A program made the translations under genes and the position numbers. The notes below the pieces were generated by a model. It did not search any database. It saw only the letters and a program-made list of their open reading frames with translations, and was not told the origin of the DNA. Source: Bythopirellula goksoeyrii (GTDB lineage Bacteria > Planctomycetota > Planctomycetia > Pirellulales > Lacipirellulaceae). Taken from it: DNA of 64,000 nt. The stretch lies in contig NZ_CP042913.1 in the NCBI RefSeq assembly GCF_008065115.1, positions 9,211 through 73,210 of the forward strand, in the 5' to 3' direction. Numbering within the stretch: position 1 is the first letter of the stretch; the number at the start of each line of letters is the position of its first letter. Shown here one piece after another: positions 1 through 64,000 of the stretch.

Positions 1-45
1 TATGTCTCGGCCTACCAGGCGCTATTGGCGGAGGACGTGCGATGA
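1..45 (+). CDS. istA: IS21-family transposase IstA, C-terminal end only
   Basis: The first 14 codons in frame 1 read to a TGA at 43-45 (last residues LLAEDVR). The stop overlaps the ATG of the next gene in an ATGA arrangement, which is the usual istA-istB coupling in IS21-type elements. Only the extreme C-terminus lies in the window, so the identification rests on the junction and on the istB partner, not on transposase motifs. The rest of the gene lies upstream of base 1. Confidence 0.6.
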   Translation, partial: YVSAYQALLAEDVR

Positions 46-812
46 CCGAAACCAAGAGTACCGTGCTGGTAAAACATCACCTCAAACAATTGAAGTTACC
101 GAACATGCACAGTGAGTGTGAGAAGATAGCGGCCCGCAGTGCGCAGGAGAACCTCGATTATTTGGCATTCCTACTCTCCTTGTGTGAGCTGGAACTGGTC
201 GACCGGGAGCGGCGGGCTGCGGAGCGGAGACTCAAAGCCGCAAGCTTTCCGGCCCACAAGACGCTCGATGAGTTTGACTTTGGAGCGCAGCCCTCCGTCA
301 ACAAGCCGCTGGTACTGGAGCTCGTGAAAGGGGAATACCTTCAAAAGCGGGAGAATCTCATCCTGGTCGGTGCCAGTGGTACCGGGAAGACTCATTTGGC
401 CACGGCACTCGGCATGGCCGCCTGCCTGGCGGGACAGAAGGTCCGTTTCTTTCGCGTTACCGAATTGATCACCACGCTGATCGAGGCTCGGGATGAAAAG
501 TCGCTGCTTCGCTTGCGTTCACAACTGGCCAAGCAGCACTTGTTGATCCTTGATGAGCTGGGCTACGTGCCAGCCAGCAAGGTGGGGGCCGAACTGTTGT
601 TCGACATTATCGCCACCGCCTACGAGCGGCAGAGCCTGATCGTGACCACCAACTTGCCATTCGAAAGCTGGACCGAAGTCCTTGGCAGTGAGCGGCTCAC
701 GGGCGCTGCGCTCGATCGGCTGACCCACCGCTGCCAGATCATCGAAACCACTGGCGAAAGTTATCGTCTCAAGGATGCCCAGCAGCGGCGCCGAAAGAAG
801 TCTCAGGAGTAA
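42..812 (+). CDS. istB: IS21-family transposition helper ATPase IstB
   Basis: IstB-type AAA+ ATPase, 256 residues, normal length for the family. The helper assembles on target DNA and stimulates the IstA transposase. Visible features are a DnaA/DnaC-like N-terminal region, a Walker A motif GASGTGKTH at about residues 110-118, a Walker B region LLILDELGY at about 167-175, and the typical C-terminal segment with RLTGAALDRLTHRC. The ATG overlaps the istA stop, so translational coupling is likely. The reading frame is intact. Since istA is cut by the window edge, it cannot be said whether the whole element is functional. It is followed by IS21-like terminal repeats. Confidence 0.93.
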   Translation: MTETKSTVLVKHHLKQLKLPNMHSECEKIAARSAQENLDYLAFLLSLCELELVDRERRAAERRLKAASFPAHKTLDEFDFGAQPSVNKPLVLELVKGEYLQKRENLILVGASGTGKTHLATALGMAACLAGQKVRFFRVTELITTLIEARDEKSLLRLRSQLAKQHLLILDELGYVPASKVGAELLFDIIATAYERQSLIVTTNLPFESWTEVLGSERLTGAALDRLTHRCQIIETTGESYRLKDAQQRRRKKSQE

Positions 813-870
813 ACTACTTGGCCCAAGCGGGAGGGCCAGTTACAATCCCCGCTACCAACCTAGCGCTAAA

Positions 871-907
871 CTTTTCGACCGCCAGGCGCTCTGATTTTCG
901 ACTGCCA
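871..907 (+). repeat. IS21-type terminal repeats (right end)
   Basis: Two near-identical 14-base units, CTTTTCGACCGCCA at 871-884 and ATTTTCGACTGCCA at 894-907, are spaced 23 bases apart about 60 bases after istB. IS21-family ends carry several such short direct repeats that bind the transposase, so the right boundary of the element is probably near 908-914. The exact terminal bases and the target duplication cannot be set without the left end. Confidence 0.5.
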
Positions 908-914
908 TTTACAC

Positions 915-1595
915 GGGAGCGATCTCACTTCCGACTCTGTTTGTGGTAGCACGGGGAGTGACGCTGACGGTGATCTTTATGGCGGGTGATGAGAAGTGAA
1001 TGGCAGCGGTTGCTGTCCCCGCCTTATTCTTGGTGTTGAGTTATCCCTCCCATACGCCAAAAAAGTCGCTGCGGCAACGCCGCATCCACTTCAGGTACGG
1101 TCTTATTCAGAGTGAGCGATCAGATGCCCTACGCCAAGCATGTTTGAATTACCACCGGCTTTTAACGTGGATAGAATAGAGAGCACAAGACGGCAACCTC
1201 TGGTAGGTCTCAGAAAGAGGGTAGCTAGTCGGGGTGCCTCAGGAGGGTCGACAAGTTAGAAATGCCTATTCCACAGAAGCGGCGGCTACTCCATGTCCAG
1301 TTCTTATGGTCCGAAGTTTGTTCAAGCATCAAGTTCAGCGAGGTGGAGAAAGTGAGCTAGGAAGCAGGCTCGTTTCCGAGTTTTCCCTCCACAAGTTCTT
1401 GCTAGGTCGGCAAGGCAAAAAGTACCTGAGTAATCCTTCCGGCTCACGCTGAGGCGTGACACGGATGATGACACGGATGAGAATTTTTTCCACTGAAAAA
1501 CGTGGTTAAAACAGAAGCGATGGAAAAGAAGAGACTTCTCGTAAGCTGTTTACTGGTAAGGACTTTAGGTCTCACCTGGACAGAAAATCAAGCAT
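915..1595. other. Gene-free stretch between IS21 end and tRNA remnant
   Basis: No convincing gene, RNA or repeat was recognised here. A 72-codon open frame at 1234-1452 starts with GTG, has no ribosome-binding site and resembles no family I know. The stretch looks like degraded accessory DNA between the IS21 end and the truncated tRNA. Confidence 0.4.
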
Positions 1596-1635
1596 ACCCC
1601 CAGTCAAACGCGCTACCAGACTGCGCCACGGCCCG
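1596..1635 (-). pseudogene. tRNA-Pro (GGG anticodon), 5' half only
   Basis: Read on the minus strand from 1635, this matches the 5' half of a proline tRNA: acceptor strand CGGGCCG, then TG, a D arm with GCGC pairing GCGC around AGTCTGGTA, and an anticodon loop TGGGGGT. Similarity stops at the end of the anticodon loop (1596). The expected 3' anticodon strand, T arm and 3' acceptor strand are absent, and the next bases do not pair with the acceptor. It is therefore a truncated tRNA gene. Breakpoints at an anticodon loop are typical of tRNA-targeting integration, but a plain deletion is equally possible. Confidence 0.6.
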
Positions 1636-1778
1636 AACATTGCTCAATTCTAATTGCTTTGTATGGGACTAGTATAGTCCAAATAGTTTTTGGGTAAAGG
1701 AATCTAGAATGGATCATCCCTCCACGAAATCTGGAGCTATTTGCAAGCAACCTTTTGCTTTTTCCTGTGTGCATTGGC

Positions 1779-2789
1779 TTAATTCCGAGAGGCAAGCAGA
1801 CGGCGTAGAACTACATCGGCCGTCACTCCGGCAAGAATAACTCCCCCGATAATCGCGAATTCGATATTTTGGTATTCGGGAAAAACCAAGTTAATGGCGT
1901 TGCTCAAGACGACCATCACCGCAGCACCTAAGACAACCCCCAGTATGTTTCCTTCGCCTCCGCGTAGGGAACATCCACCCAAAACGGCTGCAGCAATCGC
2001 ATAGAGTTCGTAAAAGTTTCCGAAATCGCTTGGCTGTGCGGCATTAATATCTAACACGAACAAGACTCCACCCAATCCGGCAAGAATTGAGCAGATCAGG
2101 TAGGCTAAGGACGTGACTCGATCTACATTGACTCCGCTGTATTTGGCAGCCTCCGGATTGCCACCGACGGCAAATAAATAGCGGCCAAACACCGTACGGT
2201 TAAGCACAACTGACGCAATCACTGCTATGGCGATCAGAATCAAAGTTGTTGCCGGTAAGCGAAATTCGTAAGCCTGTCCCTCAAAGAACGTCAGATGACC
2301 GGTGGCTAATACGCGCAGGCCCTTGTACGCTACACCGAATCCTTGTGATTGATCGCCCGTTATCCCACGAGCAATTCCGCGGTAAAGAAGCAACCCACAC
2401 AAGGTGACAACAAACGGTTGCAATCGCATCTTGGTAATCATGAATCCATGAAACACACCAATTGCGGACGCAATCCCCAGAACTGCAAGCGATGCCATCG
2501 GCACTGACCAATGACACTCGGTAAGCAAGTAGGGTAGCAAGACTCCTGTCAGACATACGACCGATCCGATCGAGAGATCGATACCTCCGGTGATAATCAC
2601 GAACGCTGCGCCGATACTGAGAATTCCAAAAAGTGCAGTACGATGAACAATATTCTCCAAATTACCCACAAGCAAAAATCGGTTGCTCGACACTGCCGTA
2701 AAGAGACAGATCGCAAACAACAAGGACGATATTCCCAGTAATTTGGAGCCTTCCAGACTGGCTAATGGATTGAATCGTCTAAAGTTCAT
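1779..2789 (-). CDS. Sugar ABC transporter permease, RbsC type
   Basis: Inner-membrane permease of a ribose/xylose-class ABC importer (BPD_transp_2 family), 336 residues with about eight to ten hydrophobic segments. Recognisable stretches are ITGGIDLSIGS at about residue 60-70 and GGxLRGGEGNILGVVLGA near 270-290, which mark the RbsC/XylH group. I chose the ATG at 2789, preceded by GGAG, instead of an upstream ATG that would overlap the ATPase gene. It is the last gene of a minus-strand operon, SBP-ATPase-permease. The substrate is inferred only as a sugar, since no kinase, isomerase or regulator is adjacent. Confidence 0.9.
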   Translation of the reverse strand: MNFRRFNPLASLEGSKLLGISSLLFAICLFTAVSSNRFLLVGNLENIVHRTALFGILSIGAAFVIITGGIDLSIGSVVCLTGVLLPYLLTECHWSVPMASLAVLGIASAIGVFHGFMITKMRLQPFVVTLCGLLLYRGIARGITGDQSQGFGVAYKGLRVLATGHLTFFEGQAYEFRLPATTLILIAIAVIASVVLNRTVFGRYLFAVGGNPEAAKYSGVNVDRVTSLAYLICSILAGLGGVLFVLDINAAQPSDFGNFYELYAIAAAVLGGCSLRGGEGNILGVVLGAAVMVVLSNAINLVFPEYQNIEFAIIGGVILAGVTADVVLRRLLASRN

Positions 2790-2811
2790 ACAAGATTGCT
2801 CCAGGTTGTAT

Positions 2812-4344
2812 TCAAGCCGACTCTGCAGCAAGCTGTTTTGTTGAACTTCCCACTGCCAATCGCATGATAGCTTCTTCGTTAAAGTCCTCGCGCTTTAATT
2901 CCCCAGCAATCTGTCCTTGGTGCATCACAAGCACGCGATCGGAAAGGCCCACGATTTCTTCCATGTCGCTTGAGGCAAAGAGAATCGCTACCCCTTTTCC
3001 TGCCAAGTCGTGCATCAAGCCATAGATTTCTGACTTGCTGCCAACGTCGATTCCGCGCGTCGGTTCATCCAAAAGAAGCAACCGAGGTTCTCTCGCCAGC
3101 CATTTGCCAAGCACTACCTTTTGTTGATTTCCTCCCGACATGTGACCGACCTGCGACTCAAGGCCCGCCGTCTTGATTCCATAGTCACTGATCACCTTCT
3201 TGCATAGTTCAGTCTCGGCTTGCCGTCGGATGAATCCACATCGACTTAGCGCCTGACTGAGTGAAGCTAGCGAAAGATTCCAACGGACTCCTTTTTGTAG
3301 ATGCAACCCGCTTAGCCGCCGATCCTCTGGGGCAAGTACCACTCCAGAGCTGATAGCATCGGAAGCGTTCTTCGGTGAATACGACTCGCCTTCGAGGAAA
3401 ATCTCGCCGTCAACTTGGGGTGTAATACCAAAAAGGGTGGTCAAGAGTTCCGTTCGACCAGCCCCGACCAACCCAGCAAGTCCCACAATCTCGCCTGCTC
3501 GAACCGCAAAGTCCAGAGCCACATTAGGATAGCGAGCTGTTCGCAATGACTTAACATCAATCGCCTTGGCTCCAGCAGTGTGTGGCTTTCGTTGATAGAA
3601 TTGCGAAATATCGCGGCCAACCATCATTTGGACGATACGCTCCCGGTCAATCTCCGAGTGTGAAAGCTCGCCAACGCATTTTCCGTCACGCAGAACAACC
3701 ACTCGGTCGGCCAAATCAGTCACTTCATTGAGTCTATGCGAGATATAACAAATGCCAACACCCTTCGAGCGGAGTTGACGCAAGACCACGAACAATTGCT
3801 CTGCTTCCTGCTGTGACAATGAAGATGTCGGCTCATCCAGAATTAGAATCTTAGCGTCAACACTGAGTGCCTTAGCAATTTCGACGAGCTGTTGCATCCC
3901 AATGCTAAGCGAATCCAGACGTGTCGAAGGAGGGAGGTGAAGTCCAAGCCGCGCAAGGTGCAATTGAGCCCGACCAGTTACAGATTTACGGTCTACAAAA
4001 CCAAACTTGCTAGGTTCCCGACCAAGACAAATATTCGCTCCAACATCCAAGTTAGGAGCCAGATTCAATTCTTGATGAATTAAAGCAATGCCGCAGTCAA
4101 GAGCTTGGGTGACATCGGCTAACCGGGTCGGTTTTCCTTCGATAAGAATTGTTCCAGATGAGGGCTGGACCACTCCTGCCAGGATTTTCATTAAGGTGCT
4201 CTTACCAGCGCCATTCTCCCCTACTACTGCCAGGATTTCGCCTGATTGGAGAGATAACGACACATTATCCAGTGCCTGGACGCCCCCATAGACCTTACTT
4301 ACATCTTGGGCTTCTAGAATCGAACTAGGTGGCGATTTTTCCAT
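2812..4344 (-). CDS. Sugar ABC transporter ATPase, RbsA type (two NBDs)
   Basis: ATP-binding subunit with two fused nucleotide-binding domains, 510 residues, normal for RbsA/XylG/MglA. NBD1 has Walker A GENGAGKST at 42-50, a signature-like LSIGMQQLVEIAKAL near 145-160 and Walker B ILILDEPTSSLS. NBD2 has the degenerate P-loop GLVGAGRTE usual for the second half, a clear signature MSGGNQQKVVLGKWL and Walker B LLLLDEPTRGIDVGS. It lies 22 bases upstream of the permease start and 21 bases downstream of the binding protein gene, so the three genes are probably one transcript. Confidence 0.93.
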   Translation of the reverse strand: MEKSPPSSILEAQDVSKVYGGVQALDNVSLSLQSGEILAVVGENGAGKSTLMKILAGVVQPSSGTILIEGKPTRLADVTQALDCGIALIHQELNLAPNLDVGANICLGREPSKFGFVDRKSVTGRAQLHLARLGLHLPPSTRLDSLSIGMQQLVEIAKALSVDAKILILDEPTSSLSQQEAEQLFVVLRQLRSKGVGICYISHRLNEVTDLADRVVVLRDGKCVGELSHSEIDRERIVQMMVGRDISQFYQRKPHTAGAKAIDVKSLRTARYPNVALDFAVRAGEIVGLAGLVGAGRTELLTTLFGITPQVDGEIFLEGESYSPKNASDAISSGVVLAPEDRRLSGLHLQKGVRWNLSLASLSQALSRCGFIRRQAETELCKKVISDYGIKTAGLESQVGHMSGGNQQKVVLGKWLAREPRLLLLDEPTRGIDVGSKSEIYGLMHDLAGKGVAILFASSDMEEIVGLSDRVLVMHQGQIAGELKREDFNEEAIMRLAVGSSTKQLAAESA

Positions 4345-4365
4345 GAAATACGTGGTTCGTCTAAC

Positions 4366-5388
4366 CTATTTGTCCTCTAAAAGCTGCTTCATATTTTTCC
4401 AAAATGTTTCGAGATTCTCCTTTTTGATAGTACGAGGCGGAACGTCGACAAAGCGGTCTGCAGGGAGATTTGATTCCTCTCCGCTATTCAAGCCAACCAA
4501 TAAGCGTATCGATTCATAGCCGTACTTATACGGGTCTTGAACCACGGTCCCTATGGCGTTGCCGTCCTGAATAGCTTGAAGAGTGGACTCGTCCTCGTCA
4601 AAACCAATTACCTGAACTTTCCCGAGCATATCCGTTCGTTCCAATGCCTCAAGAATTGCTGGAGGATTGTAAACGAATAACCCAACCATCGCCGAGATGT
4701 TTGGATACCGAGTTATAGCATCCTCGACATTGGCTTTTGCCTTTGCCCGATCGAAGCGGTCGGTGAGCGTTCCCAGAATGTTGTACTTCCCGTCTTCGCT
4801 AAGAACACTCGCTCCAGGAGGATCGCGGCGAGTAGAATCTGGTTCTCGACCCACGATAGCGTCAATACACCCTTGGCGTCGAAGTTGCGCATTGTCTTGA
4901 TCGAGTCGGCCAATGAAAAGCATCACCTCGCCCCCCTCAGGAAGCGCCTCTCGAACGAGTCTTCCACACATCAATCCGGCCGCGTAATTGTCCATCCCTA
5001 TGTATGCCAGTCGATTGCTCTCGGGCGCATCAGAGTCTTGCGTTATCAGAATAGTTGCTTCGGCCGCCTTGTTTAGTATGTCAGTCTGATTCGCAGAATT
5101 AATCGGGCTGACCGCAATTCCATCGATGCCTCTGGTAATCAAATCTTCGAGCTTTCGGGTCTGGTCTGTTAGCCCATCTGGCATGACAACCGTAACCGCT
5201 ACACCGGCCTCTTTGGCAGCTGCCTTACTTCCCGCGGCTGCAATATTCCAGAAGCTCGCTACTCCATTGGTAACAAATGCAAATTGTGGACGTTCATCTG
5301 CCGAATCGCTACAACCTAGCAGTGCCATCAAAGAAAAGACGAGCAGGTGCGTAATGCTCCTGGAAAGTCGGTGCAGAATAGATATCAT
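4366..5388 (-). CDS. Sugar ABC transporter substrate-binding lipoprotein
   Basis: Periplasmic binding protein of the RbsB/Peripla_BP_4 type, 340 residues. A hydrophobic signal ends in the lipobox LLGC with C26 as the predicted lipidated residue. The body begins FAFVTNGVASFWN and has GIDGIAVSPIN and YIGMDNYAAGLMCGR, typical of the two-lobed sugar-binding fold. As first gene of the operon it would set delivery to the permease and ATPase. No LacI, DeoR or ROK regulator is next to it, so control is not visible. The gene is divergent from pyrF across about 210 bases. Confidence 0.9.
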   Translation of the reverse strand: MISILHRLSRSITHLLVFSLMALLGCSDSADERPQFAFVTNGVASFWNIAAAGSKAAAKEAGVAVTVVMPDGLTDQTRKLEDLITRGIDGIAVSPINSANQTDILNKAAEATILITQDSDAPESNRLAYIGMDNYAAGLMCGRLVREALPEGGEVMLFIGRLDQDNAQLRRQGCIDAIVGREPDSTRRDPPGASVLSEDGKYNILGTLTDRFDRAKAKANVEDAITRYPNISAMVGLFVYNPPAILEALERTDMLGKVQVIGFDEDESTLQAIQDGNAIGTVVQDPYKYGYESIRLLVGLNSGEESNLPADRFVDVPPRTIKKENLETFWKNMKQLLEDK

Positions 5389-5600
5389 GAATAGAATCCT
5401 GGATCTTTCAGATAAGATAACGTGGCTAATCCACTATCATAAATTGGCTAACCACTCAGATGCAAGCTGATATCTCAAACGGAAAGTCGTGGATAACACT
5501 CTTATTTGGCCGTGTAGTTCCCACTTAAGTTGCTTGCCGACTGTTCCATCGTGCCGTGCAGTAGTTTTGACTCAAGAAAGCCATCGAGAAAGGTGAAGTT

Positions 5601-6533
5601 TTGAATCATTTCGGAGAGGAATTGGCTGTCGCAGTTCGGCGCTGCAGAAACCCTGTCGTCGTGGGGCTTGATCCACGTTGGGAAAGTTTACCGGCAAGTT
5701 TCAGACAAAATCGAGCTTCGGATACCGAATCGCAAGCAATTGCGTACGAAGAGTTCTGTCGTGAGGTGGTTGACGTAGTAGCACCATTGGTTCCTGCGGT
5801 GAAACCTCAAGCGGCCTTCTTCGAAGAATGTGGACCGGCAGGCATGTTGGCCCTGGCCAACGTCATGGCCTATGCGCGGGACAAGGGGCTCTTAGTAATT
5901 CTTGATGGCAAACGAAACGACATTGGCTCCACTGCCGAGGCCTATGCCCGCGGATACCTTGGTCGAAGTAGCGTCTGGGGAGCCGATGCACTTACCATCA
6001 GCCCCTACCTCGGTGCCGATAGTTTGCAGCCTTTCGTAGATGTGGCCGTAGAACGCGGTGCCGGACTCTTCGTCTTGGTAAAGACCTCCAACCCGGGTGG
6101 AGGCATGCTGCAGGATCAATTGATCGATGGCCAGCCCTTGTATCGAACCGTTGCCCAATACGTTGCCGATCAATCCGCTGGTGCAACAGGGCAGGGTGGG
6201 TACGGAAGCGTGGGCGCCGTGGTAGGTGCAACCTACCCAGATCAGCTTGCCGAACTTCGCGCGGCAATGCCCAACACCTGGTTCTTAGTCCCCGGCTATG
6301 GAAGCCAGGGAGGAACCGCAAAAGATACGGCCGCCGCATTCGACGCACAAGGCTTAGGTGCCATGATCAACAATTCGCGAGGAATCATCTTCGCTCATCA
6401 GCGCCCTGAATACAAAGACAGCTTTGGAGATTCTCGCTGGCAAGGGGCTGTGGAAGCTGCGACCGAGGATATGATCGCGCAACTGCAAGCCGAGACAGCA
6501 GTGGGGAAACTTGGGTCAAGCGATTCACCTTGA
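5601..6533 (+). CDS. pyrF: Orotidine 5'-phosphate decarboxylase
   Basis: Last step of UMP synthesis, OMP to UMP plus CO2. The 310 residues fit the longer type 2 (mycobacterial/myxobacterial) subfamily. The catalytic D-x-K-x-x-D array is present as DGKRNDIGSTAEAYA, with D102, K104 and D107, and a further lysine in AVKPQAAFFE. GAVVGATYP and PGYGSQGG form the phosphate-binding end. It starts with TTG at 5601, supported by AAGGTGA seven bases upstream. The gene stands alone, while another pyrimidine gene (pyrK, 53337-54236) is far away in the window, so the pathway is scattered. Confidence 0.95.
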   Translation: MNHFGEELAVAVRRCRNPVVVGLDPRWESLPASFRQNRASDTESQAIAYEEFCREVVDVVAPLVPAVKPQAAFFEECGPAGMLALANVMAYARDKGLLVILDGKRNDIGSTAEAYARGYLGRSSVWGADALTISPYLGADSLQPFVDVAVERGAGLFVLVKTSNPGGGMLQDQLIDGQPLYRTVAQYVADQSAGATGQGGYGSVGAVVGATYPDQLAELRAAMPNTWFLVPGYGSQGGTAKDTAAAFDAQGLGAMINNSRGIIFAHQRPEYKDSFGDSRWQGAVEAATEDMIAQLQAETAVGKLGSSDSP

Positions 6534-6566
6534 TTGATTAGAGCTCATTGGAGAAATTCCCCAAAA

Positions 6567-6608
6567 CCCTCCCTCGGGAGGGTCGCGAGCTATCGAGCGG
6601 GGAGGGGG
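6567..6608. repeat. Single arm of the hsd-locus GC-rich repeat
   Basis: One arm of the repeat that occurs as full inverted pairs at 9681-9798, 10343-10439 and 13562-13656. It begins with a small palindrome CCCTCCCTCGGGAGGG and continues GTCGCGAGCTATCGAG to GGGGAGGGGG. It has the same internal variant (GCGAGCTATCGAG) as the right arm at 13656, whereas the other two copies carry GGACG..GTAGCGGCC. It lies between pyrF and hsdR. The opposite arm is missing here. Confidence 0.8.
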
Positions 6609-6981
6609 AAGCGGCAACTTGCGCCAGTCATACCAGCCCCGTTACCCAAACAATTGCTCTAGTAGCCCATCATCAAGCCCTCCCACAGTACCACCACTCT
6701 CCGAGTAATAATTTCCTTTCGTGAGCAACCGGGAAACCGCACCATACAGTGCTTGCCAATCAGACAAGTTACCGACGCTCGGATTACACTGCCATGCGAG
6801 AAAGTCGTTGCCGTCGCCGTCACTACCAACTCATAACACCATGTGCATGTTTCGAATTCCCTCCTCCGTTCCACCTACCCCTTTCGCACCTCCCCAGATT
6901 ATAATGGCAGAACCATAAAAACAGGAATAACTCGTTAAGCACACGCGATTACTATCTTTCTAACCTCGAAGGAAGCCAAGT
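6609..6981. other. Intergenic region upstream of hsdR
   Basis: About 370 bases with no recognisable gene. A TATAAT occurs at about 6899 but without a matching -35 element. Only short low-quality open frames are present. The promoter of hsdR must lie here or upstream of the repeat arm, unless hsdR is read through from pyrF. Confidence 0.3.
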
Positions 6982-9675
6982 TTGCCCAACTCTTCTCGCG
7001 AATCCGAACGCCTAACCCGTAAGAAGCGGATTGACCCCAAGCTTAAGACGTTGGGCTGGGAGATTGTGCCATTCCAAGAAGGGAAGGACCTCGCCGAGTA
7101 CTCGCATCACGCCATCGAAGAGTTTCCTACCGACAAAGGACCGGTCGACTATGCCCTGGTAGTTAATGGCCAATTGCTAGGCGTGATCGAAGCAAAGAAG
7201 GTTGCCCTCGGCCCTCAAGGCGTCCTGCAACAGGCGGAACGCTATGCCAAGGGCATTTCTGCGAGCCCCTTCAACTATCGTGGCTTCCGCGTCCCGTTCC
7301 TCTTCTCATCCAATGGCGAGGTGATCTACTTCCACGACGTGCGGCACGAGTTGGAACTCTCCCGCAAGATCGTCGACTTCTACACCCCAGCCGCTCTCAC
7401 CGAACTACTTGCCACGGATCTCGACGAAGCTCACGAGCGATTGCGCGGGCTTCCTCAGAATCAATCGATCCGGGCCTGTCTGCTCCGGGCCAATGATGCG
7501 ATCGAGCAGGCACTCGCCAATCGAACCCGGCAAATGCTCGTCGCCATGGCGACCGGAACCGGCAAGACCTATATGAGCGTGAATCAAATCTATCGGCTCA
7601 TGAAATCAGGCACAGCCAAACGTATTCTGTTTCTGGTAGATCGCCGTGCACTAGCAGCACAAACCGTGCGGGCCTTTGCCTCGTTTGAGGCTGAACCGGG
7701 CCTCAAGTTCGACCAAATCTACGAGGTCTACAGCCAGAGCTTTCAAATGGGTGATTTCGACGAAGAAGAGAAATTCGATCCCAAAGTCTTGCCGAAAGAC
7801 TACCTCGTGAATCCCACCCCCGGCCATGCCTTCGTTTATGTCTGCACCATCCAGCGGATGACCATCAACTTGTTCGGCAGGCAGGCGGTCTTTCAAACCA
7901 CGTCGGACGAAGAAATCGACGAAGATGCCGAACAACTCAAGATACCGATTCACGCCTTCGACTTGATCATCGCCGACGAGTGTCATCGAGGTTACACCAC
8001 GGGCGAGGTCTCGGTCTGGCGAGACACCCTCAATCATTTCGACGCCACCCGCATCGGCCTCACTGCCACCCCTGCCGCCCATACCAAGGCGTACTTCAAG
8101 AACATTGTCTTTCGCTACCCCTATGAAGACGCCGTTCGGGATGGATATTTGGTCGACTACAACGCTGTGAAGGTCCGCTCCGATGTGCGAATGAATGGCA
8201 TCTTCCTCAACGAAGGTGAAGAAGTCGATATCGTCGACCCCGACAGCGGAGCAGAGACCCGAGACAGCCTCGAAGATGAACGGCAATTCGAGAGCACCGA
8301 GGTCGAGCGCAAAGTCACCTCACCCGACTCCAATCGCAAGATTGCCGAAGAACTAAAAAAGTACGCCGACGAACACGAGCAAGCGACCGGCCGCTTTCCC
8401 AAAACACTCATCTTCGCTGCCAACGACATTCCGCACATGTCCCACGCCGATCAGCTTGTAGAAATTTGCCGCGAGGTCTTTGGGCGAGGCGATGCATTCG
8501 TCCGCAAAATCACCGGTCGCGTCGATCGACCCTTGCAACAGATTCGCGAGTTCCGCAATCGCCAGAAACCCGGCATCGTTGTGACAGTCGATCTGCTCAC
8601 CACCGGCGTCGATATTCCCGATCTGGAGTTCATCGTCTTCCTGCGACCGGTGAAGTCCCGCATTCTCTTCGAGCAGATGATGGGCCGTGGCACGCGTAAA
8701 GGGGAACATCATCCCGACAAGTCACACTTCTTGGTCTTCGACTGCTTTGATGGCACCTTGCTCGAATACTTCCGCAATGCCACCGGCATTACCGCTGAAC
8801 CACCCGACATGCCCGCCCGCACCATCCGGCAGATCATCGACGACATCTGGAGCAATCGCGACCGCGAGTACAACATCCGCTGTCTCGTGAAGCGACTCCA
8901 GCGGATTGAGAAAAACATGGACGCCTCCGCCAGGGAGCAGTTCGCGGCCTTCGGCATCGCCGATGGGGACGTCGGCAAATACGCCTGCGCCTTGCCGCGC
9001 AAACTCAAGGAGGACTTTGTCGAGACGATGAAGCTCTTGCGTAAGTCGGATTTTCAAGACCTCTTGGAAAACTATCCCCGCCAAAAGAAGCTATTCATCC
9101 GGGCACCGGAGCACGAGGACATCGTCACGAGCGAATACCTCATCCGCGACGGCAAGGGGAATGAATACAAACCGGCAGACTATCTGGCGGCCTTTCAGAA
9201 ATTCGTAGACGAAAACACCGAGAAAGTCGCAGCGATTGGCATTCTGTTGGACCGCCCCCGCGACTGGAACACCGCTGCACTGACCGAACTCAAAGATAAG
9301 CTGTCAACCGCACCGGAGCGATTCACTCTGGAGAACCTACAACGGGCCCACGAGATGCACTATCATAAGGCCCTGGTAGAAATCATATCGATGGTCAAGC
9401 ACGCAGCGGATGAGGCCCAACCACTACTGACGGCGGAAGAACGGATCGACCGAGCGTTTGCGAAGCTGACAGCGAAGAAGACGTTTACTGATCAACAACA
9501 GCAGTGGCTCGACCGCATCCATGATCACTTGGTGACAAGCTTGACGATTGATCAGGAAGATTTTTTGCTGATGCCGGTCTTTGAACAGTCAGGCGGTTGG
9601 GTACAGGCGAATCGGGTGTTTGAAGGGAAGCTTGACGATTTACTTTTGGAACTGAACGAAGCGATTGCAGCTTGA
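6982..9675 (+). CDS. hsdR: Type I restriction enzyme, R subunit (helicase-nuclease)
   Basis: Motor and nuclease subunit of a type I R-M system, 897 residues. The N-terminal HSDR_N nuclease shows D56 (PVDYALV) and E70-A-K72 (GVIEAKK), a PD-(D/E)xK core. The SF2 helicase follows: Walker A ATGTGKT at 190-196, DECH box at 332-335, TATPA at motif III, and motif VI region MMGRGTRKGEH. The C-terminal part looks like the EcoEI R-type domain that contacts the methylase complex. TTG start at 6982 with GAAGGAAG upstream. The frame is fully open, unlike hsdM. With hsdM damaged, an active nuclease would be unsafe unless methylation persists, so the complex is probably silent or partly functional. Confidence 0.93.
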   Translation: MPNSSRESERLTRKKRIDPKLKTLGWEIVPFQEGKDLAEYSHHAIEEFPTDKGPVDYALVVNGQLLGVIEAKKVALGPQGVLQQAERYAKGISASPFNYRGFRVPFLFSSNGEVIYFHDVRHELELSRKIVDFYTPAALTELLATDLDEAHERLRGLPQNQSIRACLLRANDAIEQALANRTRQMLVAMATGTGKTYMSVNQIYRLMKSGTAKRILFLVDRRALAAQTVRAFASFEAEPGLKFDQIYEVYSQSFQMGDFDEEEKFDPKVLPKDYLVNPTPGHAFVYVCTIQRMTINLFGRQAVFQTTSDEEIDEDAEQLKIPIHAFDLIIADECHRGYTTGEVSVWRDTLNHFDATRIGLTATPAAHTKAYFKNIVFRYPYEDAVRDGYLVDYNAVKVRSDVRMNGIFLNEGEEVDIVDPDSGAETRDSLEDERQFESTEVERKVTSPDSNRKIAEELKKYADEHEQATGRFPKTLIFAANDIPHMSHADQLVEICREVFGRGDAFVRKITGRVDRPLQQIREFRNRQKPGIVVTVDLLTTGVDIPDLEFIVFLRPVKSRILFEQMMGRGTRKGEHHPDKSHFLVFDCFDGTLLEYFRNATGITAEPPDMPARTIRQIIDDIWSNRDREYNIRCLVKRLQRIEKNMDASAREQFAAFGIADGDVGKYACALPRKLKEDFVETMKLLRKSDFQDLLENYPRQKKLFIRAPEHEDIVTSEYLIRDGKGNEYKPADYLAAFQKFVDENTEKVAAIGILLDRPRDWNTAALTELKDKLSTAPERFTLENLQRAHEMHYHKALVEIISMVKHAADEAQPLLTAEERIDRAFAKLTAKKTFTDQQQQWLDRIHDHLVTSLTIDQEDFLLMPVFEQSGGWVQANRVFEGKLDDLLLELNEAIAA

Positions 9676-9680
9676 CGAAG

Positions 9681-9798
9681 CCCTCCCCGGCCCTGAGAGG
9701 CCGACCCTCCCAGAGGGAGGGTGTAGATATCGGTCTTCCTCCCTGATTTTACACACCCTCCCCCCGGGAGGGTCGGACGCCGTAGCGGCCGGGGAGGG
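9681..9798. repeat. GC-rich long inverted repeat, copy between hsdR and DUF559 gene
   Basis: Left arm CCCTCCCCGGCCCTGAGAGG then CCGACCCTCCCAGAGGGAGG; right arm ACCCTCCCCCCGGGAGGG then GTCGGACGCCGTAGCGGCC and GGGGAGGG. The arms are imperfect reverse complements of about 43 bases separated by about 30 bases. Each arm also holds the smaller palindrome GGGAGGG/CCCTCCC. It starts six bases after the hsdR stop, so a strong RNA hairpin would form just behind hsdR. Confidence 0.85.
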
Positions 9799-9894
9799 AT
9801 CTGGGCAGCGCTCCAGCAAGGTTTGGTTCGCCGAACAGCAATGATAAACTTGTATCTATTCACTTCTACACTCATACAATCGCTTTGACTACCA

Positions 9895-10332
9895 ATGAAT
9901 CCAAAACCCCACTCATCTGAGAAAACAACACGCGCCCATGCACTGCGACAGCAGCAAACCAAATCCGAATCGCTTCTTTGGTCACTATTGCGGGGTGGGC
10001 AGTTGTGTAACTTGAAGTTCCGTCGCCAACATCCCATCGGTCCCTACTATGCAGATTTTGCCTGCGTCGCTGAGCAACTGGTGATAGAAGTTGACGGCGG
10101 ATACCACGACGCTGTAGGTGAAAACGACTTGCATCGAGAAACCTATTTGCGCGAGTGCGGATGGCAAATCCTACGATTTACCGATAAGGACGTCGAACAC
10201 GATGTGCAGGCGGTCGGTCAGGCCATCGCATCGCACTTAGGTAAGCAGTATGATTTCAAACACCGAGATCGTCGTGGTGCAGGGATAGTGCATGAAAGTG
10301 CACCGGAGGGGCCGATGAATTTGTTTAGATAG
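9895..10332 (+). CDS. DUF559 Vsr-like endonuclease domain protein
   Basis: 145 residues. It matches the DUF559 family, which is related to very-short-patch repair (Vsr) nucleases of the PD-(D/E)xK fold. Visible core: E25 in TKSESLLW, RRQHPIGPYYADFAC with D54, then VIEVDGGYH with E65, D67 and H71, and a C-terminal GWQILRF. The residues expected for a nuclease are intact. It lies between hsdR and hsdM but is not a normal part of type I systems. Instead it is closely bounded by two full copies of the same inverted repeat (9681-9798 and 10343-10439, the second only ten bases after its stop), so repeat and gene may have arrived together. There is no clear Shine-Dalgarno before the ATG. Confidence 0.85.
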   Translation: MNPKPHSSEKTTRAHALRQQQTKSESLLWSLLRGGQLCNLKFRRQHPIGPYYADFACVAEQLVIEVDGGYHDAVGENDLHRETYLRECGWQILRFTDKDVEHDVQAVGQAIASHLGKQYDFKHRDRRGAGIVHESAPEGPMNLFR

Positions 10333-10342
10333 CAGGCTTGTA

Positions 10343-10439
10343 CCCTCCCCGGCCCTGAGAGGCCGACCCTCCCAGAGGGAGGGTGTTTTATAATTACCCT
10401 CCCTCTGGGAGGGTCGGACGCGGTAGCGGCCGGGGAGGG
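10343..10439. repeat. GC-rich long inverted repeat, copy between DUF559 gene and hsdM
   Basis: 97 bases. The left arm is the same as at 9681 (CCCTCCCCGGCCCTGAGAGG onward) and the right arm is ACCCTCCCTCTGGGAGGG then GTCGGACGCGGTAGCGGCC and GGGGAGGG. The arms are separated by a short AT-rich loop (GTTTTATAATTA). It sits 34 bases upstream of the hsdM TTG start, so its hairpin would be in the hsdM leader. Confidence 0.88.
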
Positions 10440-10473
10440 CAAACACCCAATCACTAAGTAAAGGAAATCCAAC

Positions 10474-11934
10474 TTGTCTGACGTTGTCCAAAAACTCTGG
10501 GGCTTCTGCCATACTCTCCGCCACGATGGCATCGACTATGGCGACTATATCGAGCAGATTACCTATTTGCTCTTTCTGAAAATGTCCGACGAACGGGGCA
10601 TCGGTCTCATCAAAGTGAAAATGCGGTCTGTCGACGACCCGAAGAAGAGCGTCAAGCTCGACTGCGCTTGGCCTGCTCTCACGTCCAAAGCGGGCACCGA
10701 CCTCACCGACTATTATGCCAATGTCCTGCGGGCACTTGGTTAGCAGGAAGGGCTCCTGGGCGACATCTTCTCCGGGGCTCAGTCGCGGTTCAACAAGCCG
10801 GCGAATCTCAAAAAGCTGCTCACCACTATCGACGAAACCGAATGGACCACGCTCGAAGTCAACGTGAAAGCTGATGCCTTTGAGGGGCTTCTCGAAAAAG
10901 CCGCCGCTGAAGGTAAGAAAGGGGCGGGGCAATACTTCACGCCACGGCTCTTAATCAAATCCATCGTTCGCTGCATGAAACCCGACCCACGCACCAGCGC
11001 CGATTACAAAATCTGCGACCCCGCCTGTGGCACGGGGGAGTTTATCGTGTCAGCATACGAGTGGCTCCTCGGCGAGACCAAGAATGGGGCCGATCTCGAC
11101 CGGCCCACCGTGAAGCGAGTCAAGAACAACACCTATTTTGGCCAAGACCTGGTTGCCCGCCCGCGAAGGCTGGCCCTGATGAATCTTTACCTGCACAACC
11201 TGGAGCCGCACATCTCGCTGGGCGACTCGATCTACGACCCGCCACCGGGGACGCGGTTTGATTGCATCCTCACCAATCCCCCCTTCGGCACGCGCGGAGC
11301 GAATCAGGCCCCCACGCGAGACGACTTCACCATCACCACCAGCAACAAGCAGCTCAACTTCCTGCAGCATGTGCTCACCACACTCAAGCCGGGGGGTCGA
11401 GCGGCGGTTGTGGTGCCGGACAACTGCCTATTTGCCGATCAGGCGGGCGAAGTTTTCAAGCTCATCACCGAAGACTGCGACCTGCACACCGTGCTGCGGC
11501 TCACCAACGGCACGTTCACGCCATACAGCCCCGGCACCAAGACGAACGTCGTCTTCTTCACCAAGGGCTACCCGACCGAAACCGTCTGGATTTACGACAA
11601 CCGCACCAACATCCCAGGCATCACGAAGAAGGACCGCCCGCTCACCAAAGAACACTTCACCGCTTTCGAGAAGTGCTACGGCAAGGACCCCAACGGCGGA
11701 GCAAAGCGCAAGGCAAGCGACTCGAAGGACGACCGCTGGCGGAAGTTCAGCATCGCCGAAGTAAAGGAACGCGACTTCAAGCTCGACAGCCTCAAGTGGC
11801 TGCGGGACGAATCCCTCGACGACAGCGACGACCTGCCGCCGCCCGAGCAGCTCGCAACCGATGCGATATCGGAACTCGAAAACGCAATTCTGGAGCTGAA
11901 CGGCGTCGTGGCATTGCTGGAGAATGGTGGTTGA
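10474..11934 (+). pseudogene. hsdM: Type I methylase subunit HsdM with in-frame amber codon
   Basis: N6-adenine methyltransferase subunit of the type I system. The frame is continuous from the TTG at 10474 (AAGGAAA upstream) to the stop at 11932-11934, 486 codons, normal length, except for a TAG at 10741-10743 (codon 90). The residues either side, VLRALG and QEGLLGDIFSGAQSRF, form an uninterrupted HsdM sequence in which a lysine is usual at this point, so AAG to TAG explains the break. Downstream the catalytic motifs are intact: SAM-binding DPACGTGEF at about 182-190 and active-site NPPF at about 269-272. The stop separates the N-terminal helical domain from the catalytic domain. A GTG at 10864 could restart, but without a good ribosome-binding site. 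Confidence 0.88.
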
Positions 11935-11939
11935 GCTTC

Positions 11940-13577
11940 ATGAGCATTGCAACAGATAAGACAGTGGCCTCGTCAGAAAACAGCGACGGTTCCTTGCCCG
12001 AAGGATGGGCAGCCTGCCAAATAGAAGCTGCTGGTAAATGGGCAACTGGCGGCACTCCCTCCCGTAAGAACCCGGAGTATTTCGGAGGTAAAATCCCTTG
12101 GGTAAAGAGTGGCGATCTGAATGATGGGAGAATCACCGCAACCGAAGAATACATTTCACAAGAAGGACTTGCGAACTCTGCCGCAAAAATACTTCCAAGT
12201 GGCACGCTCTCGATTGCCTTGTATGGGGCGACTATTGGCAAGCTCGGTTTGCTTGAGATTGAAGCAGCAACAAATCAAGCCTGTGCGAATTGCATTGTTG
12301 ACGAACTGCACTTTGACCGTTCTTATCTCTTCTACTATCTGCTTTCGCAGCGACAATCCCTAATCGAAGCCGGACAAGGTGGAACACAACCGAACTTGAC
12401 CAACAAGATTGTGCGTGATTGGCCTCTTCACCTTCCACCCCTCGCCGAGCAAAAGCGAATCGTGGCGAAGGTCGAGGCCCTGTTGGAGCGGGTGAACAAG
12501 GCCCGCGAGCGGCTCAGCCGCGTGCCGGACATCCTCAAGAAGTTCCGCCAATCCGTCCTCGCCGCCGCCTGCTCCGGCCGCCTCACCGCCGACTGGCGGG
12601 AGGAGCATGGTAATGTAGAGCCTGCAGATGAGCTCATTTGCCGAACACGAGATGAGCGTCAAGCTAAATGGGAAGAGGCTGAAATGGCGAAGTATGCTGC
12701 CGGAGGGAGAACTGGAGGTTCAAATAACTGGAAGTCCAAGTACAAGCCAGCAGTTGAAATCGATACAGATTCACTATTCGAGCTTCCAGAGACGTGGATG
12801 TGGGTTTCATTCGACGAAGTGTCTGCTCAGTCGCTCTACGGCCCTCGCTTTGGTGCCGATGAGTATGTTTCTGAAGGTGTTCCGACAATCCGGACGTCTG
12901 ATATGGATTATCGAGGCAATATAGACTTTGACAATCCGCCACGACTTGAAATAGAAGAACGAGCGAAGCCGCACTTTTGTTTGAAGCGGAATGACTTGCT
13001 TGTAACACGCACTGGTGCAACGATAGGAAAGTGTGCTCTATTCGACTCCGAATTAGGGGAAGCTATTGCAAGTGCCTACTTAATTCGATATCGCCTAACA
13101 ACGTCTACGACGGACCCGAAGTATCTTCTAAACTTCCTAATGTCGCCGCAAGGACAAGAGCGACTGGTAGGCGGTACACAAGCCTCCGCTCAACCTAACA
13201 TTAATACCAAAGCAATTGCCAGGATTCCCTTGCCGCTCGCACCCTTAGATGAACAACGAGAAATTGTGCGTCGGGTCGACTTCTTGTTGGATTATGCGAT
13301 CGAGATTGAAGATCGAGTCTCAACTGGAACTAGACGAACCGAAAAGATTGGCCAGTCCGTTCTTGCCAAGGCATTCGCCGGAGAGCTTGTCGAAACCGAA
13401 GCCGACCTGGCCCGCCGCGAAGGCCGCGAATTCGAACCGGCTTCCGTTCTGCTGGAGCGCATCGCGGCAGAGCGAGCGGCGGAGAGTAATGGAAGCCCAA
13501 GCGGGCGGTCAAACGTAAGAAGAAACGTTAAGAATCTGTCCCAATACCGAAACGACTCTTTCCCTCCCCGGCCCTGA
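11940..13577 (+). CDS. hsdS: Type I specificity subunit HsdS, probably frameshifted at its C-terminus
   Basis: DNA-recognition subunit, 545 residues from the ATG at 11940, five bases after the hsdM stop. Two target-recognition domains are visible: TRD1 (about 20-170, ending LPPLAEQKRIVAKVEALLE) and TRD2 (about 275-450, ending APLDEQREIVRRVDFLL), each followed by a conserved helix with KFRQSVLAAACSGRLT or KIGQSVLAKAFAGELV. After residue 515 the frame appears shifted. The +2 frame reads WKPKRAVKRKKKR and stops at 13529-13531, a basic tail typical of HsdS, whereas the actual frame runs on into the repeat and stops at its TGA (13575-13577). Loss of one A in AGTAATGG (about 13485-13492) would explain this. 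The tail is dispensable in many homologues, so function may survive. Confidence 0.88.
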   Translation: MSIATDKTVASSENSDGSLPEGWAACQIEAAGKWATGGTPSRKNPEYFGGKIPWVKSGDLNDGRITATEEYISQEGLANSAAKILPSGTLSIALYGATIGKLGLLEIEAATNQACANCIVDELHFDRSYLFYYLLSQRQSLIEAGQGGTQPNLTNKIVRDWPLHLPPLAEQKRIVAKVEALLERVNKARERLSRVPDILKKFRQSVLAAACSGRLTADWREEHGNVEPADELICRTRDERQAKWEEAEMAKYAAGGRTGGSNNWKSKYKPAVEIDTDSLFELPETWMWVSFDEVSAQSLYGPRFGADEYVSEGVPTIRTSDMDYRGNIDFDNPPRLEIEERAKPHFCLKRNDLLVTRTGATIGKCALFDSELGEAIASAYLIRYRLTTSTTDPKYLLNFLMSPQGQERLVGGTQASAQPNINTKAIARIPLPLAPLDEQREIVRRVDFLLDYAIEIEDRVSTGTRRTEKIGQSVLAKAFAGELVETEADLARREGREFEPASVLLERIAAERAAESNGSPSGRSNVRRNVKNLSQYRNDSFPPRP

Positions 13578-13656
13578 AAGTCCGACCCTCCCAGAGGGAG
13601 GATGTTTTAGAATACCCTCCCTCTGGGAGGGTCGCGAGCTATCGAGCGGGGAGGGG
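13562..13656. repeat. GC-rich long inverted repeat, copy after hsdS
   Basis: 95 bases. Left arm CCCTCCCCGGCCCTGAAAGT then CCGACCCTCCCAGAGGGAGG, right arm ACCCTCCCTCTGGGAGGG then GTCGCGAGCTATCGAG and GGGGAGGGG. The left arm supplies the last six codons and the stop of the present hsdS frame. The right arm carries the same variant as the solitary arm at 6567-6608. Confidence 0.87.
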
Positions 13657-13772
13657 ATACTGGAATCGGCTCTCCATCTTGGCAAGCACACTAAAACTCA
13701 AGAAGAAGTAGTTCACGCTTTCTGACTAGCGCCGAGCATCTAAGTAACTACTGCCAAAGTGGCACAAAAACA

Positions 13773-14160
13773 GTGTCTAACCTCCAGTCACCTATTCCTT
13801 ATAATAGGGTTCGCAGCAAGAACTGTGAGTTCTTTGACAACTGAGAATAAGAGTCGAGGGCTGAGAGACGAGAGTCTAGAGCCAGAGACTCGGAAACCGA
13901 GAGCGCATCCACAGCGTTGCCGCTAGAGATCCGTCAGTAGGTTTTTGGCGGCCAAATGCTCGCTGGATTTCACTTTTTTGCCCCAAGGAGAAGAATTTTG
14001 TTTTCAAAATTATTTGAAAAACTCAATAAAACCAGGGGAAAATCAAGAAAATGGGTTTAGTTTTGTATTTTGTTTTTTAGTTGCCGATAAAAGCAACCCG
14101 GTAAGCATGCCGTCGCCGTGCGCAGGATTGCGATAAGTTCGTTCACTTTTCGCAAGTTGC
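13773..14160 (-). repeat. Dispersed repeat of about 390 bases, copy 1 (inverted relative to 21298-21652)
   Basis: On the minus strand this aligns with 21298-21652 on the plus strand over almost its full length. A block of about 53 bases around 14030-14085 (AACTAAAAAACAAAATACAA and on to CCCCTGGTT) is identical in both. Other shared landmarks are GGCCGCCAAAAACCTAC, GACGGATCTCTAGCG and, at the far end, GGTGACTGGAGGTTAGA. The matching 63-codon open frames in the two copies come from the DNA repeat and are probably not genes. The stretch 13657-13772 before it holds nothing recognisable. Confidence 0.85.
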
Positions 14161-14173
14161 GATCGTCCGGCGG
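14057..14173 (-). pseudogene. C-terminal gene remnant inside dispersed repeat copy 1
   Basis: The minus frame reads LRKVNELIAILRTATACLP, then GCFYR and an AT-rich run-out to a stop at 14057. The second repeat copy encodes the parallel sequence LRKVKEVISILRTATACLP at 21281-21382. The helical character and the ending resemble C-termini of four-helix-bundle (23S intervening-sequence-like) proteins, but this is only an impression. The upstream part of the frame (to 14296) is not recognisable, so the coding part is a fragment. Confidence 0.35.
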
Positions 14174-14452
14174 ACGCTTCACGGGATAAGTATCTATCTG
14201 CTTGCCGAAGTTCACGTGGCCTTTGACTACAACCAAATAATATTGAACAGGAGGAAACCGAGGCAACGGAGAAAAATCGAAAGGAGAGAAGTGCACTAAT
14301 GTTTTCTAACTAAATTAGCTCCGATCGGTGAGGATGAGTGTTGCGATTTTACACTCTCCCTCCGTTCTCTCAGTTTCCTCCTGTTTCCTATCTTGATTGC
14401 GGCTGGGGTGCCTCGCTTTGATCATAAGATTAGTGCAGATGAGAGAAGATTA

Positions 14453-15979
14453 CTAATTCATTAACCGCTGCTGAGTAATCTCAATGGCTTTCAACAAGCC
14501 CTGTGCCTTGTTGAGTGTTTCCTGGTACTCCGTTTCCGGCACACTGTCGGCGACGATGCCCGCACCTGCCTGGATGTAGGCTTTGTTATTGTGAATCACC
14601 ACGGTGCGGAGCGCGATGCAGGTATCCATGTTGCCGGCGAAATCAATGTATCCCACTGCGCCGGCATAGGGACCGCGACGGGTGGGCTCGATCTCGTCGA
14701 TGATTTCCATGGCTCGCACCTTGGGAGCCCCAGAGACCGTGCCCGCCGGCAAGCAGGCAGCCAGTGCATCAAAGGCATCGCATTCTTCTCGCAACTGACC
14801 CGTTACATTCGACGTGATGTGCATCACGTGGCTGTAGCGCTCGATCACCATGACGTCGGAGATCTCGACCGAACCAAACTTCGCCACACGTCCCACATCA
14901 TTGCGGCCCAGATCGACGAGCATTACATGCTCGGCACACTCTTTGGGGTCTGCCAGCAATTCTTCACCTAGCCGCTGATCTTCAACGTCGTCCTGTCCTC
15001 GCTTTCTCGTGCCCGCCAAGGGTCGGACGGTCACCTTGTTATCGACCACACGAACCATGATTTCGGGAGAACTTCCTACGAGTGTTACTTCGGGAGTGCG
15101 CAGATAAAACATGAAGGGACTAGGATTCACAACACGCAACGTTCGGTAGAGTTCGAAAGGAGGCGATTGAAATTCGGCTTCCATTCGCTGGCTGATGACT
15201 ACCTGGAAAATGTCTCCAGCGCGAATGTATTCGACGCATTTTCGCACGGCATCTTCATACTCACTTTGAGTGAAATTCGAGGAGCAATTGAGTGAACTTC
15301 CACCGTCGGAGTTTATGTCCGCAAGTTGCAGCGATTCCTGTTGGGATTCCAACCGCTCAACGATCTTGTCAACACGTTTTCCAGCCTTGTCGTAAGCTTG
15401 ACGAAGCGCCTCGGGATCTTTATTCGATACCTCCGCCAAGGCGAGTACGATAACCGTTTTCTGCACATGATCGAACACAACCAAAGAATCAAAGAGAGCA
15501 AACCACAGGTCGGGCAGTTGACGATCATCCTGAGGAGCGTTAGGTAGGTCTTCTACATACCGCACTGTGTCGTACCCTGCATACCCAATGGCACCCCCGA
15601 TGAACGGTGGCAGCTGCTCCGGATGGGCAACCCTCATGGCATCGACGTGTTCTCGCAGAGCTTCAAAGGGATTCTCTGAAGTGATGGCCTGCGTTTCCCA
15701 CTCTGGTTCGCCCGCCGAGTTGTCACCTCGGGAAGCAATGGCAACCTGTTTCCCATAGGCCTTGATCCACTTGAATGGATCGCTCGCTACGAAGGAATAG
15801 CGTCCCACCTTTTCACCACCAATGACACTTTCGAACAAACATGCCGCATCAGTCAAATCAAGCCGCTGAAAAGCCTGAACGGGTGTTAAGGCGTCACTTA
15901 GTAGCCTGCGAAATACGGGGACATAGTCAGCGCTTGCAGCGAGTTGAGAAAAGCGGTCGAATCCAGGTGCGTAACTCAT
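14453..15979 (-). CDS. trpE: Anthranilate synthase component I
   Basis: Chorismate to anthranilate, first committed step of tryptophan synthesis. 508 residues, normal length. The N-terminal tryptophan-feedback site is present as CLFES at about 47-51. The chorismate-binding domain shows [40 protein letters not shown] and [12 protein letters not shown], with the residues expected for anthranilate (not isochorismate) chemistry. The glutaminase subunit TrpG is not adjacent. No leader peptide with tandem Trp codons was seen upstream. The gene is divergent from mcsA across about 395 bases. Confidence 0.96.
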
Positions 15980-16138
15980 CGTGCCAAGATGTCCTCACAG
16001 ACGGTGCCAAGAACCTTACATGGATCAATTTGAGAGCCAGCTTATCAGTTGCCTCTACCCCTCACAACTGTCGTTCTGTGAGAGGCTGGAGGGCTCCAAC
16101 TAATTGATGGGTAAGTACTTAGGTGTTCTACGGTTCTC

Positions 16139-16166
16139 TTGACACCACCCGTAACACAGCTAGAAT
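16139..16166 (+). promoter_or_regulatory. Sigma-70-type promoter upstream of mcsA
   Basis: TTGACA at 16139-16144 and TAGAAT at 16161-16166 with a 16-base spacer. Transcription would begin near 16173, giving a leader of about 200 bases before mcsA. Just behind the -10 a CCCC..TTTAATA..GGGGG hairpin could form. No CtsR or HrcA operator was recognised. The rest of the 15980-16374 gap shows no gene. Confidence 0.55.
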
Positions 16167-16374
16167 CCCCATACTTTAATAGGGGGATTCTCTGACAGAC
16201 TCTCACCGAGAGCGGCGATGCTCATACCTGGTGGCAGACACGCAAGGATTCTCCTAAGTTCGACCTTGCCCCAGGCGCACACTCTGGAATGATTCCAAAA
16301 GAGAGTATACTGCAAGTCAGAGGCTGAATCTGATACCGAATTCTCCTTTAACAAGCCAATTCGTGAGTTGAACT

Positions 16375-16923
16375 ATGCTGAAGTGCCAAAAGTGCGATCG
16401 ACAAGCTACGTTTCACATAACCGACCTGATTGATGGTAAGCCAAAAGAACTCCATCTGTGTGAAGATTGCGCGCAGAATTTCTTGACTCCTAGCGAAGAA
16501 GATACATCGGATGTCATGCCGGCGATGGCAGGCCTATTGGCCCAGCATCTTGCCGTTGGGGAAACTGCCGATCAATTGGCGCGCCTCGACCAGATGCGTT
16601 GCCCAGTTTGTTCGATCACTTTTCTCGAGTTCCGTAAGCAGGGGAGGCTCGGCTGTCCCCATGATTATGAATTCTTCGCTGATGAACTTGAGCCTCTTTT
16701 GATGAACATCCATGATCAAACTCATCACATTGGGAAGGTTCCCAAGAGATGCCCTAAGGGAGCGGACCAACAAACCCAGCTCATTCGATTACGGCGCGAA
16801 ATGAAAGAGGCGATTTCTTCCGAAAACTATGAGAGGGCGTCCCAAATTAGAGACGAAATTCGGGCCATCGAAACTCAAGCACAATCCCCTGAAAACGGTG
16901 GAGAAAAGGAAGAGTCAGACTAA
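16375..16923 (+). CDS. mcsA: McsA-like zinc-finger/UVR-motif activator of arginine kinase
   Basis: 182 residues. In Firmicutes McsA binds zinc and activates the protein-arginine kinase McsB. N-terminal CxxC pairs are at C4/C7 and C29/C32, a second cluster at C76/C79 with C94 (GCPHDYEFF), and a C-terminal UVR helix pair LRREMKEAISSENYERA at about 138-155. The next gene is the kinase mcsB, 149 bases on in the same direction, which supports the assignment over a generic UvrB/UvrC-motif protein. CtsR and ClpC, the usual partners in Bacillus, are not in the window. Confidence 0.9.
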   Translation: MLKCQKCDRQATFHITDLIDGKPKELHLCEDCAQNFLTPSEEDTSDVMPAMAGLLAQHLAVGETADQLARLDQMRCPVCSITFLEFRKQGRLGCPHDYEFFADELEPLLMNIHDQTHHIGKVPKRCPKGADQQTQLIRLRREMKEAISSENYERASQIRDEIRAIETQAQSPENGGEKEESD

Positions 16924-17072
16924 TTACGGCGATTGATATGCCACCCCCGTCAATCTCCCCCTCACAAGCTTAGAGTAATTGGATAGAATTGGGTTAGCCA
17001 GAACTGAAATATGAGACGGCTCAACCTAGTGCCTAAGCCGTTGCAGCAATCCTTGACGAGAAGCCAGAAAAA

Positions 17073-18161
17073 ATGGAATTGAACGAACTGACCAATGCGA
17101 GCGGCGAATGGCTACGTGGGGCTGGCCCAGAGTCGGATATTGTTATCAGCAGTCGTATTCGGTTAGCCCGCAATCTAGCAGACTTTCCCTTTCTCTCTCG
17201 GGCTACAGAGGCTGATCGAGCTGCTATCGAACAGATTTTGCAAGATACGATTTCCAAATTAATCGAGGAGAAGAAACTCGATCCGAACACGTTGTACATC
17301 AAGGTCGGTGACATAGACCAACTTGATCGAATGTTTCTCGTAGAAAGACAGCTTATTAGCCGAGAGCTGGCAGATGCGACTGGGGCTCGTTCCGTAGTGA
17401 TCGATCCCCAGGAAAGATACAGCGTCATGATCAACGAAGAGGATCATGTCCGCCTGCAAGTCATGCAGAGCGGATTGAACCTTCAGGCTGCCTGGGAACA
17501 GGTCAATCGTTTGGACGACTTAATCGAAGAGCATGTAGTCTATGCCTTCAGTGACAGGCTGGGGTACCTCACGGCTTGCCCCACCAATGTTGGTACAGGA
17601 ATCCGCGTGAGCGTCATGCTCCACCTACCTGCCTTGGTGATTACCAGACAGATCGAAAAAGTATTCAAGAGTTTACAAAAGATCAGCCTGGCGGTGCGGG
17701 GACTCTATGGAGAAGGCTCCCAAGCGATGGGCGACTTCTATCAAATCAGCAATCAAATCACCTTGGGACTGACCGAAGAGGAATTGATCGCCAAAGTTGC
17801 CGATATTGTGCCTGTCCTCATCGATTACGAACGTCAGGCTCGTGACTTTTTGATCCGGGAGAGCCACGAAACCCTCCACGATCGCGTGAGTCGGGCGTTT
17901 GGCATTCTGCGCACTGCCCAGACAATTAGCTCAGAGGAAACCATGCACTTGCTTTCGAGTGTGCGGATGGGCCTGAACCTGGGACTTATCAGTGATTTGC
18001 AGATTCCTACTATCAACAAACTGTTTGTACATACCCAACCTGCTCATTTACAGAAACTCGCGGGCAACGATCTCGATTCAGCTGCTCGCAATATCGAACG
18101 GGCTACTTATTTGCGCCGCCACCTCGATGGGAATAAGCCTAACGGTCCGACCCAGAACTAG
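17073..18161 (+). CDS. mcsB: Protein arginine kinase McsB
   Basis: ATP:guanido phosphotransferase family, 362 residues. It phosphorylates arginine side chains of proteins and in Bacillus marks them for ClpCP. Catalytic-domain landmarks are ISSRIRLARNLADFPF at 26-40 and the active-site loop ACPTNVGTGIRVSVMLHLP with C169. The length and the lack of an N-terminal guanidino-specificity domain separate it from metazoan arginine or creatine kinases. It lies behind mcsA, forming the usual activator-kinase pair. Confidence 0.93.
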   Translation: MELNELTNASGEWLRGAGPESDIVISSRIRLARNLADFPFLSRATEADRAAIEQILQDTISKLIEEKKLDPNTLYIKVGDIDQLDRMFLVERQLISRELADATGARSVVIDPQERYSVMINEEDHVRLQVMQSGLNLQAAWEQVNRLDDLIEEHVVYAFSDRLGYLTACPTNVGTGIRVSVMLHLPALVITRQIEKVFKSLQKISLAVRGLYGEGSQAMGDFYQISNQITLGLTEEELIAKVADIVPVLIDYERQARDFLIRESHETLHDRVSRAFGILRTAQTISSEETMHLLSSVRMGLNLGLISDLQIPTINKLFVHTQPAHLQKLAGNDLDSAARNIERATYLRRHLDGNKPNGPTQN

Positions 18162-18175
18162 TCGATCAGCCTGAG

Positions 18176-18979
18176 CTATTCCACAACGATACCATCCAAG
18201 CCAGGTTCGCTTGGTGGCACTTGAGGATTCATTTTCTCCAGTGCTTCACGCAAGATGCCGCTCACTACCATGTTGCGATACCACTTGCGGTCAGACGGAA
18301 CGATGTGCCAGGGGGCGTGCTTGGTATTGCACAAAGTCAACGCATCCTCATAAGCTCGTTGATACTCATCCCACAATTTGCGTTCCGCTAAATCTCCCAT
18401 GCTAAACTTCCAACGTTTCTTGGGATTGTCCAGTCGTGCTTGCAATCTTTCTCGCTGCTCTTCCTTGCTAATATGCAGATAGCACTTGACGATAGTCACC
18501 TTGCCTTCAACAAGCAATTGTTCAAATTCATTGATCCGCTCGTAGCGAGACTTCCATTCCTCTTTTGGCACCAAGTTGTGAACACGTACAACCAAAACAT
18601 CTCCGTAATGCGAGCGATTGAAGATACCTATCTCACCTCTTGGTGGAACCGCTTTGTGAATTCGCCAAAGAAAGTCGTGGTCGAGTTCAGCTTGGCTGGG
18701 CTGTTTGAATGAGGTAATGTGGCAGCTCTGAGGGTTGATACCCGTCATTACTGTGCGAATCGTGCCGTCTTTTCCTGCGGTGTCCATTCCCTGAAGAACC
18801 AAAAGTAAGGCTCGTTGATTCTCGGCATACAACTTATATGCGAGTTCACCGCTAATGGCCGTGTTTTCTTCGATCTGCTTGGCTGCAGATTTCTTTTTCC
18901 AATCTCCCGCGACGAATCTGGCGTCGAAATCTTTGAGATGAATCTTTGTACCAGGTGATACTGTCAGTGGTTGAGACAT
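18176..18979 (-). CDS. Polyphosphate kinase 2 family phosphotransferase
   Basis: PPK2-type kinase, 267 residues from the ATG at 18979. A GTG at 18994 would add five residues. It transfers phosphate from polyphosphate to nucleotides. Walker A is GMDTAGKDGTIR, the lid/Walker B segment is FNRSHYGDVLVVRVH, and the arginine-rich lid KEEQRERLQARLDNPKKRWK follows. The NRSHYxDVLVxRVH form is what I associate with the short single-domain class III enzymes able to use AMP and ADP. Substrate preference is inference. The gene is convergent with mcsB, their ends 14 bases apart. Confidence 0.9.
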   Translation of the reverse strand: MSQPLTVSPGTKIHLKDFDARFVAGDWKKKSAAKQIEENTAISGELAYKLYAENQRALLLVLQGMDTAGKDGTIRTVMTGINPQSCHITSFKQPSQAELDHDFLWRIHKAVPPRGEIGIFNRSHYGDVLVVRVHNLVPKEEWKSRYERINEFEQLLVEGKVTIVKCYLHISKEEQRERLQARLDNPKKRWKFSMGDLAERKLWDEYQRAYEDALTLCNTKHAPWHIVPSDRKWYRNMVVSGILREALEKMNPQVPPSEPGLDGIVVE

Positions 18980-19050
18980 AGGTTCGTTTCTCACATGCTG
19001 ATGGAATGGCCGTGATCGTTTAGGAGTCGAGATCTTACCTTGCTGCTTTT

Positions 19051-19233
19051 CTATTCTAATTCACTTGAAATGATAATGTGTCCCGCTGGTTCAACTTCGA
19101 TCCGAATCAAATTGGGATGGCAGCAGACGGGACAATCCTCGACATACTCCTGCCTGGTTCCTTGAGAAGGATCGAACGGGATGACAATTTCTTCCCCGCA
19201 ACTACCACAAATATAGCTCAGATCGTCGTCCAT
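19051..19233 (-). CDS. CPXCG-motif cysteine-rich protein
   Basis: 60 residues from an ATG at 19233, with AGAAG upstream; a longer start at 19263 is possible but less likely. Two cysteine pairs, YICGSCGEE and DCPVCCHPN, would bind one zinc ion. It matches the small CPXCG family, which has no established function. The spacing between the pairs and the acidic FDPSQGTRQEYVED linker are typical. It is divergent from the VKOR gene, with only about 55 bases between the starts. Confidence 0.85.
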   Translation of the reverse strand: MDDDLSYICGSCGEEIVIPFDPSQGTRQEYVEDCPVCCHPNLIRIEVEPAGHIIISSELE

Positions 19234-19288
19234 TCTGCTTCTCGCAAGGATTCTAGGGGCCAAGGATTGTGCTAGAATTAAGGATTAA

Positions 19289-20743
19289 GTGACTTCCACT
19301 CCAAAAGCGGGAAACGGCGTGAGCGACCATTCTATCATTTCAAATTTCGTTTCAAACAATCGCAAGGCGCTGGCAGTCATAGTCACCGTCCTGGCGATGT
19401 TTGCTCTTGGCATCTCATCCTATCTGACATGGGTTACCTGGAACCAGTCCTCGATTGCTGGCTGTTCGGGCAGTTCCTTGGCAGGCTGTGATGAAGTGCT
19501 TGACAGTGTCTGGTCGAAGTGGCTAGGAATTCCTGTCAGTCTATTTGGCTCACTCGTGTATGCCGGGATTCTGACACTCTGCTGGCCAGGTATCTTGCAT
19601 CCCAGAAGTTGGGCGGCATTGGGTCTCATGGCATTGGCCCTTGTTGCCGCTGGATCTGGTGTCTGGTTCTTTGGAGTACAGTTCCTCCTAATAGGGCACT
19701 ATTGTTTCTATTGTCTCTCCGTGCATATCTGCGGGCTACTGATCTCGATCGTTGCCTATTTCGCTTTGAACGATTCTGCTCCAGTTCAAGACTACGATCA
19801 AATGCGATCCTTGTTGGGTGTCGATTTCGACGCTTCAGAACCAACTGAATCAACAAGACTCACGAACTTTCAACCCTTGATTGCATCTGGAATTGCGGTA
19901 GTAGGTTTGCTTTTCCTCATTGGGGGGCAACTGCTTTTCGCACCGTCTACTATGAAATTCGTCGCCAACGTAGACAATGCGAAACTTGTTGATGCACAAC
20001 AGAAAGATGACATAGAAGAAGCAGAGGACACGCCGGAGTTCACTGTCGAATTGGACTCCGATAGTGAAACTCCCGAAGCCAAATCTCCTGCTCCCACGAC
20101 CGACGAAACTAGATCGACGTCTCCCGGTAGGTCCAAGCCGCGTTATCTCACTTTGCAATCGTTGGGAAAACGCGTGGAAGTCACCAATGAGCCGACGCTG
20201 GGCGATCCGCACGCAGAGCAGGTTTTGGTCGAACTGCTTGACTACACCTGCCCTCATTGCCGAAAGATGCATCCTTATATTCACCAAGCTGCCGAGCGCT
20301 ATGGAGAGGATATCTGCTTCGCGATCTATCATGTCCCTTTGAGTCGCCACTGCAATCCTCATGTAAAGATGGATCAGAGCTTACATCGCACGGCGTGCGA
20401 CTACGCGAAACTGGCCATCAGTGTCTGGAAGCTGAATCCGGCAAAGTTCGCTGAGTTTCACAACTACTTAATGGAAGGCGAAAAAGCACCTGCCGTCTAC
20501 AAGGCACGCAATAAGGCGATGGAACTTGTGGGAAACGAGATACTACTCGACAAATCACTCGAGATTGATGCCAATCGCCGGGTCAAGCAGCATGTCGATG
20601 AAATGAAGAAACTCGAAACCGGCTTGCCGGTTCTTGTTTCAGAGAAGGGGGTTATTAAAGGTGTCCCCAACGATGAAACTAAATGGTTCGGGTTCTTCGA
20701 GAATACCTTGGGCCTTGAGCCCCAAACTGCTGAAGTTGAATGA
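19289..20743 (+). CDS. VKOR-DsbA-like fusion, disulfide-forming membrane protein
   Basis: 484 residues. The N-terminal vitamin K epoxide reductase domain (about 25-165) has four to five membrane helices, loop cysteines C59 and C67 and the redox centre CFYC at 139-142. A further membrane helix at about 195-215 and an acidic low-complexity linker (about 235-285) lead to a periplasmic thioredoxin-fold domain with LLDYTCPHCRKMHP, CPHC at 321-324. Such fusions couple DsbA-like oxidation of exported proteins to quinone reduction. Starts with GTG at 19289, AAGGA upstream. Given the many exported proteins in the window it probably serves their folding. Confidence 0.92.
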   Translation: MTSTPKAGNGVSDHSIISNFVSNNRKALAVIVTVLAMFALGISSYLTWVTWNQSSIAGCSGSSLAGCDEVLDSVWSKWLGIPVSLFGSLVYAGILTLCWPGILHPRSWAALGLMALALVAAGSGVWFFGVQFLLIGHYCFYCLSVHICGLLISIVAYFALNDSAPVQDYDQMRSLLGVDFDASEPTESTRLTNFQPLIASGIAVVGLLFLIGGQLLFAPSTMKFVANVDNAKLVDAQQKDDIEEAEDTPEFTVELDSDSETPEAKSPAPTTDETRSTSPGRSKPRYLTLQSLGKRVEVTNEPTLGDPHAEQVLVELLDYTCPHCRKMHPYIHQAAERYGEDICFAIYHVPLSRHCNPHVKMDQSLHRTACDYAKLAISVWKLNPAKFAEFHNYLMEGEKAPAVYKARNKAMELVGNEILLDKSLEIDANRRVKQHVDEMKKLETGLPVLVSEKGVIKGVPNDETKWFGFFENTLGLEPQTAEVE

Positions 20744-20850
20744 CCGGCATTTTCGGGTTTTTTCCATTTTCTACGAACCTTGGTAGGGTCGCGCGACTCT
20801 CTGGAATTAGTTGCTAAGCAAAAATACTGGCCTCTGACAATTGATATTGC

Positions 20851-20877
20851 TTGACGGGCCGGTTTCGTGATTATAAT
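20851..20877 (+). promoter_or_regulatory. Strong promoter of a small transcription unit
   Basis: TTGACG at 20851-20856 and a perfect TATAAT at 20872-20877, spacer 15 bases (16 if the -35 is taken one base earlier). The predicted start is near 20884. It is among the best promoter matches in the window and serves no long gene. Confidence 0.65.
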
Positions 20878-20883
20878 GCAACT

Positions 20884-21166
20884 ATGGGTCGTGCGACCGC
20901 AGCACGACGGGCCCTAACTGGCCGCCGAGTGTCCTCTGGCAGGGCGCTTAGCCGCCGCAAACTTGTGAGAAAGGAGGTGGTTCTTTGAACGATTATCATA
21001 TAAGCCAGTGGGGTGGTGCAAACCGTTGACCGCCGGCGGGTTGTCTAACGGAGGCAGCCACCACCTGCTTGTGAGTGCCCGCCTTGCTCACTTCCGAGCT
21101 AAGGCCTGTTCTCTAAGCAAAAACTATGAACCCGGTCACCCGAGTGGTGGCCGGGTTTCTTTTTTG
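20884..21166 (+). ncRNA. Candidate structured RNA or leader with tiny ORFs, about 280 nt
   Basis: The unit lies between a strong promoter and an intrinsic terminator and holds no long frame. It begins with a hairpin GTCGTGC..GCACGAC. An ATG at 20884, at the predicted start of transcription, opens a basic 34-codon frame to 20988. Inside it AGAAAGGAGGTG (20968-20979) matches the 16S 3' end over twelve bases, and five bases later a TTG opens a 14-codon frame (20985-21029, MNDYHISQWGGANR) overlapping the first stop. Behind it GGTGGTGCAAACC and GCAGCCACCACC could pair. I considered SRP RNA, tmRNA, 6S and RNase P and saw none of their signatures. It may be a regulatory RNA or a small-peptide mRNA. 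Confidence 0.55.
21130..21166 (+). terminator. Intrinsic terminator of the small transcription unit
   Basis: Stem AACCCGG..CACC with TGGTGG..CCGGGTT around a CGAG loop, followed by TTTCTTTTTT. A textbook rho-independent terminator. Confidence 0.85.
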
Positions 21167-21280
21167 ATCTCAGCTTGTCTCGCAACATAAGGGACTGGTG
21201 TTGAGGGCAGAATCGAAGACGCGCTTCGCTGCGCCGGGGCTCCGCGGCGCGGCTAACGGAGACTCTTGTGCGCGGTTCGG

Positions 21281-21382
21281 CGAGAGCTGCCGGTTCTTCC
21301 AGACGAGTTGCGAAAAGTGAAGGAAGTTATCTCAATCTTGCGCACTGCGACGGCATGCTTGCCGAGTTCCTTTTATCGGTAA
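21281..21382 (+). pseudogene. C-terminal gene remnant inside dispersed repeat copy 2
   Basis: The plus frame reads RELPVLPDELRKV, then KEVISILRTATACLPSSFYR and a TAA at 21380-21382. It parallels the minus-strand frame at 14057-14173. The upstream part is missing: before it lies the unrelated GGCTCCGCGGCGCGGCTAAC motif. The AT-rich segment after the stop is more alike in the two copies than the coding part. Confidence 0.35.
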
Positions 21383-21652
21383 CTAAAAAACAAAATACAA
21401 AACTAAACCCATTTTCTTGATTTTCCCCTGGTTCTATCGAGTTTGTCAAATAATTTTGAAAACAAAACTCTTGTCCTTGGGGACAAAAAGCGGAATCCCT
21501 CAAGCATTTGGCCGCCAAAAACCTACCGACGGATCTCTAGCGACGTCGCTGCTAGTGCGCTCTCTGCTCTCAACTCATTTTCTCTATTTTCAATGATCGT
21601 GTGCTATGGAGTGCAACGGACATTATAAGAAAATGGTGACTGGAGGTTAGAG
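21298..21652 (+). repeat. Dispersed repeat of about 355 bases, copy 2
   Basis: Inverted counterpart of 13773-14160, about 7.2 kb away. The best-conserved part is the AT-rich block at about 21380-21434, identical to copy 1. The end at about 21635-21652 carries GGTGACTGGAGGTTAGA as in copy 1. Neither copy contains a transposase. The stretch 21653-22045 that follows has no recognisable gene. Confidence 0.85.
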
Positions 21653-22045
21653 ATTAGTTTTGGCCATCGAGTAGATTTCGCGGGGCAGTCATCTCGCTTG
21701 TCAATCATAAGATTCACAGGCTGTAAGCCTGCGTCACGGCATAGTTCAGATGTCATGCGCCTGTGGGGATTGGTATACCATCCCGCCATTAGGCGACAAA
21801 GGGCTGGATTTCGCAGAAATTGGTAGGAATTCGGCACTGGTCGTGTTAATATCGGACCAATCCAGTGCTGCTGGAGGCTCAACACTAATCGCCAGTTCTC
21901 ACACGACGTGACTGATGCTTCACACCCGGAGTTCTCGCAGCGAACAGCCCACACTCAGATTTTCACCATTGGTCGTTGGCCGCACGGGAGGCGGTTCACG
22001 CCACTTCAATCGTTTCCCCCCAAGAAATAGCAGGAAGATTGCACC
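21653..22045. other. Intergenic region upstream of the PEP-CTERM gene
   Basis: About 390 bases without a recognisable gene, RNA or repeat. Short open frames on the minus strand run partly into the PEP-CTERM gene and have no ribosome-binding sites. A promoter for the downstream gene should lie here, but none stands out. Confidence 0.3.
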
Positions 22046-24982
22046 ATGAATCACCACCACTCGTACGTCGCCATTGGGATCCTCATCTGTTCGCTCTTCA
22101 CTTTTAGTGTCGCTCTGGCTCGAGGCCAGTCGGCCTACTTCTCGCTGGAGGGCGACATCAATGTGCCGCTTGACGAGTACGATGCGTTGTTCGATCTGAC
22201 GCGCACTGTCGGCAGCGGCGAGGACCTGCGGTTCCGCGCTTATACGCAGGTGGGCGGAGTGAACAGCGCGGGTGATGTGATCCCCAGTTCGGGCTTCGAC
22301 GCGCAACTATCTTTGTTCGATAGTGCCAACGCGCTCCGCGGACAGGATCGTACGTCTGCTGGTCCAGACGCACTGCTGTCTTGGCCAGGCATCACGGTCG
22401 TCGGGACCCCACTGAACCCCAACCCGCTCCCGGCGGACAATTACCGTCTGAACCTTCTTGCCGGCCCATCCGGACCACCGGTGGGCCCGTTTGCGGTGGA
22501 TCTGATCGGCCCGGCGGACGCGATTGTTTTCACAGGCGGCACGCCTATCAATAACGCAACGCTTACTTCGCTGAAATTCGGCAGCACGGGAGGCGGAACG
22601 GCGACTTACCGGCTCGCGGCAGACGCGAACAACACGGGTACCCTCGAATCACAAGCCGGTGGAGTGATCGAGGGGAACGGCGCCAACGGGTTGGGATTCA
22701 GTACTGGAGCCCAAGGGCGTAAAATCACTTCATCTAGTGAACTCCTGTCAAGTGTTGGTTCTCTTTGGAATCTGAGAGGCGGCACGGGAGGGCAATTTGC
22801 TGCTGGTGGAAGGGGTGGGGCAATCGTCGTGGAGGGTGGGATTGCCGTACTCGGGGGGGATGGGGACCTGCGAGGTGGAACACAAGGTCCCGGATCTTCT
22901 TCCTCGGCAGGAGGAGTGGGGGGGTCGATCAGTCTATCAAACAGCGACGTTACGATCTCGGGCGCATTTGACCTCAGTGGGAGCCGTTTCAGTGCGGGAG
23001 GATCCGTTTCGGTCGCCACCGGCACGGCCGTTTTGTCGGGCGACTTTGTTCAGGTCGGTGGTGTCGGAACCCAGCAAAGAGAGGCCGGCGTGGGCGGATC
23101 GCTGACGGTCTCTGGTGGAACCGTCGATCTGTCCGGCACCTTCGACTTGACGGGTGGCCGGGGTGGGAATGCCGGAGCTACCGGAGGGGATGCGGCCCAG
23201 GGGGGAAATGTCTCTATCTCTGGAGGGCTCGCCACCCTTACCGGGTCCGTCACTCTCGATGGGGGTGTGGGTGGCAATGCGAACACTACCGGAGGCGATG
23301 GCGGGCGAGGCGGAACCGTGTCGGTCTCTGCCGGTGAGTTCCTATTGCATGGAGGAAACATCTCCCTGGCTGGTGGTGTTGGCGGCAGCGCAATTTTCCC
23401 CGGCACTACCGGCGCCAACGGCAGCGTCAATGTCACCGGCGGCACGTTCTCGCTAAATAGTGGGGAGATCCTGGGTCGAACCGGAGCTGCCTCGGCCGAT
23501 CCACTCACGCTTAGCAACGCCTCGCTGAATGTTTCGGATACGGGCTTAGTCCAGGTCCTGAATGACGTGACGATGAGCAACGGCGCAGCGCTCAACGTGA
23601 CAGCGGGCGGTCTCGTCGACGCTACGCCGGCACAGGCTGCGGCCGGCGTGGCCGGGACCAGCGGCAAAACGCTGAAATCTAACGGCCAGATCACCAACAC
23701 CGACGGTTCGATCCGCTACGACGGCGGCGACGGCGGACTCATCCCCCCCGGCCTTTTCAACTCCGGTGGGATTGGCGGCGACGGCGGGATGCTCACTGCG
23801 ACCGGCGGCGGCATCACACTCGGCGGGATCGGCTCGATGAGCTTCGACGGCGGTGACGGCGGCGGCCTGGGCGCCTGCTGCGACAACTACGGCGGCACCG
23901 GCGGCGCAGGCGGCACCCTCAACCTCAGCAGTACCACCGTGATCCTTGACGCTCAGAGCAGCCTAAAGGCCAATGGCGGCGACGGCGGCGGCGGTGACAC
24001 ATTCGGCGACGGCATCGGCGGCTTGGGTGGCACGATCCAGCTCAACAGCGGGTCGATCACCCAGAACGGCTCGTCCGTGGTGCTGCTCAATGGCGGCAAC
24101 GCCGGCCTGGGCTCCGGCTCACCCGGCAACGTCGGCGGCGATGGCGGCACGTTGAATGTGCTTGGCGGCAGCTACACAATTACCGATAGCGCCACGCTCG
24201 ACCTGCGGGGCGGGCTGGGTACCGGCGGCAACGCCGATGGCGCTCACGGCCTGATCGACGTCACGAGTGGGACGTTCGCCATGAACGGCGGTGACGTTTT
24301 TGCCGGCACGATCCAGCACCCCGGCACGGGCAATTTTGATTTCAATGGTGGCACACTCACTGCGGAGACGTTCAATGGCGTACTTGTTCAGGATGGTGGC
24401 ACGCTCTTGATCGGTGGCTCGCCAGGAACAATGACCGTCTCGCAGGACTACATGATCAACGCCGGTTCCGTGGAGATCGAACTCTTTGCCGGTGGAGTTA
24501 CACCCACGGCGGGGGTCGACTTCGATCAACTCACGGCCGACACCGCCACGCTGGGCGGTAGTTTGGAACTTGTGATCGATAGTGGCTACTCGCCAAGTCT
24601 CGGGCACATGTTTCCCATTCTCACCACGACCGGTGGAGTGACGGGTACCTTTGCCAATGTCAATGGCGCTTATTTGGGCGCCGGACTCGGATTCGACGTG
24701 CAGTACAACGCTAACGATGTGACGCTTGAAGTCATCAACGTTCTCCTTGGCGACTTCGACGTCGACGGCGATGTCGATGGTCGTGATTTTCTTGTTTGGC
24801 AGCGTGATCCGAGCATTGGAAACCTCACCGATTGGCAGGCGAACTACGGCATGGTCGCGCCGCTCTCGGCGAATGCAGCTGCGGTGCCGGAACCGAGTGG
24901 GCTCTTGTTGCTTGGGTGGCTCCTGGTGTGTGGCTGGTGGGGAGGGAGGAACGCGCTCTGCTGCGCTCCGCATCGCGGCTAA
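22046..24982 (+). CDS. Glycine-rich exported protein with dockerin-like and PEP-CTERM end
   Basis: 978 residues. A signal peptide (about 1-28, ending ALARGQS) is followed by a long Gly/Ser/Thr-rich body of imperfect repeats such as GGxVxVSGGxxxLxG, the pattern of beta-helical autotransporter-like or adhesin passengers. Near 915-935 is a calcium-binding dockerin-like loop, GDFDVDGDVDGRDFLVWQ, common in planctomycete surface proteins. The C-terminus has VPEPSGLLLLGWLLVCGWW, a PEP-CTERM sorting signal: motif, helix, then basic residue. The protein does not stop soon after the helix: the last ten residues are read from the dispersed CGCGGCTAAC motif, which supplies the TAA. It is probably anchored at or released from the outer surface. 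Substrate unknown. Confidence 0.85.
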   Translation: MNHHHSYVAIGILICSLFTFSVALARGQSAYFSLEGDINVPLDEYDALFDLTRTVGSGEDLRFRAYTQVGGVNSAGDVIPSSGFDAQLSLFDSANALRGQDRTSAGPDALLSWPGITVVGTPLNPNPLPADNYRLNLLAGPSGPPVGPFAVDLIGPADAIVFTGGTPINNATLTSLKFGSTGGGTATYRLAADANNTGTLESQAGGVIEGNGANGLGFSTGAQGRKITSSSELLSSVGSLWNLRGGTGGQFAAGGRGGAIVVEGGIAVLGGDGDLRGGTQGPGSSSSAGGVGGSISLSNSDVTISGAFDLSGSRFSAGGSVSVATGTAVLSGDFVQVGGVGTQQREAGVGGSLTVSGGTVDLSGTFDLTGGRGGNAGATGGDAAQGGNVSISGGLATLTGSVTLDGGVGGNANTTGGDGGRGGTVSVSAGEFLLHGGNISLAGGVGGSAIFPGTTGANGSVNVTGGTFSLNSGEILGRTGAASADPLTLSNASLNVSDTGLVQVLNDVTMSNGAALNVTAGGLVDATPAQAAAGVAGTSGKTLKSNGQITNTDGSIRYDGGDGGLIPPGLFNSGGIGGDGGMLTATGGGITLGGIGSMSFDGGDGGGLGACCDNYGGTGGAGGTLNLSSTTVILDAQSSLKANGGDGGGGDTFGDGIGGLGGTIQLNSGSITQNGSSVVLLNGGNAGLGSGSPGNVGGDGGTLNVLGGSYTITDSATLDLRGGLGTGGNADGAHGLIDVTSGTFAMNGGDVFAGTIQHPGTGNFDFNGGTLTAETFNGVLVQDGGTLLIGGSPGTMTVSQDYMINAGSVEIELFAGGVTPTAGVDFDQLTADTATLGGSLELVIDSGYSPSLGHMFPILTTTGGVTGTFANVNGAYLGAGLGFDVQYNANDVTLEVINVLLGDFDVDGDVDGRDFLVWQRDPSIGNLTDWQANYGMVAPLSANAAAVPEPSGLLLLGWLLVCGWWGGRNALCCAPHRG

Positions 24983-25013
24983 CAATGGCGCTCCGTGTCG
25001 CGGCTAACAATGG
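24964..25013. repeat. Tandem 25-base repeat at the end of the PEP-CTERM gene
   Basis: Two adjacent copies of CGCTCCGyrTCGCGGCTAAC plus AATGG, 24964-24988 and 24989-25013, differing at two bases. A related GGCTCCGCGGCGCGGCTAAC occurs at 21236-21255. The first unit contains the stop codon of the gene. Confidence 0.75.
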
Positions 25014-25154
25014 GGGCGAAACGTCTAGAGAAGTGGGTCTCGGTTCTTTCGTAGTAATCCATACAGCCAGACCACGTTGGCCGGAGTGTGAGCTAAAGTT
25101 GCATTAGCTCGTAGTTTGCGACCGGCGGTCGCAAGCCTGTGGTTATTGCACCTT

Positions 25155-25180
25155 CGCGACCAGCGGTCGCGGCTTTTTTT
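25155..25180 (+). terminator. Intrinsic terminator before the HDOD gene
   Basis: Perfect seven-base stem CGCGACC/GGTCGCG with an AGC loop at 25155-25171, then C and seven T. A similar GCGACCGGCGGTCGC hairpin without a T tract lies about 35 bases upstream. It probably ends the PEP-CTERM transcript. It is only 15 bases before the next start codon, so it could also act on that gene. Confidence 0.75.
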
Positions 25181-25195
25181 GGAAAGAGAAGTCCC

Positions 25196-26182
25196 ATGTC
25201 TAACTTGGCCCTGGAGACGTCAGACTCTATTGATCACTTGCTTGGCCGGTTGGACAAGTTGCACTCGTCTCCCGCGGTTGCGCTGCAGGTGATGGAGATC
25301 ACGCGCGATCCCGATTTTGAATTTCACGACGTCAAGCGGTGTCTGGAAAATGATCCGGCTCTGACGGCTGCGGTTTTGCGGTTGGTGAACTCGTCTTATT
25401 ACGGTTTGCCGCGCAAGATTACGGCTGTTCAAGAAGCGATGGCGTACTTGGGTCGGCGTTCGCTGCGATTGTCGGTGCTGGGATTCGGGCTCGTGAAGGC
25501 GCTGGCCAATGGGTGCCCGAAGACTTTTCACGAGAACTATTGGAGGCGTTCGCTGAGTATGGCCGTGGCGGCCCGAAAACTTGCAGAGCGTTGTGACAAA
25601 CGCGAAGTGCATGCTGATTCGGTATTTGCCGCAGGGCTGTTGGCCGATCTGGGGATGATGGCGATGGCACAAATCGAAACCGCCAAGTACCTGGAGACTT
25701 GCGCAAACTCCGATCATCTGGTCACACAGCTCCAACGTGAAGAGGAAGACTTTGGTTTCACTCACGTGGATGTGGGTGTGCGATTGCTTACCCGGTGGCA
25801 ATTGCCAGAGGAATTGGTGGTGGCCGTTTCTCAGCATCATCACTGCCCGGCATCTGCAGACAAAATGAGTCAGATACTCAAAGTGGCGAGCGTATTGGCT
25901 GAGGTGCTATGGACTGCCGACAGCCCTCACATGCGGATCTTGCTTCCCCTGTTGAAAACTCGATTTGATCTCGATCTGGATGACCTCATTTCGCTTGCCA
26001 CGGAGTGCAAGGAAGCCGTGAAAGAAAGTGTGGAAGTCTTCCAGGTGCGGATCGATGGCGAAATCGACGTCGAAGCAATCGAGCGCGAAGCCCAAGTGAT
26101 ATTCCAAGCCGCCGTCTTCGAAACGGCTGTCGACCTGGATAGTCTGGAGGCTTTGCTGGCCGAAGAAAATGGGCAAGTTTGA
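25196..26182 (+). CDS. HDOD domain protein
   Basis: 328 residues from the ATG at 25196, preceded by GGAAAGAG. A start 57 bases upstream is open but would lie inside the terminator hairpin. The HDOD domain covers about residues 15-215: LPRLPSSP-like LHSSPAVALQVMEI, then NDPALTAAVLRLVNSSYYG and AMAYLGRRSLRLSVL. It lacks the full HD metal set, as is normal for HDOD proteins, which take part in signalling and cell-cycle or c-di-GMP-linked regulation. The C-terminal 100 residues are acidic and helical with no domain I recognise. Confidence 0.88.
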   Translation: MSNLALETSDSIDHLLGRLDKLHSSPAVALQVMEITRDPDFEFHDVKRCLENDPALTAAVLRLVNSSYYGLPRKITAVQEAMAYLGRRSLRLSVLGFGLVKALANGCPKTFHENYWRRSLSMAVAARKLAERCDKREVHADSVFAAGLLADLGMMAMAQIETAKYLETCANSDHLVTQLQREEEDFGFTHVDVGVRLLTRWQLPEELVVAVSQHHHCPASADKMSQILKVASVLAEVLWTADSPHMRILLPLLKTRFDLDLDDLISLATECKEAVKESVEVFQVRIDGEIDVEAIEREAQVIFQAAVFETAVDLDSLEALLAEENGQV

Positions 26183-26281
26183 TCGACTTTCCGTAGGGTC
26201 GCTTGCCGAACTGCCTCCTGAGCGATAGGCTCACGTTCTGCTGAAACTTTCTATCAGCGATGTCTATGCGAGGAGTACCCG

Positions 26282-26704
26282 GTGGAAGAGGGAGCAGATG
26301 GGGAGGCCGCTTTAGAGGCCCAACAGATGCTGCTGGAAAGCAGTTTAGAGCTGGCGTTTCAAACGTATGATGCCGTGCGCGAGAAAATGCGCGATCCCGT
26401 GTTGTTTCTGCTCGATTGTGAAGACGCGGTTGGCGGAGAGATCGCCCGCAGTTGGTTGGGGGACGACACGGTGGACGAAGCTATAGCCGCCCAACGCTCC
26501 GACGGCGATACGGAAAAGACTACCATCTTTCTTTGTGCGTTTCCTTATCTAAAATGTCGTTCGGAGGTCCCGGCGGTATTTGCCTATTTAGCACCAGTGT
26601 TTGAGGGTAATGCGCCGGCGGACGGATTCTTGGCGATCGCGGTTACGAGTGGCGGGGCTTCGGCGCTGACAGTCCCGTTTGATGCACGTGATGCAGCGTG
26701 GTGA
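26282..26704 (+). CDS. Conserved-looking acidic protein of unknown function
   Basis: 140 residues, GTG start at 26282 with GAGGAG upstream. No family recognised. It is acidic and probably cytoplasmic; an N-terminal helix (EAALEAQQMLLESSLELAF) precedes a region with FLLDCEDAVGGEIAR and a C-terminal hydrophobic segment ADGFLAIAVTSGGASALTV. The real stop lies about 20 bases before the isocitrate dehydrogenase start, so co-transcription with that gene is likely. The HDOD gene ends 99 bases upstream. Confidence 0.7.
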   Translation: MEEGADGEAALEAQQMLLESSLELAFQTYDAVREKMRDPVLFLLDCEDAVGGEIARSWLGDDTVDEAIAAQRSDGDTEKTTIFLCAFPYLKCRSEVPAVFAYLAPVFEGNAPADGFLAIAVTSGGASALTVPFDARDAAW

Positions 26705-26726
26705 AAATTTATCTAGAAAGTCGTTT

Positions 26727-27734
26727 ATGAGTTATTCTGTAGTCTCGATTGCTGGTGATGGAATTGGACCCGAGGTTTGTGCAGCTGCGAAGGCGATTCT
26801 CGATGCGAGTGGCGTGGCCATTGACTGGCGAGAGGCAGTGGCAGGGCAGGGGGCCTTTGAAACGGTAGGTGATCCACTTCCCGAAGCAACGCTGGATGCC
26901 GTTAGATCGGCTGATGCAACACTCAAGGGACCAACGGCGACGGCCTCCGGGGCCGGTTTCCGCAGCGTCAATGTCGCTCTGCGGCAAAAGCTGAATTTGT
27001 TTGCCAACTTCCGCCCTGCTCGATCACTCCCTGGTGTCGTTACTCGATTCGAAGATGTTGATCTGATCGTGATCCGCGAAAACACGGAAGGACTCTACAG
27101 CGGGCTGGAGCATACCGTGGTGCCAGGGGTTGTTGAGAGTTTGCGAATTATTACCAAGGTTGCGTCGGAGCGAATTGCACGGTTTGCGTTCCAAACGGCT
27201 CGTCGGCAGGATCGCAAACGCGTGACCTGTGTCCACAAGGCAAATATTCTGAAGCTCAGCGACGGGTTGTTCTTACAGACTTGCCAGGAAGTTGCCGAGG
27301 AGTTCAGCGACATCGAATTCGATGACTGCATCGTGGACGCGGCGGCTATGAAGTTAGTTAGTAATCCCCATGTATTTGACGTACTCGTGATGGAAAATTT
27401 ATTCGGTGATATTCTATCCGACCTGACCAGCGGACTTGTAGGCGGCCTGGGGGTGACGCCTAGTGCCAATGTTGGCGAAAAGCTGGCGGTGTTTGAGGCA
27501 GTCCATGGCACAGCCCCCGATATTGCAGGCAAGGGATTGGCGAATCCGACTGCACTCGTGTTGAGCGGTGTGTTGATGTTGCGTTTTCTTGGTGAGAAGA
27601 CAGCGGCGGACGCAGTGGAAAATGCAGTCCGCGGCGTGCTAGCCGAAGGAAAGACGCTGACGGGTGATTTGGGGGGTAATGCCTCGACGAGCGAGTATAC
27701 TAACGCGGTAATCTCGCGGCTTGAGGCGAATTGA
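26727..27734 (+). CDS. NAD-type isocitrate/isopropylmalate dehydrogenase family enzyme
   Basis: Beta-decarboxylating dehydrogenase, 335 residues from the ATG at 26727. The substrate helix has RSVNVALRQKLNLFANFRPA, with the serine typical of isocitrate over isopropylmalate. Other marks are ENTEGLYSGLEH, the metal-binding MENLFGDILSDL and the cofactor loop GTAPDIAGKGLANP, whose Asp points to NAD+ use. It resembles monomer-type NAD-isocitrate dehydrogenases, so isocitrate to 2-oxoglutarate in the TCA cycle is the best call. Homoisocitrate or isopropylmalate use is not fully excluded. An in-frame start 48 bases upstream overlaps the previous gene and lacks a ribosome site. Confidence 0.88.
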   Translation: MSYSVVSIAGDGIGPEVCAAAKAILDASGVAIDWREAVAGQGAFETVGDPLPEATLDAVRSADATLKGPTATASGAGFRSVNVALRQKLNLFANFRPARSLPGVVTRFEDVDLIVIRENTEGLYSGLEHTVVPGVVESLRIITKVASERIARFAFQTARRQDRKRVTCVHKANILKLSDGLFLQTCQEVAEEFSDIEFDDCIVDAAAMKLVSNPHVFDVLVMENLFGDILSDLTSGLVGGLGVTPSANVGEKLAVFEAVHGTAPDIAGKGLANPTALVLSGVLMLRFLGEKTAADAVENAVRGVLAEGKTLTGDLGGNASTSEYTNAVISRLEAN

Positions 27735-27797
27735 TATATTAGCCCTCATCGGTAGGCGAGGGATGCTTGAGGTTCAACCATGGCCTTCCGGCCACGG

Positions 27798-29369
27798 CTA
27801 TGAGGTTGAAATCTGTTGCAAGACTCGGTCAATGCGAGCGAGGCTACGCTCTTGGCCAAGAATGGCTAGTGTCTCGAAGAGTCCGAAACCCACAGGTTTG
27901 CCCGTGATCGCAACGCGGACCGCGTGGACGATCTCGACGATCTTGATTCCTTTCTCTGCGACGAATTCCTTCAATGTTTCTTCGAGCGTCGCGGCCTCGA
28001 ATGTTTCTACGCTGGCTAGATGATCACGGAACTCGGCCAAGAGCTGAGGCGAATTTTCCGCTTTGCGGAGTCGCTTGTCGAGAGTTTTCTCATCGTATTC
28101 GAGCTTGTCGTCAGCGACGAAGAAATCATCGTAATCGAGAATGTCTCCCGCGACTTTGATCCGGTCGCCAGCAGCCTCGCAGATTTGACTGAGGTAAGGA
28201 CCGGTATCACACGGCGGCGGGTTTTTGATGTAGCCGGCTGCTTGCAGAAAGGGCAACACCCTCGCAACCTTTTGCTTGAGGGGCAATTTCTGCATCGCGC
28301 GATCTTGAAAAGCAACCAGCTTCTGCGGATCGAAGCTTGCCGGAGCCTTGTTAACTCGTTCAAGCGAAAAATGTTTGATCATCTCGTCGCGGGTAAACTC
28401 TTCGGTTTTGTCGTCGAGAGACCAACCTAAGAGCAAAAGGTAGTTGAGAATCGCGTCGGGCAAAAAACCAATTTGCTCGTAGAAATCGACAATGACTGGG
28501 TTGAAGACTTCGCTGTCCACTGAGAGATGCATCCGTTCGGCAATTCGTTCGCCGTGGGACTTGAGTTGGGCAAAGTCCTTGTTCTTGAGGTATTTGTCCA
28601 GCTTGCGTTTGCTGAGTTTGTGTTTGCTACCTGGTTCTGCCACATAGGGCAGATGGGCATACTCGGGGAGCGAGTAGCCGAGCGATTGGGCGATGTATAT
28701 CTGCCGAGGGGTGTTAGAGAGGTGCTCCTCGGCGCGGATGACGTGCGTGATTTGCATGTCGTTGTCATCGACCACCGATGCGAGATGATACAGGCAGCTA
28801 CCATCGGCACGCTGGATAACATGGTCCTGTTCGTTGGACCAGGGAAAGCGAACTTCTCCGCGGATCAGATCTTGATGGATTAACTCCCCTTCGCGAGGCA
28901 TTTTTAGGCGGACAACTGCCTGGCGGCCTTCAGCAGCGAACTGCTGCGCTTGCTCGATGGATTCCGCCATCCAGCGACGACTATAGGTGAACTGTTCCCC
29001 TGCTTGTTGTGCCGCTTCCCGTTCTGCCTGAATTTCCTCGGTCGTGGCGAAATCGCGATATGCTGCGCCAGAAGCCAATAGCGATTCGACCGCAGCTTGA
29101 TACTTGTCACTGCGTTCGGATTGGTAGTAGGGTCCATAAGGGCCGCCTACTTCGGGACCTTCGTCCCAATCAAGCCCCAGCCACCGAAAACCTTCAAGGA
29201 TTGGCTGGAGGGCGGCTTCAACATTGCGTTGCTGATCTGTGTCGTCAACTCTCAGCACAAATTGCCCGCCGTGGGCGCGTGCAAAGAGCCAATTGAACAA
29301 GGCTGTGCGGACCCCGCCGATGTGGAGATAACCTGTCGGGCTGGGTGCAAAACGTGTGCGAACCGTCAT
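27798..29369 (-). CDS. gltX: Glutamyl-tRNA synthetase
   Basis: Class I aminoacyl-tRNA synthetase, 523 residues. HIGH-motif variant HIGG at 16-19 inside [18 protein letters not shown], and KMSKS variant KLSKR near residue 255. The C-terminal anticodon-binding helical domain is present. GlnRS is encoded at the end of the window (62836 onward), so this enzyme need not misacylate tRNA-Gln and is probably the discriminating form. It is convergent with the isocitrate dehydrogenase gene. Confidence 0.96.
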
Positions 29370-29555
29370 GGAACCTACGAGGGAAAGTGGTGAAAGGTTT
29401 GCGTCGTTCCCAGCTATGCGTGAAATCAGAGGGCATGCACAAACTCTGGGTTCCCACCTGCGCGGGAATGACGTTGGCAGCAGAGACTACTATCCCCGAA
29501 GCGACGGAGTCCTGAAAGGGGACGACAGGATTTTTCTTGATAAGCCCTGCGTTTT

Positions 29556-30587
29556 TCAGGCAGCTCTATGGCGTTGCTGTTTGCGGAGACGCTTGCGTTC
29601 TGCCTTCGAGAGGGGGCGATCGTAGTCGTCTTCGGGTTGGCTGCCATCGATCCACGCCGACTCGGAATCCTCCTCAGCTTCGTCGTGGGATTCGTTGGCC
29701 ACAGCAGTATTTGAAGCACTAGCCGCCACCACGATTTTGCTCTCAGGCGCATCGTGCTCGATCAATCCTTGTACGTCGAGAACGACATACCTGGCAGTCA
29801 GTAGGCACCCCATCAGCGAGAGCAAGAATCCTGCTAGAGGCAGTGAGCGAGTGATCGTCCCAGCCCAAAGCGAGTTCTCGATTGGAATCCATCCTGCAGC
29901 AAGTCCACCGGCAATCAGAAAGCACGTCATTGCCAACAGAAACACGGTCATCGCTGTTCGACATTCAGCGGCATCAATTACCAACTTTGAGAATACGTAA
30001 CCGCCGATAAGCAACACCGGTAGCAACCACCATCCTGAATCGTTGCTCAAGAGATGCCAACCCGTGCTGTGGCCCAACATCTGCCCGACAACTGGATGAA
30101 TCGCGAGTACACAGTTGGCACTGAGTATGACAGATAGCCAACTCACCATCCGCCAAACACGATAACGGCCACTCAGATCGTCGATGCGATGCCGTTTCAA
30201 TAGGTAGACTACATGCGCACAGGCTGCGGTAAGGAGCAGCGATGCCGCCGAAGTCCAGGCAATCAACCGAGACGAAAACACCTCTGCAAGATTGATGTCG
30301 ACTCCCTGGGGAATGAAAGCCGAGATCTTTGCGGCGTGGTGGGCAACCATTTCTGCAAGAATCCCCAAGAATGCTCCGGCTGCGATTAGCAGTCCGAAAA
30401 CGCGAGCCCTACGTGGAATATAGTCAGTAATCTGAGGGTGGTTCTCTATGTTCGCACCCCCACCATAGCGAGGTGTATCGCCCGGGATCCGGTCAGACTC
30501 TTGAATGTTGTAGGCAACACTCACGGAGGATTGGTCTTCATTGAGGACGCGTCGAAGTCGTCCCAAGCGTGCGTTATTTCGTGCCAT
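29556..30587 (-). CDS. Polytopic membrane protein of unknown function
   Basis: 343 residues. A cytoplasmic N-terminal tail of about 60 residues, then about six to seven hydrophobic helices between 62 and 280 (for example VFGLLIAAGAFLGILAEMV, SWLSVILSANCVLAI, MTVFLLAMTCFLIAGGLAAG), and a charged acidic-then-basic tail ending LSKAERKRLRKQQRHRAA. No catalytic motif or known family seen. It lies between gltX and a signalling gene, facing away from the latter, so context does not give a role. Confidence 0.75.
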   Translation of the reverse strand: MARNNARLGRLRRVLNEDQSSVSVAYNIQESDRIPGDTPRYGGGANIENHPQITDYIPRRARVFGLLIAAGAFLGILAEMVAHHAAKISAFIPQGVDINLAEVFSSRLIAWTSAASLLLTAACAHVVYLLKRHRIDDLSGRYRVWRMVSWLSVILSANCVLAIHPVVGQMLGHSTGWHLLSNDSGWWLLPVLLIGGYVFSKLVIDAAECRTAMTVFLLAMTCFLIAGGLAAGWIPIENSLWAGTITRSLPLAGFLLSLMGCLLTARYVVLDVQGLIEHDAPESKIVVAASASNTAVANESHDEAEEDSESAWIDGSQPEDDYDRPLSKAERKRLRKQQRHRAA

Positions 30588-31055
30588 CGTGCCGCTTTGC
30601 TGAATTGGATTCGGTGTTTCAACCGGTCAGTTCGAGTTTGCCCAGCTAATTCGTAGCCGGCTTTGATATCTGTCCGCCTGCCTTTTTGAGTGCTAGCTAG
30701 GAATCGTAGTTAGCGCATAGCCAGCCAACACTCGACTAGCTTCCGTACAATCGGAATCGGCATTTTGACCGCACCATTCGCTATGAACGTTCGTCAAACC
30801 GCTTTGTAACGGTTGGGTAAAATCTATAAATGGCTGCTACCAGCGAGTCAGAAGCAAACTACAGGACTCCCCAGGGGAAACCGGGCAATCCGATTGTAGG
30901 GGTTGTGCGCCTAGGTGATTGGTGACCGTGCCAAGTCCCTGGACTTAAATCAGGAGGTCCAAAAATAACCTAGCCTTAAAGAGGAAATCGGAGGGGTGTC
31001 ACCTGCGTAATCTGGCAGCCGGTATTCCGAATCAAACTGCACATGCATTGATCCT
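30588..31055. other. Long leader/intergenic region upstream of the HD-PAS-GGDEF gene
   Basis: 468 bases without a gene. The last 220 bases contain several short self-complementary pieces (CCCCAGGGG, CAATCCGATTG, AAGTCCctGGACTT) that could form a structured leader. It does not match the c-di-GMP-I riboswitch consensus that I looked for. No clear promoter was seen. Confidence 0.35.
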
Positions 31056-33335
31056 ATGTCTGAATCAAATACTGAAATTCAAGAACCTCCAGTTCCTGAA
31101 GTATCGCAAGCCAAGTCATCCAGATTGACGTCGACCGAGTCGCGAGTGGCTGAAATCAGCTCCCTCCTGCGCGCGTTGGAAGATGTGGCAGGCGGCAGCG
31201 GCTTGGTAAAGCACAATGAAGATGTGAAACCCCATCCGACCGCACGCCATGAAAATAAGCTGGTGCAAGTTCGACTAGGAATGGCAAGCGGGTTGTTCAC
31301 CGCTTTGCGCCAAAAGCACCCTCAGACGGCCGAGCATTCTTTGCGAGTTTCACTAGGATGCAGTTCTTGGGCGCTCTATGCGGGATTGGACGAAGCCACG
31401 AGAGACATTATCGAAGTGGCTGCTCTACTTCACGACATTGGGAAGATCGGCGTCCCCGATTCGATTCTAACTAAATCAAGCCGCCTCACACCAGAAGAAG
31501 AATCGCTGGTACGAAAGCAATGCCGACAGGGGAGTTCCATCGTAGCAGAATGCTGTGGTTCGACTGAAGTATTGCAAGCGATCATGCATTCGACCTCACG
31601 CTTTGACGGCGGCGACGATGAACAAGCGCTCCGTGGCGAGGGAATTCCGCTGGCAGCGAGAATGATTGCCATTGTCGATGCCTTCGATTCGATGACAACC
31701 GATCAAGTCTATCGTGATGCTTGGAGTCGCGATCGTGCCCTACAGGAACTCTTTGAGCACTCCGGTACACAATTTGATTCCGTGCTAGTCAAGCAATTCC
31801 AAGAAGTACTCTCAGAACACCATGATGTGCTGACTGAGCGTGTCGCAACACGATGGCTCAATGAACTAAATAATACGCAGGATGAACTGCCCTGGGATGC
31901 TGTCCAGAATGCAGAGTCTCCAGTGCCAACCAAACAAGGTTCAGCCTCCGAAAACTCTGGACGATCGCTCTTCGAGCAAAAGCTCATTGAAGCGATGCGG
32001 GACGGAGTGGTATTCGTCGACGTTCAGGCCAAGATTACTCTTTGGAACAAGGGTGCCGAGCAAATCACTGGCATCAGTCGAGGCGCTGCCACGGGGCGAA
32101 CATTTGCACCGAGCTTGCTAGAAATGTGTAGTCACGGCAAACGACGCATCCATGATGGTTCGTGTCCCGTTGCGCGAGTACTGCGTACAAGTTCTCAGAT
32201 TCGGCAGCGGTTGATGATTTTGGGTCGTCAAGGAAAATTGGTACCGATCGACTTGCACGCCATTCCCGTGATAGGACGTGATGGTGCCATTCTTGGTGCG
32301 ACGATTCTTTTACACGATGCCCAGTCTGAAGCAACTCTGGAAGAAAAATGCGAAGCTTTGCATGCCGAAGTCACGCGAGATCCGCTTACCAAAGTGGCAA
32401 ATCGAGCAGAATTTGACCGAATGCAAGCTTTGTTCATTGAAGCGCACGAGCAGGCGCATCACCCTTGTAGCCTCATTATGATCGATATCGATCACTTCAA
32501 GTCAATCAATGACACCCATGGCCATCAGGCGGGCGACGAAGCGATCATCACGGTTGCCGGTCTCCTCTCTTCGATGTGTCGAACGGGTGACCTTGTTGCC
32601 CGATATGGCGGGGAAGAATTCGCGGTGTTGTGTGCCGACTGTAACAATGCCCATGCAGCACGTCGCGCGGAAGAAATTCGCCGCAAACTAGCAGAAACAT
32701 CCCATTCGCAACTAGGCGACAAAAAGATAACTGCCAGTTTTGGCGTGACAGAATTGCAAGCAGGTGACAACTCGGAAACGATGCTGCGTCGTGCGGACCG
32801 AGCTCTGTTGATGGCGAAGGAGCAAGGTCGAAATCAAGTCGTACAACTGGGGAACGGCATGGAAAAACAACCGACAAAGAAAAAATGGTGGTGGTTGGGT
32901 AGGTTTTCAGGGAAACCTGTTATCGAGACCTCTCTTTCGACGGCAGTACCTATCGATATTGCGATTGCCAAGCTTCGTGGGTTCGTTTCCGACCACCAGG
33001 CGAAAATAGTTTCTACGAAGGAAAATACCGTCGAACTGGAAATCGCCAGTTCAAAGGTTTCTTGCGATCGCCGCAGAGGAGACCGTAATATTGACTACCG
33101 CATCGAACTGGAGTTTAGCGAACAGCGCGTCATGAGGACGAACAATCTTGGTTTCGCAGCGGGAGAATATACCTCGACAAATATCGAAGTGGCTGTGCGA
33201 CCGCGTAGTACGAGTAATCGTCGTAGCGGCGACGTGGCTGATCGTGCGCAAATGATACTTCAAAGTGTAAAGGCCTATTTGATGGCGAAAGAGGAACACG
33301 AGTTGATTGAAGAGTCTCAACTTCTTGTTCTGTAA
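31056..33335 (+). CDS. HD-PAS-GGDEF signalling protein, probable diguanylate cyclase
   Basis: 759 residues, no membrane helix seen. In order: an unstructured N-terminus; an HD-type domain (about 85-260) with LLHDIGKIGVPD (H126, D127) but with the HHExWDGxGYP stretch replaced by HSTSRFDGGDDEQ, so the GYP signature is gone; a PAS domain (about 310-430) with DGVVFVDVQAKITLWNKGAE; a GGDEF domain with intact GGEEF at about 518-522 and an RxxD inhibitory site (RTGD) just before it; and a C-terminal region of about 130 residues after KKKWWWLGRFSG with no known match. The cyclase half should make c-di-GMP; the HD half may be a sensor or residual phosphodiesterase. It stands alone with a long leader. 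Confidence 0.88.
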   Translation: MSESNTEIQEPPVPEVSQAKSSRLTSTESRVAEISSLLRALEDVAGGSGLVKHNEDVKPHPTARHENKLVQVRLGMASGLFTALRQKHPQTAEHSLRVSLGCSSWALYAGLDEATRDIIEVAALLHDIGKIGVPDSILTKSSRLTPEEESLVRKQCRQGSSIVAECCGSTEVLQAIMHSTSRFDGGDDEQALRGEGIPLAARMIAIVDAFDSMTTDQVYRDAWSRDRALQELFEHSGTQFDSVLVKQFQEVLSEHHDVLTERVATRWLNELNNTQDELPWDAVQNAESPVPTKQGSASENSGRSLFEQKLIEAMRDGVVFVDVQAKITLWNKGAEQITGISRGAATGRTFAPSLLEMCSHGKRRIHDGSCPVARVLRTSSQIRQRLMILGRQGKLVPIDLHAIPVIGRDGAILGATILLHDAQSEATLEEKCEALHAEVTRDPLTKVANRAEFDRMQALFIEAHEQAHHPCSLIMIDIDHFKSINDTHGHQAGDEAIITVAGLLSSMCRTGDLVARYGGEEFAVLCADCNNAHAARRAEEIRRKLAETSHSQLGDKKITASFGVTELQAGDNSETMLRRADRALLMAKEQGRNQVVQLGNGMEKQPTKKKWWWLGRFSGKPVIETSLSTAVPIDIAIAKLRGFVSDHQAKIVSTKENTVELEIASSKVSCDRRRGDRNIDYRIELEFSEQRVMRTNNLGFAAGEYTSTNIEVAVRPRSTSNRRSGDVADRAQMILQSVKAYLMAKEEHELIEESQLLVL

Positions 33336-33423
33336 GAATTCAAAGCAATTAGCTGCCAGCTGTTAGTCAGAGATCGATAGGCTTTCTGGCAGTTGCAATG
33401 CATATTTAACTAAGGGCAATGCC

Positions 33424-33753
33424 ATGCGTGATGACATTCGAGAAACGATGAATTGGAAAGGGAGGAGACCCCGGACCGAATCGCGAAATCAAAACCGACC
33501 CCCTCTCTCCCAACACACGAAGTTGCGATCCGTTGCCCCAGAGAAGCCTTCTGTTGATGCCTTGGACGCCGCCTTTGAAGACGTTGATTTGAACTCTGAA
33601 TATACGCTGCACAAGAGAGTAGATCGCGGTTCTACCAACACAGATTCCAAGGAATCAATCGTCGAGAGACTTTCCTTGCAACTCTCAGCACTTGAAGCCC
33701 AGTGCCACCATCTGCAAGGACTGTTAAGTTCGGCTGGTAGGACTGATAGTTAA
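33424..33753 (+). CDS. Small protein of unknown function
   Basis: 109 residues, starting ATG at 33424 with AAGGGC upstream, 88 bases behind the GGDEF gene and possibly on its transcript. The N-terminal half is basic and disordered (NWKGRRPRTESRNQNRPP). The C-terminal half could form a short coiled coil (SIVERLSLQLSALEAQCHHL). No family recognised. Confidence 0.5.
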   Translation: MRDDIRETMNWKGRRPRTESRNQNRPPLSQHTKLRSVAPEKPSVDALDAAFEDVDLNSEYTLHKRVDRGSTNTDSKESIVERLSLQLSALEAQCHHLQGLLSSAGRTDS

Positions 33754-34003
33754 GTGGACCGAGGTGCGACAAAATTGCGCGGCTCTCGTCTTGCCTGAAG
33801 CCGACATATCTTGCTCAGTCTGTTGATACCGGAAGCTGATGTATCCGGCTCGACTTTCTATGGGCCGATTGCCCAACCGGATTCAGTCCGTTATGCTGCT
33901 GATTGAGCGGATGGCCCGGGAATCATCAGATCTGGCGACATTCTTTCCCGGCGCTTCGCAGTGTGAATATAACGCAACTCAATCCTATGAGGAGGAATCT
34001 AAA

Positions 34004-34615
34004 ATGGCCTACACTCTCCCCGATTTACCGTATCCTAACAACGCACTGGAGCCTCATATCGATGCCAAGACGATGGAGATCCACCACGACAAACACCACA
34101 ATGCCTACGTGACTAATGTCAACGCCGCTTTGGAAGGGGCAGGGGTTGCTGAGATGTCAATCGAAGACTTGTGTCGCAAGATCGACACCGTGCCTGAGAA
34201 CATCCGAACGGCCGTGCGAAATAACGGCGGTGGGCATGCCAATCACTCTCTATTTTGGACCGTCATGTGCCCCAAGGGGGGCGGCGAACCTTCTGGAGCG
34301 ATTGGTGAAGCCATCACTAGTGAACTGGGTGGATTCGCGGCCTTTAAAGAAGCCTTCAGCAAGGCTGCAGCCACACGCTTCGGCAGCGGCTGGGCCTGGC
34401 TGAGTGTTACTCCGGCTGGCAAGTTGATCGTCGAAAGCACTCCAAATCAGGACAACCCCTACATGAGTGGCAACACGCCGATCTTGGGATTGGATGTCTG
34501 GGAACATGCCTATTATCTTCACTACCAGAATCGTCGTCCTGATTACGTTGCCGCCTTCTTCAACGTGATCGATTGGAAGGCCGTCGACGAACGATACGAC
34601 AAGGCAAAAGGCTGA
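34004..34615 (+). CDS. sodA: Superoxide dismutase, Fe/Mn family (Mn-like)
   Basis: 203 residues from the ATG at 34004, preceded by a strong GAGGAGGAA; longer upstream frames are not credible. Metal ligands are visible in [11 protein letters not shown] (first His), [10 protein letters not shown] (second His) and [12 protein letters not shown] (Asp and His). GGHANHS and the glutamine in NQDNP fit the manganese-type enzyme better than iron-type. It is cytoplasmic, with no signal peptide, and followed by its own terminator. Confidence 0.95.
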
Positions 34616-34648
34616 GGAAAAGGCGAATTGCTAGCACTGCCAATGAAT

Positions 34649-34721
34649 AGCACCCACACATGCATGCATTGCTCAACCCTTCGTAGGGTGCATTGCAGTC
34701 ATGTGCCGGGTGCTGTTTTTC
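34649..34721 (+). terminator. Long-hairpin terminator after sodA
   Basis: Outer stem AGCACCC/GGGTGCT encloses an inner hairpin GCATTGC..ACCC..GGGTGCATTGC, followed by GTTTTTCT. It probably ends the sodA transcript. Confidence 0.65.
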
Positions 34722-34749
34722 TAGGCAAGCGAAGACGATGCAACTGACA

Positions 34750-34777
34750 TTGACCCTCTAAAGAGGGCCTCTATAAT
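34750..34777 (+). promoter_or_regulatory. Sigma-70-type promoter for the 35023 lipoprotein gene
   Basis: TTGACC at 34750-34755, perfect TATAAT at 34772-34777, 16-base spacer. The start would be near 34784, leaving a leader of about 240 bases with no reading frame. A CTCGCTAGCGGAG hairpin lies directly at the predicted start. Confidence 0.6.
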
Positions 34778-35022
34778 CCCCGCTCGCTAGCGGAGCGCAA
34801 ATCCGTCGGCGAAAATCGTCATAAACTTCTCCTGAATCGAGGAATTTTAGTAAGCAGGTTTGCTCAAGCTTGCCGACAAGAGAATAAGTAGGGATTATTC
34901 CGCCGCTGAGTAATTATCGCTTAATGCGGGATAGCGAAACCCTGATACCTGACTTCTATATTATCTTTACTCAATAGAAGCGTAGGGAAGCAAACTAAAT
35001 CATAGACTGGGGCACGGATGCC

Positions 35023-35907
35023 ATGCGAGTAAGAATACTTACTGTCAGCTTAGCGGTAGTTATTGGATGTGCAGCGCTAGGTTGCAAGTCAGCACCCAAA
35101 ATGGCTTGGTGGAGTTCGTCCAAGGACGCCGCCAAGGTCGAGTCGACTGCAGTGGCACATGCCGCCCCTCAGCTTCCTTCAGAAATCGCTAAGCAAGCCG
35201 AAAGCATGAATTCTGCCGATCCAGTGCAGATATCAACAGCACCGGCGTTTAAGTCGAACGCCAATGCAGCGGCGTCCGGTGCTACCGAAGCGGCACCGCC
35301 GTTTGTTGCATCGGCGGGAGCTTATCCGAGTACCGGAGCCCAAAGCTACGTGCCAACGACTACCAGTCCTGCGGCTTCAACCGCTACGACGATGACTGCC
35401 TCCTCAAGCGGATTGCCGTATAATCCCAACGCGGTGCCTGCAGCGAAGTCGGCACCAAGCGCTCAGTCCCTAGCAGATTCATCTGCTACACCGTCAAGCA
35501 ATGCTCCTCTTGCAGACCGCTATGGCAACTCCTATTCGCAGAGTTCCGAACCAACCGCTCCAACGACCAGCGGAGCCGTTCCAAATTTCAGCGCTCCCGC
35601 GAACACCATGGCAACAGCCTCGACGAGTTCAGCTTCCAATGGTTTAGGAGACCGGTATTCTATGTCGAGCACACCGAAGTCGGCTTCACCTGTGACGAGT
35701 CCTTCTAGTGAACCACAGCAAGTGCAAACTGCGTCGGCTATCGCTTCGGCTGAACCCTATCGTCCTGGGGGAACTGGCACCTATCCAGCCATAGCAGCTA
35801 CAAACGCGAGATATGAAGTGGCCACACGTCCAACATCACCAACGAGCAGCGACTCGTCGGTACCCAATGTGGCTTACCCGAGTACTAGCACCAACCAGTA
35901 TCGGTAA
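35023..35907 (+). CDS. Ser/Thr/Ala/Pro-rich lipoprotein of unknown function
   Basis: 294 residues. The signal peptide ends in lipobox AALGC with C21 as the predicted lipidated residue. The mature part is almost entirely low complexity, rich in Ser, Ala, Thr and Pro, with repeated Tyr-Gly/Asn patches (ADRYGNSYSQS, LGDRYSMSS). It looks disordered and might be a spacer or cell-envelope mucin-like protein. No domain recognised. Confidence 0.75.
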   Translation: MRVRILTVSLAVVIGCAALGCKSAPKMAWWSSSKDAAKVESTAVAHAAPQLPSEIAKQAESMNSADPVQISTAPAFKSNANAAASGATEAAPPFVASAGAYPSTGAQSYVPTTTSPAASTATTMTASSSGLPYNPNAVPAAKSAPSAQSLADSSATPSSNAPLADRYGNSYSQSSEPTAPTTSGAVPNFSAPANTMATASTSSASNGLGDRYSMSSTPKSASPVTSPSSEPQQVQTASAIASAEPYRPGGTGTYPAIAATNARYEVATRPTSPTSSDSSVPNVAYPSTSTNQYR

Positions 35908-36011
35908 TACAACAGGCTGAATTGAATGTCCAATTCCCAATGACCAAGAGGTGAACTGACCAACAATTTGCTGGACATTGGGATTAGCTCTTTGGGGCAA
36001 TTGCTTTCTTG

Positions 36012-36335
36012 CTACCAGCCCATGACCATGTTGGACTCGATTACTTTACGTGCTTGTTCAAGATCGACTCCCGTCTCGTGCATATAGAGTCGAATAGCAT
36101 GAACTTTGTCCCCCTCTGCCTTAGACAGGCAATCTCTCGCGGTGTGACAAACATCAAGTGAACCGGAAAGCCCCAAGGCGCTCTTGGAGATCACCCAAGT
36201 ATCACGCGGCCGCTTGGTCATGCGAAGGACCGAATCATTGGGATAGGCATCGGTCACGACAGCCGACGCCTCGTCGTTGTCTTGTGCCCAGGTGATGATG
36301 ATGTGACTATCCGTTTCGACCTCAAAGAGTGGCAT
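36012..36335 (-). CDS. Small protein of unknown function with good start signal
   Basis: 107 residues, ATG with AAAGGAG seven bases upstream. Soluble, mixed alpha/beta in appearance: FEVETDSHIIITWAQDNDEA at the start, a central RPRDTWVISKSALGL and a helical end DLEQARKVIESNMVMGW. No family recognised. It stands alone between a lipoprotein gene and a GGDEF gene. Confidence 0.7.
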   Translation of the reverse strand: MPLFEVETDSHIIITWAQDNDEASAVVTDAYPNDSVLRMTKRPRDTWVISKSALGLSGSLDVCHTARDCLSKAEGDKVHAIRLYMHETGVDLEQARKVIESNMVMGW

Positions 36336-36678
36336 GACAATCTCCTTTCTGACGGTTGTGGTTAAGAATTCAGAATCTGGTAATCCGTTCCAAACGAATT
36401 CATACCACCTTTGCCAATTGATGCCCCAAAGCTGGGAGCCCTTAGCATCGGTGTCATGAAAACCGATTCAGTTGACCAGCAAGGCAATGCCCGTCCTCGC
36501 TGGAGCCTTCAGAGAGTAAGTCTAGATGATAGAGCAGGTGAGCGTCAACTAATTGAACGAATCCCGCATTTTCTGGCCCTTTGAGACACCGAAATCCTGC
36601 ACGGTTCAGATCCCCTGCGCCAAGTACGCGGTTGTACCAAAGTCTACCCGCGTGCTGCTTGCAGGGGGCCGTTAAAAA
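36336..36678. other. Intergenic region without a clear gene
   Basis: About 340 bases. A 42-codon plus-strand frame at 36456-36584 has no ribosome site and is not supported. Probably holds the promoter of the minus-strand gene ending at 36012. Confidence 0.3.
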
Positions 36679-37581
36679 CTAGCAAACCCCGGCTGTTTCC
36701 GGAAGCACACTCAGTTCGTGTGGGCGGATGGATTTGCCCGTATGCTGATACAGGCAGCTTTTGCCATCGCTGCGTGCACTGTAGAGTGCCGAATCGGCGC
36801 GGGAAAGCAACTTGCTCGTGGTGTCGTCGCTTTGGACTTCTACGATGCCACCATAGAGGGTAAGCGATATTTCAGATAATACTAACTTTAGTAGCCTCTC
36901 GCTAAACACCGTGGCACCTGGCAGGCTCGTGTGAGGCATCACGACGACAAACTCATCGCTGCCATAGCGGGCGACGATGTCTGTGTCTCTTGCGGAGTGT
37001 TCAAGTAGGCTGGCAAATTGGCACAAGCTGTCTGTATCAATTTCACCTTGCTCGCTCTGTACGCTAAAAATAGTTACGGCAAACCGACGAGAAGACTCGG
37101 TATGATTGGCCAATAAGAATTCAAGTTGTTCTTCCATCGCCCGTCGATTTCGTAATCCCGTTTCACGATCAGTTCGCGAACCTGCAAATAAGGTCAACTG
37201 ATTGGAATGTCTACGTAGCTCGTCATAGGCCAGCGATAAGTTGCTCGCCAATTTCATCGTGGGATTTAGCAGCGATTCAGCTTCCCGACCTAAGGCCAAC
37301 CAGCCTTCTGTATGATCGCTTTGCTCCAACCGGCCCAAACGTTGTTGAAAGTGGTTGATCGTTGACTGATGTTGGGCCACTTCTTCTCGAATTCGACCGG
37401 CAACGCCTTGCAACTCACGAGCAATCCGGGTAGCTCGAGAAAGCTCGCTCGCAAGCTGGGCATCGGTTGTACTAGCTGCTTGGCCGCGGGTACGGCTACC
37501 AAACAGATAGCCAATCAGTGCTACGGCAGCCAAGGCAACTGTATCCGCCAGAATTACTTCGATACTTGCGATTGGCATCAC
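36679..37581 (-). CDS. Membrane-anchored GGDEF-domain protein with GSDEF site
   Basis: 300 residues. One N-terminal membrane helix (VILADTVALAAVALIGYLFG, about 8-27), a helical or coiled-coil linker (about 40-130), then a GGDEF domain (about 140-285). The active-site loop reads ARYGSDEFVVVMPH, with Ser in place of the second Gly. An RxxD site (RDTD) precedes it. Whether GSDEF is active is uncertain: some single changes in this motif keep activity and others make the protein a c-di-GMP receptor. The end sequence after KSCLYQHTGK is unstructured. Confidence 0.82.
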   Translation of the reverse strand: MMPIASIEVILADTVALAAVALIGYLFGSRTRGQAASTTDAQLASELSRATRIARELQGVAGRIREEVAQHQSTINHFQQRLGRLEQSDHTEGWLALGREAESLLNPTMKLASNLSLAYDELRRHSNQLTLFAGSRTDRETGLRNRRAMEEQLEFLLANHTESSRRFAVTIFSVQSEQGEIDTDSLCQFASLLEHSARDTDIVARYGSDEFVVVMPHTSLPGATVFSERLLKLVLSEISLTLYGGIVEVQSDDTTSKLLSRADSALYSARSDGKSCLYQHTGKSIRPHELSVLPETAGVC

Positions 37582-37631
37582 GCTTCAGTCCTATTAAAGA
37601 ATTGGGGCACTGCGATGCAGTGGAAGTTCGT

Positions 37632-37796
37632 TCAGGTCGTACCGCGACTAGCGATTCCTCTCATACAGAGAAATCCAAATGCTGAGCAAATTCCCAGGAC
37701 CACCATCCATTCGACTTTGGTTAGCGTCGAAAACCAAGCCCAAGTTTCGTTGAGCATCTGAAACACCCAGTGCTTAGCTTGATGTATCATTTCCAT
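37632..37796 (-). CDS. 54-residue single-pass membrane protein
   Basis: ATG at 37796 with GAGGT eight bases upstream; stop at 37632-37634. The sequence has an aromatic N-terminal helix (HWVFQMLNETWAWF), a membrane helix WMVVLGICSAFGFLCMRG and a short basic end ending SRGTT. I have an impression of similar short W-rich membrane proteins in other Pirellulales, but cannot check it. It lies 50 bases upstream of the GSDEF protein start, in the same direction, and could be its partner. Confidence 0.6.
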   Translation of the reverse strand: MEMIHQAKHWVFQMLNETWAWFSTLTKVEWMVVLGICSAFGFLCMRGIASRGTT

Positions 37797-37948
37797 TTCA
37801 AAGACCTCGAGTTAGGGTAACAATGCACCGCGTTTTTCTTCTCAAGAATAGGTTAGAATTGCTTCGCAGGACTCCTTACGGATTTACGTCACAAGCCAAT
37901 GCAAATCCGGAGCACCTCACTAACCCATACGACTGGGATAACCCTCGA

Positions 37949-39997
37949 TCATCGAATACCAGGGTAGGTACTGAGGGTGTCGTCCACTGCATAAGGAGGT
38001 GGTAGTTTCGGTTCCAACACCTGATTCTCATCGATGGCGGCTGAGGGCGATGCTTCGCTACGTTCTGCGTGCATAAAGGAGTCGACCAAATCCTGTGGCA
38101 CGATATAGCCGACGGCAAGCCAATCGTCAGTTGCCTGAACTCCAACCAGTTCCAGCGAGTTCATTGGCCCGGTGGCCCCTCCCTCGGGAATAACGACACC
38201 TCCCCCATCAAGAATGGGCGCAAAGAAGGCATTTAGTTTCTTTTCCAATAGCTCGCGATGGTGCGTATCAAGTTGAGTATCGAGCTCAACATTTCCCTCA
38301 CGTTCAAGAAAATAATCGCCAAATTCGTTCTGCTGAAGGTGGTAGCGTACTGTGGCTTGGGTTTTAGCGGTAAAGCGATCCCCATCCACTTCCAAGGCAG
38401 CAATATTCAACTTAATACGGAAGAGATTCGCCTCGGGGATTTCCATTTCCAAGGGTCGAGGTTGATCAGCGATGATCGCCCACCGCTTGGCGCGGGCATG
38501 AACCATCAAGTCAAGTGGCAAAGTAGGCTGCAGCACTTTGGCATACTTCATGAAGTATTCGTCCGTGAACATCTTGCCTGCCATGATCGTTTCGAGCAGA
38601 TTATTGATGAAAGATACATGCATCTGACCCACAACGTCGGCTTGCGGAAAACTTTCAGGACAAGGGTGGGCAGCCCCAAATTGTTCACGACGACCTTCGT
38701 AAATATTAACTGTGACATCCCTATCGGACGACTGAGTACTTGCAAAGACTGGCGCGGCCCCTTCGCGAACGACAGGAGCAAATACCTCGCTAAATTGCCC
38801 CATAGTAGAACGCATGCGGGAGATTTCGGAGCGTATATCGTCAATCGCCACGCCAACGCGTTCATCCATTTCTAGTTTCAGAAGGTTTATCGTTTTCTCG
38901 CGGGACCGCTTGTCGATCATGGCCCGCGACTCCGGTTCGTTGACGCGACGGTTGCCGATGCGCTGCACAATCCTGCGATCCGCAGAAACGTTGTTGATAC
39001 TCGTGCGAACACGTGGCTCAACGGCGGTGGGCTGGACAACAATGCCCTCAGGGCCAAAGGTGACCGGTGTGTAGGCCGAGACAGGCCCCATCGTGTGGAT
39101 GTTGAAGGAAACTGGCCCTGCAGTCGCATGACAGTGTGAATTAACATCGCCTTGATAGGCGATGTTTAGTTCCGCAAGCTGAGAGTTGGGCACAAGCTCT
39201 AAAGCAATCTCGCCTTTGGTATGTGCGGTTCCCCGCACGTGGACCGTCCGAGATCTTTGGAATGGGCGAGTCGTAGGTGTTTGGCCGGTATCACTTACTT
39301 CAAGACTATGTTCCACGCCAGTGTCTTGGGTCGACATGATGCGATGTATGAGAGGCTTGGAAACAACCAGTTGCAAGTTTGGGTGAGAAAGCGCCGACCG
39401 TAATTCAGCGGTTTCTACAGGAAGCTGGCGGGTTCTTTCCAACCAACCGAGTGTGCGCCCCAATGCAGCGGCATTCGCGTCGCTGGGATCAGCCCAAAGA
39501 GCTTGTGATTGCTCGCGAGCCAAAGCGACTTTTTCTAAGAATTCACGGTGTAGATTCGGGTGCGAAAGTGTGTATGCGGCATCGAGATAGGCATCCGTTG
39601 CAGAACGTAGTTCGGCAAAGAATGGATATTCGGTTCCTTTGCGATTAGAATACATCCATCTCCGCGAAAGTTCGATCTCGGAAACATTGACGGAGGCTAA
39701 GGAGCCCAGATTCCTTTTCAATTGATCCCAGTGAAAATGGTTTTTCCACGGCTCGGCATAACCAGGGCCTTGAGCGTCCAACATTGCACCGACTCGGTCA
39801 AGTTCTGAACGAAGCGATTCTTGAGTTTCATAGAACCACACTTCTGAGGGCTGTACAAAGCGAGACTCGGCATCTAGTAGGACTGAAGCTGGATTAGCCT
39901 TTGACTGTGCCACGTCAAGAGTTGCAGAGATAGACTCGCTGGCAAGTCCAAGCAGCAAGAGGCAGGGCAGCCACCGTGTGGTAGTTTGATAAATCAT
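37949..39997 (-). CDS. Large exported protein of unknown function
   Basis: 682 residues with a signal peptide (about 1-25, LPCLLLLGLASESISA). No domain recognised. There is an N-terminal helical part, a beta-rich middle (HVRGTAHTKGEIALELVPNS near 255-275), a charged helical segment near 350-400 with EKTINLLKLEMDERVG, and a C-terminal beta region QATVRYHLQQNEFGDYFLER. Cysteines are few. The full length, clean frame and codon use support a real gene. It might act in the periplasm or the paryphoplasm. The neighbours do not suggest a role. Confidence 0.75.
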   Translation of the reverse strand: MIYQTTTRWLPCLLLLGLASESISATLDVAQSKANPASVLLDAESRFVQPSEVWFYETQESLRSELDRVGAMLDAQGPGYAEPWKNHFHWDQLKRNLGSLASVNVSEIELSRRWMYSNRKGTEYPFFAELRSATDAYLDAAYTLSHPNLHREFLEKVALAREQSQALWADPSDANAAALGRTLGWLERTRQLPVETAELRSALSHPNLQLVVSKPLIHRIMSTQDTGVEHSLEVSDTGQTPTTRPFQRSRTVHVRGTAHTKGEIALELVPNSQLAELNIAYQGDVNSHCHATAGPVSFNIHTMGPVSAYTPVTFGPEGIVVQPTAVEPRVRTSINNVSADRRIVQRIGNRRVNEPESRAMIDKRSREKTINLLKLEMDERVGVAIDDIRSEISRMRSTMGQFSEVFAPVVREGAAPVFASTQSSDRDVTVNIYEGRREQFGAAHPCPESFPQADVVGQMHVSFINNLLETIMAGKMFTDEYFMKYAKVLQPTLPLDLMVHARAKRWAIIADQPRPLEMEIPEANLFRIKLNIAALEVDGDRFTAKTQATVRYHLQQNEFGDYFLEREGNVELDTQLDTHHRELLEKKLNAFFAPILDGGGVVIPEGGATGPMNSLELVGVQATDDWLAVGYIVPQDLVDSFMHAERSEASPSAAIDENQVLEPKLPPPYAVDDTLSTYPGIR

Positions 39998-40156
39998 TGG
40001 AAGTGTCCAGGATGTCAGTCAAAGTGGTGATTTTTTTAAACTAGTATTGCTGAGCAGGTGTGTGTTTTTACTGATTCCTGTGTAAACATAAGTTGCTTTT
40101 CAGCGACGTGTGCCGATGAATTACTTTAGATCGACCCTCCCTGAGGTTCAGTTGCC

Positions 40157-42004
40157 ATGACTAAGACAAAAAAAATCGTTTTCCTATTGCCGTTTGTAGC
40201 GATTCTGACGCTCGTAGCTTCTGAGGAGATCTTTGCTTCCGCTCCCGTTCTGACGGGGCGATGGGGTAATACTTGCCTTCCACCGCAATTGATTTCTCAA
40301 TACGAAACCAAGCCAACTCAAGCAGTAGTCGTTGTTACCTTCTCGACGAAATGCCCACTTGTGCGTCGGTTGATTCCCAAACTGAACGAATTGCAGAAGA
40401 ATTATGATGAAACTGGAATCCAATTCTTTGCTTTGTTTCCCAATGGAAGCGATGACTTACAATCCATAGCCGCTTACGCTCAGGATACGGGGCTTATTTT
40501 TCCTGTTTATAAGGACGATGCGGAGAATCCTTGGCACGAACAACTCGAACTCAAGACCACTCCTCAGGTGGTCGTGCTCGATACACGTGATGGATACGAT
40601 CCCACAAAGATCGTCTACCGAGGACAGGTAGACGGCATGTGGTTTGGAGGTGGAACGGCTGATACGAAGCAAGATTATCTTGCAGACGCGTTAGATTCTT
40701 TTCTCCAGGGCAAAGAACCTTTGCTGAGTGAAACGGCCGCATCGGGTTGTGCCATTGCCAGGCACGCTCCGCGGGATCTGAGCGAATATCAATCGGTGAC
40801 ATACTACCGAGAGATTGCCCGCCTCCTACAAGACAATTGTATGAACTGTCACCGCGAAGGGGAAGCTGGCGCCGAGCTGTTCAGCTCTTTCGAGGACTAT
40901 GAAACAGTAGCCTCAATGAGCGAAGTGATGCTCAGTCGAATGGAAAACGGATTGATGCCACCTTGGCATGGCAGAACGGACGCAGAGGGTGAAACGGGGG
41001 GATTCAAGCATGATGAACGCCTAAGCACCGGACAAATTGACACATTTCGTGCCTGGGTAGAAAACGGGTGTCCCGTGGGAGACGTTGCGGATGCCCCACC
41101 GAAAAAGAAATGGCCGTCTTCAGAAGATTGGGCCATTGCCGAACCGGACTTTGTTTTTGAAATGCCTGAGCCCTACGAAGTTCCTCTGTTTAGGCTCGAT
41201 GAATATCAGTTCTACAGGGTTAAGGCCAATTTTTCCGAGGATCGGTATATCCAAGCAATTGAAGTCAAGCCAGGGAATCGAGCGATCGTACACCACATTG
41301 GAGCAATCATCGGCCCCCACAATGAAAAACAACTTGTCGCCACACAAGCAATGTTCGAGCTGTATGGCCTGACTGGCGATAAAGTGAAGAAAGTTGGTGA
41401 CTATATTGCTGGCGATCCTTTCAACGCGCGGACTTACGAGAAGGACTTCGCACTCAAATTGCCGGCAGGCCACGACATCTTCTTCGAGATGCATTACACA
41501 CCAACAGGTCGGAAGGAAGAGCCAGACGTCTCTCGAATGGGAATCGTGTGGGCCAATCAGAAACCGGAGCATGTGCTTGAGACAAAAGTTTTCAATCGCA
41601 AAGACATACGCTTGCGACCACACGACATGCACTACGAGAAGTCCAACTATTACCAGTTTCCGACTGATGTTCTGATCTACGCCCTCGCTCCTCATATGCA
41701 CTATCGGGGAAAAGATTTTGCAATCTATAAAGCCGTAAACCCTGGAACGCCTGAAGAGAAGCGAGAACTGATCATGAGTGTGCCGACGTACGATTTCAAT
41801 TGGCAACGCACATATGAATTCGTTAACCCTGTTCGGCTCAAGGCAGGAGACGCACTCTATACAGTAACTCACTTCGACAATTCGCAGTACAATCCAAACA
41901 ATCCTGATCCCGAAGCGTTGGTGAAGTTTGGTTTGCTCTCAGCACAGGAAATGCTCAATCTTCGTGTGAAGTATGAAGTGGTAGATTTCGGGCCGGTGCA
42001 ATAG
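40157..42004 (+). CDS. Thioredoxin-like/cytochrome c/copper-monooxygenase-like fusion
   Basis: 615 residues with a signal peptide (about 1-26). The N-terminal thioredoxin-like redoxin domain (about 35-190) has FSTKCPLVRRLIPKL, a single cysteine in place of CxxC. A c-type heme site CMNCH at about 228-232 lies in a DNCMNCHREGEAG cytochrome domain. The C-terminal half (about 320-610) has HHIGA, EMHYTPTGR and APHMHYRGKDF, histidine patterns like copper type II ascorbate-dependent monooxygenases (PHM/DBM fold). The fusion suggests an exported oxidoreductase or oxygenase fed by heme electrons. Substrate unknown. Similar architectures occur in planctomycetes, but function is not established there to my knowledge. 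Confidence 0.8.
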   Translation: MTKTKKIVFLLPFVAILTLVASEEIFASAPVLTGRWGNTCLPPQLISQYETKPTQAVVVVTFSTKCPLVRRLIPKLNELQKNYDETGIQFFALFPNGSDDLQSIAAYAQDTGLIFPVYKDDAENPWHEQLELKTTPQVVVLDTRDGYDPTKIVYRGQVDGMWFGGGTADTKQDYLADALDSFLQGKEPLLSETAASGCAIARHAPRDLSEYQSVTYYREIARLLQDNCMNCHREGEAGAELFSSFEDYETVASMSEVMLSRMENGLMPPWHGRTDAEGETGGFKHDERLSTGQIDTFRAWVENGCPVGDVADAPPKKKWPSSEDWAIAEPDFVFEMPEPYEVPLFRLDEYQFYRVKANFSEDRYIQAIEVKPGNRAIVHHIGAIIGPHNEKQLVATQAMFELYGLTGDKVKKVGDYIAGDPFNARTYEKDFALKLPAGHDIFFEMHYTPTGRKEEPDVSRMGIVWANQKPEHVLETKVFNRKDIRLRPHDMHYEKSNYYQFPTDVLIYALAPHMHYRGKDFAIYKAVNPGTPEEKRELIMSVPTYDFNWQRTYEFVNPVRLKAGDALYTVTHFDNSQYNPNNPDPEALVKFGLLSAQEMLNLRVKYEVVDFGPVQ

Positions 42005-42273
42005 AACTAAGTACAGATTAGCCTTTACCCACACAACTGCGGGGAAGTCCGTGCGGTGCAGTACCACCTCGCGCCCGATATTCCCTGGTTTCTGCACAAC
42101 ATATTGTGATTCTGTGATTTCTTGTTTCACAGAGATTTTCTTGGTACCGACAACTTCTTGAGACCAAGGGGGCTAGACCGATTTCTATCGGCCTTATACC
42201 GTAGACGGCTGGCGATAGTTCGTCGCCAATCGTCCTACGAGTCACGATCCAATCTCAATCAAGAATCTATTCC

Positions 42274-43140
42274 ATGAATCCATGTACTACAGACCATTGG
42301 CCTCTAGGAGTGTTTACTAGTATCGATGCAGGGTTGGGTGTCAGCTTTGACGTACTAGCGCAACTTCAACTTACGACAATTCATCTTCATGCCCCAGCAG
42401 CTGCCAAGCGGTCCCCGGAGGCTGCTGCTGAGCTGAGTGAACGGCTGAAGCGGCTCGGCATCGAGGTTTCTTGTGTTTTTGCTGGATTTGAAGGCGAAAG
42501 CTATGCGGATATACCAACAGTCGAGCGTACCGTGGGACTCGTTCCTACCGAAACCCGAGACAAGCGCGTTGCAGAACTGAAAGAGATAGCCGACTTTGCT
42601 GCGAAACTGGAAGTCAAAGCCGTGGGTCTCCATCTTGGTTTCGTACCCCACGATCCAAAATCGGAGGCTTACCAGCAAATAGTCCAAACAGTTCGAGATG
42701 TTTGTGACTACTGTACTCAGAATGGCCAGGCGATTCATCTAGAAACTGGACAAGAACCTGCGGACGTGCTTGAGGGTTTTTTGGAAACGGTCGGACGAGA
42801 AAATCTTTTTGTGAATTTTGATCCAGCCAATATGATTCTCTATGGTTGCGGTGAACCGCTACCTTCTCTCGAGCGAATTGGACGTTTCGTTCGAAGTGTC
42901 CATTGCAAAGATGCGAAGTGGTCGGACCAACCGGGTGAAACTTGGGGCACTGAAGTCGCGCTCGGTGAAGGAGATGTTGATTTCACTCAATTCCTTCGTA
43001 TTCTCGAGGCTCTTCGTTATAAAGGTCCGCTTACCATTGAGCGTGAAATTCCCCAGGATCCTGCTCGCCAGCTTGAGGAGATTGGTAGTGGCGTGAATCT
43101 CCTTCGACGCACTATGGAAGCTCTGAGATTTTCTACCTAA
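42274..43140 (+). CDS. Sugar phosphate isomerase/epimerase (TIM barrel)
   Basis: AP endonuclease family 2 fold, 288 residues, cytoplasmic. Metal-ligand candidates are Glu in IHLETGQEPADV, Asp in NFDPANMILYG, His in VRSVHCKDAKW and Glu in LTIEREIPQDP. This set is typical of xylose isomerase-like epimerases. The next gene is a Gfo/Idh/MocA oxidoreductase 42 bases on, a common pairing in sugar or inositol catabolism. Substrate not predicted. Confidence 0.85.
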   Translation: MNPCTTDHWPLGVFTSIDAGLGVSFDVLAQLQLTTIHLHAPAAAKRSPEAAAELSERLKRLGIEVSCVFAGFEGESYADIPTVERTVGLVPTETRDKRVAELKEIADFAAKLEVKAVGLHLGFVPHDPKSEAYQQIVQTVRDVCDYCTQNGQAIHLETGQEPADVLEGFLETVGRENLFVNFDPANMILYGCGEPLPSLERIGRFVRSVHCKDAKWSDQPGETWGTEVALGEGDVDFTQFLRILEALRYKGPLTIEREIPQDPARQLEEIGSGVNLLRRTMEALRFST

Positions 43141-43182
43141 GCAGTAGCCTCACCTGTGATCAGGAACAAAGAAAGCGACATC

Positions 43183-44226
43183 ATGTTGAAAGTCGGAATT
43201 GCAGGCATCGGATTCATGGGAATGATCCATTACCTGAGCTATCAAAAGATTCGCGGAGCCAAAGTAGTCGCCATCTGCGAGCAAGATCAGAATCGCCTAA
43301 CTGGCGATTGGCGAGATATTAAGGGGAATTTTGGTCCGGCCGGCACCATAATGGACCTGAAGGGTGTGGATACATACAGCCAGATCGATGACATGCTCGC
43401 CGACGAGCAAATCGATGCAATTGACATCACACTTCCACCTTCGCTGCACGCCGATATTGCGGTCAAAGCCCTTCGTGCCGGCAAGCATGTATTCTGTGAA
43501 AAACCAATGGCACTCGTTCCAGCTGACTGTAGGCGAATGGTCGCGGCTGCGGAGAAAGCAGATCGCCAGATTCTGGTAGGGCACGTATTGCCGTTCTTTC
43601 CGGAGTACAATTGGGCATTGAAAACGATTCGCAGCGGCCGTTACGGCAAGCTATTGGGTGGCAATTTCAAACGAGTAATTGCCGACCCAAGTTGGCTTGC
43701 TAATTATTGGCAAGCCGACAAAGTGGGAGGTCCTTTGCTGGACCTTCATATTCACGATGCCCACTTCATTTGCCTTCTCTTTGGGATGCCGCTGACCGTT
43801 TCGACCACTGGTCGCACGAGAAGCGAACTCGCGGAGTATTGGCACTCCCAGTTTGCCTATGGCCCGAAAGGTCCGGTCGTACAAGCAACATCGGGAACCA
43901 TTCCCCAACAAGGCCGCCAATTCTTACACGGATTTGAAATTCATCTGGAAAAAGCAACACTGCTTTTCGAGTTCGCCGTGATAGGCGACAAGGCGGAATA
44001 CCTATGTCCTCCAACCTTGTTGAGTCAGAAAGGAAAAGTTGACTATATTTCCCTGGCAGGCGAAGACCCCACACACGCCTTTGATGCCGAAATCAGGGAG
44101 GTCGTCCGCTGCCTCAGCCGAGGGGAAACTTCGAACATTTTGAACGCTCAACTTGCTCAAGACGCAATTCTATTGTGCCAGAAACAAGCCGAAAGCCTAT
44201 CGAAAGGGAGAGCTGTGAAGGTCTAG
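43183..44226 (+). CDS. Gfo/Idh/MocA family oxidoreductase
   Basis: 347 residues from the ATG at 43183. N-terminal Rossmann fold starts VGIAGIGFMG (NAD(P) binding), and the EKP motif is present as VFCEKPMALVPADCR. The C-terminal alpha/beta domain contains DLHIHDAHFICLLFG with the catalytic-site histidine pattern of the family. It probably oxidises or epimerises a sugar or cyclitol with the epimerase upstream. No signal peptide or twin-arginine motif, unlike many planctomycete members. Start chosen over a GTG 27 bases upstream. Confidence 0.9.
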   Translation: MLKVGIAGIGFMGMIHYLSYQKIRGAKVVAICEQDQNRLTGDWRDIKGNFGPAGTIMDLKGVDTYSQIDDMLADEQIDAIDITLPPSLHADIAVKALRAGKHVFCEKPMALVPADCRRMVAAAEKADRQILVGHVLPFFPEYNWALKTIRSGRYGKLLGGNFKRVIADPSWLANYWQADKVGGPLLDLHIHDAHFICLLFGMPLTVSTTGRTRSELAEYWHSQFAYGPKGPVVQATSGTIPQQGRQFLHGFEIHLEKATLLFEFAVIGDKAEYLCPPTLLSQKGKVDYISLAGEDPTHAFDAEIREVVRCLSRGETSNILNAQLAQDAILLCQKQAESLSKGRAVKV

Positions 44227-44336
44227 GTTTTTGCGCAAATTGATGAATTAGCTCGTTGCAAATCTACAGGCAGTCCCCACATAATAAAGGGACGCTTAAA
44301 AATTTAATTCTTCCTCAAATTGAGAGCAACGGCTGC

Positions 44337-46256
44337 ATGTCCCCGAGTGAAAAAATTCCCTGTCAAGTATTTCGCCTTGCCCGCGAGGCGAGCTGTCATG
44401 TCGCCTCCCAAATTGCAGCACTTATTCGTAAGCGAAGCGACGAGAACAAGGCTTGCGTGCTGGGTCTAGCCACCGGTAGCACCCCAGTGAGCGTTTACAA
44501 GGAACTTGTACGTTTGCATCGGGATGAAGGGCTCTCCTTCAAAAATGTGGTGACTTTCAATCTCGATGAGTATTTTCCCATGCAATCCAATGAACTGCAG
44601 AGCTATGTGCGGTTCATGAATGAGCATTTGTTTGATCACATCGACATCGATCCGGCCAATGTCCATATACCTGATGGCACGCTTGCCGAAGCCGATGTCC
44701 CCGCTTTCTGCCAGCGATACGAGGAGCAGATCGTCGAGGCCGGTGGCATCGACATACAGATTCTGGGAATCGGTCGCACGGGACACATTGGCTTCAACGA
44801 ACCTGGCTCGGGGCCCAATAGTCGCACTCGTATGATTACACTTGATCGCCTCACGCGGAACGACGCAGCAAGCGACTTCTTTGGTGAGGAGTATGTTCCT
44901 CGTCGCGCGATCACCATGGGTGTTGGCACGATTTCCGATGCAACGCAGATCTATCTTCTGGCATTTGGGGAAGGGAAGGCTCCGGTCGTCGCTCAATCGG
45001 TTGAAGGCCCGATCACTCCAAACATCCCAGCGACCTACTTACAGGAACACCCAGATGCTCGATTCATACTCGATGAAGCTGCAGCAGAGCAATTGACTCG
45101 CCTTCGATCTCCTTGGGTATTGGGGTCTGTAGATTGGGATGACGCTACCATCCGCAAGGCTGTTATTTGGTTGGCAACTCGCCTTGAGAAACCTATCCTC
45201 AAGCTGACTGAAGAAGACTACAACGAAGAGAGTCTGCAGGATTTATTGGCAACAGTGGGCTCTGCCTATGAAATCAATCTGCGTGTGTTCCGGTACTTGC
45301 AATCAACCATCACTGGTTGGCCTGCTGGTAAACCTGAAAAGGCCAGGCAGCCTGGCGACCGCCGACAATCCTACGATGATGTGTTCCCGAAGCGGGTGTT
45401 GATTTTTTCACCACATCCCGATGATGACGTGATATCGATGGGGGGCACCCTGATTCGCCTGGCTGACCAGGGGCATGAAGTACACGTTGCCTATCAAACG
45501 TCTGGGAACATTGCCGTGTTCGATGACGATGCAATTCGATTTGCCGAGTTCGCCGCTGAATTCAATCGGCATTTTGACATCGACGCTGAGCGGGTGGACA
45601 GCTTGGAAAAGCATGTCGAACAATTCCTCAAGCACAAGGTGGCTGGTCAGGTTGACAGTGCCGAGGTGCAGTCGATCAAAGGACTGATTCGCCGCGGCGA
45701 GGCTCGCGCTGCCACTCGCTCCTCGGGGGTGCCTGCTGAGCGATTGCATTTTCTCGACATGCCGTTCTACGAAACAGGTCGGGTTCGCAAGAAACCGCTC
45801 AGCGACGAAGACATCGCGATCACGGTCGATCTTCTGGAGAGCATTAAGCCTCACCAGATTTATGCGGCAGGTGATCTATCTGATCCCCACGGCACTCACC
45901 GCACGTGCCTGAGCGCCGTTTTTCAGGCCTGTAATCGCGTGAAGGATCAGGATTGGTACGAGAGGTGTGTTGTTTGGCTTTATCGTGGAGCCTGGCAGGA
46001 ATGGAACCCACATCAAATAGAGATGGCCGTTCCCCTGAGCCCTCGCGAATTGATGCGCAAACGGACTGCAGTTTTCAAGCATCAGTCTCAAAAAGATCGG
46101 GCGCTGTTTCCCGGCGCTGATCCCCGTGAGTTTTGGCAGCGAGCCGAGGACCGCAATCGTGCGACGGCTAAATTCTATGATGCACTGGGCCTTGCCGAGT
46201 ATGAAGCAATTGAAGGCTTTGTCTGCTGGAATGGCGATGCGGAAGGGATTCTTTAA
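44337..46256 (+). CDS. Glucosamine-6-phosphate deaminase fused to PIG-L (LmbE) deacetylase-like domain
   Basis: 639 residues from the ATG at 44337 (GAGAG upstream). The N-terminal NagB domain (about 20-270) has LGLATGSTPVSVYKE, TFNLDEYFPM and GIGRTGHIGFNEPGS. The C-terminal PIG-L/LmbE domain (about 350-610) has the zinc motif FSPHPDDDVISMGG and DPHGTHR. Deamination of GlcN6P to Fru6P is expected. The PIG-L half may remove an acetyl group from a related N-acetyl sugar, which would join two steps of amino-sugar breakdown. This fusion architecture is known in Bacteroidetes and planctomycetes. It follows the oxidoreductase gene by about 110 bases. Confidence 0.88.
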   Translation: MSPSEKIPCQVFRLAREASCHVASQIAALIRKRSDENKACVLGLATGSTPVSVYKELVRLHRDEGLSFKNVVTFNLDEYFPMQSNELQSYVRFMNEHLFDHIDIDPANVHIPDGTLAEADVPAFCQRYEEQIVEAGGIDIQILGIGRTGHIGFNEPGSGPNSRTRMITLDRLTRNDAASDFFGEEYVPRRAITMGVGTISDATQIYLLAFGEGKAPVVAQSVEGPITPNIPATYLQEHPDARFILDEAAAEQLTRLRSPWVLGSVDWDDATIRKAVIWLATRLEKPILKLTEEDYNEESLQDLLATVGSAYEINLRVFRYLQSTITGWPAGKPEKARQPGDRRQSYDDVFPKRVLIFSPHPDDDVISMGGTLIRLADQGHEVHVAYQTSGNIAVFDDDAIRFAEFAAEFNRHFDIDAERVDSLEKHVEQFLKHKVAGQVDSAEVQSIKGLIRRGEARAATRSSGVPAERLHFLDMPFYETGRVRKKPLSDEDIAITVDLLESIKPHQIYAAGDLSDPHGTHRTCLSAVFQACNRVKDQDWYERCVVWLYRGAWQEWNPHQIEMAVPLSPRELMRKRTAVFKHQSQKDRALFPGADPREFWQRAEDRNRATAKFYDALGLAEYEAIEGFVCWNGDAEGIL

Positions 46257-46275
46257 ATCACAGGCTGCCTAGTAG

Positions 46276-47241
46276 ATGCTCATTCCATGTGGCCTTATTG
46301 TTTTGGGCGTCGTATTCCTCGTACTGGGGGGCGAAACGATACTGCGCGGCGCAGTCGGCTTGGCGACACTGTTGCGGCTCTCTCCGGCTGTAATCGGACT
46401 CACGGTTGTCGCAGCAGGAACTTCAGTTCCTGAACTCGCCGTCAGTGCGATGGCTTCTTATCAAGGCAGCGCCGAAATTGCCGTGGCAAATGTGATAGGC
46501 TCGAATATCTTCAATATCACGGTCATCCTGGGGCTCTGTGCCGTGTTTCGTCCCATCGCCGTTGTGGGTAACACAATCAAGCTGGAGTATCCTGTGCTCT
46601 TGCTGGTCACGTTTCTGGGAGTTGTCCTGGAGCACGACGGCGAGATCGGACGGCTGGATGGCATGTTGTTCATTGCCTTCTATGTAGGCTTCACGACTTA
46701 TTTGGTACGACTGGTTCGGCGCCAGGTTTCGGCAGAAGAAGCCGCGGAATTAAAAGCGGAAGTTGCCGAGTTAACCCCTGCAACCGAGCGGCCAAGTCCT
46801 TGGGTTTGCCTCGGTCTATTGACCGCAGGGGTGACCTTCTTGGGGCTGGGCGCGAATGTGACCGTGGAGGGCGCCGTGCAGCTTGCCCGCCTGTTGGGCT
46901 GGTCCGAGCGCGTCATCGGCTTGACCATCGTCTCCGCCGGCACGGGATTGCCGGAGGTCGTGGCTTCCCTGATATCCAGTATCCGTGGCAGAAGCGACGT
47001 CGCGGTAGGAAATGTCATCGGCTCGAATCTGTTTAACATCTTGGGCGTTTTGGGAATCAGTTCAATGTTAGCGCCGCTACCGGTCGATCCTCAATTGATT
47101 GCTACCGATGCCTGGTGGATGCTGGGGATCACGCTCCTGTTGTTTCCCATGCTCTGGTCCGGTCGTCAAATCATCCGGGCCGAAGGGCTTCTCTTGCTGG
47201 TGGTCTATTGCGTTTATGTTGGGCGACTGTTGATTAATTAA
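46276..47241 (+). CDS. Calcium/sodium antiporter-like CaCA family protein
   Basis: 321 residues with about ten membrane helices in two inverted halves. Both alpha repeats are visible: VVAAGTSVPELAVS (with VANVIGSNIFNI) and IVSAGTGLPEVVAS (with VGNVIGSNLFNI), the ion-binding signatures of YrbG-type K+-independent exchangers. A charged cytoplasmic loop AEEAAELKAEVAEL separates the halves. It starts 20 bases after the NagB-PIG-L stop, so it is likely co-transcribed, but a functional link is not obvious. Confidence 0.9.
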   Translation: MLIPCGLIVLGVVFLVLGGETILRGAVGLATLLRLSPAVIGLTVVAAGTSVPELAVSAMASYQGSAEIAVANVIGSNIFNITVILGLCAVFRPIAVVGNTIKLEYPVLLLVTFLGVVLEHDGEIGRLDGMLFIAFYVGFTTYLVRLVRRQVSAEEAAELKAEVAELTPATERPSPWVCLGLLTAGVTFLGLGANVTVEGAVQLARLLGWSERVIGLTIVSAGTGLPEVVASLISSIRGRSDVAVGNVIGSNLFNILGVLGISSMLAPLPVDPQLIATDAWWMLGITLLLFPMLWSGRQIIRAEGLLLLVVYCVYVGRLLIN

Positions 47242-47307
47242 GAAGGTGTCTTTCTGCACGCCTCCATTGCACTGGTCTTGAAGCTTCTGCATCTGTTCAG
47301 CCAATTA

Positions 47308-47387
47308 GTAGCCGGATTCGCAAGAATTCGGATCGGAGACTTCCCAAACTTTCATTCTCTCGTCTGAATTCTTGCGAATCCTGCTAC
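47308..47387. repeat. 80-base inverted repeat with 25-base arms
   Basis: Left arm GTAGCCGGATTCGCAAGAAT then TCGGA (47308-47332); right arm TCTGAATTCTTGCGAATCCT then GCTAC (47363-47387). The arms match on opposite strands except at two positions, with a loop of 30 bases. It sits between two convergent genes and could be a REPIN/MITE-like element or a bidirectional terminator. No T tract follows. 47388-47593 has no gene. Confidence 0.85.
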
Positions 47388-47593
47388 ATTTGGAGTCCAG
47401 AGCAAAGGAACCTCGCCGTGAGCTTTGGAAGATTCAATCAAGACAACTCTGGCTGTTTCGTTTTTCGCGGCCGTTTGGCACTCGGTTGTGTTTCCGGCAA
47501 GCTCCGCGACTAGCGCCGTTCATTCACGCCGAACGCAGGTTTAACCTGGGCTGTTGGTACCCCTGGACGACGCTTCCTGTGTCATTTAGCATT

Positions 47594-47857
47594 CTAGCGT
47601 TGCTCAAGAGCCTTTCCGCCGACCACCCCGAAGGCAAACGCCAAAAACAATAATCCGAAAGCAATCACGTTCCCAGGCCAGAGTGGTAAGCCAATCCAAA
47701 CTCCCTCCTTTAAGCCAAGACGGAGGAGCAATTCGACCCACCCCCCAACGAAAACAAGAGCGAATATACCCGCAAGCATCAACGGATAAGTCCACTGCCG
47801 ATGGAAAAACACCTGATGAGCATACCTCGGAGTGGTAGCGAAGTTCGTAGAACTCAC
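47594..47857 (-). CDS. Small two-helix membrane protein of unknown function
   Basis: 87 residues, GTG start at 47857 with AAGG upstream. Two membrane helices, LMLAGIFALVFVGGWVELLL and IAFGLLFLAFAFGVVGG. No family recognised. It is 77 bases downstream of the serine protease gene on the same strand. Confidence 0.6.
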   Translation of the reverse strand: MSSTNFATTPRYAHQVFFHRQWTYPLMLAGIFALVFVGGWVELLLRLGLKEGVWIGLPLWPGNVIAFGLLFLAFAFGVVGGKALEQR

Positions 47858-47934
47858 ATGGCCTTACCTGGGGTTTAGTTTCAATACTTCCAGGGACTCC
47901 AGAGCCAATTCTGCACTTTGAGCAACTGAAGGTT

Positions 47935-49110
47935 TTATCCTGCCGCTTTGAGCACCATGACGGCCAAGGCAACGATTCCGACCGCGGCTAGAGCGGTTTT
48001 TACTTGTTCAAATAAGGGTTGTTTGGCTGTGAAGTGTGATTTGTTTCTTTGAGGTGATGCGACTTCGGCATCGACTATCTCGTCGTGGGGCTGTTCTTCC
48101 AGTTCGTCGAACGTTGGCGGGGAAAGAGTGTTTGCATTATGTGATGCCTTGCTTTGATCTGGATTTTCTGCTCGCAGGTCGGCCAACTGGGCCTCGCTTG
48201 ATTGCCATTCGTCCTCGAAGGAAGCCTGCGTTGAGTCACTAGTACGAGGTGCTAATGAGCGAGCATCCTCTTTTGCTGATCCCTGCACGATAGCGTTTTC
48301 CGCTTGTCTACCGATATTGGGTGCTAACGTCGCTAAGAATGACTCGACGCGTCCTCCAAAACTTCCCAGCGTGGTTCCCTGGCCGGCGCCGAATAAAACA
48401 CCAGCCAACTCTCCTCGATCGTTGAAAATGGGACCACCCGAGTCACCTTGCCGCGCTTCGACGTCAAGCTCGACCATCTGCTGCGGGAGGTTGACGTTTG
48501 GGGAATAGTATTGTGTACAGCGGCCGGTAACGGAACGATAAATGCCGGGTCCATAGCCGCAAATCGTCAAGAGATCGCCAGGCTGGGGTGCCTTGTCAGC
48601 AATCTTTACAGGTTCAACTTGTGGGTGCCAAATCACCAAGGCCGCCAAATCCCAATCGGGATCGACTTTGAGCGAACGGGCCTTGGAAGTCACCCCATTG
48701 GGGAAAATCACCTCGATTGGACCTTTGGCGTCGCGGACCACATGCCAGTTAGTAATCACAAGCCCGAATTCTTCGCGGACATCGATTAAGGTGCCACTGC
48801 CGAAAGATGTCGCTTCACCCTCAGGAACCACCACCCGCACCACTGCCGGGTGGGGCTTGGCAGATTGGGTTGGCATTGCGGAAGGGGAGGGGAGGGTACC
48901 CAAGGGAACTGTATTTAAGGCGGGTTGCTGCTGCACGTCAGACAGTCTTGACCCAATTTCTTCTTGCCAGATGCGGGCAAAATTGGCCGACGAGAAATCA
49001 GCCAATGCCTGCAAGGGGAGCGCGAAGTGCGCACAAAGGATGGTGCCCGCTATCGCGATTCGATAGCGGGCACATACTCTCCAGAACTCACTTACTTGAT
49101 GTAACATCAC
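47935..49110 (-). CDS. Exported trypsin-like serine protease
   Basis: 391 residues. A signal peptide (about 12-37, ending LPLQALA) leads to a trypsin-fold domain (about 85-275) with the full triad: H123 in TNWHVV, D154 in PDWDLAALV and S224 in RQGDSGGPIF. There is no PDZ domain, unlike HtrA. An acidic linker of about 90 residues follows and a C-terminal membrane helix AVGIVALAVMVL (about 375-386) would tether it, so the protease faces outward. It may process exported proteins. Two short genes lie just upstream on the same strand and may belong to its transcript. Confidence 0.88.
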   Translation of the reverse strand: MMLHQVSEFWRVCARYRIAIAGTILCAHFALPLQALADFSSANFARIWQEEIGSRLSDVQQQPALNTVPLGTLPSPSAMPTQSAKPHPAVVRVVVPEGEATSFGSGTLIDVREEFGLVITNWHVVRDAKGPIEVIFPNGVTSKARSLKVDPDWDLAALVIWHPQVEPVKIADKAPQPGDLLTICGYGPGIYRSVTGRCTQYYSPNVNLPQQMVELDVEARQGDSGGPIFNDRGELAGVLFGAGQGTTLGSFGGRVESFLATLAPNIGRQAENAIVQGSAKEDARSLAPRTSDSTQASFEDEWQSSEAQLADLRAENPDQSKASHNANTLSPPTFDELEEQPHDEIVDAEVASPQRNKSHFTAKQPLFEQVKTALAAVGIVALAVMVLKAAG

Positions 49111-49119
49111 AGAGGTTTA

Positions 49120-49308
49120 TCAAACCTTAGGGGCTGGAGGTGGTGTCCGGCGACTTCTTTCATTGTTGAGTATCATTTGTAGCAGCCGACTGCGAAGCTG
49201 AATGGCTTCCTCGTTTGGTTTGAGGTAGCCGGTAGGCTTTACAGCGGATGAAATCGCCACTTCTTCTCGTTCTCTTCGACTGACCGACACAAGGGGCAGT
49301 TCATTCAT
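49120..49308 (-). CDS. Small soluble protein upstream of the protease gene
   Basis: 62 residues, ATG with GAGGAA eight bases upstream. No family recognised. The N-terminus is PLVSVSRREREEVAIS and the middle PNEEAIQLRSRLLQMIL is probably one helix. It ends nine bases before the protease gene start and begins 14 bases after the gene at 49323, so three genes are tightly packed. Confidence 0.62.
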   Translation of the reverse strand: MNELPLVSVSRREREEVAISSAVKPTGYLKPNEEAIQLRSRLLQMILNNERSRRTPPPAPKV

Positions 49309-49322
49309 GGTCTGTTCCTCCC

Positions 49323-49562
49323 TTAGGCCGCAATGGGTCGACCACCCCGAAGCTCTTCATCGCGTCGAGGAAAATCCTGGCCATCGTTGTAGAGGGCTTT
49401 AAGCCTCCGCAACTCTGCACGCAGGGCATTCTCTGCCAGTTGGGTCAATGTCAGTCGTGCGGGGTAACCGGCCAGATGGACCGCCGCATCGCGTGCCTCG
49501 TTCAACACGTCAAGCGGAAGGTAAATCGTGGCCCGTACTTTTGGGTTTAGTCCATGTTGCAT
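49323..49562 (-). CDS. Ribbon-helix-helix-like small protein
   Basis: 79 residues. The beginning, VRATIYLPLDVLNEARDAAV, followed by LTLTQLAENALRAEL, is the strand-helix-helix outline of CopG/Arc-type DNA-binding proteins. It may autoregulate the small operon with the 62-residue protein and the serine protease, or be a remnant antitoxin. No operator was identified. Confidence 0.6.
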   Translation of the reverse strand: MQHGLNPKVRATIYLPLDVLNEARDAAVHLAGYPARLTLTQLAENALRAELRRLKALYNDGQDFPRRDEELRGGRPIAA

Positions 49563-49810
49563 GCTCTCGTTCCCTGCTGCGAGTACCTAGCGTGGGGTTT
49601 CGCTCCTTGCGAAACACTGTGTCCCTGGTGCATTCATCGGACGTTGGTGACCATTACTTCAAACGTCAGACGTTTGGCCGCAGGGATTGGCTAAGAGGCA
49701 CGCGAGTTAATTGTGGCACAAAAAGAAGAATCGCTAATATTTGACTCACGCTCAGCCGGAGAGTCACGCCCTACGAGATAGAGAAATCTCGGACAGCGTG
49801 GCGGGGCCGG

Positions 49811-51358
49811 CTAAGGAGCGGTTTCGTTTTCTACAATCGCTAAGAGCAGACCATCAGTTGTGTACTCTCCCGCGACGACACCTGCTGGATAACCCGCCTC
49901 GCTGAGTACCTCGGCGGTCAGGGGGCTGATCGCAGCGAGCTTTGCCTTGCGCAATTCATCGCCAAACATTTGCACCAGCGACCGAGCAATGGCCGAACTG
50001 GTAACTGTGATCCAATCGATCTTCCCTGCACGCAGATTATTAAGAATGTGGTTAGACGGCTCTAGGACATTGTTGCTCTGGTAAACGACTACCTGAGATA
50101 CATCGGTTCCAGCGGCAGTCAACAACTCAGCAAGTACCTCGCGGCCTCGGCTTGCCCTCAGCAGCAGCACTCGCTTGCCTTTTGATAACGGGGCAAGCTC
50201 TTGGGCGAGTGCTTCAGCGCGATACTCGCTTGGCTGCAAGTCGGCATGCAGGCAATATTCTTTGAGTGCCGCAGCAGTCGCAGGGCCGATTGTGGCGAAC
50301 TGGCAACCTGCTAGGTGCCGTAGATCACGACCGGTTGCCAACATTCGATCGAAGAAATACTTCACCCCATTGGCGCTGGAAAACACGAGCCAATCGAACG
50401 AAGCGAGGTTTTCGATCGCTTGATCGACCAATCCCCACTCCGAAGGAGGTTCAATTTGGATTGCCGGCTGACATGAAACAATCGCACCCTTTTCGTGCAG
50501 TTTCACCGTAAGATCGCTCGCTTGATGCTTGGGCCTCGTGACCAACACGGTTTTCCCGAACAACGGACGATCCAGTTGCTGTTGTGCGATCGAGAACCAG
50601 GGGTTGCCGCTTGCAGCGGCAACCACATCTCCCACGATGATAATTGCAGGGGGTCGCAGCTTATGTTTACTCAAGAAGGTGCCTAGCTCTCCCAGGGTCG
50701 TTCTCAAAACTTGCTGGTCGGCAAAACTACAGTGACGCACGACCGCTGCCGGAGTTGATTCAGCCTTGCCGTGGTCGATGAGCCTTCTTGACCAATCACC
50801 GGCAGTAGTTACTCCCATGTAGAAAACCAAAGTCCCTGGAAATTTGGCGAGGCTGCTGAGGTCAATCGCATTCCCCGCTTTCCCCTCGCGCTCCTGGCCG
50901 GTGACGAGCGCAACGCAGGAAGCGACGTCACGATGGGTAAGTGGTATCCCGGAATAGCTGCCAGCCGCCAGACCAGAGGTCACACCTGGCACCACTTCAT
51001 AGGAAAGGCCAGCCTGTTCGAGGGCAGCGATTTCTTCGACCGTGCGACCAAAGATTGCTGGATCGCCTCCCTTGAGCCGGACCACCATTTTGCCCGCGCT
51101 GGCCGCCGCCACCATCTGTTGGTTGATTTCCTCCTGGGTCAGGATGCGTCCCTCGCCGTGGCGACCGAGGCAGATGAGATCTCTCTGTCCTAGATTTTCG
51201 CCGAGGAGGCCGGCATGATTGAGTACCACTGGATCTACGAGATAATCATAAAAAACCACGTCTGCCCGCTGCAGGAGGCGGAATCCACGCAGAGTAATGA
51301 GCGATGGATCGCCGGGGCCCGCTCCCACAAGGTACACTTTGCCAGATTCATTGGTCAT
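49811..51358 (-). CDS. Uroporphyrinogen-III methyltransferase/synthase fusion (CobA-HemD)
   Basis: 515 residues from the ATG at 51358 (AAGGTG upstream). N-terminal SUMT domain (about 1-245) with GAGPGDPSLITLRG, LKGGDPAIFGR and the SAM-dependent methyltransferase core, converting uroporphyrinogen III to precorrin-2. C-terminal HemD domain (about 260-510) cyclises hydroxymethylbilane to uroporphyrinogen III; it shows ERAEALAQEL-like YRAEALAQELAP and VTSSAIARSLVQMFG. This bifunctional form channels tetrapyrrole to siroheme or B12. It faces away from the TPR gene across 64 bases. Confidence 0.9.
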   Translation of the reverse strand: MTNESGKVYLVGAGPGDPSLITLRGFRLLQRADVVFYDYLVDPVVLNHAGLLGENLGQRDLICLGRHGEGRILTQEEINQQMVAAASAGKMVVRLKGGDPAIFGRTVEEIAALEQAGLSYEVVPGVTSGLAAGSYSGIPLTHRDVASCVALVTGQEREGKAGNAIDLSSLAKFPGTLVFYMGVTTAGDWSRRLIDHGKAESTPAAVVRHCSFADQQVLRTTLGELGTFLSKHKLRPPAIIIVGDVVAAASGNPWFSIAQQQLDRPLFGKTVLVTRPKHQASDLTVKLHEKGAIVSCQPAIQIEPPSEWGLVDQAIENLASFDWLVFSSANGVKYFFDRMLATGRDLRHLAGCQFATIGPATAAALKEYCLHADLQPSEYRAEALAQELAPLSKGKRVLLLRASRGREVLAELLTAAGTDVSQVVVYQSNNVLEPSNHILNNLRAGKIDWITVTSSAIARSLVQMFGDELRKAKLAAISPLTAEVLSEAGYPAGVVAGEYTTDGLLLAIVENETAP

Positions 51359-51422
51359 CGGTTCAGCACCTTTGGGTCGCTGCGGGGTTACGGTGGATAG
51401 CGCGAAACAACATGATAGAATA

Positions 51423-52898
51423 ATGGCCATGGAACCTGAACAACAAGCCGCCACGTCGAAACCGCTCCATGGCATGACGCCCCTGAGCCCTGCCTCACGG
51501 CAACGTTTGCAGAAGGTTTTTGAGCATGGGCAGCGTTGCGCTGAGAAAAACGACTATGACTATGCCACGCAGCTGTTCTCACAATGTGTCGTCGAAGATC
51601 CGGGAAATATTGTCTATTTGCAGAGCTTTTTCGCCAATCTGCAGAAAAAATATGGAAACAATAAGTCTGGTGCTCGGATGGCAGGCTTGAAGATCAAGAG
51701 CCCTCGCTCGACACTCTGTAAGGCCGCAGCCAAAGGGAAGTGGGCCGAGGCACTGCAAGCAGGTTGCACGGCACTTGCGATCAATCCATGGGATATCCCC
51801 ACGCTTCTTGCTATGGCTCAAGCTTGCGATGAACTGGGAATCGACGAATCCCAACTCACCTATTTGCGTTGGGCACTCGACACGAATCCGAAAGATATCA
51901 ATGTCAATCGTCAAGCGGCGATCACGCTTCAGCGGATGGGCCAATTCGATCAAGCAATCTCCTGTTGGCATCGAGTCGAACAGGCCAAGCCCCATGACGA
52001 AGAGGCTTTAAGGTCAATTTCGCGGCTCTCGGTCGAAAAAACGATTCATGAGGGTGGCTACGACCCTGACTTGCTGCGGCAGGATAATTCGGCGGATGGT
52101 GGGTCCCATTCCTCGGTTGCCAGCTATTCACGCCATTCAAAAGGCGAAGTCGAAGAGAAATCGCCTGAAGACCAACAACTTCCACCAGAAGAGCGATTTC
52201 GAAAAGAGATCGCGAAGGATCCGACGGACTTGCAAGCTTATTTCAAACTAGCGGATCTTCAGGTGCGCGAACGTCGGTACGACGAGGCTGAAAAGCTACT
52301 AGAACAAGCGATGCAGGTTTCAGGTGGTGGCGATCTCACTGTCCGCGAGCGAATGGAAAACGTGCTAATGCGACGCTCTCGCGAGCAACAGGCAATTGCC
52401 GAGAAGCAGTTCGAGGAAGATCCAACCGACGAAAATCGGCAACTTGCGATGCGCGTCAAAGCTCAGGCCAATCAACTCGAACTCGAGACTTATGCCGCTA
52501 AATCAGATCGCGATCCGGGCAATACTCGGCTCAAGTACGAATTGGCCGTGCGTCTGAAGCGTGCCGGCAAGCCCAAGGAGGCAATCCCCCATTTACAGGC
52601 AGCGCGGAGTGACCCCCAGCGTCGAGTTCAAGTTTTGTTGGAGCTGGGGGAGTGTTTTCAGAAAATTGAGCAGTACAAATTGGCTCTCGCGAGCTATGAG
52701 CAGGCCCTAGAGGCTTGCGACGAGCCAGATTCAGAAACTCGCCGATTGGCTCTCTATAGGGCAGGGGTTTTGGCCACAGGCATGAAGGAATTCGACCGGG
52801 CCGAAAGTCATTTGACCGAGCTGGCAGGGCTAGATTTTGCCTACCGCGATGTCTCTGACCGGCTAGACAAGATCAACAAATTGCGTAATAGTGGGTGA
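51423..52898 (+). CDS. TPR-repeat protein
   Basis: 491 residues from the ATG at 51423; a second ATG two codons later is also possible. Several tetratricopeptide-like helical pairs: about 75-200 (CTALAINPWDIPTLLAMAQA, LRWALDTNPKDINVNRQAAI) and a second group at 285-480 (YFKLADLQVRERRYDEAEKL, ALASYEQALEACDE). Acidic linkers lie between the groups. No signal peptide or membrane helix. Such proteins act as scaffolds, so no specific function is given. It is located upstream of rpsT, but there is a gap of about 60 bases. Confidence 0.85.
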   Translation: MAMEPEQQAATSKPLHGMTPLSPASRQRLQKVFEHGQRCAEKNDYDYATQLFSQCVVEDPGNIVYLQSFFANLQKKYGNNKSGARMAGLKIKSPRSTLCKAAAKGKWAEALQAGCTALAINPWDIPTLLAMAQACDELGIDESQLTYLRWALDTNPKDINVNRQAAITLQRMGQFDQAISCWHRVEQAKPHDEEALRSISRLSVEKTIHEGGYDPDLLRQDNSADGGSHSSVASYSRHSKGEVEEKSPEDQQLPPEERFRKEIAKDPTDLQAYFKLADLQVRERRYDEAEKLLEQAMQVSGGGDLTVRERMENVLMRRSREQQAIAEKQFEEDPTDENRQLAMRVKAQANQLELETYAAKSDRDPGNTRLKYELAVRLKRAGKPKEAIPHLQAARSDPQRRVQVLLELGECFQKIEQYKLALASYEQALEACDEPDSETRRLALYRAGVLATGMKEFDRAESHLTELAGLDFAYRDVSDRLDKINKLRNSG

Positions 52899-52957
52899 TT
52901 CGGGTTGGCCGAGGGTGGCCGATCTGGCTTCAGTACACCTGTTAAGTAACGAAAATA

Positions 52958-53230
52958 ATGCCAAATTCTGTCAGTGCCAAGAAACGTCTGCGTCAAAGCA
53001 AGGATCGCCGCCAGCGCAACCGCTCAGTCAAGTCTGCTCTGCGTGGTCAAATTCGCAAAGTTCGCGAAGCCATCGAGTCCGGCGATGTCGCCACAAGTGA
53101 ATCAGAATATGTGATCGCAACGAAGCGTCTCGATCAAGCGGCCGCTAAGAAGGTGATTCACGACAATCAGGCTGCCCGCATCAAGTCGCGTCTCTCCGCG
53201 GCAATCAAGAAGCTGAAGGCTGCGAAGTAG
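52958..53230 (+). CDS. rpsT: 30S ribosomal protein S20
   Basis: 90 residues, highly basic and helical, normal length for S20, which binds 16S rRNA early in 30S assembly. The start PNSVSAKKRLRQSKDRRQRN and the end HDNQAARIKSRLSAAIKKL are typical. ATG at 52958; no strong Shine-Dalgarno is visible, the upstream bases being AAATA-rich. Confidence 0.96.
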   Translation: MPNSVSAKKRLRQSKDRRQRNRSVKSALRGQIRKVREAIESGDVATSESEYVIATKRLDQAAAKKVIHDNQAARIKSRLSAAIKKLKAAK

Positions 53231-53336
53231 GCGTTCCCTCTGCAAGAGCCACTGGTGGAAGCCTGTGGTTTCTTCCGAATCAATGGACCGCGGGATTCCG
53301 CTGGCGGCTATAAAGGAATAAGAGGCGTGCTCGCTA

Positions 53337-54236
53337 TTACCATGCGATTTTTTCGCTGTTGAAGACGGGGCCGTCGACGCAAGTCCGCTTGTAGTCCCAG
53401 TCGCCATCGGGTTGATGGGTCTTTACCACACAGCTAAAGCAAATCCCAATTCCGCATGCCATTGGGGTTTCTAGCGACACTTCGCATGGCACTTCATGGG
53501 CACGCGCGATGCCCGCCACAGCTTCCATCATCTTCTCTGGTCCGCAGCAAGCGATACGGCATGAAGCAGTAGACTTCTCGGCCAATAGATTTTCCAATAA
53601 TTCCGTAACCAATCCGTGGTGCCCGACAGAACCATCGTCGCTGGCGATTCGCAGATCGATCCCGCACGATTTGAAATCTTCGGCTCCAGCCAGGAGATCG
53701 ACCGAACGAACGCCGTAGCAGAGAGTGACTTTTTCAGCGTGCTTGTTCCTGCGAGGTGGTACGCCGTATTGGCGACCTCCTAGGAACTCTCTGCCCAGTG
53801 CCAAGAATGGCGTCTGGCCGATGCCCCCTGCAACCATGATGAGGTGATCGACTGGTTGCGGAGAGAAACCGTTGCCTAGAGGCCCCCAGACATCGATTTC
53901 TTCGCCTGGGCGGCTAGTTGCAAGTCGCGACGTCATCTTGCCAACGACCAAATATACTACGTCAATCGCTATGGGACTGCCCGCTGTGTCGAGCACGGTG
54001 TCGTAGAGTGCAAAGGGGCGACCCAATAGCGGATCATTGGAGCCCACCGGTCGCATCATCAAGAATTGCCCAGGCACGATCGTAGCGGCCAGCTCAGGGC
54101 ACTCGAACCGCACTCGGTAGGTATCCCGCGCGAGGCACTCGTTCTCCGTAATTGCTGCACGGTACTGACTAGCGCAATCGGCATAGTAGGCGGCCGAGAG
54201 TGGATTGCCTCCTGCGTCACTCAGTGTATCGCTCAC
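53337..54236 (-). CDS. pyrK: Dihydroorotate dehydrogenase electron-transfer subunit
   Basis: 299 residues. FAD-binding barrel with RPFALYD, NAD-binding part with VAGGIGQTPFLALG, and a C-terminal 2Fe-2S cluster with ACGIGICFSCVV and KRTCVDGPVF, four cysteines in the PyrK pattern. It passes electrons from dihydroorotate dehydrogenase B (PyrD) to NAD+. PyrD is not adjacent here. Its start overlaps the upstream pseudouridine synthase stop by four bases (ATGA), so the two genes are coupled. Confidence 0.9.
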   Translation of the reverse strand: MSDTLSDAGGNPLSAAYYADCASQYRAAITENECLARDTYRVRFECPELAATIVPGQFLMMRPVGSNDPLLGRPFALYDTVLDTAGSPIAIDVVYLVVGKMTSRLATSRPGEEIDVWGPLGNGFSPQPVDHLIMVAGGIGQTPFLALGREFLGGRQYGVPPRRNKHAEKVTLCYGVRSVDLLAGAEDFKSCGIDLRIASDDGSVGHHGLVTELLENLLAEKSTASCRIACCGPEKMMEAVAGIARAHEVPCEVSLETPMACGIGICFSCVVKTHQPDGDWDYKRTCVDGPVFNSEKIAW

Positions 54237-55351
54237 CGCCGACCTCGCTTAGGTGGGCCTGATTTCTTACCGGAGGGTTTTTTGCCGGATTGACTTTGAG
54301 TGCCGGCCCCTTTGCGTGGTGGCTTGCTGCTTGCTCTGGAAGCCGAGGCCTTACCCCTGGCAGCTTTGCGTTTTCGCTGCTGAGCGGCCTGCTGATCAGT
54401 TACTAGTTTCTTCGCAGGTTTTCCACTAGAGGTGCTTTTTCTTTCGTCGGGGCCATCTTCAGAGGCGGTTTTGAGTTTGCGGACTTCCTCATGTGTAAGC
54501 TGGCGATAGGAACCTCGTGGCATCTCGCCCAGACGGACCGGCCCCACAGCGATTCGCGTAAGTCTTTGCACCTTGTGTCCCACGCGAGCCAAGAGACGAC
54601 GCACTTCGCGATTGCGGCCTTCGTCGAGTACCATCTCAAGCACCGTGCCGTTCTTCTTGCGGCTCTTGACGCGCACATCTACTGCCCGGGCAAACCCTTC
54701 GGCTAGGTGCATCCCTTTGCGAAGTTGAGCCAATACTTCTGGACCAGGTTCGCCTGCCACTTGCACATCGTAGATTTTCTGTACGCCATGTCGCGGATGT
54801 GTGAGCTGGTTGGCAAGCTCACCATCGTTCGTCATAAGAATCAGCCCTTCGCTGCTCATGTCGAGCCGACCCACGTTAAAAACACGGCCTATATCTGGAG
54901 GCAGGAGATCCGTGATCCGTGGGCGCCCCGAGGGGTCATTTGCTGTACAGACGACGCCTTCAGGTTTGTTCACTGCAAAGTAGACGAGCTTGGGATGCGG
55001 CAAGGGTTCCCCATCCACAAAGATTTCTTGATGCCGCCGATCAACCCGCGTGCCGAGTTCGGTCACCATCTGTCCATCCACTTCGACACGGCCTTCGAGG
55101 ATCAATGTCTCTGCTTCACGGCGACTTGCCAAGCCGGCGGCGGCCAGCACCTTTTGGAGCCGCTCACCAGGAAGCTCGGAGGCGGGTTGAGGTGCGGCTT
55201 TGCGGCGACGCTTGACCGGCTTGCCTGGTCGACTTTTCCCAGCGTAACTTCCGCCGGATTTCTTATCCGTGTTTTTCTTGCCAGATGGTTTTCCACCGGA
55301 TAATGAGCGTCCAGGCCTCGAGGCAGGTTTTTTTGCATTGCGGGGAGGCAT
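54233..55351 (-). CDS. Pseudouridine synthase RsuA/RluB family with basic tails
   Basis: 372 residues. S4 RNA-binding domain at about 65-115 (RLQKVLAAAGLASRREAETL) and the catalytic domain with NVGRLDMSSEGLILMTNDG, whose Asp is the nucleophile. The RluB/RluE-type signature GRNREVRRLLARVGH fits 23S rRNA modification better than 16S. Lys/Arg/Pro/Ser-rich tails of about 60 residues at the N-terminus and 80 at the C-terminus are disordered and probably increase RNA affinity. It is the upstream partner of pyrK. Confidence 0.9.
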   Translation of the reverse strand: MPPRNAKKPASRPGRSLSGGKPSGKKNTDKKSGGSYAGKSRPGKPVKRRRKAAPQPASELPGERLQKVLAAAGLASRREAETLILEGRVEVDGQMVTELGTRVDRRHQEIFVDGEPLPHPKLVYFAVNKPEGVVCTANDPSGRPRITDLLPPDIGRVFNVGRLDMSSEGLILMTNDGELANQLTHPRHGVQKIYDVQVAGEPGPEVLAQLRKGMHLAEGFARAVDVRVKSRKKNGTVLEMVLDEGRNREVRRLLARVGHKVQRLTRIAVGPVRLGEMPRGSYRQLTHEEVRKLKTASEDGPDERKSTSSGKPAKKLVTDQQAAQQRKRKAARGKASASRASSKPPRKGAGTQSQSGKKPSGKKSGPPKRGRR

Positions 55352-55539
55352 GGTAGGCGGGTCGTTTCATCGAAAGTAAGGAGCGACTCACACACGGTCG
55401 CCTACGACCCATCTTAACTGAAACGGGACGTTAGACCCAGGGGCGGGAACCAACGCAACGCTTTTCCTTGCTCTTAGCTGAGAGTCCACGCCTACCGGGA
55501 TTCCAGGACTGTGTGGCGGGCCGGCAAGGACCCCAACGC

Positions 55540-55872
55540 TCAATACCGCGAACCCATGCGCCACGGGCCAACCGGCATCGGTTGGCGGGCACGTTCAACC
55601 TGATTGATAGGGTACTGATAATCGATCGGGCGACCGCCGTCGATTTTTGGTCCCATATCATTTTGAGGATAGGGATCAAACAACTCGGCATTGTAGCGCT
55701 GATAAGCCGCGGTGCCTGGATGCAAGAGTTTCGGCATACGGATCGTCGGCGAGCAACCAATCGCAAACAACAGCAACAAACAGGCACCGGCTGTGGGAAA
55801 CAGATTTCGATTCACTGCACACCAGGAAATTGGAGGAGAATTACAGGGAGCGAATTGTAGGAACAGATTCAC
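55540..55872 (-). CDS. Small lipoprotein of unknown function
   Basis: Up to 110 residues, ending PVGPWRMGSRY. A hydrophobic stretch with lipobox LLLFAIGCSPT marks a lipoprotein. The ATG at 55872 gives an untypically long signal; a GTG at 55815 (VNRNLFPTAGACLLLLFAIG) gives a normal one, but its ribosome site is weak. The mature part has ELFDPYPQNDMGPKIDGGRP, a segment I associate with small Pirellulales lipoproteins, though this could not be checked. Confidence 0.68.
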   Translation of the reverse strand: MNLFLQFAPCNSPPISWCAVNRNLFPTAGACLLLLFAIGCSPTIRMPKLLHPGTAAYQRYNAELFDPYPQNDMGPKIDGGRPIDYQYPINQVERARQPMPVGPWRMGSRY

Positions 55873-55894
55873 TGCCAGGGAAGTGCGGCTCAGA

Positions 55895-56872
55895 TCAAGG
55901 CAGGTAGATATCCAATACGACGGCAGGCTCGATTGGTTCGGCCGTTATTCTGCCGGCCGCTGCTGGGAGGAGACATGTATTGCCCAGGGATAGCGGTTCG
56001 CCGCTAGCATCACCCGCCAGCGTGATAGCACCTTTGAGTGGAACCAGTAGGTGGAACCGTTCGTCGCCTCCGAAGTCTGTCGACTCGCCGACAGCACAAC
56101 GGTCGAGGATGAATTTGTCGCATTCAACAAGTCGTTCTCTGCCGGGAATATCGGTTGAGTCAGAAACTTGTGGAGCTACAGGCCCGCGGGTGTAATCGGT
56201 CACTTCAAGTGATTGTTCGATGTGGAGTTGTCGCGGATTGCACTGGGCATCAACCCGATTCCAGTCGAAAAGTCGAAACGTCGTGTCGCTCGCCTGTTGA
56301 ATCTCAGCAATCACCAGACCAGCGCCCAAGGCATGCACGGTGCCAGCTCGAATAAAAACGCAATCGCCAACTTTGGGCTCGAATTCATGGAGACACTCGG
56401 CGCAATTGCCTGACTCGATAGCTGCTCTCAAATCTTCGCGGGTGACCCCGGATTTGAGACCAGCATAGATCTTGCTGCCCGGTTCTGCGGCGAGTACTAC
56501 CCATGCTTCCGTCTTGCCGAGATCGGGAGGATCAAGCAGGGCGCCCTGCTGATCATTGGGATGGACTTGCACGGAAAGCGTTCGATTGCAATCGAGAAAC
56601 TTGAACAAGAGCGGAAACTGGGTTTGCTTCGCATGGCGACCGAATAATGCTTCAGGGCGTTCAGCAACCAGTTCATGCAATGTGAGTCCTTTGGCAGGAC
56701 CGCAGGCAACCACGCTTTGATCTTCGCCGTGGTCCACGATCTCCCAACTCTCCGCGTAGTTGTCCCCCGGGCCGAGCGGCTTGCCAAGCATCGTCGCAAG
56801 TCGGCGTCCTCCCCAAAGGTACTGACGAAACAGAGGTTCAAACCGCAGAGGGTAATTACAAACGGATGGCAT
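55895..56872 (-). CDS. manA: Mannose-6-phosphate isomerase, type I
   Basis: 325 residues, zinc enzyme converting Man6P and Fru6P. The cupin fold shows the zinc ligands in SVQVHPND (Gln, His), GKTEAWVV (Glu) and AGTVHALG (His). Its length fits the short bacterial ManA group. It stands between the small lipoprotein gene, 22 bases downstream, and an inverted repeat upstream. It serves mannose use or GDP-mannose supply for surface sugars. Confidence 0.92.
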   Translation of the reverse strand: MPSVCNYPLRFEPLFRQYLWGGRRLATMLGKPLGPGDNYAESWEIVDHGEDQSVVACGPAKGLTLHELVAERPEALFGRHAKQTQFPLLFKFLDCNRTLSVQVHPNDQQGALLDPPDLGKTEAWVVLAAEPGSKIYAGLKSGVTREDLRAAIESGNCAECLHEFEPKVGDCVFIRAGTVHALGAGLVIAEIQQASDTTFRLFDWNRVDAQCNPRQLHIEQSLEVTDYTRGPVAPQVSDSTDIPGRERLVECDKFILDRCAVGESTDFGGDERFHLLVPLKGAITLAGDASGEPLSLGNTCLLPAAAGRITAEPIEPAVVLDIYLP

Positions 56873-56902
56873 GGGGACTTATCACGTTGATTACTTTTGG
56901 TG

Positions 56903-56959
56903 GCTGTCACCGAAAGGGGATGGTTGCACCTGGAAGAACCACCCCCTTCCGGGGACAGC
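56903..56959. repeat. Inverted repeat between manA and tatC
   Basis: GCTGTCACCGAAAGGGGATG then GT at 56903-56924 and ACCACCCCCTTCCGGGGACA then GC at 56938-56959 are reverse complements with about four mismatches and a 13-base loop. It is located in the divergent spacer, 30 bases upstream of the manA start, and looks like a dispersed palindromic element. Confidence 0.7.
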
Positions 56960-57023
56960 TATGATCTAACATCTTCCATCTTCGCGATTCGGCAGATCGT
57001 GGCAATGGCTGCACATGAATCCG

Positions 57024-57052
57024 TTGTCGCTCCCTCAATCCCTTGTTATTAT
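57024..57052 (+). promoter_or_regulatory. Promoter candidate upstream of tatC
   Basis: TTGTCG at 57024-57029 and TATTAT at 57047-57052 with a 17-base spacer. The transcript would start about 90 bases before the tatC ATG. Confidence 0.5.
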
Positions 57053-57151
57053 AGGATTTATGCTCGATTCGGCCCGCTGACGCTTCCTGTTGTATTCTTA
57101 ATTGACTCCAAAACCGCCCGACGCTGACATTAGGAAGCTAGATCTGATCTC

Positions 57152-58174
57152 ATGGCCAAAACGACTGAGGATGACGAACAACAGCTTGAGAGAACGAAGA
57201 TGTCGTTCTCCGAGCATCTCGAAGAGCTCCGCTCGGCCCTGTTCAAATCGATTGCGGCTTGGGCAGTCGGGACCGCCTTCGGTTTGATGATCGGCTGGCA
57301 GGTCGTCGATTTCGTTCAGATTCCTTTGGTTGAGGCGCTTCAGAGCTACTATCGGGGCCAAGCAAGAGAAACGCAATTGGAATGGTTTGATCAGCAGAAC
57401 TCTTCTGGCGAGCCAGTACCTGCTGACCCTGCTGCAGCCGCTACAGAAATCGCCGATGAAGGATTGATGCCCGAAGAGTGGTATATCGATCCACACGAAT
57501 TGGCAAAGACTTTGAAATCCCTGGGGATTGATCTCCCAGAAGATAAACAGTCAGAGATTTCTACGCATCGCGATGAAATGCTCAAATTGCGGTTTTATCG
57601 GCCCCTCGAAAACGACCCTCGGACCCAAGCAATAAGTACCGGCAGCCAGGAAGGATTCATGGTGTACATGAAGGCCTCATTGGTAGTAGGTGCGATTTTG
57701 GCGAGTCCTTTCATCTTTTACTTTATTTGGCAATTCGTTGCGGCGGGACTGTACAAGCGAGAGCGGAATTTGGTTTACCTCTACTTGCCCATGAGCCTGG
57801 GCCTGTTCTTTGCCGGAGCTGCCTTAGCATTCTTTGCGGTTTTCGACTACGTCTTGGACTTTTTGTTCTGGTTCAATGCTCAGATGGGCATCAACCCCAC
57901 ACCAAAGATCAGCGAGTGGATGAGCTTTGTGTTAATCTTGCCGCTTGGTTTCGGCATTAGTTTCCAATTACCGCTGGTGATGTTGATGCTCGAACGGATC
58001 GGCATCTTTAACATCAAGGATTATCTGGACAAATGGAGATTGGCAGTGGTTGTGATCGCCGTGCTGTCTATGTTTCTCACCCCCGCCGACCCAGGAAGCA
58101 TGATCCTGATGGGCGTACCGCTGGTGTTTCTCTATTTTGGCGGGATATTGCTCTGCAAATATCTGCCGAAGTGA
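57152..58174 (+). CDS. tatC: Sec-independent translocase TatC with long periplasmic loop
   Basis: 340 residues, six membrane helices. N-terminal signature MSFSEHLEELRSALFKSI is typical of TatC. Helix 1 is about 25-45. Between it and helix 2 (starting near 170) lies an insertion of about 120 residues, much longer than the loop of E. coli TatC, with ETQLEWFDQQNS and EEWYIDPHELAKTLKSLGID. The rest (FIWQFVAAGLYKRERN, LPLGFGISFQLPLVML) is standard. TatA/TatB are not adjacent. The loop may dock a planctomycete-specific partner. Confidence 0.93.
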   Translation: MAKTTEDDEQQLERTKMSFSEHLEELRSALFKSIAAWAVGTAFGLMIGWQVVDFVQIPLVEALQSYYRGQARETQLEWFDQQNSSGEPVPADPAAAATEIADEGLMPEEWYIDPHELAKTLKSLGIDLPEDKQSEISTHRDEMLKLRFYRPLENDPRTQAISTGSQEGFMVYMKASLVVGAILASPFIFYFIWQFVAAGLYKRERNLVYLYLPMSLGLFFAGAALAFFAVFDYVLDFLFWFNAQMGINPTPKISEWMSFVLILPLGFGISFQLPLVMLMLERIGIFNIKDYLDKWRLAVVVIAVLSMFLTPADPGSMILMGVPLVFLYFGGILLCKYLPK

Positions 58175-58244
58175 GTGGATCGGTGCTAGCCATCAGTTCT
58201 CGTGACTGCTGGAGGGCTACAGGCTTCTAGCTCCAATCCGCCTA

Positions 58245-60002
58245 CTATTCATTGAGTTTGTACTGCTTCCAATCGGTGCGACCTGCGTAGGAATTGAAGT
58301 ATGCCTTCATGTGCATATTTAGGCAGATGCCTGTGATGAGATAGCCGATCATGCCCAGGCAATATGATAGAGGAAACCATGGGCCCCAGATTGTACTTTT
58401 GACGAAATCCTCAAATAGGACTGTCGGCAATGCCAACAACAGCGGAATGCAGGGGGCAAGCAGAAGAGTCCCGCCCTCAGTGCTACCTCCAACAGAAAAA
58501 ACTACACAGCAACAAAATAAATATCCTCCGCCACAAAAAATGATTGTCGCGAGTGTGAGCCCGATAGCCCGCATTGATGTTGCGGAGCGGAGCGAGAAGA
58601 ACAATCCCAGGCTTGTGGCAAAGTAGGCCAATATCAGGAAAGTGAGACTACTGGCAAGCAGTGGCCAGAAAAAACTTGCTGTGAACAGAAGTCCCAACAT
58701 CCAAGCTGCCACCAAGACCAGAAATAACCAACGGCAACTGTAGAGATTGCCCCAAATTTTGCCGTCGATGATCTCTCGACCGGACAGAGGTGTGGCCAGC
58801 AAAGAGTCCCAACAGTCGCGTTCCTTTTCTTGAGCAATTAGCCCCGCTGCCCGCGAAGCCAAGAGCAACAATATGCCGCTCCCCATTGCTCCAGAGAGCC
58901 CCATAAGATATTCGAAATAGTCATTTCTTGCATAGGTTTGGTAGGCTACGATTGAGTTAAGAAAAACCATGACTGTCATCACAGCAATTGAAATCAAGAG
59001 AATCATGAGAGCTATCCCACCGACGTAGCCAAACTTGGTCGTCGAAGACTCCGCAAACATTTCCTTCCAGAGAATCGGACGAGTTCCAAGAGGTCGGCGA
59101 AATTTAGGCAAGTGGAGATTGCGGAACCGCGATTTGCTCGGCACGCTCCGTGTGGTCTCCGAGAGGTGGACTCGCCGTACGGCGAAGATTGCCAGTCCGA
59201 GGGCGACTAGGGAAACCAACATCTGGGCACCGACGCTGCTCACCACGACTCGCATATTGAGTCCGATTCCTACGGCAGAGGTGTTCCCCATTGCCCTCGC
59301 CATAATCAAGAAGGGGTTGATCGAACCAAGCCATTCTGCCACAGGCATGATTGCTGTTCGCCAGCCAACATTGGTTATCAGACGCGACCAGAAGAAAGTA
59401 CTCAAAAGCAGGGGAAGCAAGAACAGGACAATCAACAAGAGATAAATTCGCACCGTCGCGTCTCTGGCTCGTGGTGACCAGACCGACACGCAGACACTCA
59501 GTGCCGTGAGCATTACGGCGCTACTCGCAGTGATTAGAAAACTGGCGGTAAGGGCTCCCGCGGGGATACCTCCCATGATACGAAACAGAAACAAGATCGG
59601 CAGTCCGACCAGCACGAATTGGCCGAGTAGCGTCAGTCGAGCAAGTGTCTTGCCGAGGATGATCTCCGCGTTGGAAAGGTCGGTTGTGAAAAGGTATTCG
59701 ATCGTCCTGCGTTCTCGTTCAGTTGCAATTGTCCCGACTGACATGGCGGGTCCCACGGCCAGAACCGCGAGTAGCTGTAACCAGCTAAAACTCATGAAAA
59801 AGCTTGCTGCCAGCATCGCCGAATTGCGGATTGAAGTGCCCGCTGGAATTCCTCTGGAACGAAAGACCAGATAGCTCATGTTTGAATAGGTTACCCACAA
59901 AACAAACAGAATCAGCGCCGCATAGATGACCCGCAGCACGAAATAGCGCCGCCGGCGCGCGGCGGCGACCAGTTCGACACGATAGATAGGGCCGGCGAGC
60001 AT
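58245..60002 (-). CDS. ABC-2 type transporter permease
   Basis: 585 residues with about ten to twelve hydrophobic segments in two similar halves. Both halves hold the permease motif around TIATERERRTIEYLFTTDLS and LIAQEKERDCWDSLLATPLS, each followed by GKTLARL or GKIWGNL, which marks the ABC-2/ABC_membrane family (gliding or export-type). No ATP-binding gene is adjacent in the window. It is convergent with tatC and its substrate is unknown. Confidence 0.82.
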   Translation of the reverse strand: MLAGPIYRVELVAAARRRRYFVLRVIYAALILFVLWVTYSNMSYLVFRSRGIPAGTSIRNSAMLAASFFMSFSWLQLLAVLAVGPAMSVGTIATERERRTIEYLFTTDLSNAEIILGKTLARLTLLGQFVLVGLPILFLFRIMGGIPAGALTASFLITASSAVMLTALSVCVSVWSPRARDATVRIYLLLIVLFLLPLLLSTFFWSRLITNVGWRTAIMPVAEWLGSINPFLIMARAMGNTSAVGIGLNMRVVVSSVGAQMLVSLVALGLAIFAVRRVHLSETTRSVPSKSRFRNLHLPKFRRPLGTRPILWKEMFAESSTTKFGYVGGIALMILLISIAVMTVMVFLNSIVAYQTYARNDYFEYLMGLSGAMGSGILLLLASRAAGLIAQEKERDCWDSLLATPLSGREIIDGKIWGNLYSCRWLFLVLVAAWMLGLLFTASFFWPLLASSLTFLILAYFATSLGLFFSLRSATSMRAIGLTLATIIFCGGGYLFCCCVVFSVGGSTEGGTLLLAPCIPLLLALPTVLFEDFVKSTIWGPWFPLSYCLGMIGYLITGICLNMHMKAYFNSYAGRTDWKQYKLNE

Positions 60003-60106
60003 CTGGAAAAAATGGGGGAATAGAGGAATGAACGAATGGAGGAATCAAAGAACTCTAACAGAATTCCTTTTATTCCCCAATTCCTCCTATTCCAGCCATT
60101 TCCCCA

Positions 60107-61066
60107 TCAGATCTGGTACTGCGTTTCGGGGCGTAATTCGTCAGGCACCTCGCTTCGCACCTTCAGCTTCGGCTTTTCCAGTACCACCGTCGTATGGGGA
60201 GCAACACTTGAGGTAATCCATACGTTGGAGCCGATCACCGCGTCGTGGCCGAGCACCGTGCGGCCTCCCAAGACCGTAGCATTTGCGTAGATGACCACGC
60301 GGTCTTCGATCGTCGGATGGCGCTTTTGCCCCCGAACCAACTGGCCATCGCCATCGGTGGGAAAGCTTAAGGCACCAAGAGTGACGCCCTGATAGATTTT
60401 CACATGCTCGCCAATCTCGCACGTCTCGCCGACCACGACACCCGTACCGTGATCGATAAAGAAGTATTTGCCGATCGTAGCGCCGGGATGAATATCAATT
60501 CCCGTGCGGCTATGGGCCCATTCGGTCATCATCCTGGGAATGAAGGGAATCTGCAGTTCATAGAGTATGTGCGCCAAGCGATAAACGGTAATTGCATCAA
60601 AGCCTGGATAGCAGAAAATGACTTCGTCGACATTCTTACAGGCCGGATCTCCGTCGAAGGCAGCTTGTACGTCCGTGGCCAAGACGCGCCGCAAATCGGG
60701 AAGTTGATCAAGAAACTGCAAAGTCTTGGCCTGGCCAAGGGCCTCGAAGTCGCTGTCGCAGTGGCAATCGCTCGTCGCACCGGCATCGTGTCGCAACGCG
60801 CGGCCAATTTGGCTCGTGAGGCGATCGTGCAAGCGGTCGACAAGGTCACCAACATAGTAGGAAATGTTCCCTCGATGCAGCCCCGTGCGACGCCGATAGC
60901 CGGGGAACAATATCTCCATGAGTTCATACGTCGCGGCAATCACTTCTTCGTAGCTTGGTAATGGGCAGTGATCGAGATGATTGATCGTGCCTAGCTCACT
61001 GTAGGTCTGCACGATGCGGTCAGTGATCTCAGGAAGTTGATCCTTCAGACGGAAATCGGAGGCCAT
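60107..61066 (-). CDS. cysE: Serine O-acetyltransferase
   Basis: 319 residues from the ATG at 61066, with GAAGAG upstream; a GTG at 61081 would add five residues. The enzyme makes O-acetylserine for cysteine synthesis. N-terminal helical domain, then a left-handed beta-helix of hexapeptide repeats from about 190: [32 protein letters not shown] and [11 protein letters not shown]. The catalytic His and Asp are in the FFIDHGTG region. It resembles the longer SAT group (about 300 residues) rather than short E. coli CysE. cysK is not adjacent. Confidence 0.92.
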
Positions 61067-61342
61067 GATGATGCTCTTCACCCAATGGGGATTTGATTGC
61101 GAAACGGTCGAGATAACTAGCCGAGAAGGGGCCAGCGCGAGGGTCGAGAGGGTCCGGCCTAAGCCGGGCCCGTACAGTCACAGAAATAGAACGAAGCAAT
61201 CATGTTTGGTTCCTGTCCTTCTCGCATGACACAGACTGGCCATCCTTGGTTCTTTCGGCACACCGAATATACCGAGTTTAACCATTTTACCGCATTTATC
61301 CCAATTGGTAAGTGCGGAATTCCTGTGTACTAGCCGTGCAGA

Positions 61343-61376
61343 AGCCCATGGTCCGATCCTGAGACAACCATGGGCT
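61343..61376. repeat. Isolated perfect hairpin upstream of the small membrane-protein gene
   Basis: AGCCCATGGT and ACCATGGGCT, ten-base perfect arms, 14-base loop. It stands in a gap of about 440 bases (61082-61522) with no gene. It could be a terminator of an unknown short transcript or a regulatory operator. Confidence 0.5.
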
Positions 61377-61522
61377 TTCGGCCAAGGCTATTACGGATCG
61401 AAATTGATCTATTTGTTGCGAAAATACCTCACTTCTAGCTGCCACATTGAAGCAGTTATTGAACTATATTTTAGTAGGACTCCACGGCGGGATAACTATT
61501 ACTCGAAGCGGAGAGCAGCAAC

Positions 61523-61909
61523 ATGTTTCAATTCTTCTCTGGGCTCGATCCCACGTTAGTGCTCTGCCTGTTCGTCCCCGCGGCCATGATTTTTGCAGCG
61601 TGGTCCTTGCAAATTGCCTGTGCGATTGCCTCGGTTGATCCTCCCGATTTCTGGCAGAGTCTGCTTTGCACCTTTCTTGTGGTGGTTGCCAATATCGTTC
61701 TCCGATTTTGGGTCAACACCTCCGTGTCAGCCCCCGGCCTGGGAACCAGTCTGTTGGCACCTATTGTGCTGACCATCGCCATCGTGGCAATTTTGGTACG
61801 AACAGGGCCATTGTCAGCCCTCGTGGTCACTACATGCCAGGGACTGATTTTTACGGCTCTCTACCTGGGTTTGTCCATGCTGAACTCGACGATTGCCATT
61901 ACGATCTGA
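61523..61909 (+). CDS. Small polytopic membrane protein of unknown function
   Basis: 128 residues with about four membrane helices, ATG with GGAGAG eight bases upstream. Visible helices: LFVPAAMIFAAWSLQIACAI, LLCTFLVVVANIVLRFWV, LLAPIVLTIAIVAILV and VVTTCQGLIFTALYLGLSML. No catalytic motif and no family recognised. It precedes the exported hydrolase gene by about 100 bases. Confidence 0.7.
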   Translation: MFQFFSGLDPTLVLCLFVPAAMIFAAWSLQIACAIASVDPPDFWQSLLCTFLVVVANIVLRFWVNTSVSAPGLGTSLLAPIVLTIAIVAILVRTGPLSALVVTTCQGLIFTALYLGLSMLNSTIAITI

Positions 61910-62012
61910 TTCGGCCGCGGTCAAATCCAGGCATGAAACCAGGGGTATTGATACTTAGCTGCAGTGCTCTATTCTACTGTTCTGCCAAGCCTCAATTACT
62001 TTGGAGAACACT

Positions 62013-62717
62013 ATGAACAGCATTCTGCGAGCGATGATTGTATTGACCGTTTGTAAAGTCGGAACCGTGTGTGGAGAGGAGAATCACAGTAAATTTAGCG
62101 AAGAGATCACGAAAGAAGTGGGATGCCCCTATCTGATAGTCAAGCCGGAGGATTTTGACGAACAGAAAAAGTATCCTCTGATCATCTTTCTCCATGGCAG
62201 AGGAGAGAGTGGCGACGACTTGAAACTCGTAAATGTGCATGGCCCTTTCGATTTTGTAAAGCAGCACAAATTGCCAGTAATGATCGTTGCTCCACAAACG
62301 CCCATCGGAGTGAACTGGGACATCGACATGCTTTCCGCATTTGTCGATCATGTGCTCGAAGAGTTGCCTGTCGATCGTGGGCAAGTCTATTTGACGGGAC
62401 TCAGCTTGGGTGGCTTTGGCACCTGGGAACTGGCGGCCCGCCGGCCCGAAGTGTTCGCCGCGATAGCGCCGATCTGCGGAGGTGGCAAGCCAGTTCAGGC
62501 CGAGTTAATTCAGGAGATTCCCCTGTGGGCCTTTCATGGCGCAAAAGATCCAGTGGTACCCCTCAAGAGTACCACCGATATGATCAACGCTCTCTACAAC
62601 CTGGGCAGCGCTCCTCGCCTAACTGTTTATCCCGATGCGGGCCATGACAGCTGGACCGAGACCTACAACAATCTCATGCTTTACGATTGGTTGTTGAGCC
62701 AGAAGAAGGAGAAATGA
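62013..62717 (+). CDS. Exported alpha/beta hydrolase (dienelactone hydrolase-like/phospholipase-carboxylesterase type)
   Basis: 234 residues from the ATG at 62013, preceded by GGAG. A weak signal peptide (about 1-21) suggests export. The catalytic triad is visible: Ser in [12 protein letters not shown], Asp in [11 protein letters not shown] and His in DAGHDSW. The oxyanion region is [12 protein letters not shown]. This outline is common in planctomycete esterases of the dienelactone hydrolase/predicted-peptidase (COG4099-like) group. Substrate not predicted. Confidence 0.85.
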
Positions 62718-62835
62718 AGGCAGAGGTTTCACAGCGGATTCTCCTCGTTGCAACAAGAGTCATCTACCGGGGAGAGACCGGAATTTGCTACACTGGGGGA
62801 TGAACCCACCGCCACATGAATTCGCAGGAACCTTC

Positions 62836-64000
62836 ATGCCCACCGATCCCTCCCCCACCGCAGAAAAGCCCGCCTCGCGGAACTTTATTGAGCAGATTAT
62901 CGACGCCGACCTCGCTGATAACAAGAACGTCGAGGTCCATACGCGGTTTCCCCCTGAGCCAAACGGCTATTTGCATATTGGTCACGCTAAAAGCATCTGC
63001 TTGAATTTTGGCCTGGCCCAGGAATACAACGGAAAATTCAATCTGCGATTCGACGACACGAATCCTGCAAAGGAGGAGCAAGAGTACGTCGATTCCATAC
63101 TCGACGACGTCCGCTGGCTGGGTGCCAATTGGGAGGATCGGCTGTTCTTTGCATCGGATTATTTTGATCAACTCCACGACTGGGCAGTGGAACTGATCAA
63201 AGCCGGTAAGGCATACGTATGCGACCTGACAGCCGACCAGATGCGTGATTATCGTGGCACGCTCACTGAGCCTGGCAAAAACAGCCCTTTTCGAGACCGT
63301 ACCGTCGAGGAGAATCTCGAACTCTTTGCGAAGATGAAGGCTGGAGAGTTTGCCGATGGCACGCACACTCTGCGGGCAAAGATCGACATGGCCGCGCCGA
63401 ATATCAACCTACGCGATCCGGTGATGTACCGTATCAAACACGCACATCATCATCGCACCGGAGACACGTGGTGCATTTATCCGTCCTACGACTACACCCA
63501 TGGTCAAAGCGACTCGATCGAGGGGATCACTTACTCAATCTGCACACTAGAGTTTGAAAACCATCGTCCGTTATACGATTGGTTTTGCGAATCACTTGCA
63601 ATTCACCACCCCCGACAGATCGAGTTTGCTCGGCTCAATCTGACGTACACCGTCATGAGCAAGCGAAAGCTGCTGCAGCTGGTCAACGAAGGACACGTAT
63701 CGGGCTGGGACGACCCGCGAATGCCAACGATTCGGGGTCTGCGCCGCCGGGGCTACACTCCCGAAGCAATCCAGGCATTCTGTGAGCGAATCGGCGTCGC
63801 CAAATTTAATAGCACCATCGACATGGCTTGGCTGGAAGACGCCATCCGCGAGGACCTCAACGAAAAGGCACTGCGAGCTCTGGCGGTACTCAATCCGATC
63901 AAGGTAATACTCACAAACATCGAACCAGGCTCGTCAATCGACGTCGAGGCCCCAAATCACCCTCAAAACCCCGAGGCCGGAATGCGTAAGGTGCCGCTGA
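62836..64000 (+). CDS. glnS: Glutaminyl-tRNA synthetase, N-terminal part
   Basis: The frame runs off the window end with no stop; 388 codons are present. It is a class I synthetase with HIGH at residues 47-50 in [16 protein letters not shown] and KMSKS variant VMSKR near 272. The GlnRS-specific segments [37 protein letters not shown] and [10 protein letters not shown] are all there, separating it from GluRS. ATG at 62836 has AGGAA upstream, while an earlier ATG at 62800 has no ribosome site. With gltX (27798-29369), it implies direct charging of tRNA-Gln instead of the transamidation route. Confidence 0.95.

Follow-up and report, generated by a model that had tools for sequence, protein, structure and literature searches.

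A candidate translation-gated RNA with a conserved mini-ORF built into its fold in Planctomycetota

Introduction

What is the product of a transcription unit of about 280 nucleotides: a peptide, an RNA, or an RNA that has to be translated in order to work? The unit considered here lies in Bythopirellula goksoeyrii, between the end of a VKOR-thioredoxin gene (20743) and the start of a long open reading frame (ORF; 22046). The stretch of DNA analysed (the window, 64 kb) covers positions 9211-73210 of the single-contig genome (6.47 Mb), and positions below are those of the window. An initial annotation had placed two small overlapping frames and a long Shine-Dalgarno (SD) match between a promoter and a terminator, and had offered a ribosome-sensing RNA, an mRNA for two small peptides or a member of an undescribed planctomycete RNA class as explanations. 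Its interpretation is partly supported by the comparisons reported here. The reading that we favour, with a probability of roughly 0.58, is a free-standing, translation-gated regulatory RNA, usually present in one copy and wide in Planctomycetota.

Results

Distribution in Planctomycetota

When 351 bases were used as a DNA query, 37 of 97 genomes, B. goksoeyrii itself among them, had homologues, a number far above chance. Thirty of the loci found were fetched and aligned, those on the reverse strand being turned, and they share the SD sequence, the first hairpin, a CTCTGGCA-like loop, a GCCA...GGTGG stretch and the motif CCGGCGGG. Covariance searches were then read at E up to 0.001, where some of the weakest matches may be chance, on samples of genomes in each of which scoring was limited to the top 7-9 candidates. 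A model built from 28 of these loci (L015 and L019 of family f1 left out) had matches in 116 of the 396 genomes sampled from the order, and one built from 52 sequences in 271 of 397 from the class and 56 of 392 from the phylum. When members from outside the class were included in the model, 155 of the 392 phylum genomes matched, 36 in the class and 119 outside it. The RNAalifold consensus structures of these last two models (R2 and R3) were poor (15 and 3 pairs), and both therefore find the RNA mostly by sequence, with rough E-values. A pattern scan of a collection with one genome per species gave 40 records, of which 39 are labelled with planctomycete taxa, including several Rhodopirellula species, and the fortieth simply as a bacterium.

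The loci used in the tests below were the 30 from the DNA search (28 after the cut), 40 chosen from the 116 hits of the order, 20 chosen from the 271 hits of the class, all 20 outside-class hits of the 52-sequence model, 20 chosen from 99 further outside-class hits, and the 40 pattern-scan records, which were handled by script only and not by eye. L031-L060, being repeats, were excluded. L091 is from the same order, resembles the outside type and was kept out of the class set of 111 unique members; L130 and L137 were left out of alignment A3.

Among the candidates scored, nearly all genomes had one match and few had two. Two matches were seen in genomes G191, G674, G723, G747, G774, G844 and G953, either as second copies or by chance.

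The genes next to the RNA differ among loci and occur on either strand. The closest downstream ORF was on the plus strand in 61 and on the minus strand in 59 of 120 loci, and the commonest shared downstream gene family was found in 15 of 129 loci, none being more frequent. In the window, the next long plus-strand ORF begins 880 nt past the terminator of the RNA. A terminator-like site was present in 99 of 105 class members (16 of 105 when shuffled), typically 118 nt past the ORF stop, and in 25 of 38 outside-class loci (7 of 38 when shuffled). With these mixed neighbour strands and this terminator, the RNA gene is free-standing.

Promoter, transcript and terminator

The features of the unit are collected in Table 1. 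The initial annotation had described a near-consensus promoter, and this held in part. The -10 box TATAAT (20872-20877) is a perfect match; a TTGACG lies only 15 nt upstream of it, and a promoter scan requiring a spacing of 16-18 nt did not report this promoter. By eye, the relatives keep a TTGC-like element in place of TTGACG, which here lies at 20847-20850. The best -10 match was 6/6 in 25 of 111 class members compared to 0 of 111 shuffled sequences, and 5/6 in 23 class members compared to 16 shuffled ones (n = 111). The terminator was recovered by the scan at 21128-21158, with a T-run to about 21166. The -10 box and the terminator are both present in those of the 30 aligned loci that are long enough to show them. 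The predicted 280-nt RNA folds better than shuffled sequences (z = -3.68).

Table 1. Features of the unit, in window coordinates.
Feature	Position	Strand	Basis or remark
Promoter: TTGC element and -10 TATAAT	20847..20877	+	Alignment of 30 loci; -10 match counts
Predicted RNA transcript, ~280 nt	20884..21166	+	Start predicted from the -10 box; 5' hairpin and 3' terminator kept in relatives; fold z
Hairpin H1, GUCGUGC / GCACGAC	20888..20908	+	Arms by position; loop with ACGC in many relatives
Loop CUGGC, predicted to pair with ORF bases 21004-21008	20936..20940	+	Swap test, f1 alignment
12-nt Shine-Dalgarno AGAAAGGAGGUG	20968..20979	+	Complementary to own 16S 3' end
Conserved mini-ORF, TTG start, 14 codons, TGA stop (LNDYHISQWGGANR)	20985..21029	+	Frame and stop tests
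GCCAG inside the ORF, predicted partner of loop 20936-20940	21004..21008	+	Same tests as the loop
GGUGGU (Gly-Gly codons), 5' arm of helix P3	21012..21017	+	Shortly before the stop codon; swap test
CCGGCGGG, widely kept motif after the stop	21033..21040	+	Alignments; CCGACGGG in many outside-class loci
Hairpin H3, GGUUGUC / GGCAGCC	21039..21059	+	Swap test, f1 alignment
GCCACCACCUGCUU: 3' arm of P3, possible SD partner	21057..21070	+	SD pairing weak in the swap test
3' hairpin GCUUGUGAG / CUCUAAGC, variable insert	21067..21118	+	Alignment, by eye
Intrinsic terminator	21128..21166	+	Scan; relatives compared to shuffles

Two frames had been proposed inside the unit, and they fared differently. 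The 34-codon frame does open with an ATG at 20884 in this genome, and its stop overlaps the TTG of the second frame here. It is not conserved: among the 30 aligned loci (that of this genome included) its ATG was found in 3, any usual start in 9 and the overlapping stop in 6, and in its region the frame is spread evenly over the three phases. The 34-codon frame was consequently dropped. The compact unit itself, with folded RNA, SD, TTG mini-ORF and terminator, is confirmed at the place described and is conserved far beyond this genome.

Shine-Dalgarno site

The twelve-base match to the anti-SD was confirmed. AGAAAGGAGGTG is its sole occurrence in the 64 kb allowing one mismatch (0.30 by chance), and all 12 bases are complementary to the 3' end of the genome's own 16S rRNA, CACCTCCTTTCT. 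The core GGAGGT is invariant in the 52 rows of alignment A2 and the 30 rows of A3, whose rows had been cut around GGAGGT. In 57 predicted folds (L001 counted twice) the SD was 28% unpaired compared to 35% for the whole RNA, its predicted partners lying mainly downstream. When the 3' part was exchanged between species, pairing with the SD fell little (own 16.56, swapped 15.95, s.d. 0.17). In 64 of the 105 class members an SD-like GAGGTGG stands shortly 5' of the stop.

Copies of the 16S 3' tail were seen in the 3' hairpin region of some loci (ACCTCCTTTC in L072; GGATCACCTC in L106 and L119). Masking of the SD by such a 3' anti-SD mimic was considered on the basis of several loci inspected by eye, yet it was weak in the swap test and was not retained.

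Mini-ORF

The second frame stood up. TTG at 20985 opens 14 codons that end with TGA at 21027-21029, and an ORF at this place is conserved. In a tally that preferred ORFs containing Gly-Gly, the 111 unique class members start with GTG (69), TTG (41) or ATG (1) and stop with TGA (52), TAG (35) or TAA (24); the length is mostly 13 or 14 codons. The frame was tested separately, with the start taken from the SD, the frame not chosen and Gly-Gly not preferred, in 108 of the 111 members (L111 and L112 lack the anchor, and L117 lacks GGAGGT). The first stop falls 6-15 nt past the GGTGG-type anchor in the ORF frame in 106 of 108 members, compared to 5 and 4 in the two alternative frames, and the spacing from start to anchor was 24, 27, 30 or 33 in 106 of 108. 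The distance between the stop and the motif that follows varies through all values from 5 to 10, with single cases of 12 and 14.

All of 110 class members held an ORF of 9-18 codons with the expected spacing, compared to 12.5% of shuffles; outside the class 38 of 40 loci did, compared to 9.4% of shuffles. Both outside-class failures were mis-anchored (an earlier GGAGGT was taken in L139, and the anchor of L204 was one base early). Under a looser ORF rule, 39 of the 40 outside-class loci fetched carry the ORF, and L204 shows one too; L122, L124 and L131 pass this looser rule and fail the stricter one used for the class. Judged by these comparisons, start, frame and stop of the mini-ORF are evidently under selection.

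Starts other than ATG are the rule in the class (110 of 111). A reading in which ATG is never used was given up for the phylum, since 14 of the 39 outside-class ORFs start with ATG. The near-absence of ATG starts within the class suggests that initiation is meant to be limiting.

The fold and the part of the ORF in it

The helices were tested by exchanging arms between species and by shuffling, controls that do not remove the relatedness between species. With arms defined by position only, hairpin H1 scored 16.6 with its own arms and 12.2 with swapped arms (s.d. 0.26; 101 of the 111 members); when the arms were chosen per sequence as the best hairpin, a choice that favours the own arms, the values were 18.5 and 12.4. 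Hairpin H3 gave 16.1 and 13.4 (s.d. 0.23).

Two predicted pairings involve the ORF itself. A 5-base pairing between the upstream loop and the ORF, with G-U allowed, was possible in 84 of 105 class members; when upstream regions were swapped between species the mean was 65.2 and the maximum 74, and shuffled sequences gave 19.8. The pairs were mostly GCCAG-CTGGC (40) and GCCAA-TTGGC (26), with ACCAG-CTGGT and GCCGA-TCGGC more rarely (2 each), and 21 of the 105 members have no 5-bp loop partner. In family f1, whose rows were cut around the motif, 28 of 28 loci had the pairing, and its outer pair shows 4 double changes. Taken jointly in f1, the loop-ORF helix and H3 exceeded all 500 shuffles in their share of paired cells and in their covariation score; the double-change pairs and the pair types, two of the five measures, were not above the shuffles. 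Helix P3, which would join the Gly-Gly codons to the strand downstream of the stop, shows almost no variation in the class and is therefore uninformative there. In 21 loci of the outside type it scored 21.8 with its own arms and 17.5 when swapped (s.d. 0.71; the highest of 300 swaps was 19.5), with only 5 of the 21 loci beating every swap. Bases of the ORF are thus predicted to pair both with an upstream loop and with a downstream strand, with covariation.

The encoded peptide

Inside the class the consensus peptide is about M-E-Y-x-C-T-S-Q-R-G-G-x-A, with 12-15 aa. Gly-Gly is held by 105 of 111 class ORFs, and of these 105 the Gln is found in 97 and the Arg in 81. Codon changes keep these residues, the Arg being specified by four codons. 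The residue before Gln varies (Ser 64, Arg 17, Cys 14), while the last two bases of its codon mostly stay GC. The pairing of the RNA can explain both Gln and Gly-Gly, because the Gln codon lies in the stretch that would pair with the loop and Gly-Gly lies in P3. The degree to which Gln and Arg are kept leaves room for a role of the peptide within the class.

Outside the class the peptides have other ends (RRWLxx, KGLxx and others). Of the 111 class members, 105 have GGTGG, at a distance of 12 nt (82) or 15 nt (23) from the stop; of the 39 outside-class ORFs, 13 have it, at 14 nt (8), 11 nt (4) or 27 nt (1). Counted from the stop, GGTGG thus falls in a different frame from that of the class in 12 of these 13 loci, provided that it is homologous, for which the model alignment and helix P3 speak. 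Judged by this difference in frame, the ORF is kept across the phylum and the peptide is not; a reading in which the peptide is conserved holds inside the class only and was dropped after the comparison. The case shows that a reading frame can be conserved without its peptide.

Comparison with known RNAs

Rfam 15 gave no match in the window at the gathering threshold. On the RNA itself there were sub-threshold matches only, the best by E-value with 17.2 bits compared to the 49.5 needed, and on 20 related loci nothing except one tRNA. ARAGORN found no tRNA or tmRNA in the window. The housekeeping RNAs were rejected as identities of the locus, as each was found elsewhere in the genome: tmRNA (RF00023) at C1:6098540-6098898, and RNase P RNA (RF00010) and SRP RNA (RF00169) with one match each. 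6S RNA (RF00013) had no match in the genome, with a model that detects it in only 5 of 14 control genomes, so a divergent 6S RNA is possible. No description or name of this RNA was found in a search of open PubMed Central papers. The suggestion of an undescribed planctomycete RNA class gains from these results and from the range in order, class and phylum; neither a lack of homologues nor a known Rfam family speaks against it.

tmRNA is widespread and structured, measures about 300-400 nt and contains a short reading frame of its own. The present RNA is likewise widespread and structured and has such a frame; it differs in having its own SD and start codon and in a peptide that is not conserved across classes. 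SgrS and RNAIII are free-standing RNAs that fold and encode a small peptide, and in dual-function RNAs of this type the peptide acts and is conserved. The present RNA is also free-standing and folded, with a small ORF that is predicted to be translated, but its ORF overlaps with its fold, and its peptide differs from class to class, a conserved one being found only in part and inside the class. In leader-peptide attenuators, which helices form depends on the translation of a short ORF. A short ORF with its SD and codons in predicted helices is found here too, without a conserved co-directional gene behind the terminator.

The nearest case that we saw described is the Downstream-peptide/yfr6 RNA of cyanobacteria (RF01704), a conserved RNA of about 250 nt linked with a short ORF whose indels come in multiples of three; as given there, it is a 5' UTR before the ORF and a riboswitch candidate (PMC2864571), whereas here the ORF itself belongs to the predicted fold. 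The same paper (Weinberg et al. 2010) has a Rhodopirellula-1 motif, a candidate RNA of Proteobacteria and Planctomycetes that has no Rfam number and, as its table row reads, a 'y' in the column for cis-regulation (PMC2864571); it was compared with the present RNA by this table description.

Discussion

The comparisons establish, at the level of sequence, a putative RNA family with a wide range, covarying helices and an ORF whose start, frame and stop are selected. A frame that is kept while its peptide is not suggests that the RNA probably works by being translated. As a mechanism, the ribosome-sensing RNA of the initial annotation is the best that we infer. A 30S subunit would compete for the SD, and a ribosome crossing the approximately 13 codons would open the loop-ORF pairing and P3 and may pause at a stop codon that is set in the fold. 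The RNA would thus have a translated and an untranslated form, and could report how readily ribosomes initiate or terminate. It might then act in trans through pairing with targets, protein binding or processing. The SD may in addition pair with the 3' part; this masking step is weak, because the swap result lies near its controls and the SD is little less unpaired than the RNA as a whole.

The likeliest rival is a micropeptide gene, in which the RNA serves chiefly as an mRNA and the product is the peptide of 12-15 aa. Start, frame and stop would be kept for this reason, and so would Gly-Gly, Gln and Arg in the class, where codon changes preserve the residue. We consider it unlikely: RNA pairing can account for Gln and Gly-Gly, the residue before Gln changes while the end of its codon stays, and outside the class the peptide ends are different, with the motif in another frame. 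The proposal of an mRNA for two small peptides finds no support, as the 34-codon frame is not conserved, and the 14-codon peptide changes between classes. Somewhat less probable again is a decoy or parking RNA, which would detain 30S subunits or terminating ribosomes by its long SD and tiny ORF and have no output besides. The 12-nt complementarity to the genome's own 16S end, the non-ATG starts of the class and the GAGGTGG shortly before the stop agree with it, as does the place of Planctomycetes, represented by one species in the table of a comparative study, among those phyla in which a small share of genes carries an SD (PMC5397173). However, H1, the loop-ORF pairing and H3 would be superfluous in a decoy, and its SD should be exposed, which the predicted folds do not show.

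The two other alternatives are far less probable. A leader-peptide attenuator controlling a downstream gene would use just such parts (SD, short ORF, helices and terminator), and one downstream gene is common to 15 of 129 loci. It was rejected on the neighbours: the closest downstream ORF is on the opposite strand in about half of the loci (59 of 120), no downstream gene family is more frequent than that one, and the next long ORF on the strand is distant here. Least probable, by a little, is a purely structural non-coding RNA in which SD and ORF are incidental. Pairing does constrain much of the ORF sequence, but such an RNA is contradicted by the frame test, in which stops are specific to one frame, by the low values of the shuffled controls and by the use of all three stop codons.

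If the translation-gated RNA that we favour is correct, it might be, besides tmRNA, a second broadly conserved bacterial RNA whose built-in frame is a working part and not a message, switched by the passage of one ribosome and reporting the capacity for initiation or termination. We put this forward tentatively, at somewhat less than even odds. The presence of the RNA in 271 of 397 class genomes, together with families across the phylum, makes it likely that it serves something basic. It has no Rfam entry despite this breadth, and it carries a long SD in a phylum reported, from the one species tabulated, with few SD genes (PMC5397173). If translation gates the fold, the state of the RNA would mirror the supply of ribosomes, and cultivated Planctomycetota, among them Rhodopirellula, in which the RNA occurs, would allow a direct test.

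Genes around the locus

Directly upstream of the RNA in B. goksoeyrii, 19289-20743 encodes a VKOR domain fused to a thioredoxin/DsbA-like domain; this family is upstream of the RNA in 6 of 129 loci. Downstream, 22046-24982 is a glycine-rich ORF of 978 aa that had no Pfam match at E 0.001 and has, by eye, a PEP-like C-terminal end. In family f1 (L004, L008, L011, L017 and others) a conserved short protein of unknown function is encoded downstream (15 of 129 loci), and a gene resembling isocitrate/isopropylmalate dehydrogenase, named by eye, is downstream in 9 of 129 loci. Further upstream in the window, a UVR-motif protein (16375-16923) is followed by an ATP:guanido phosphotransferase (17073-18161), and the two resemble an McsA-McsB pair.
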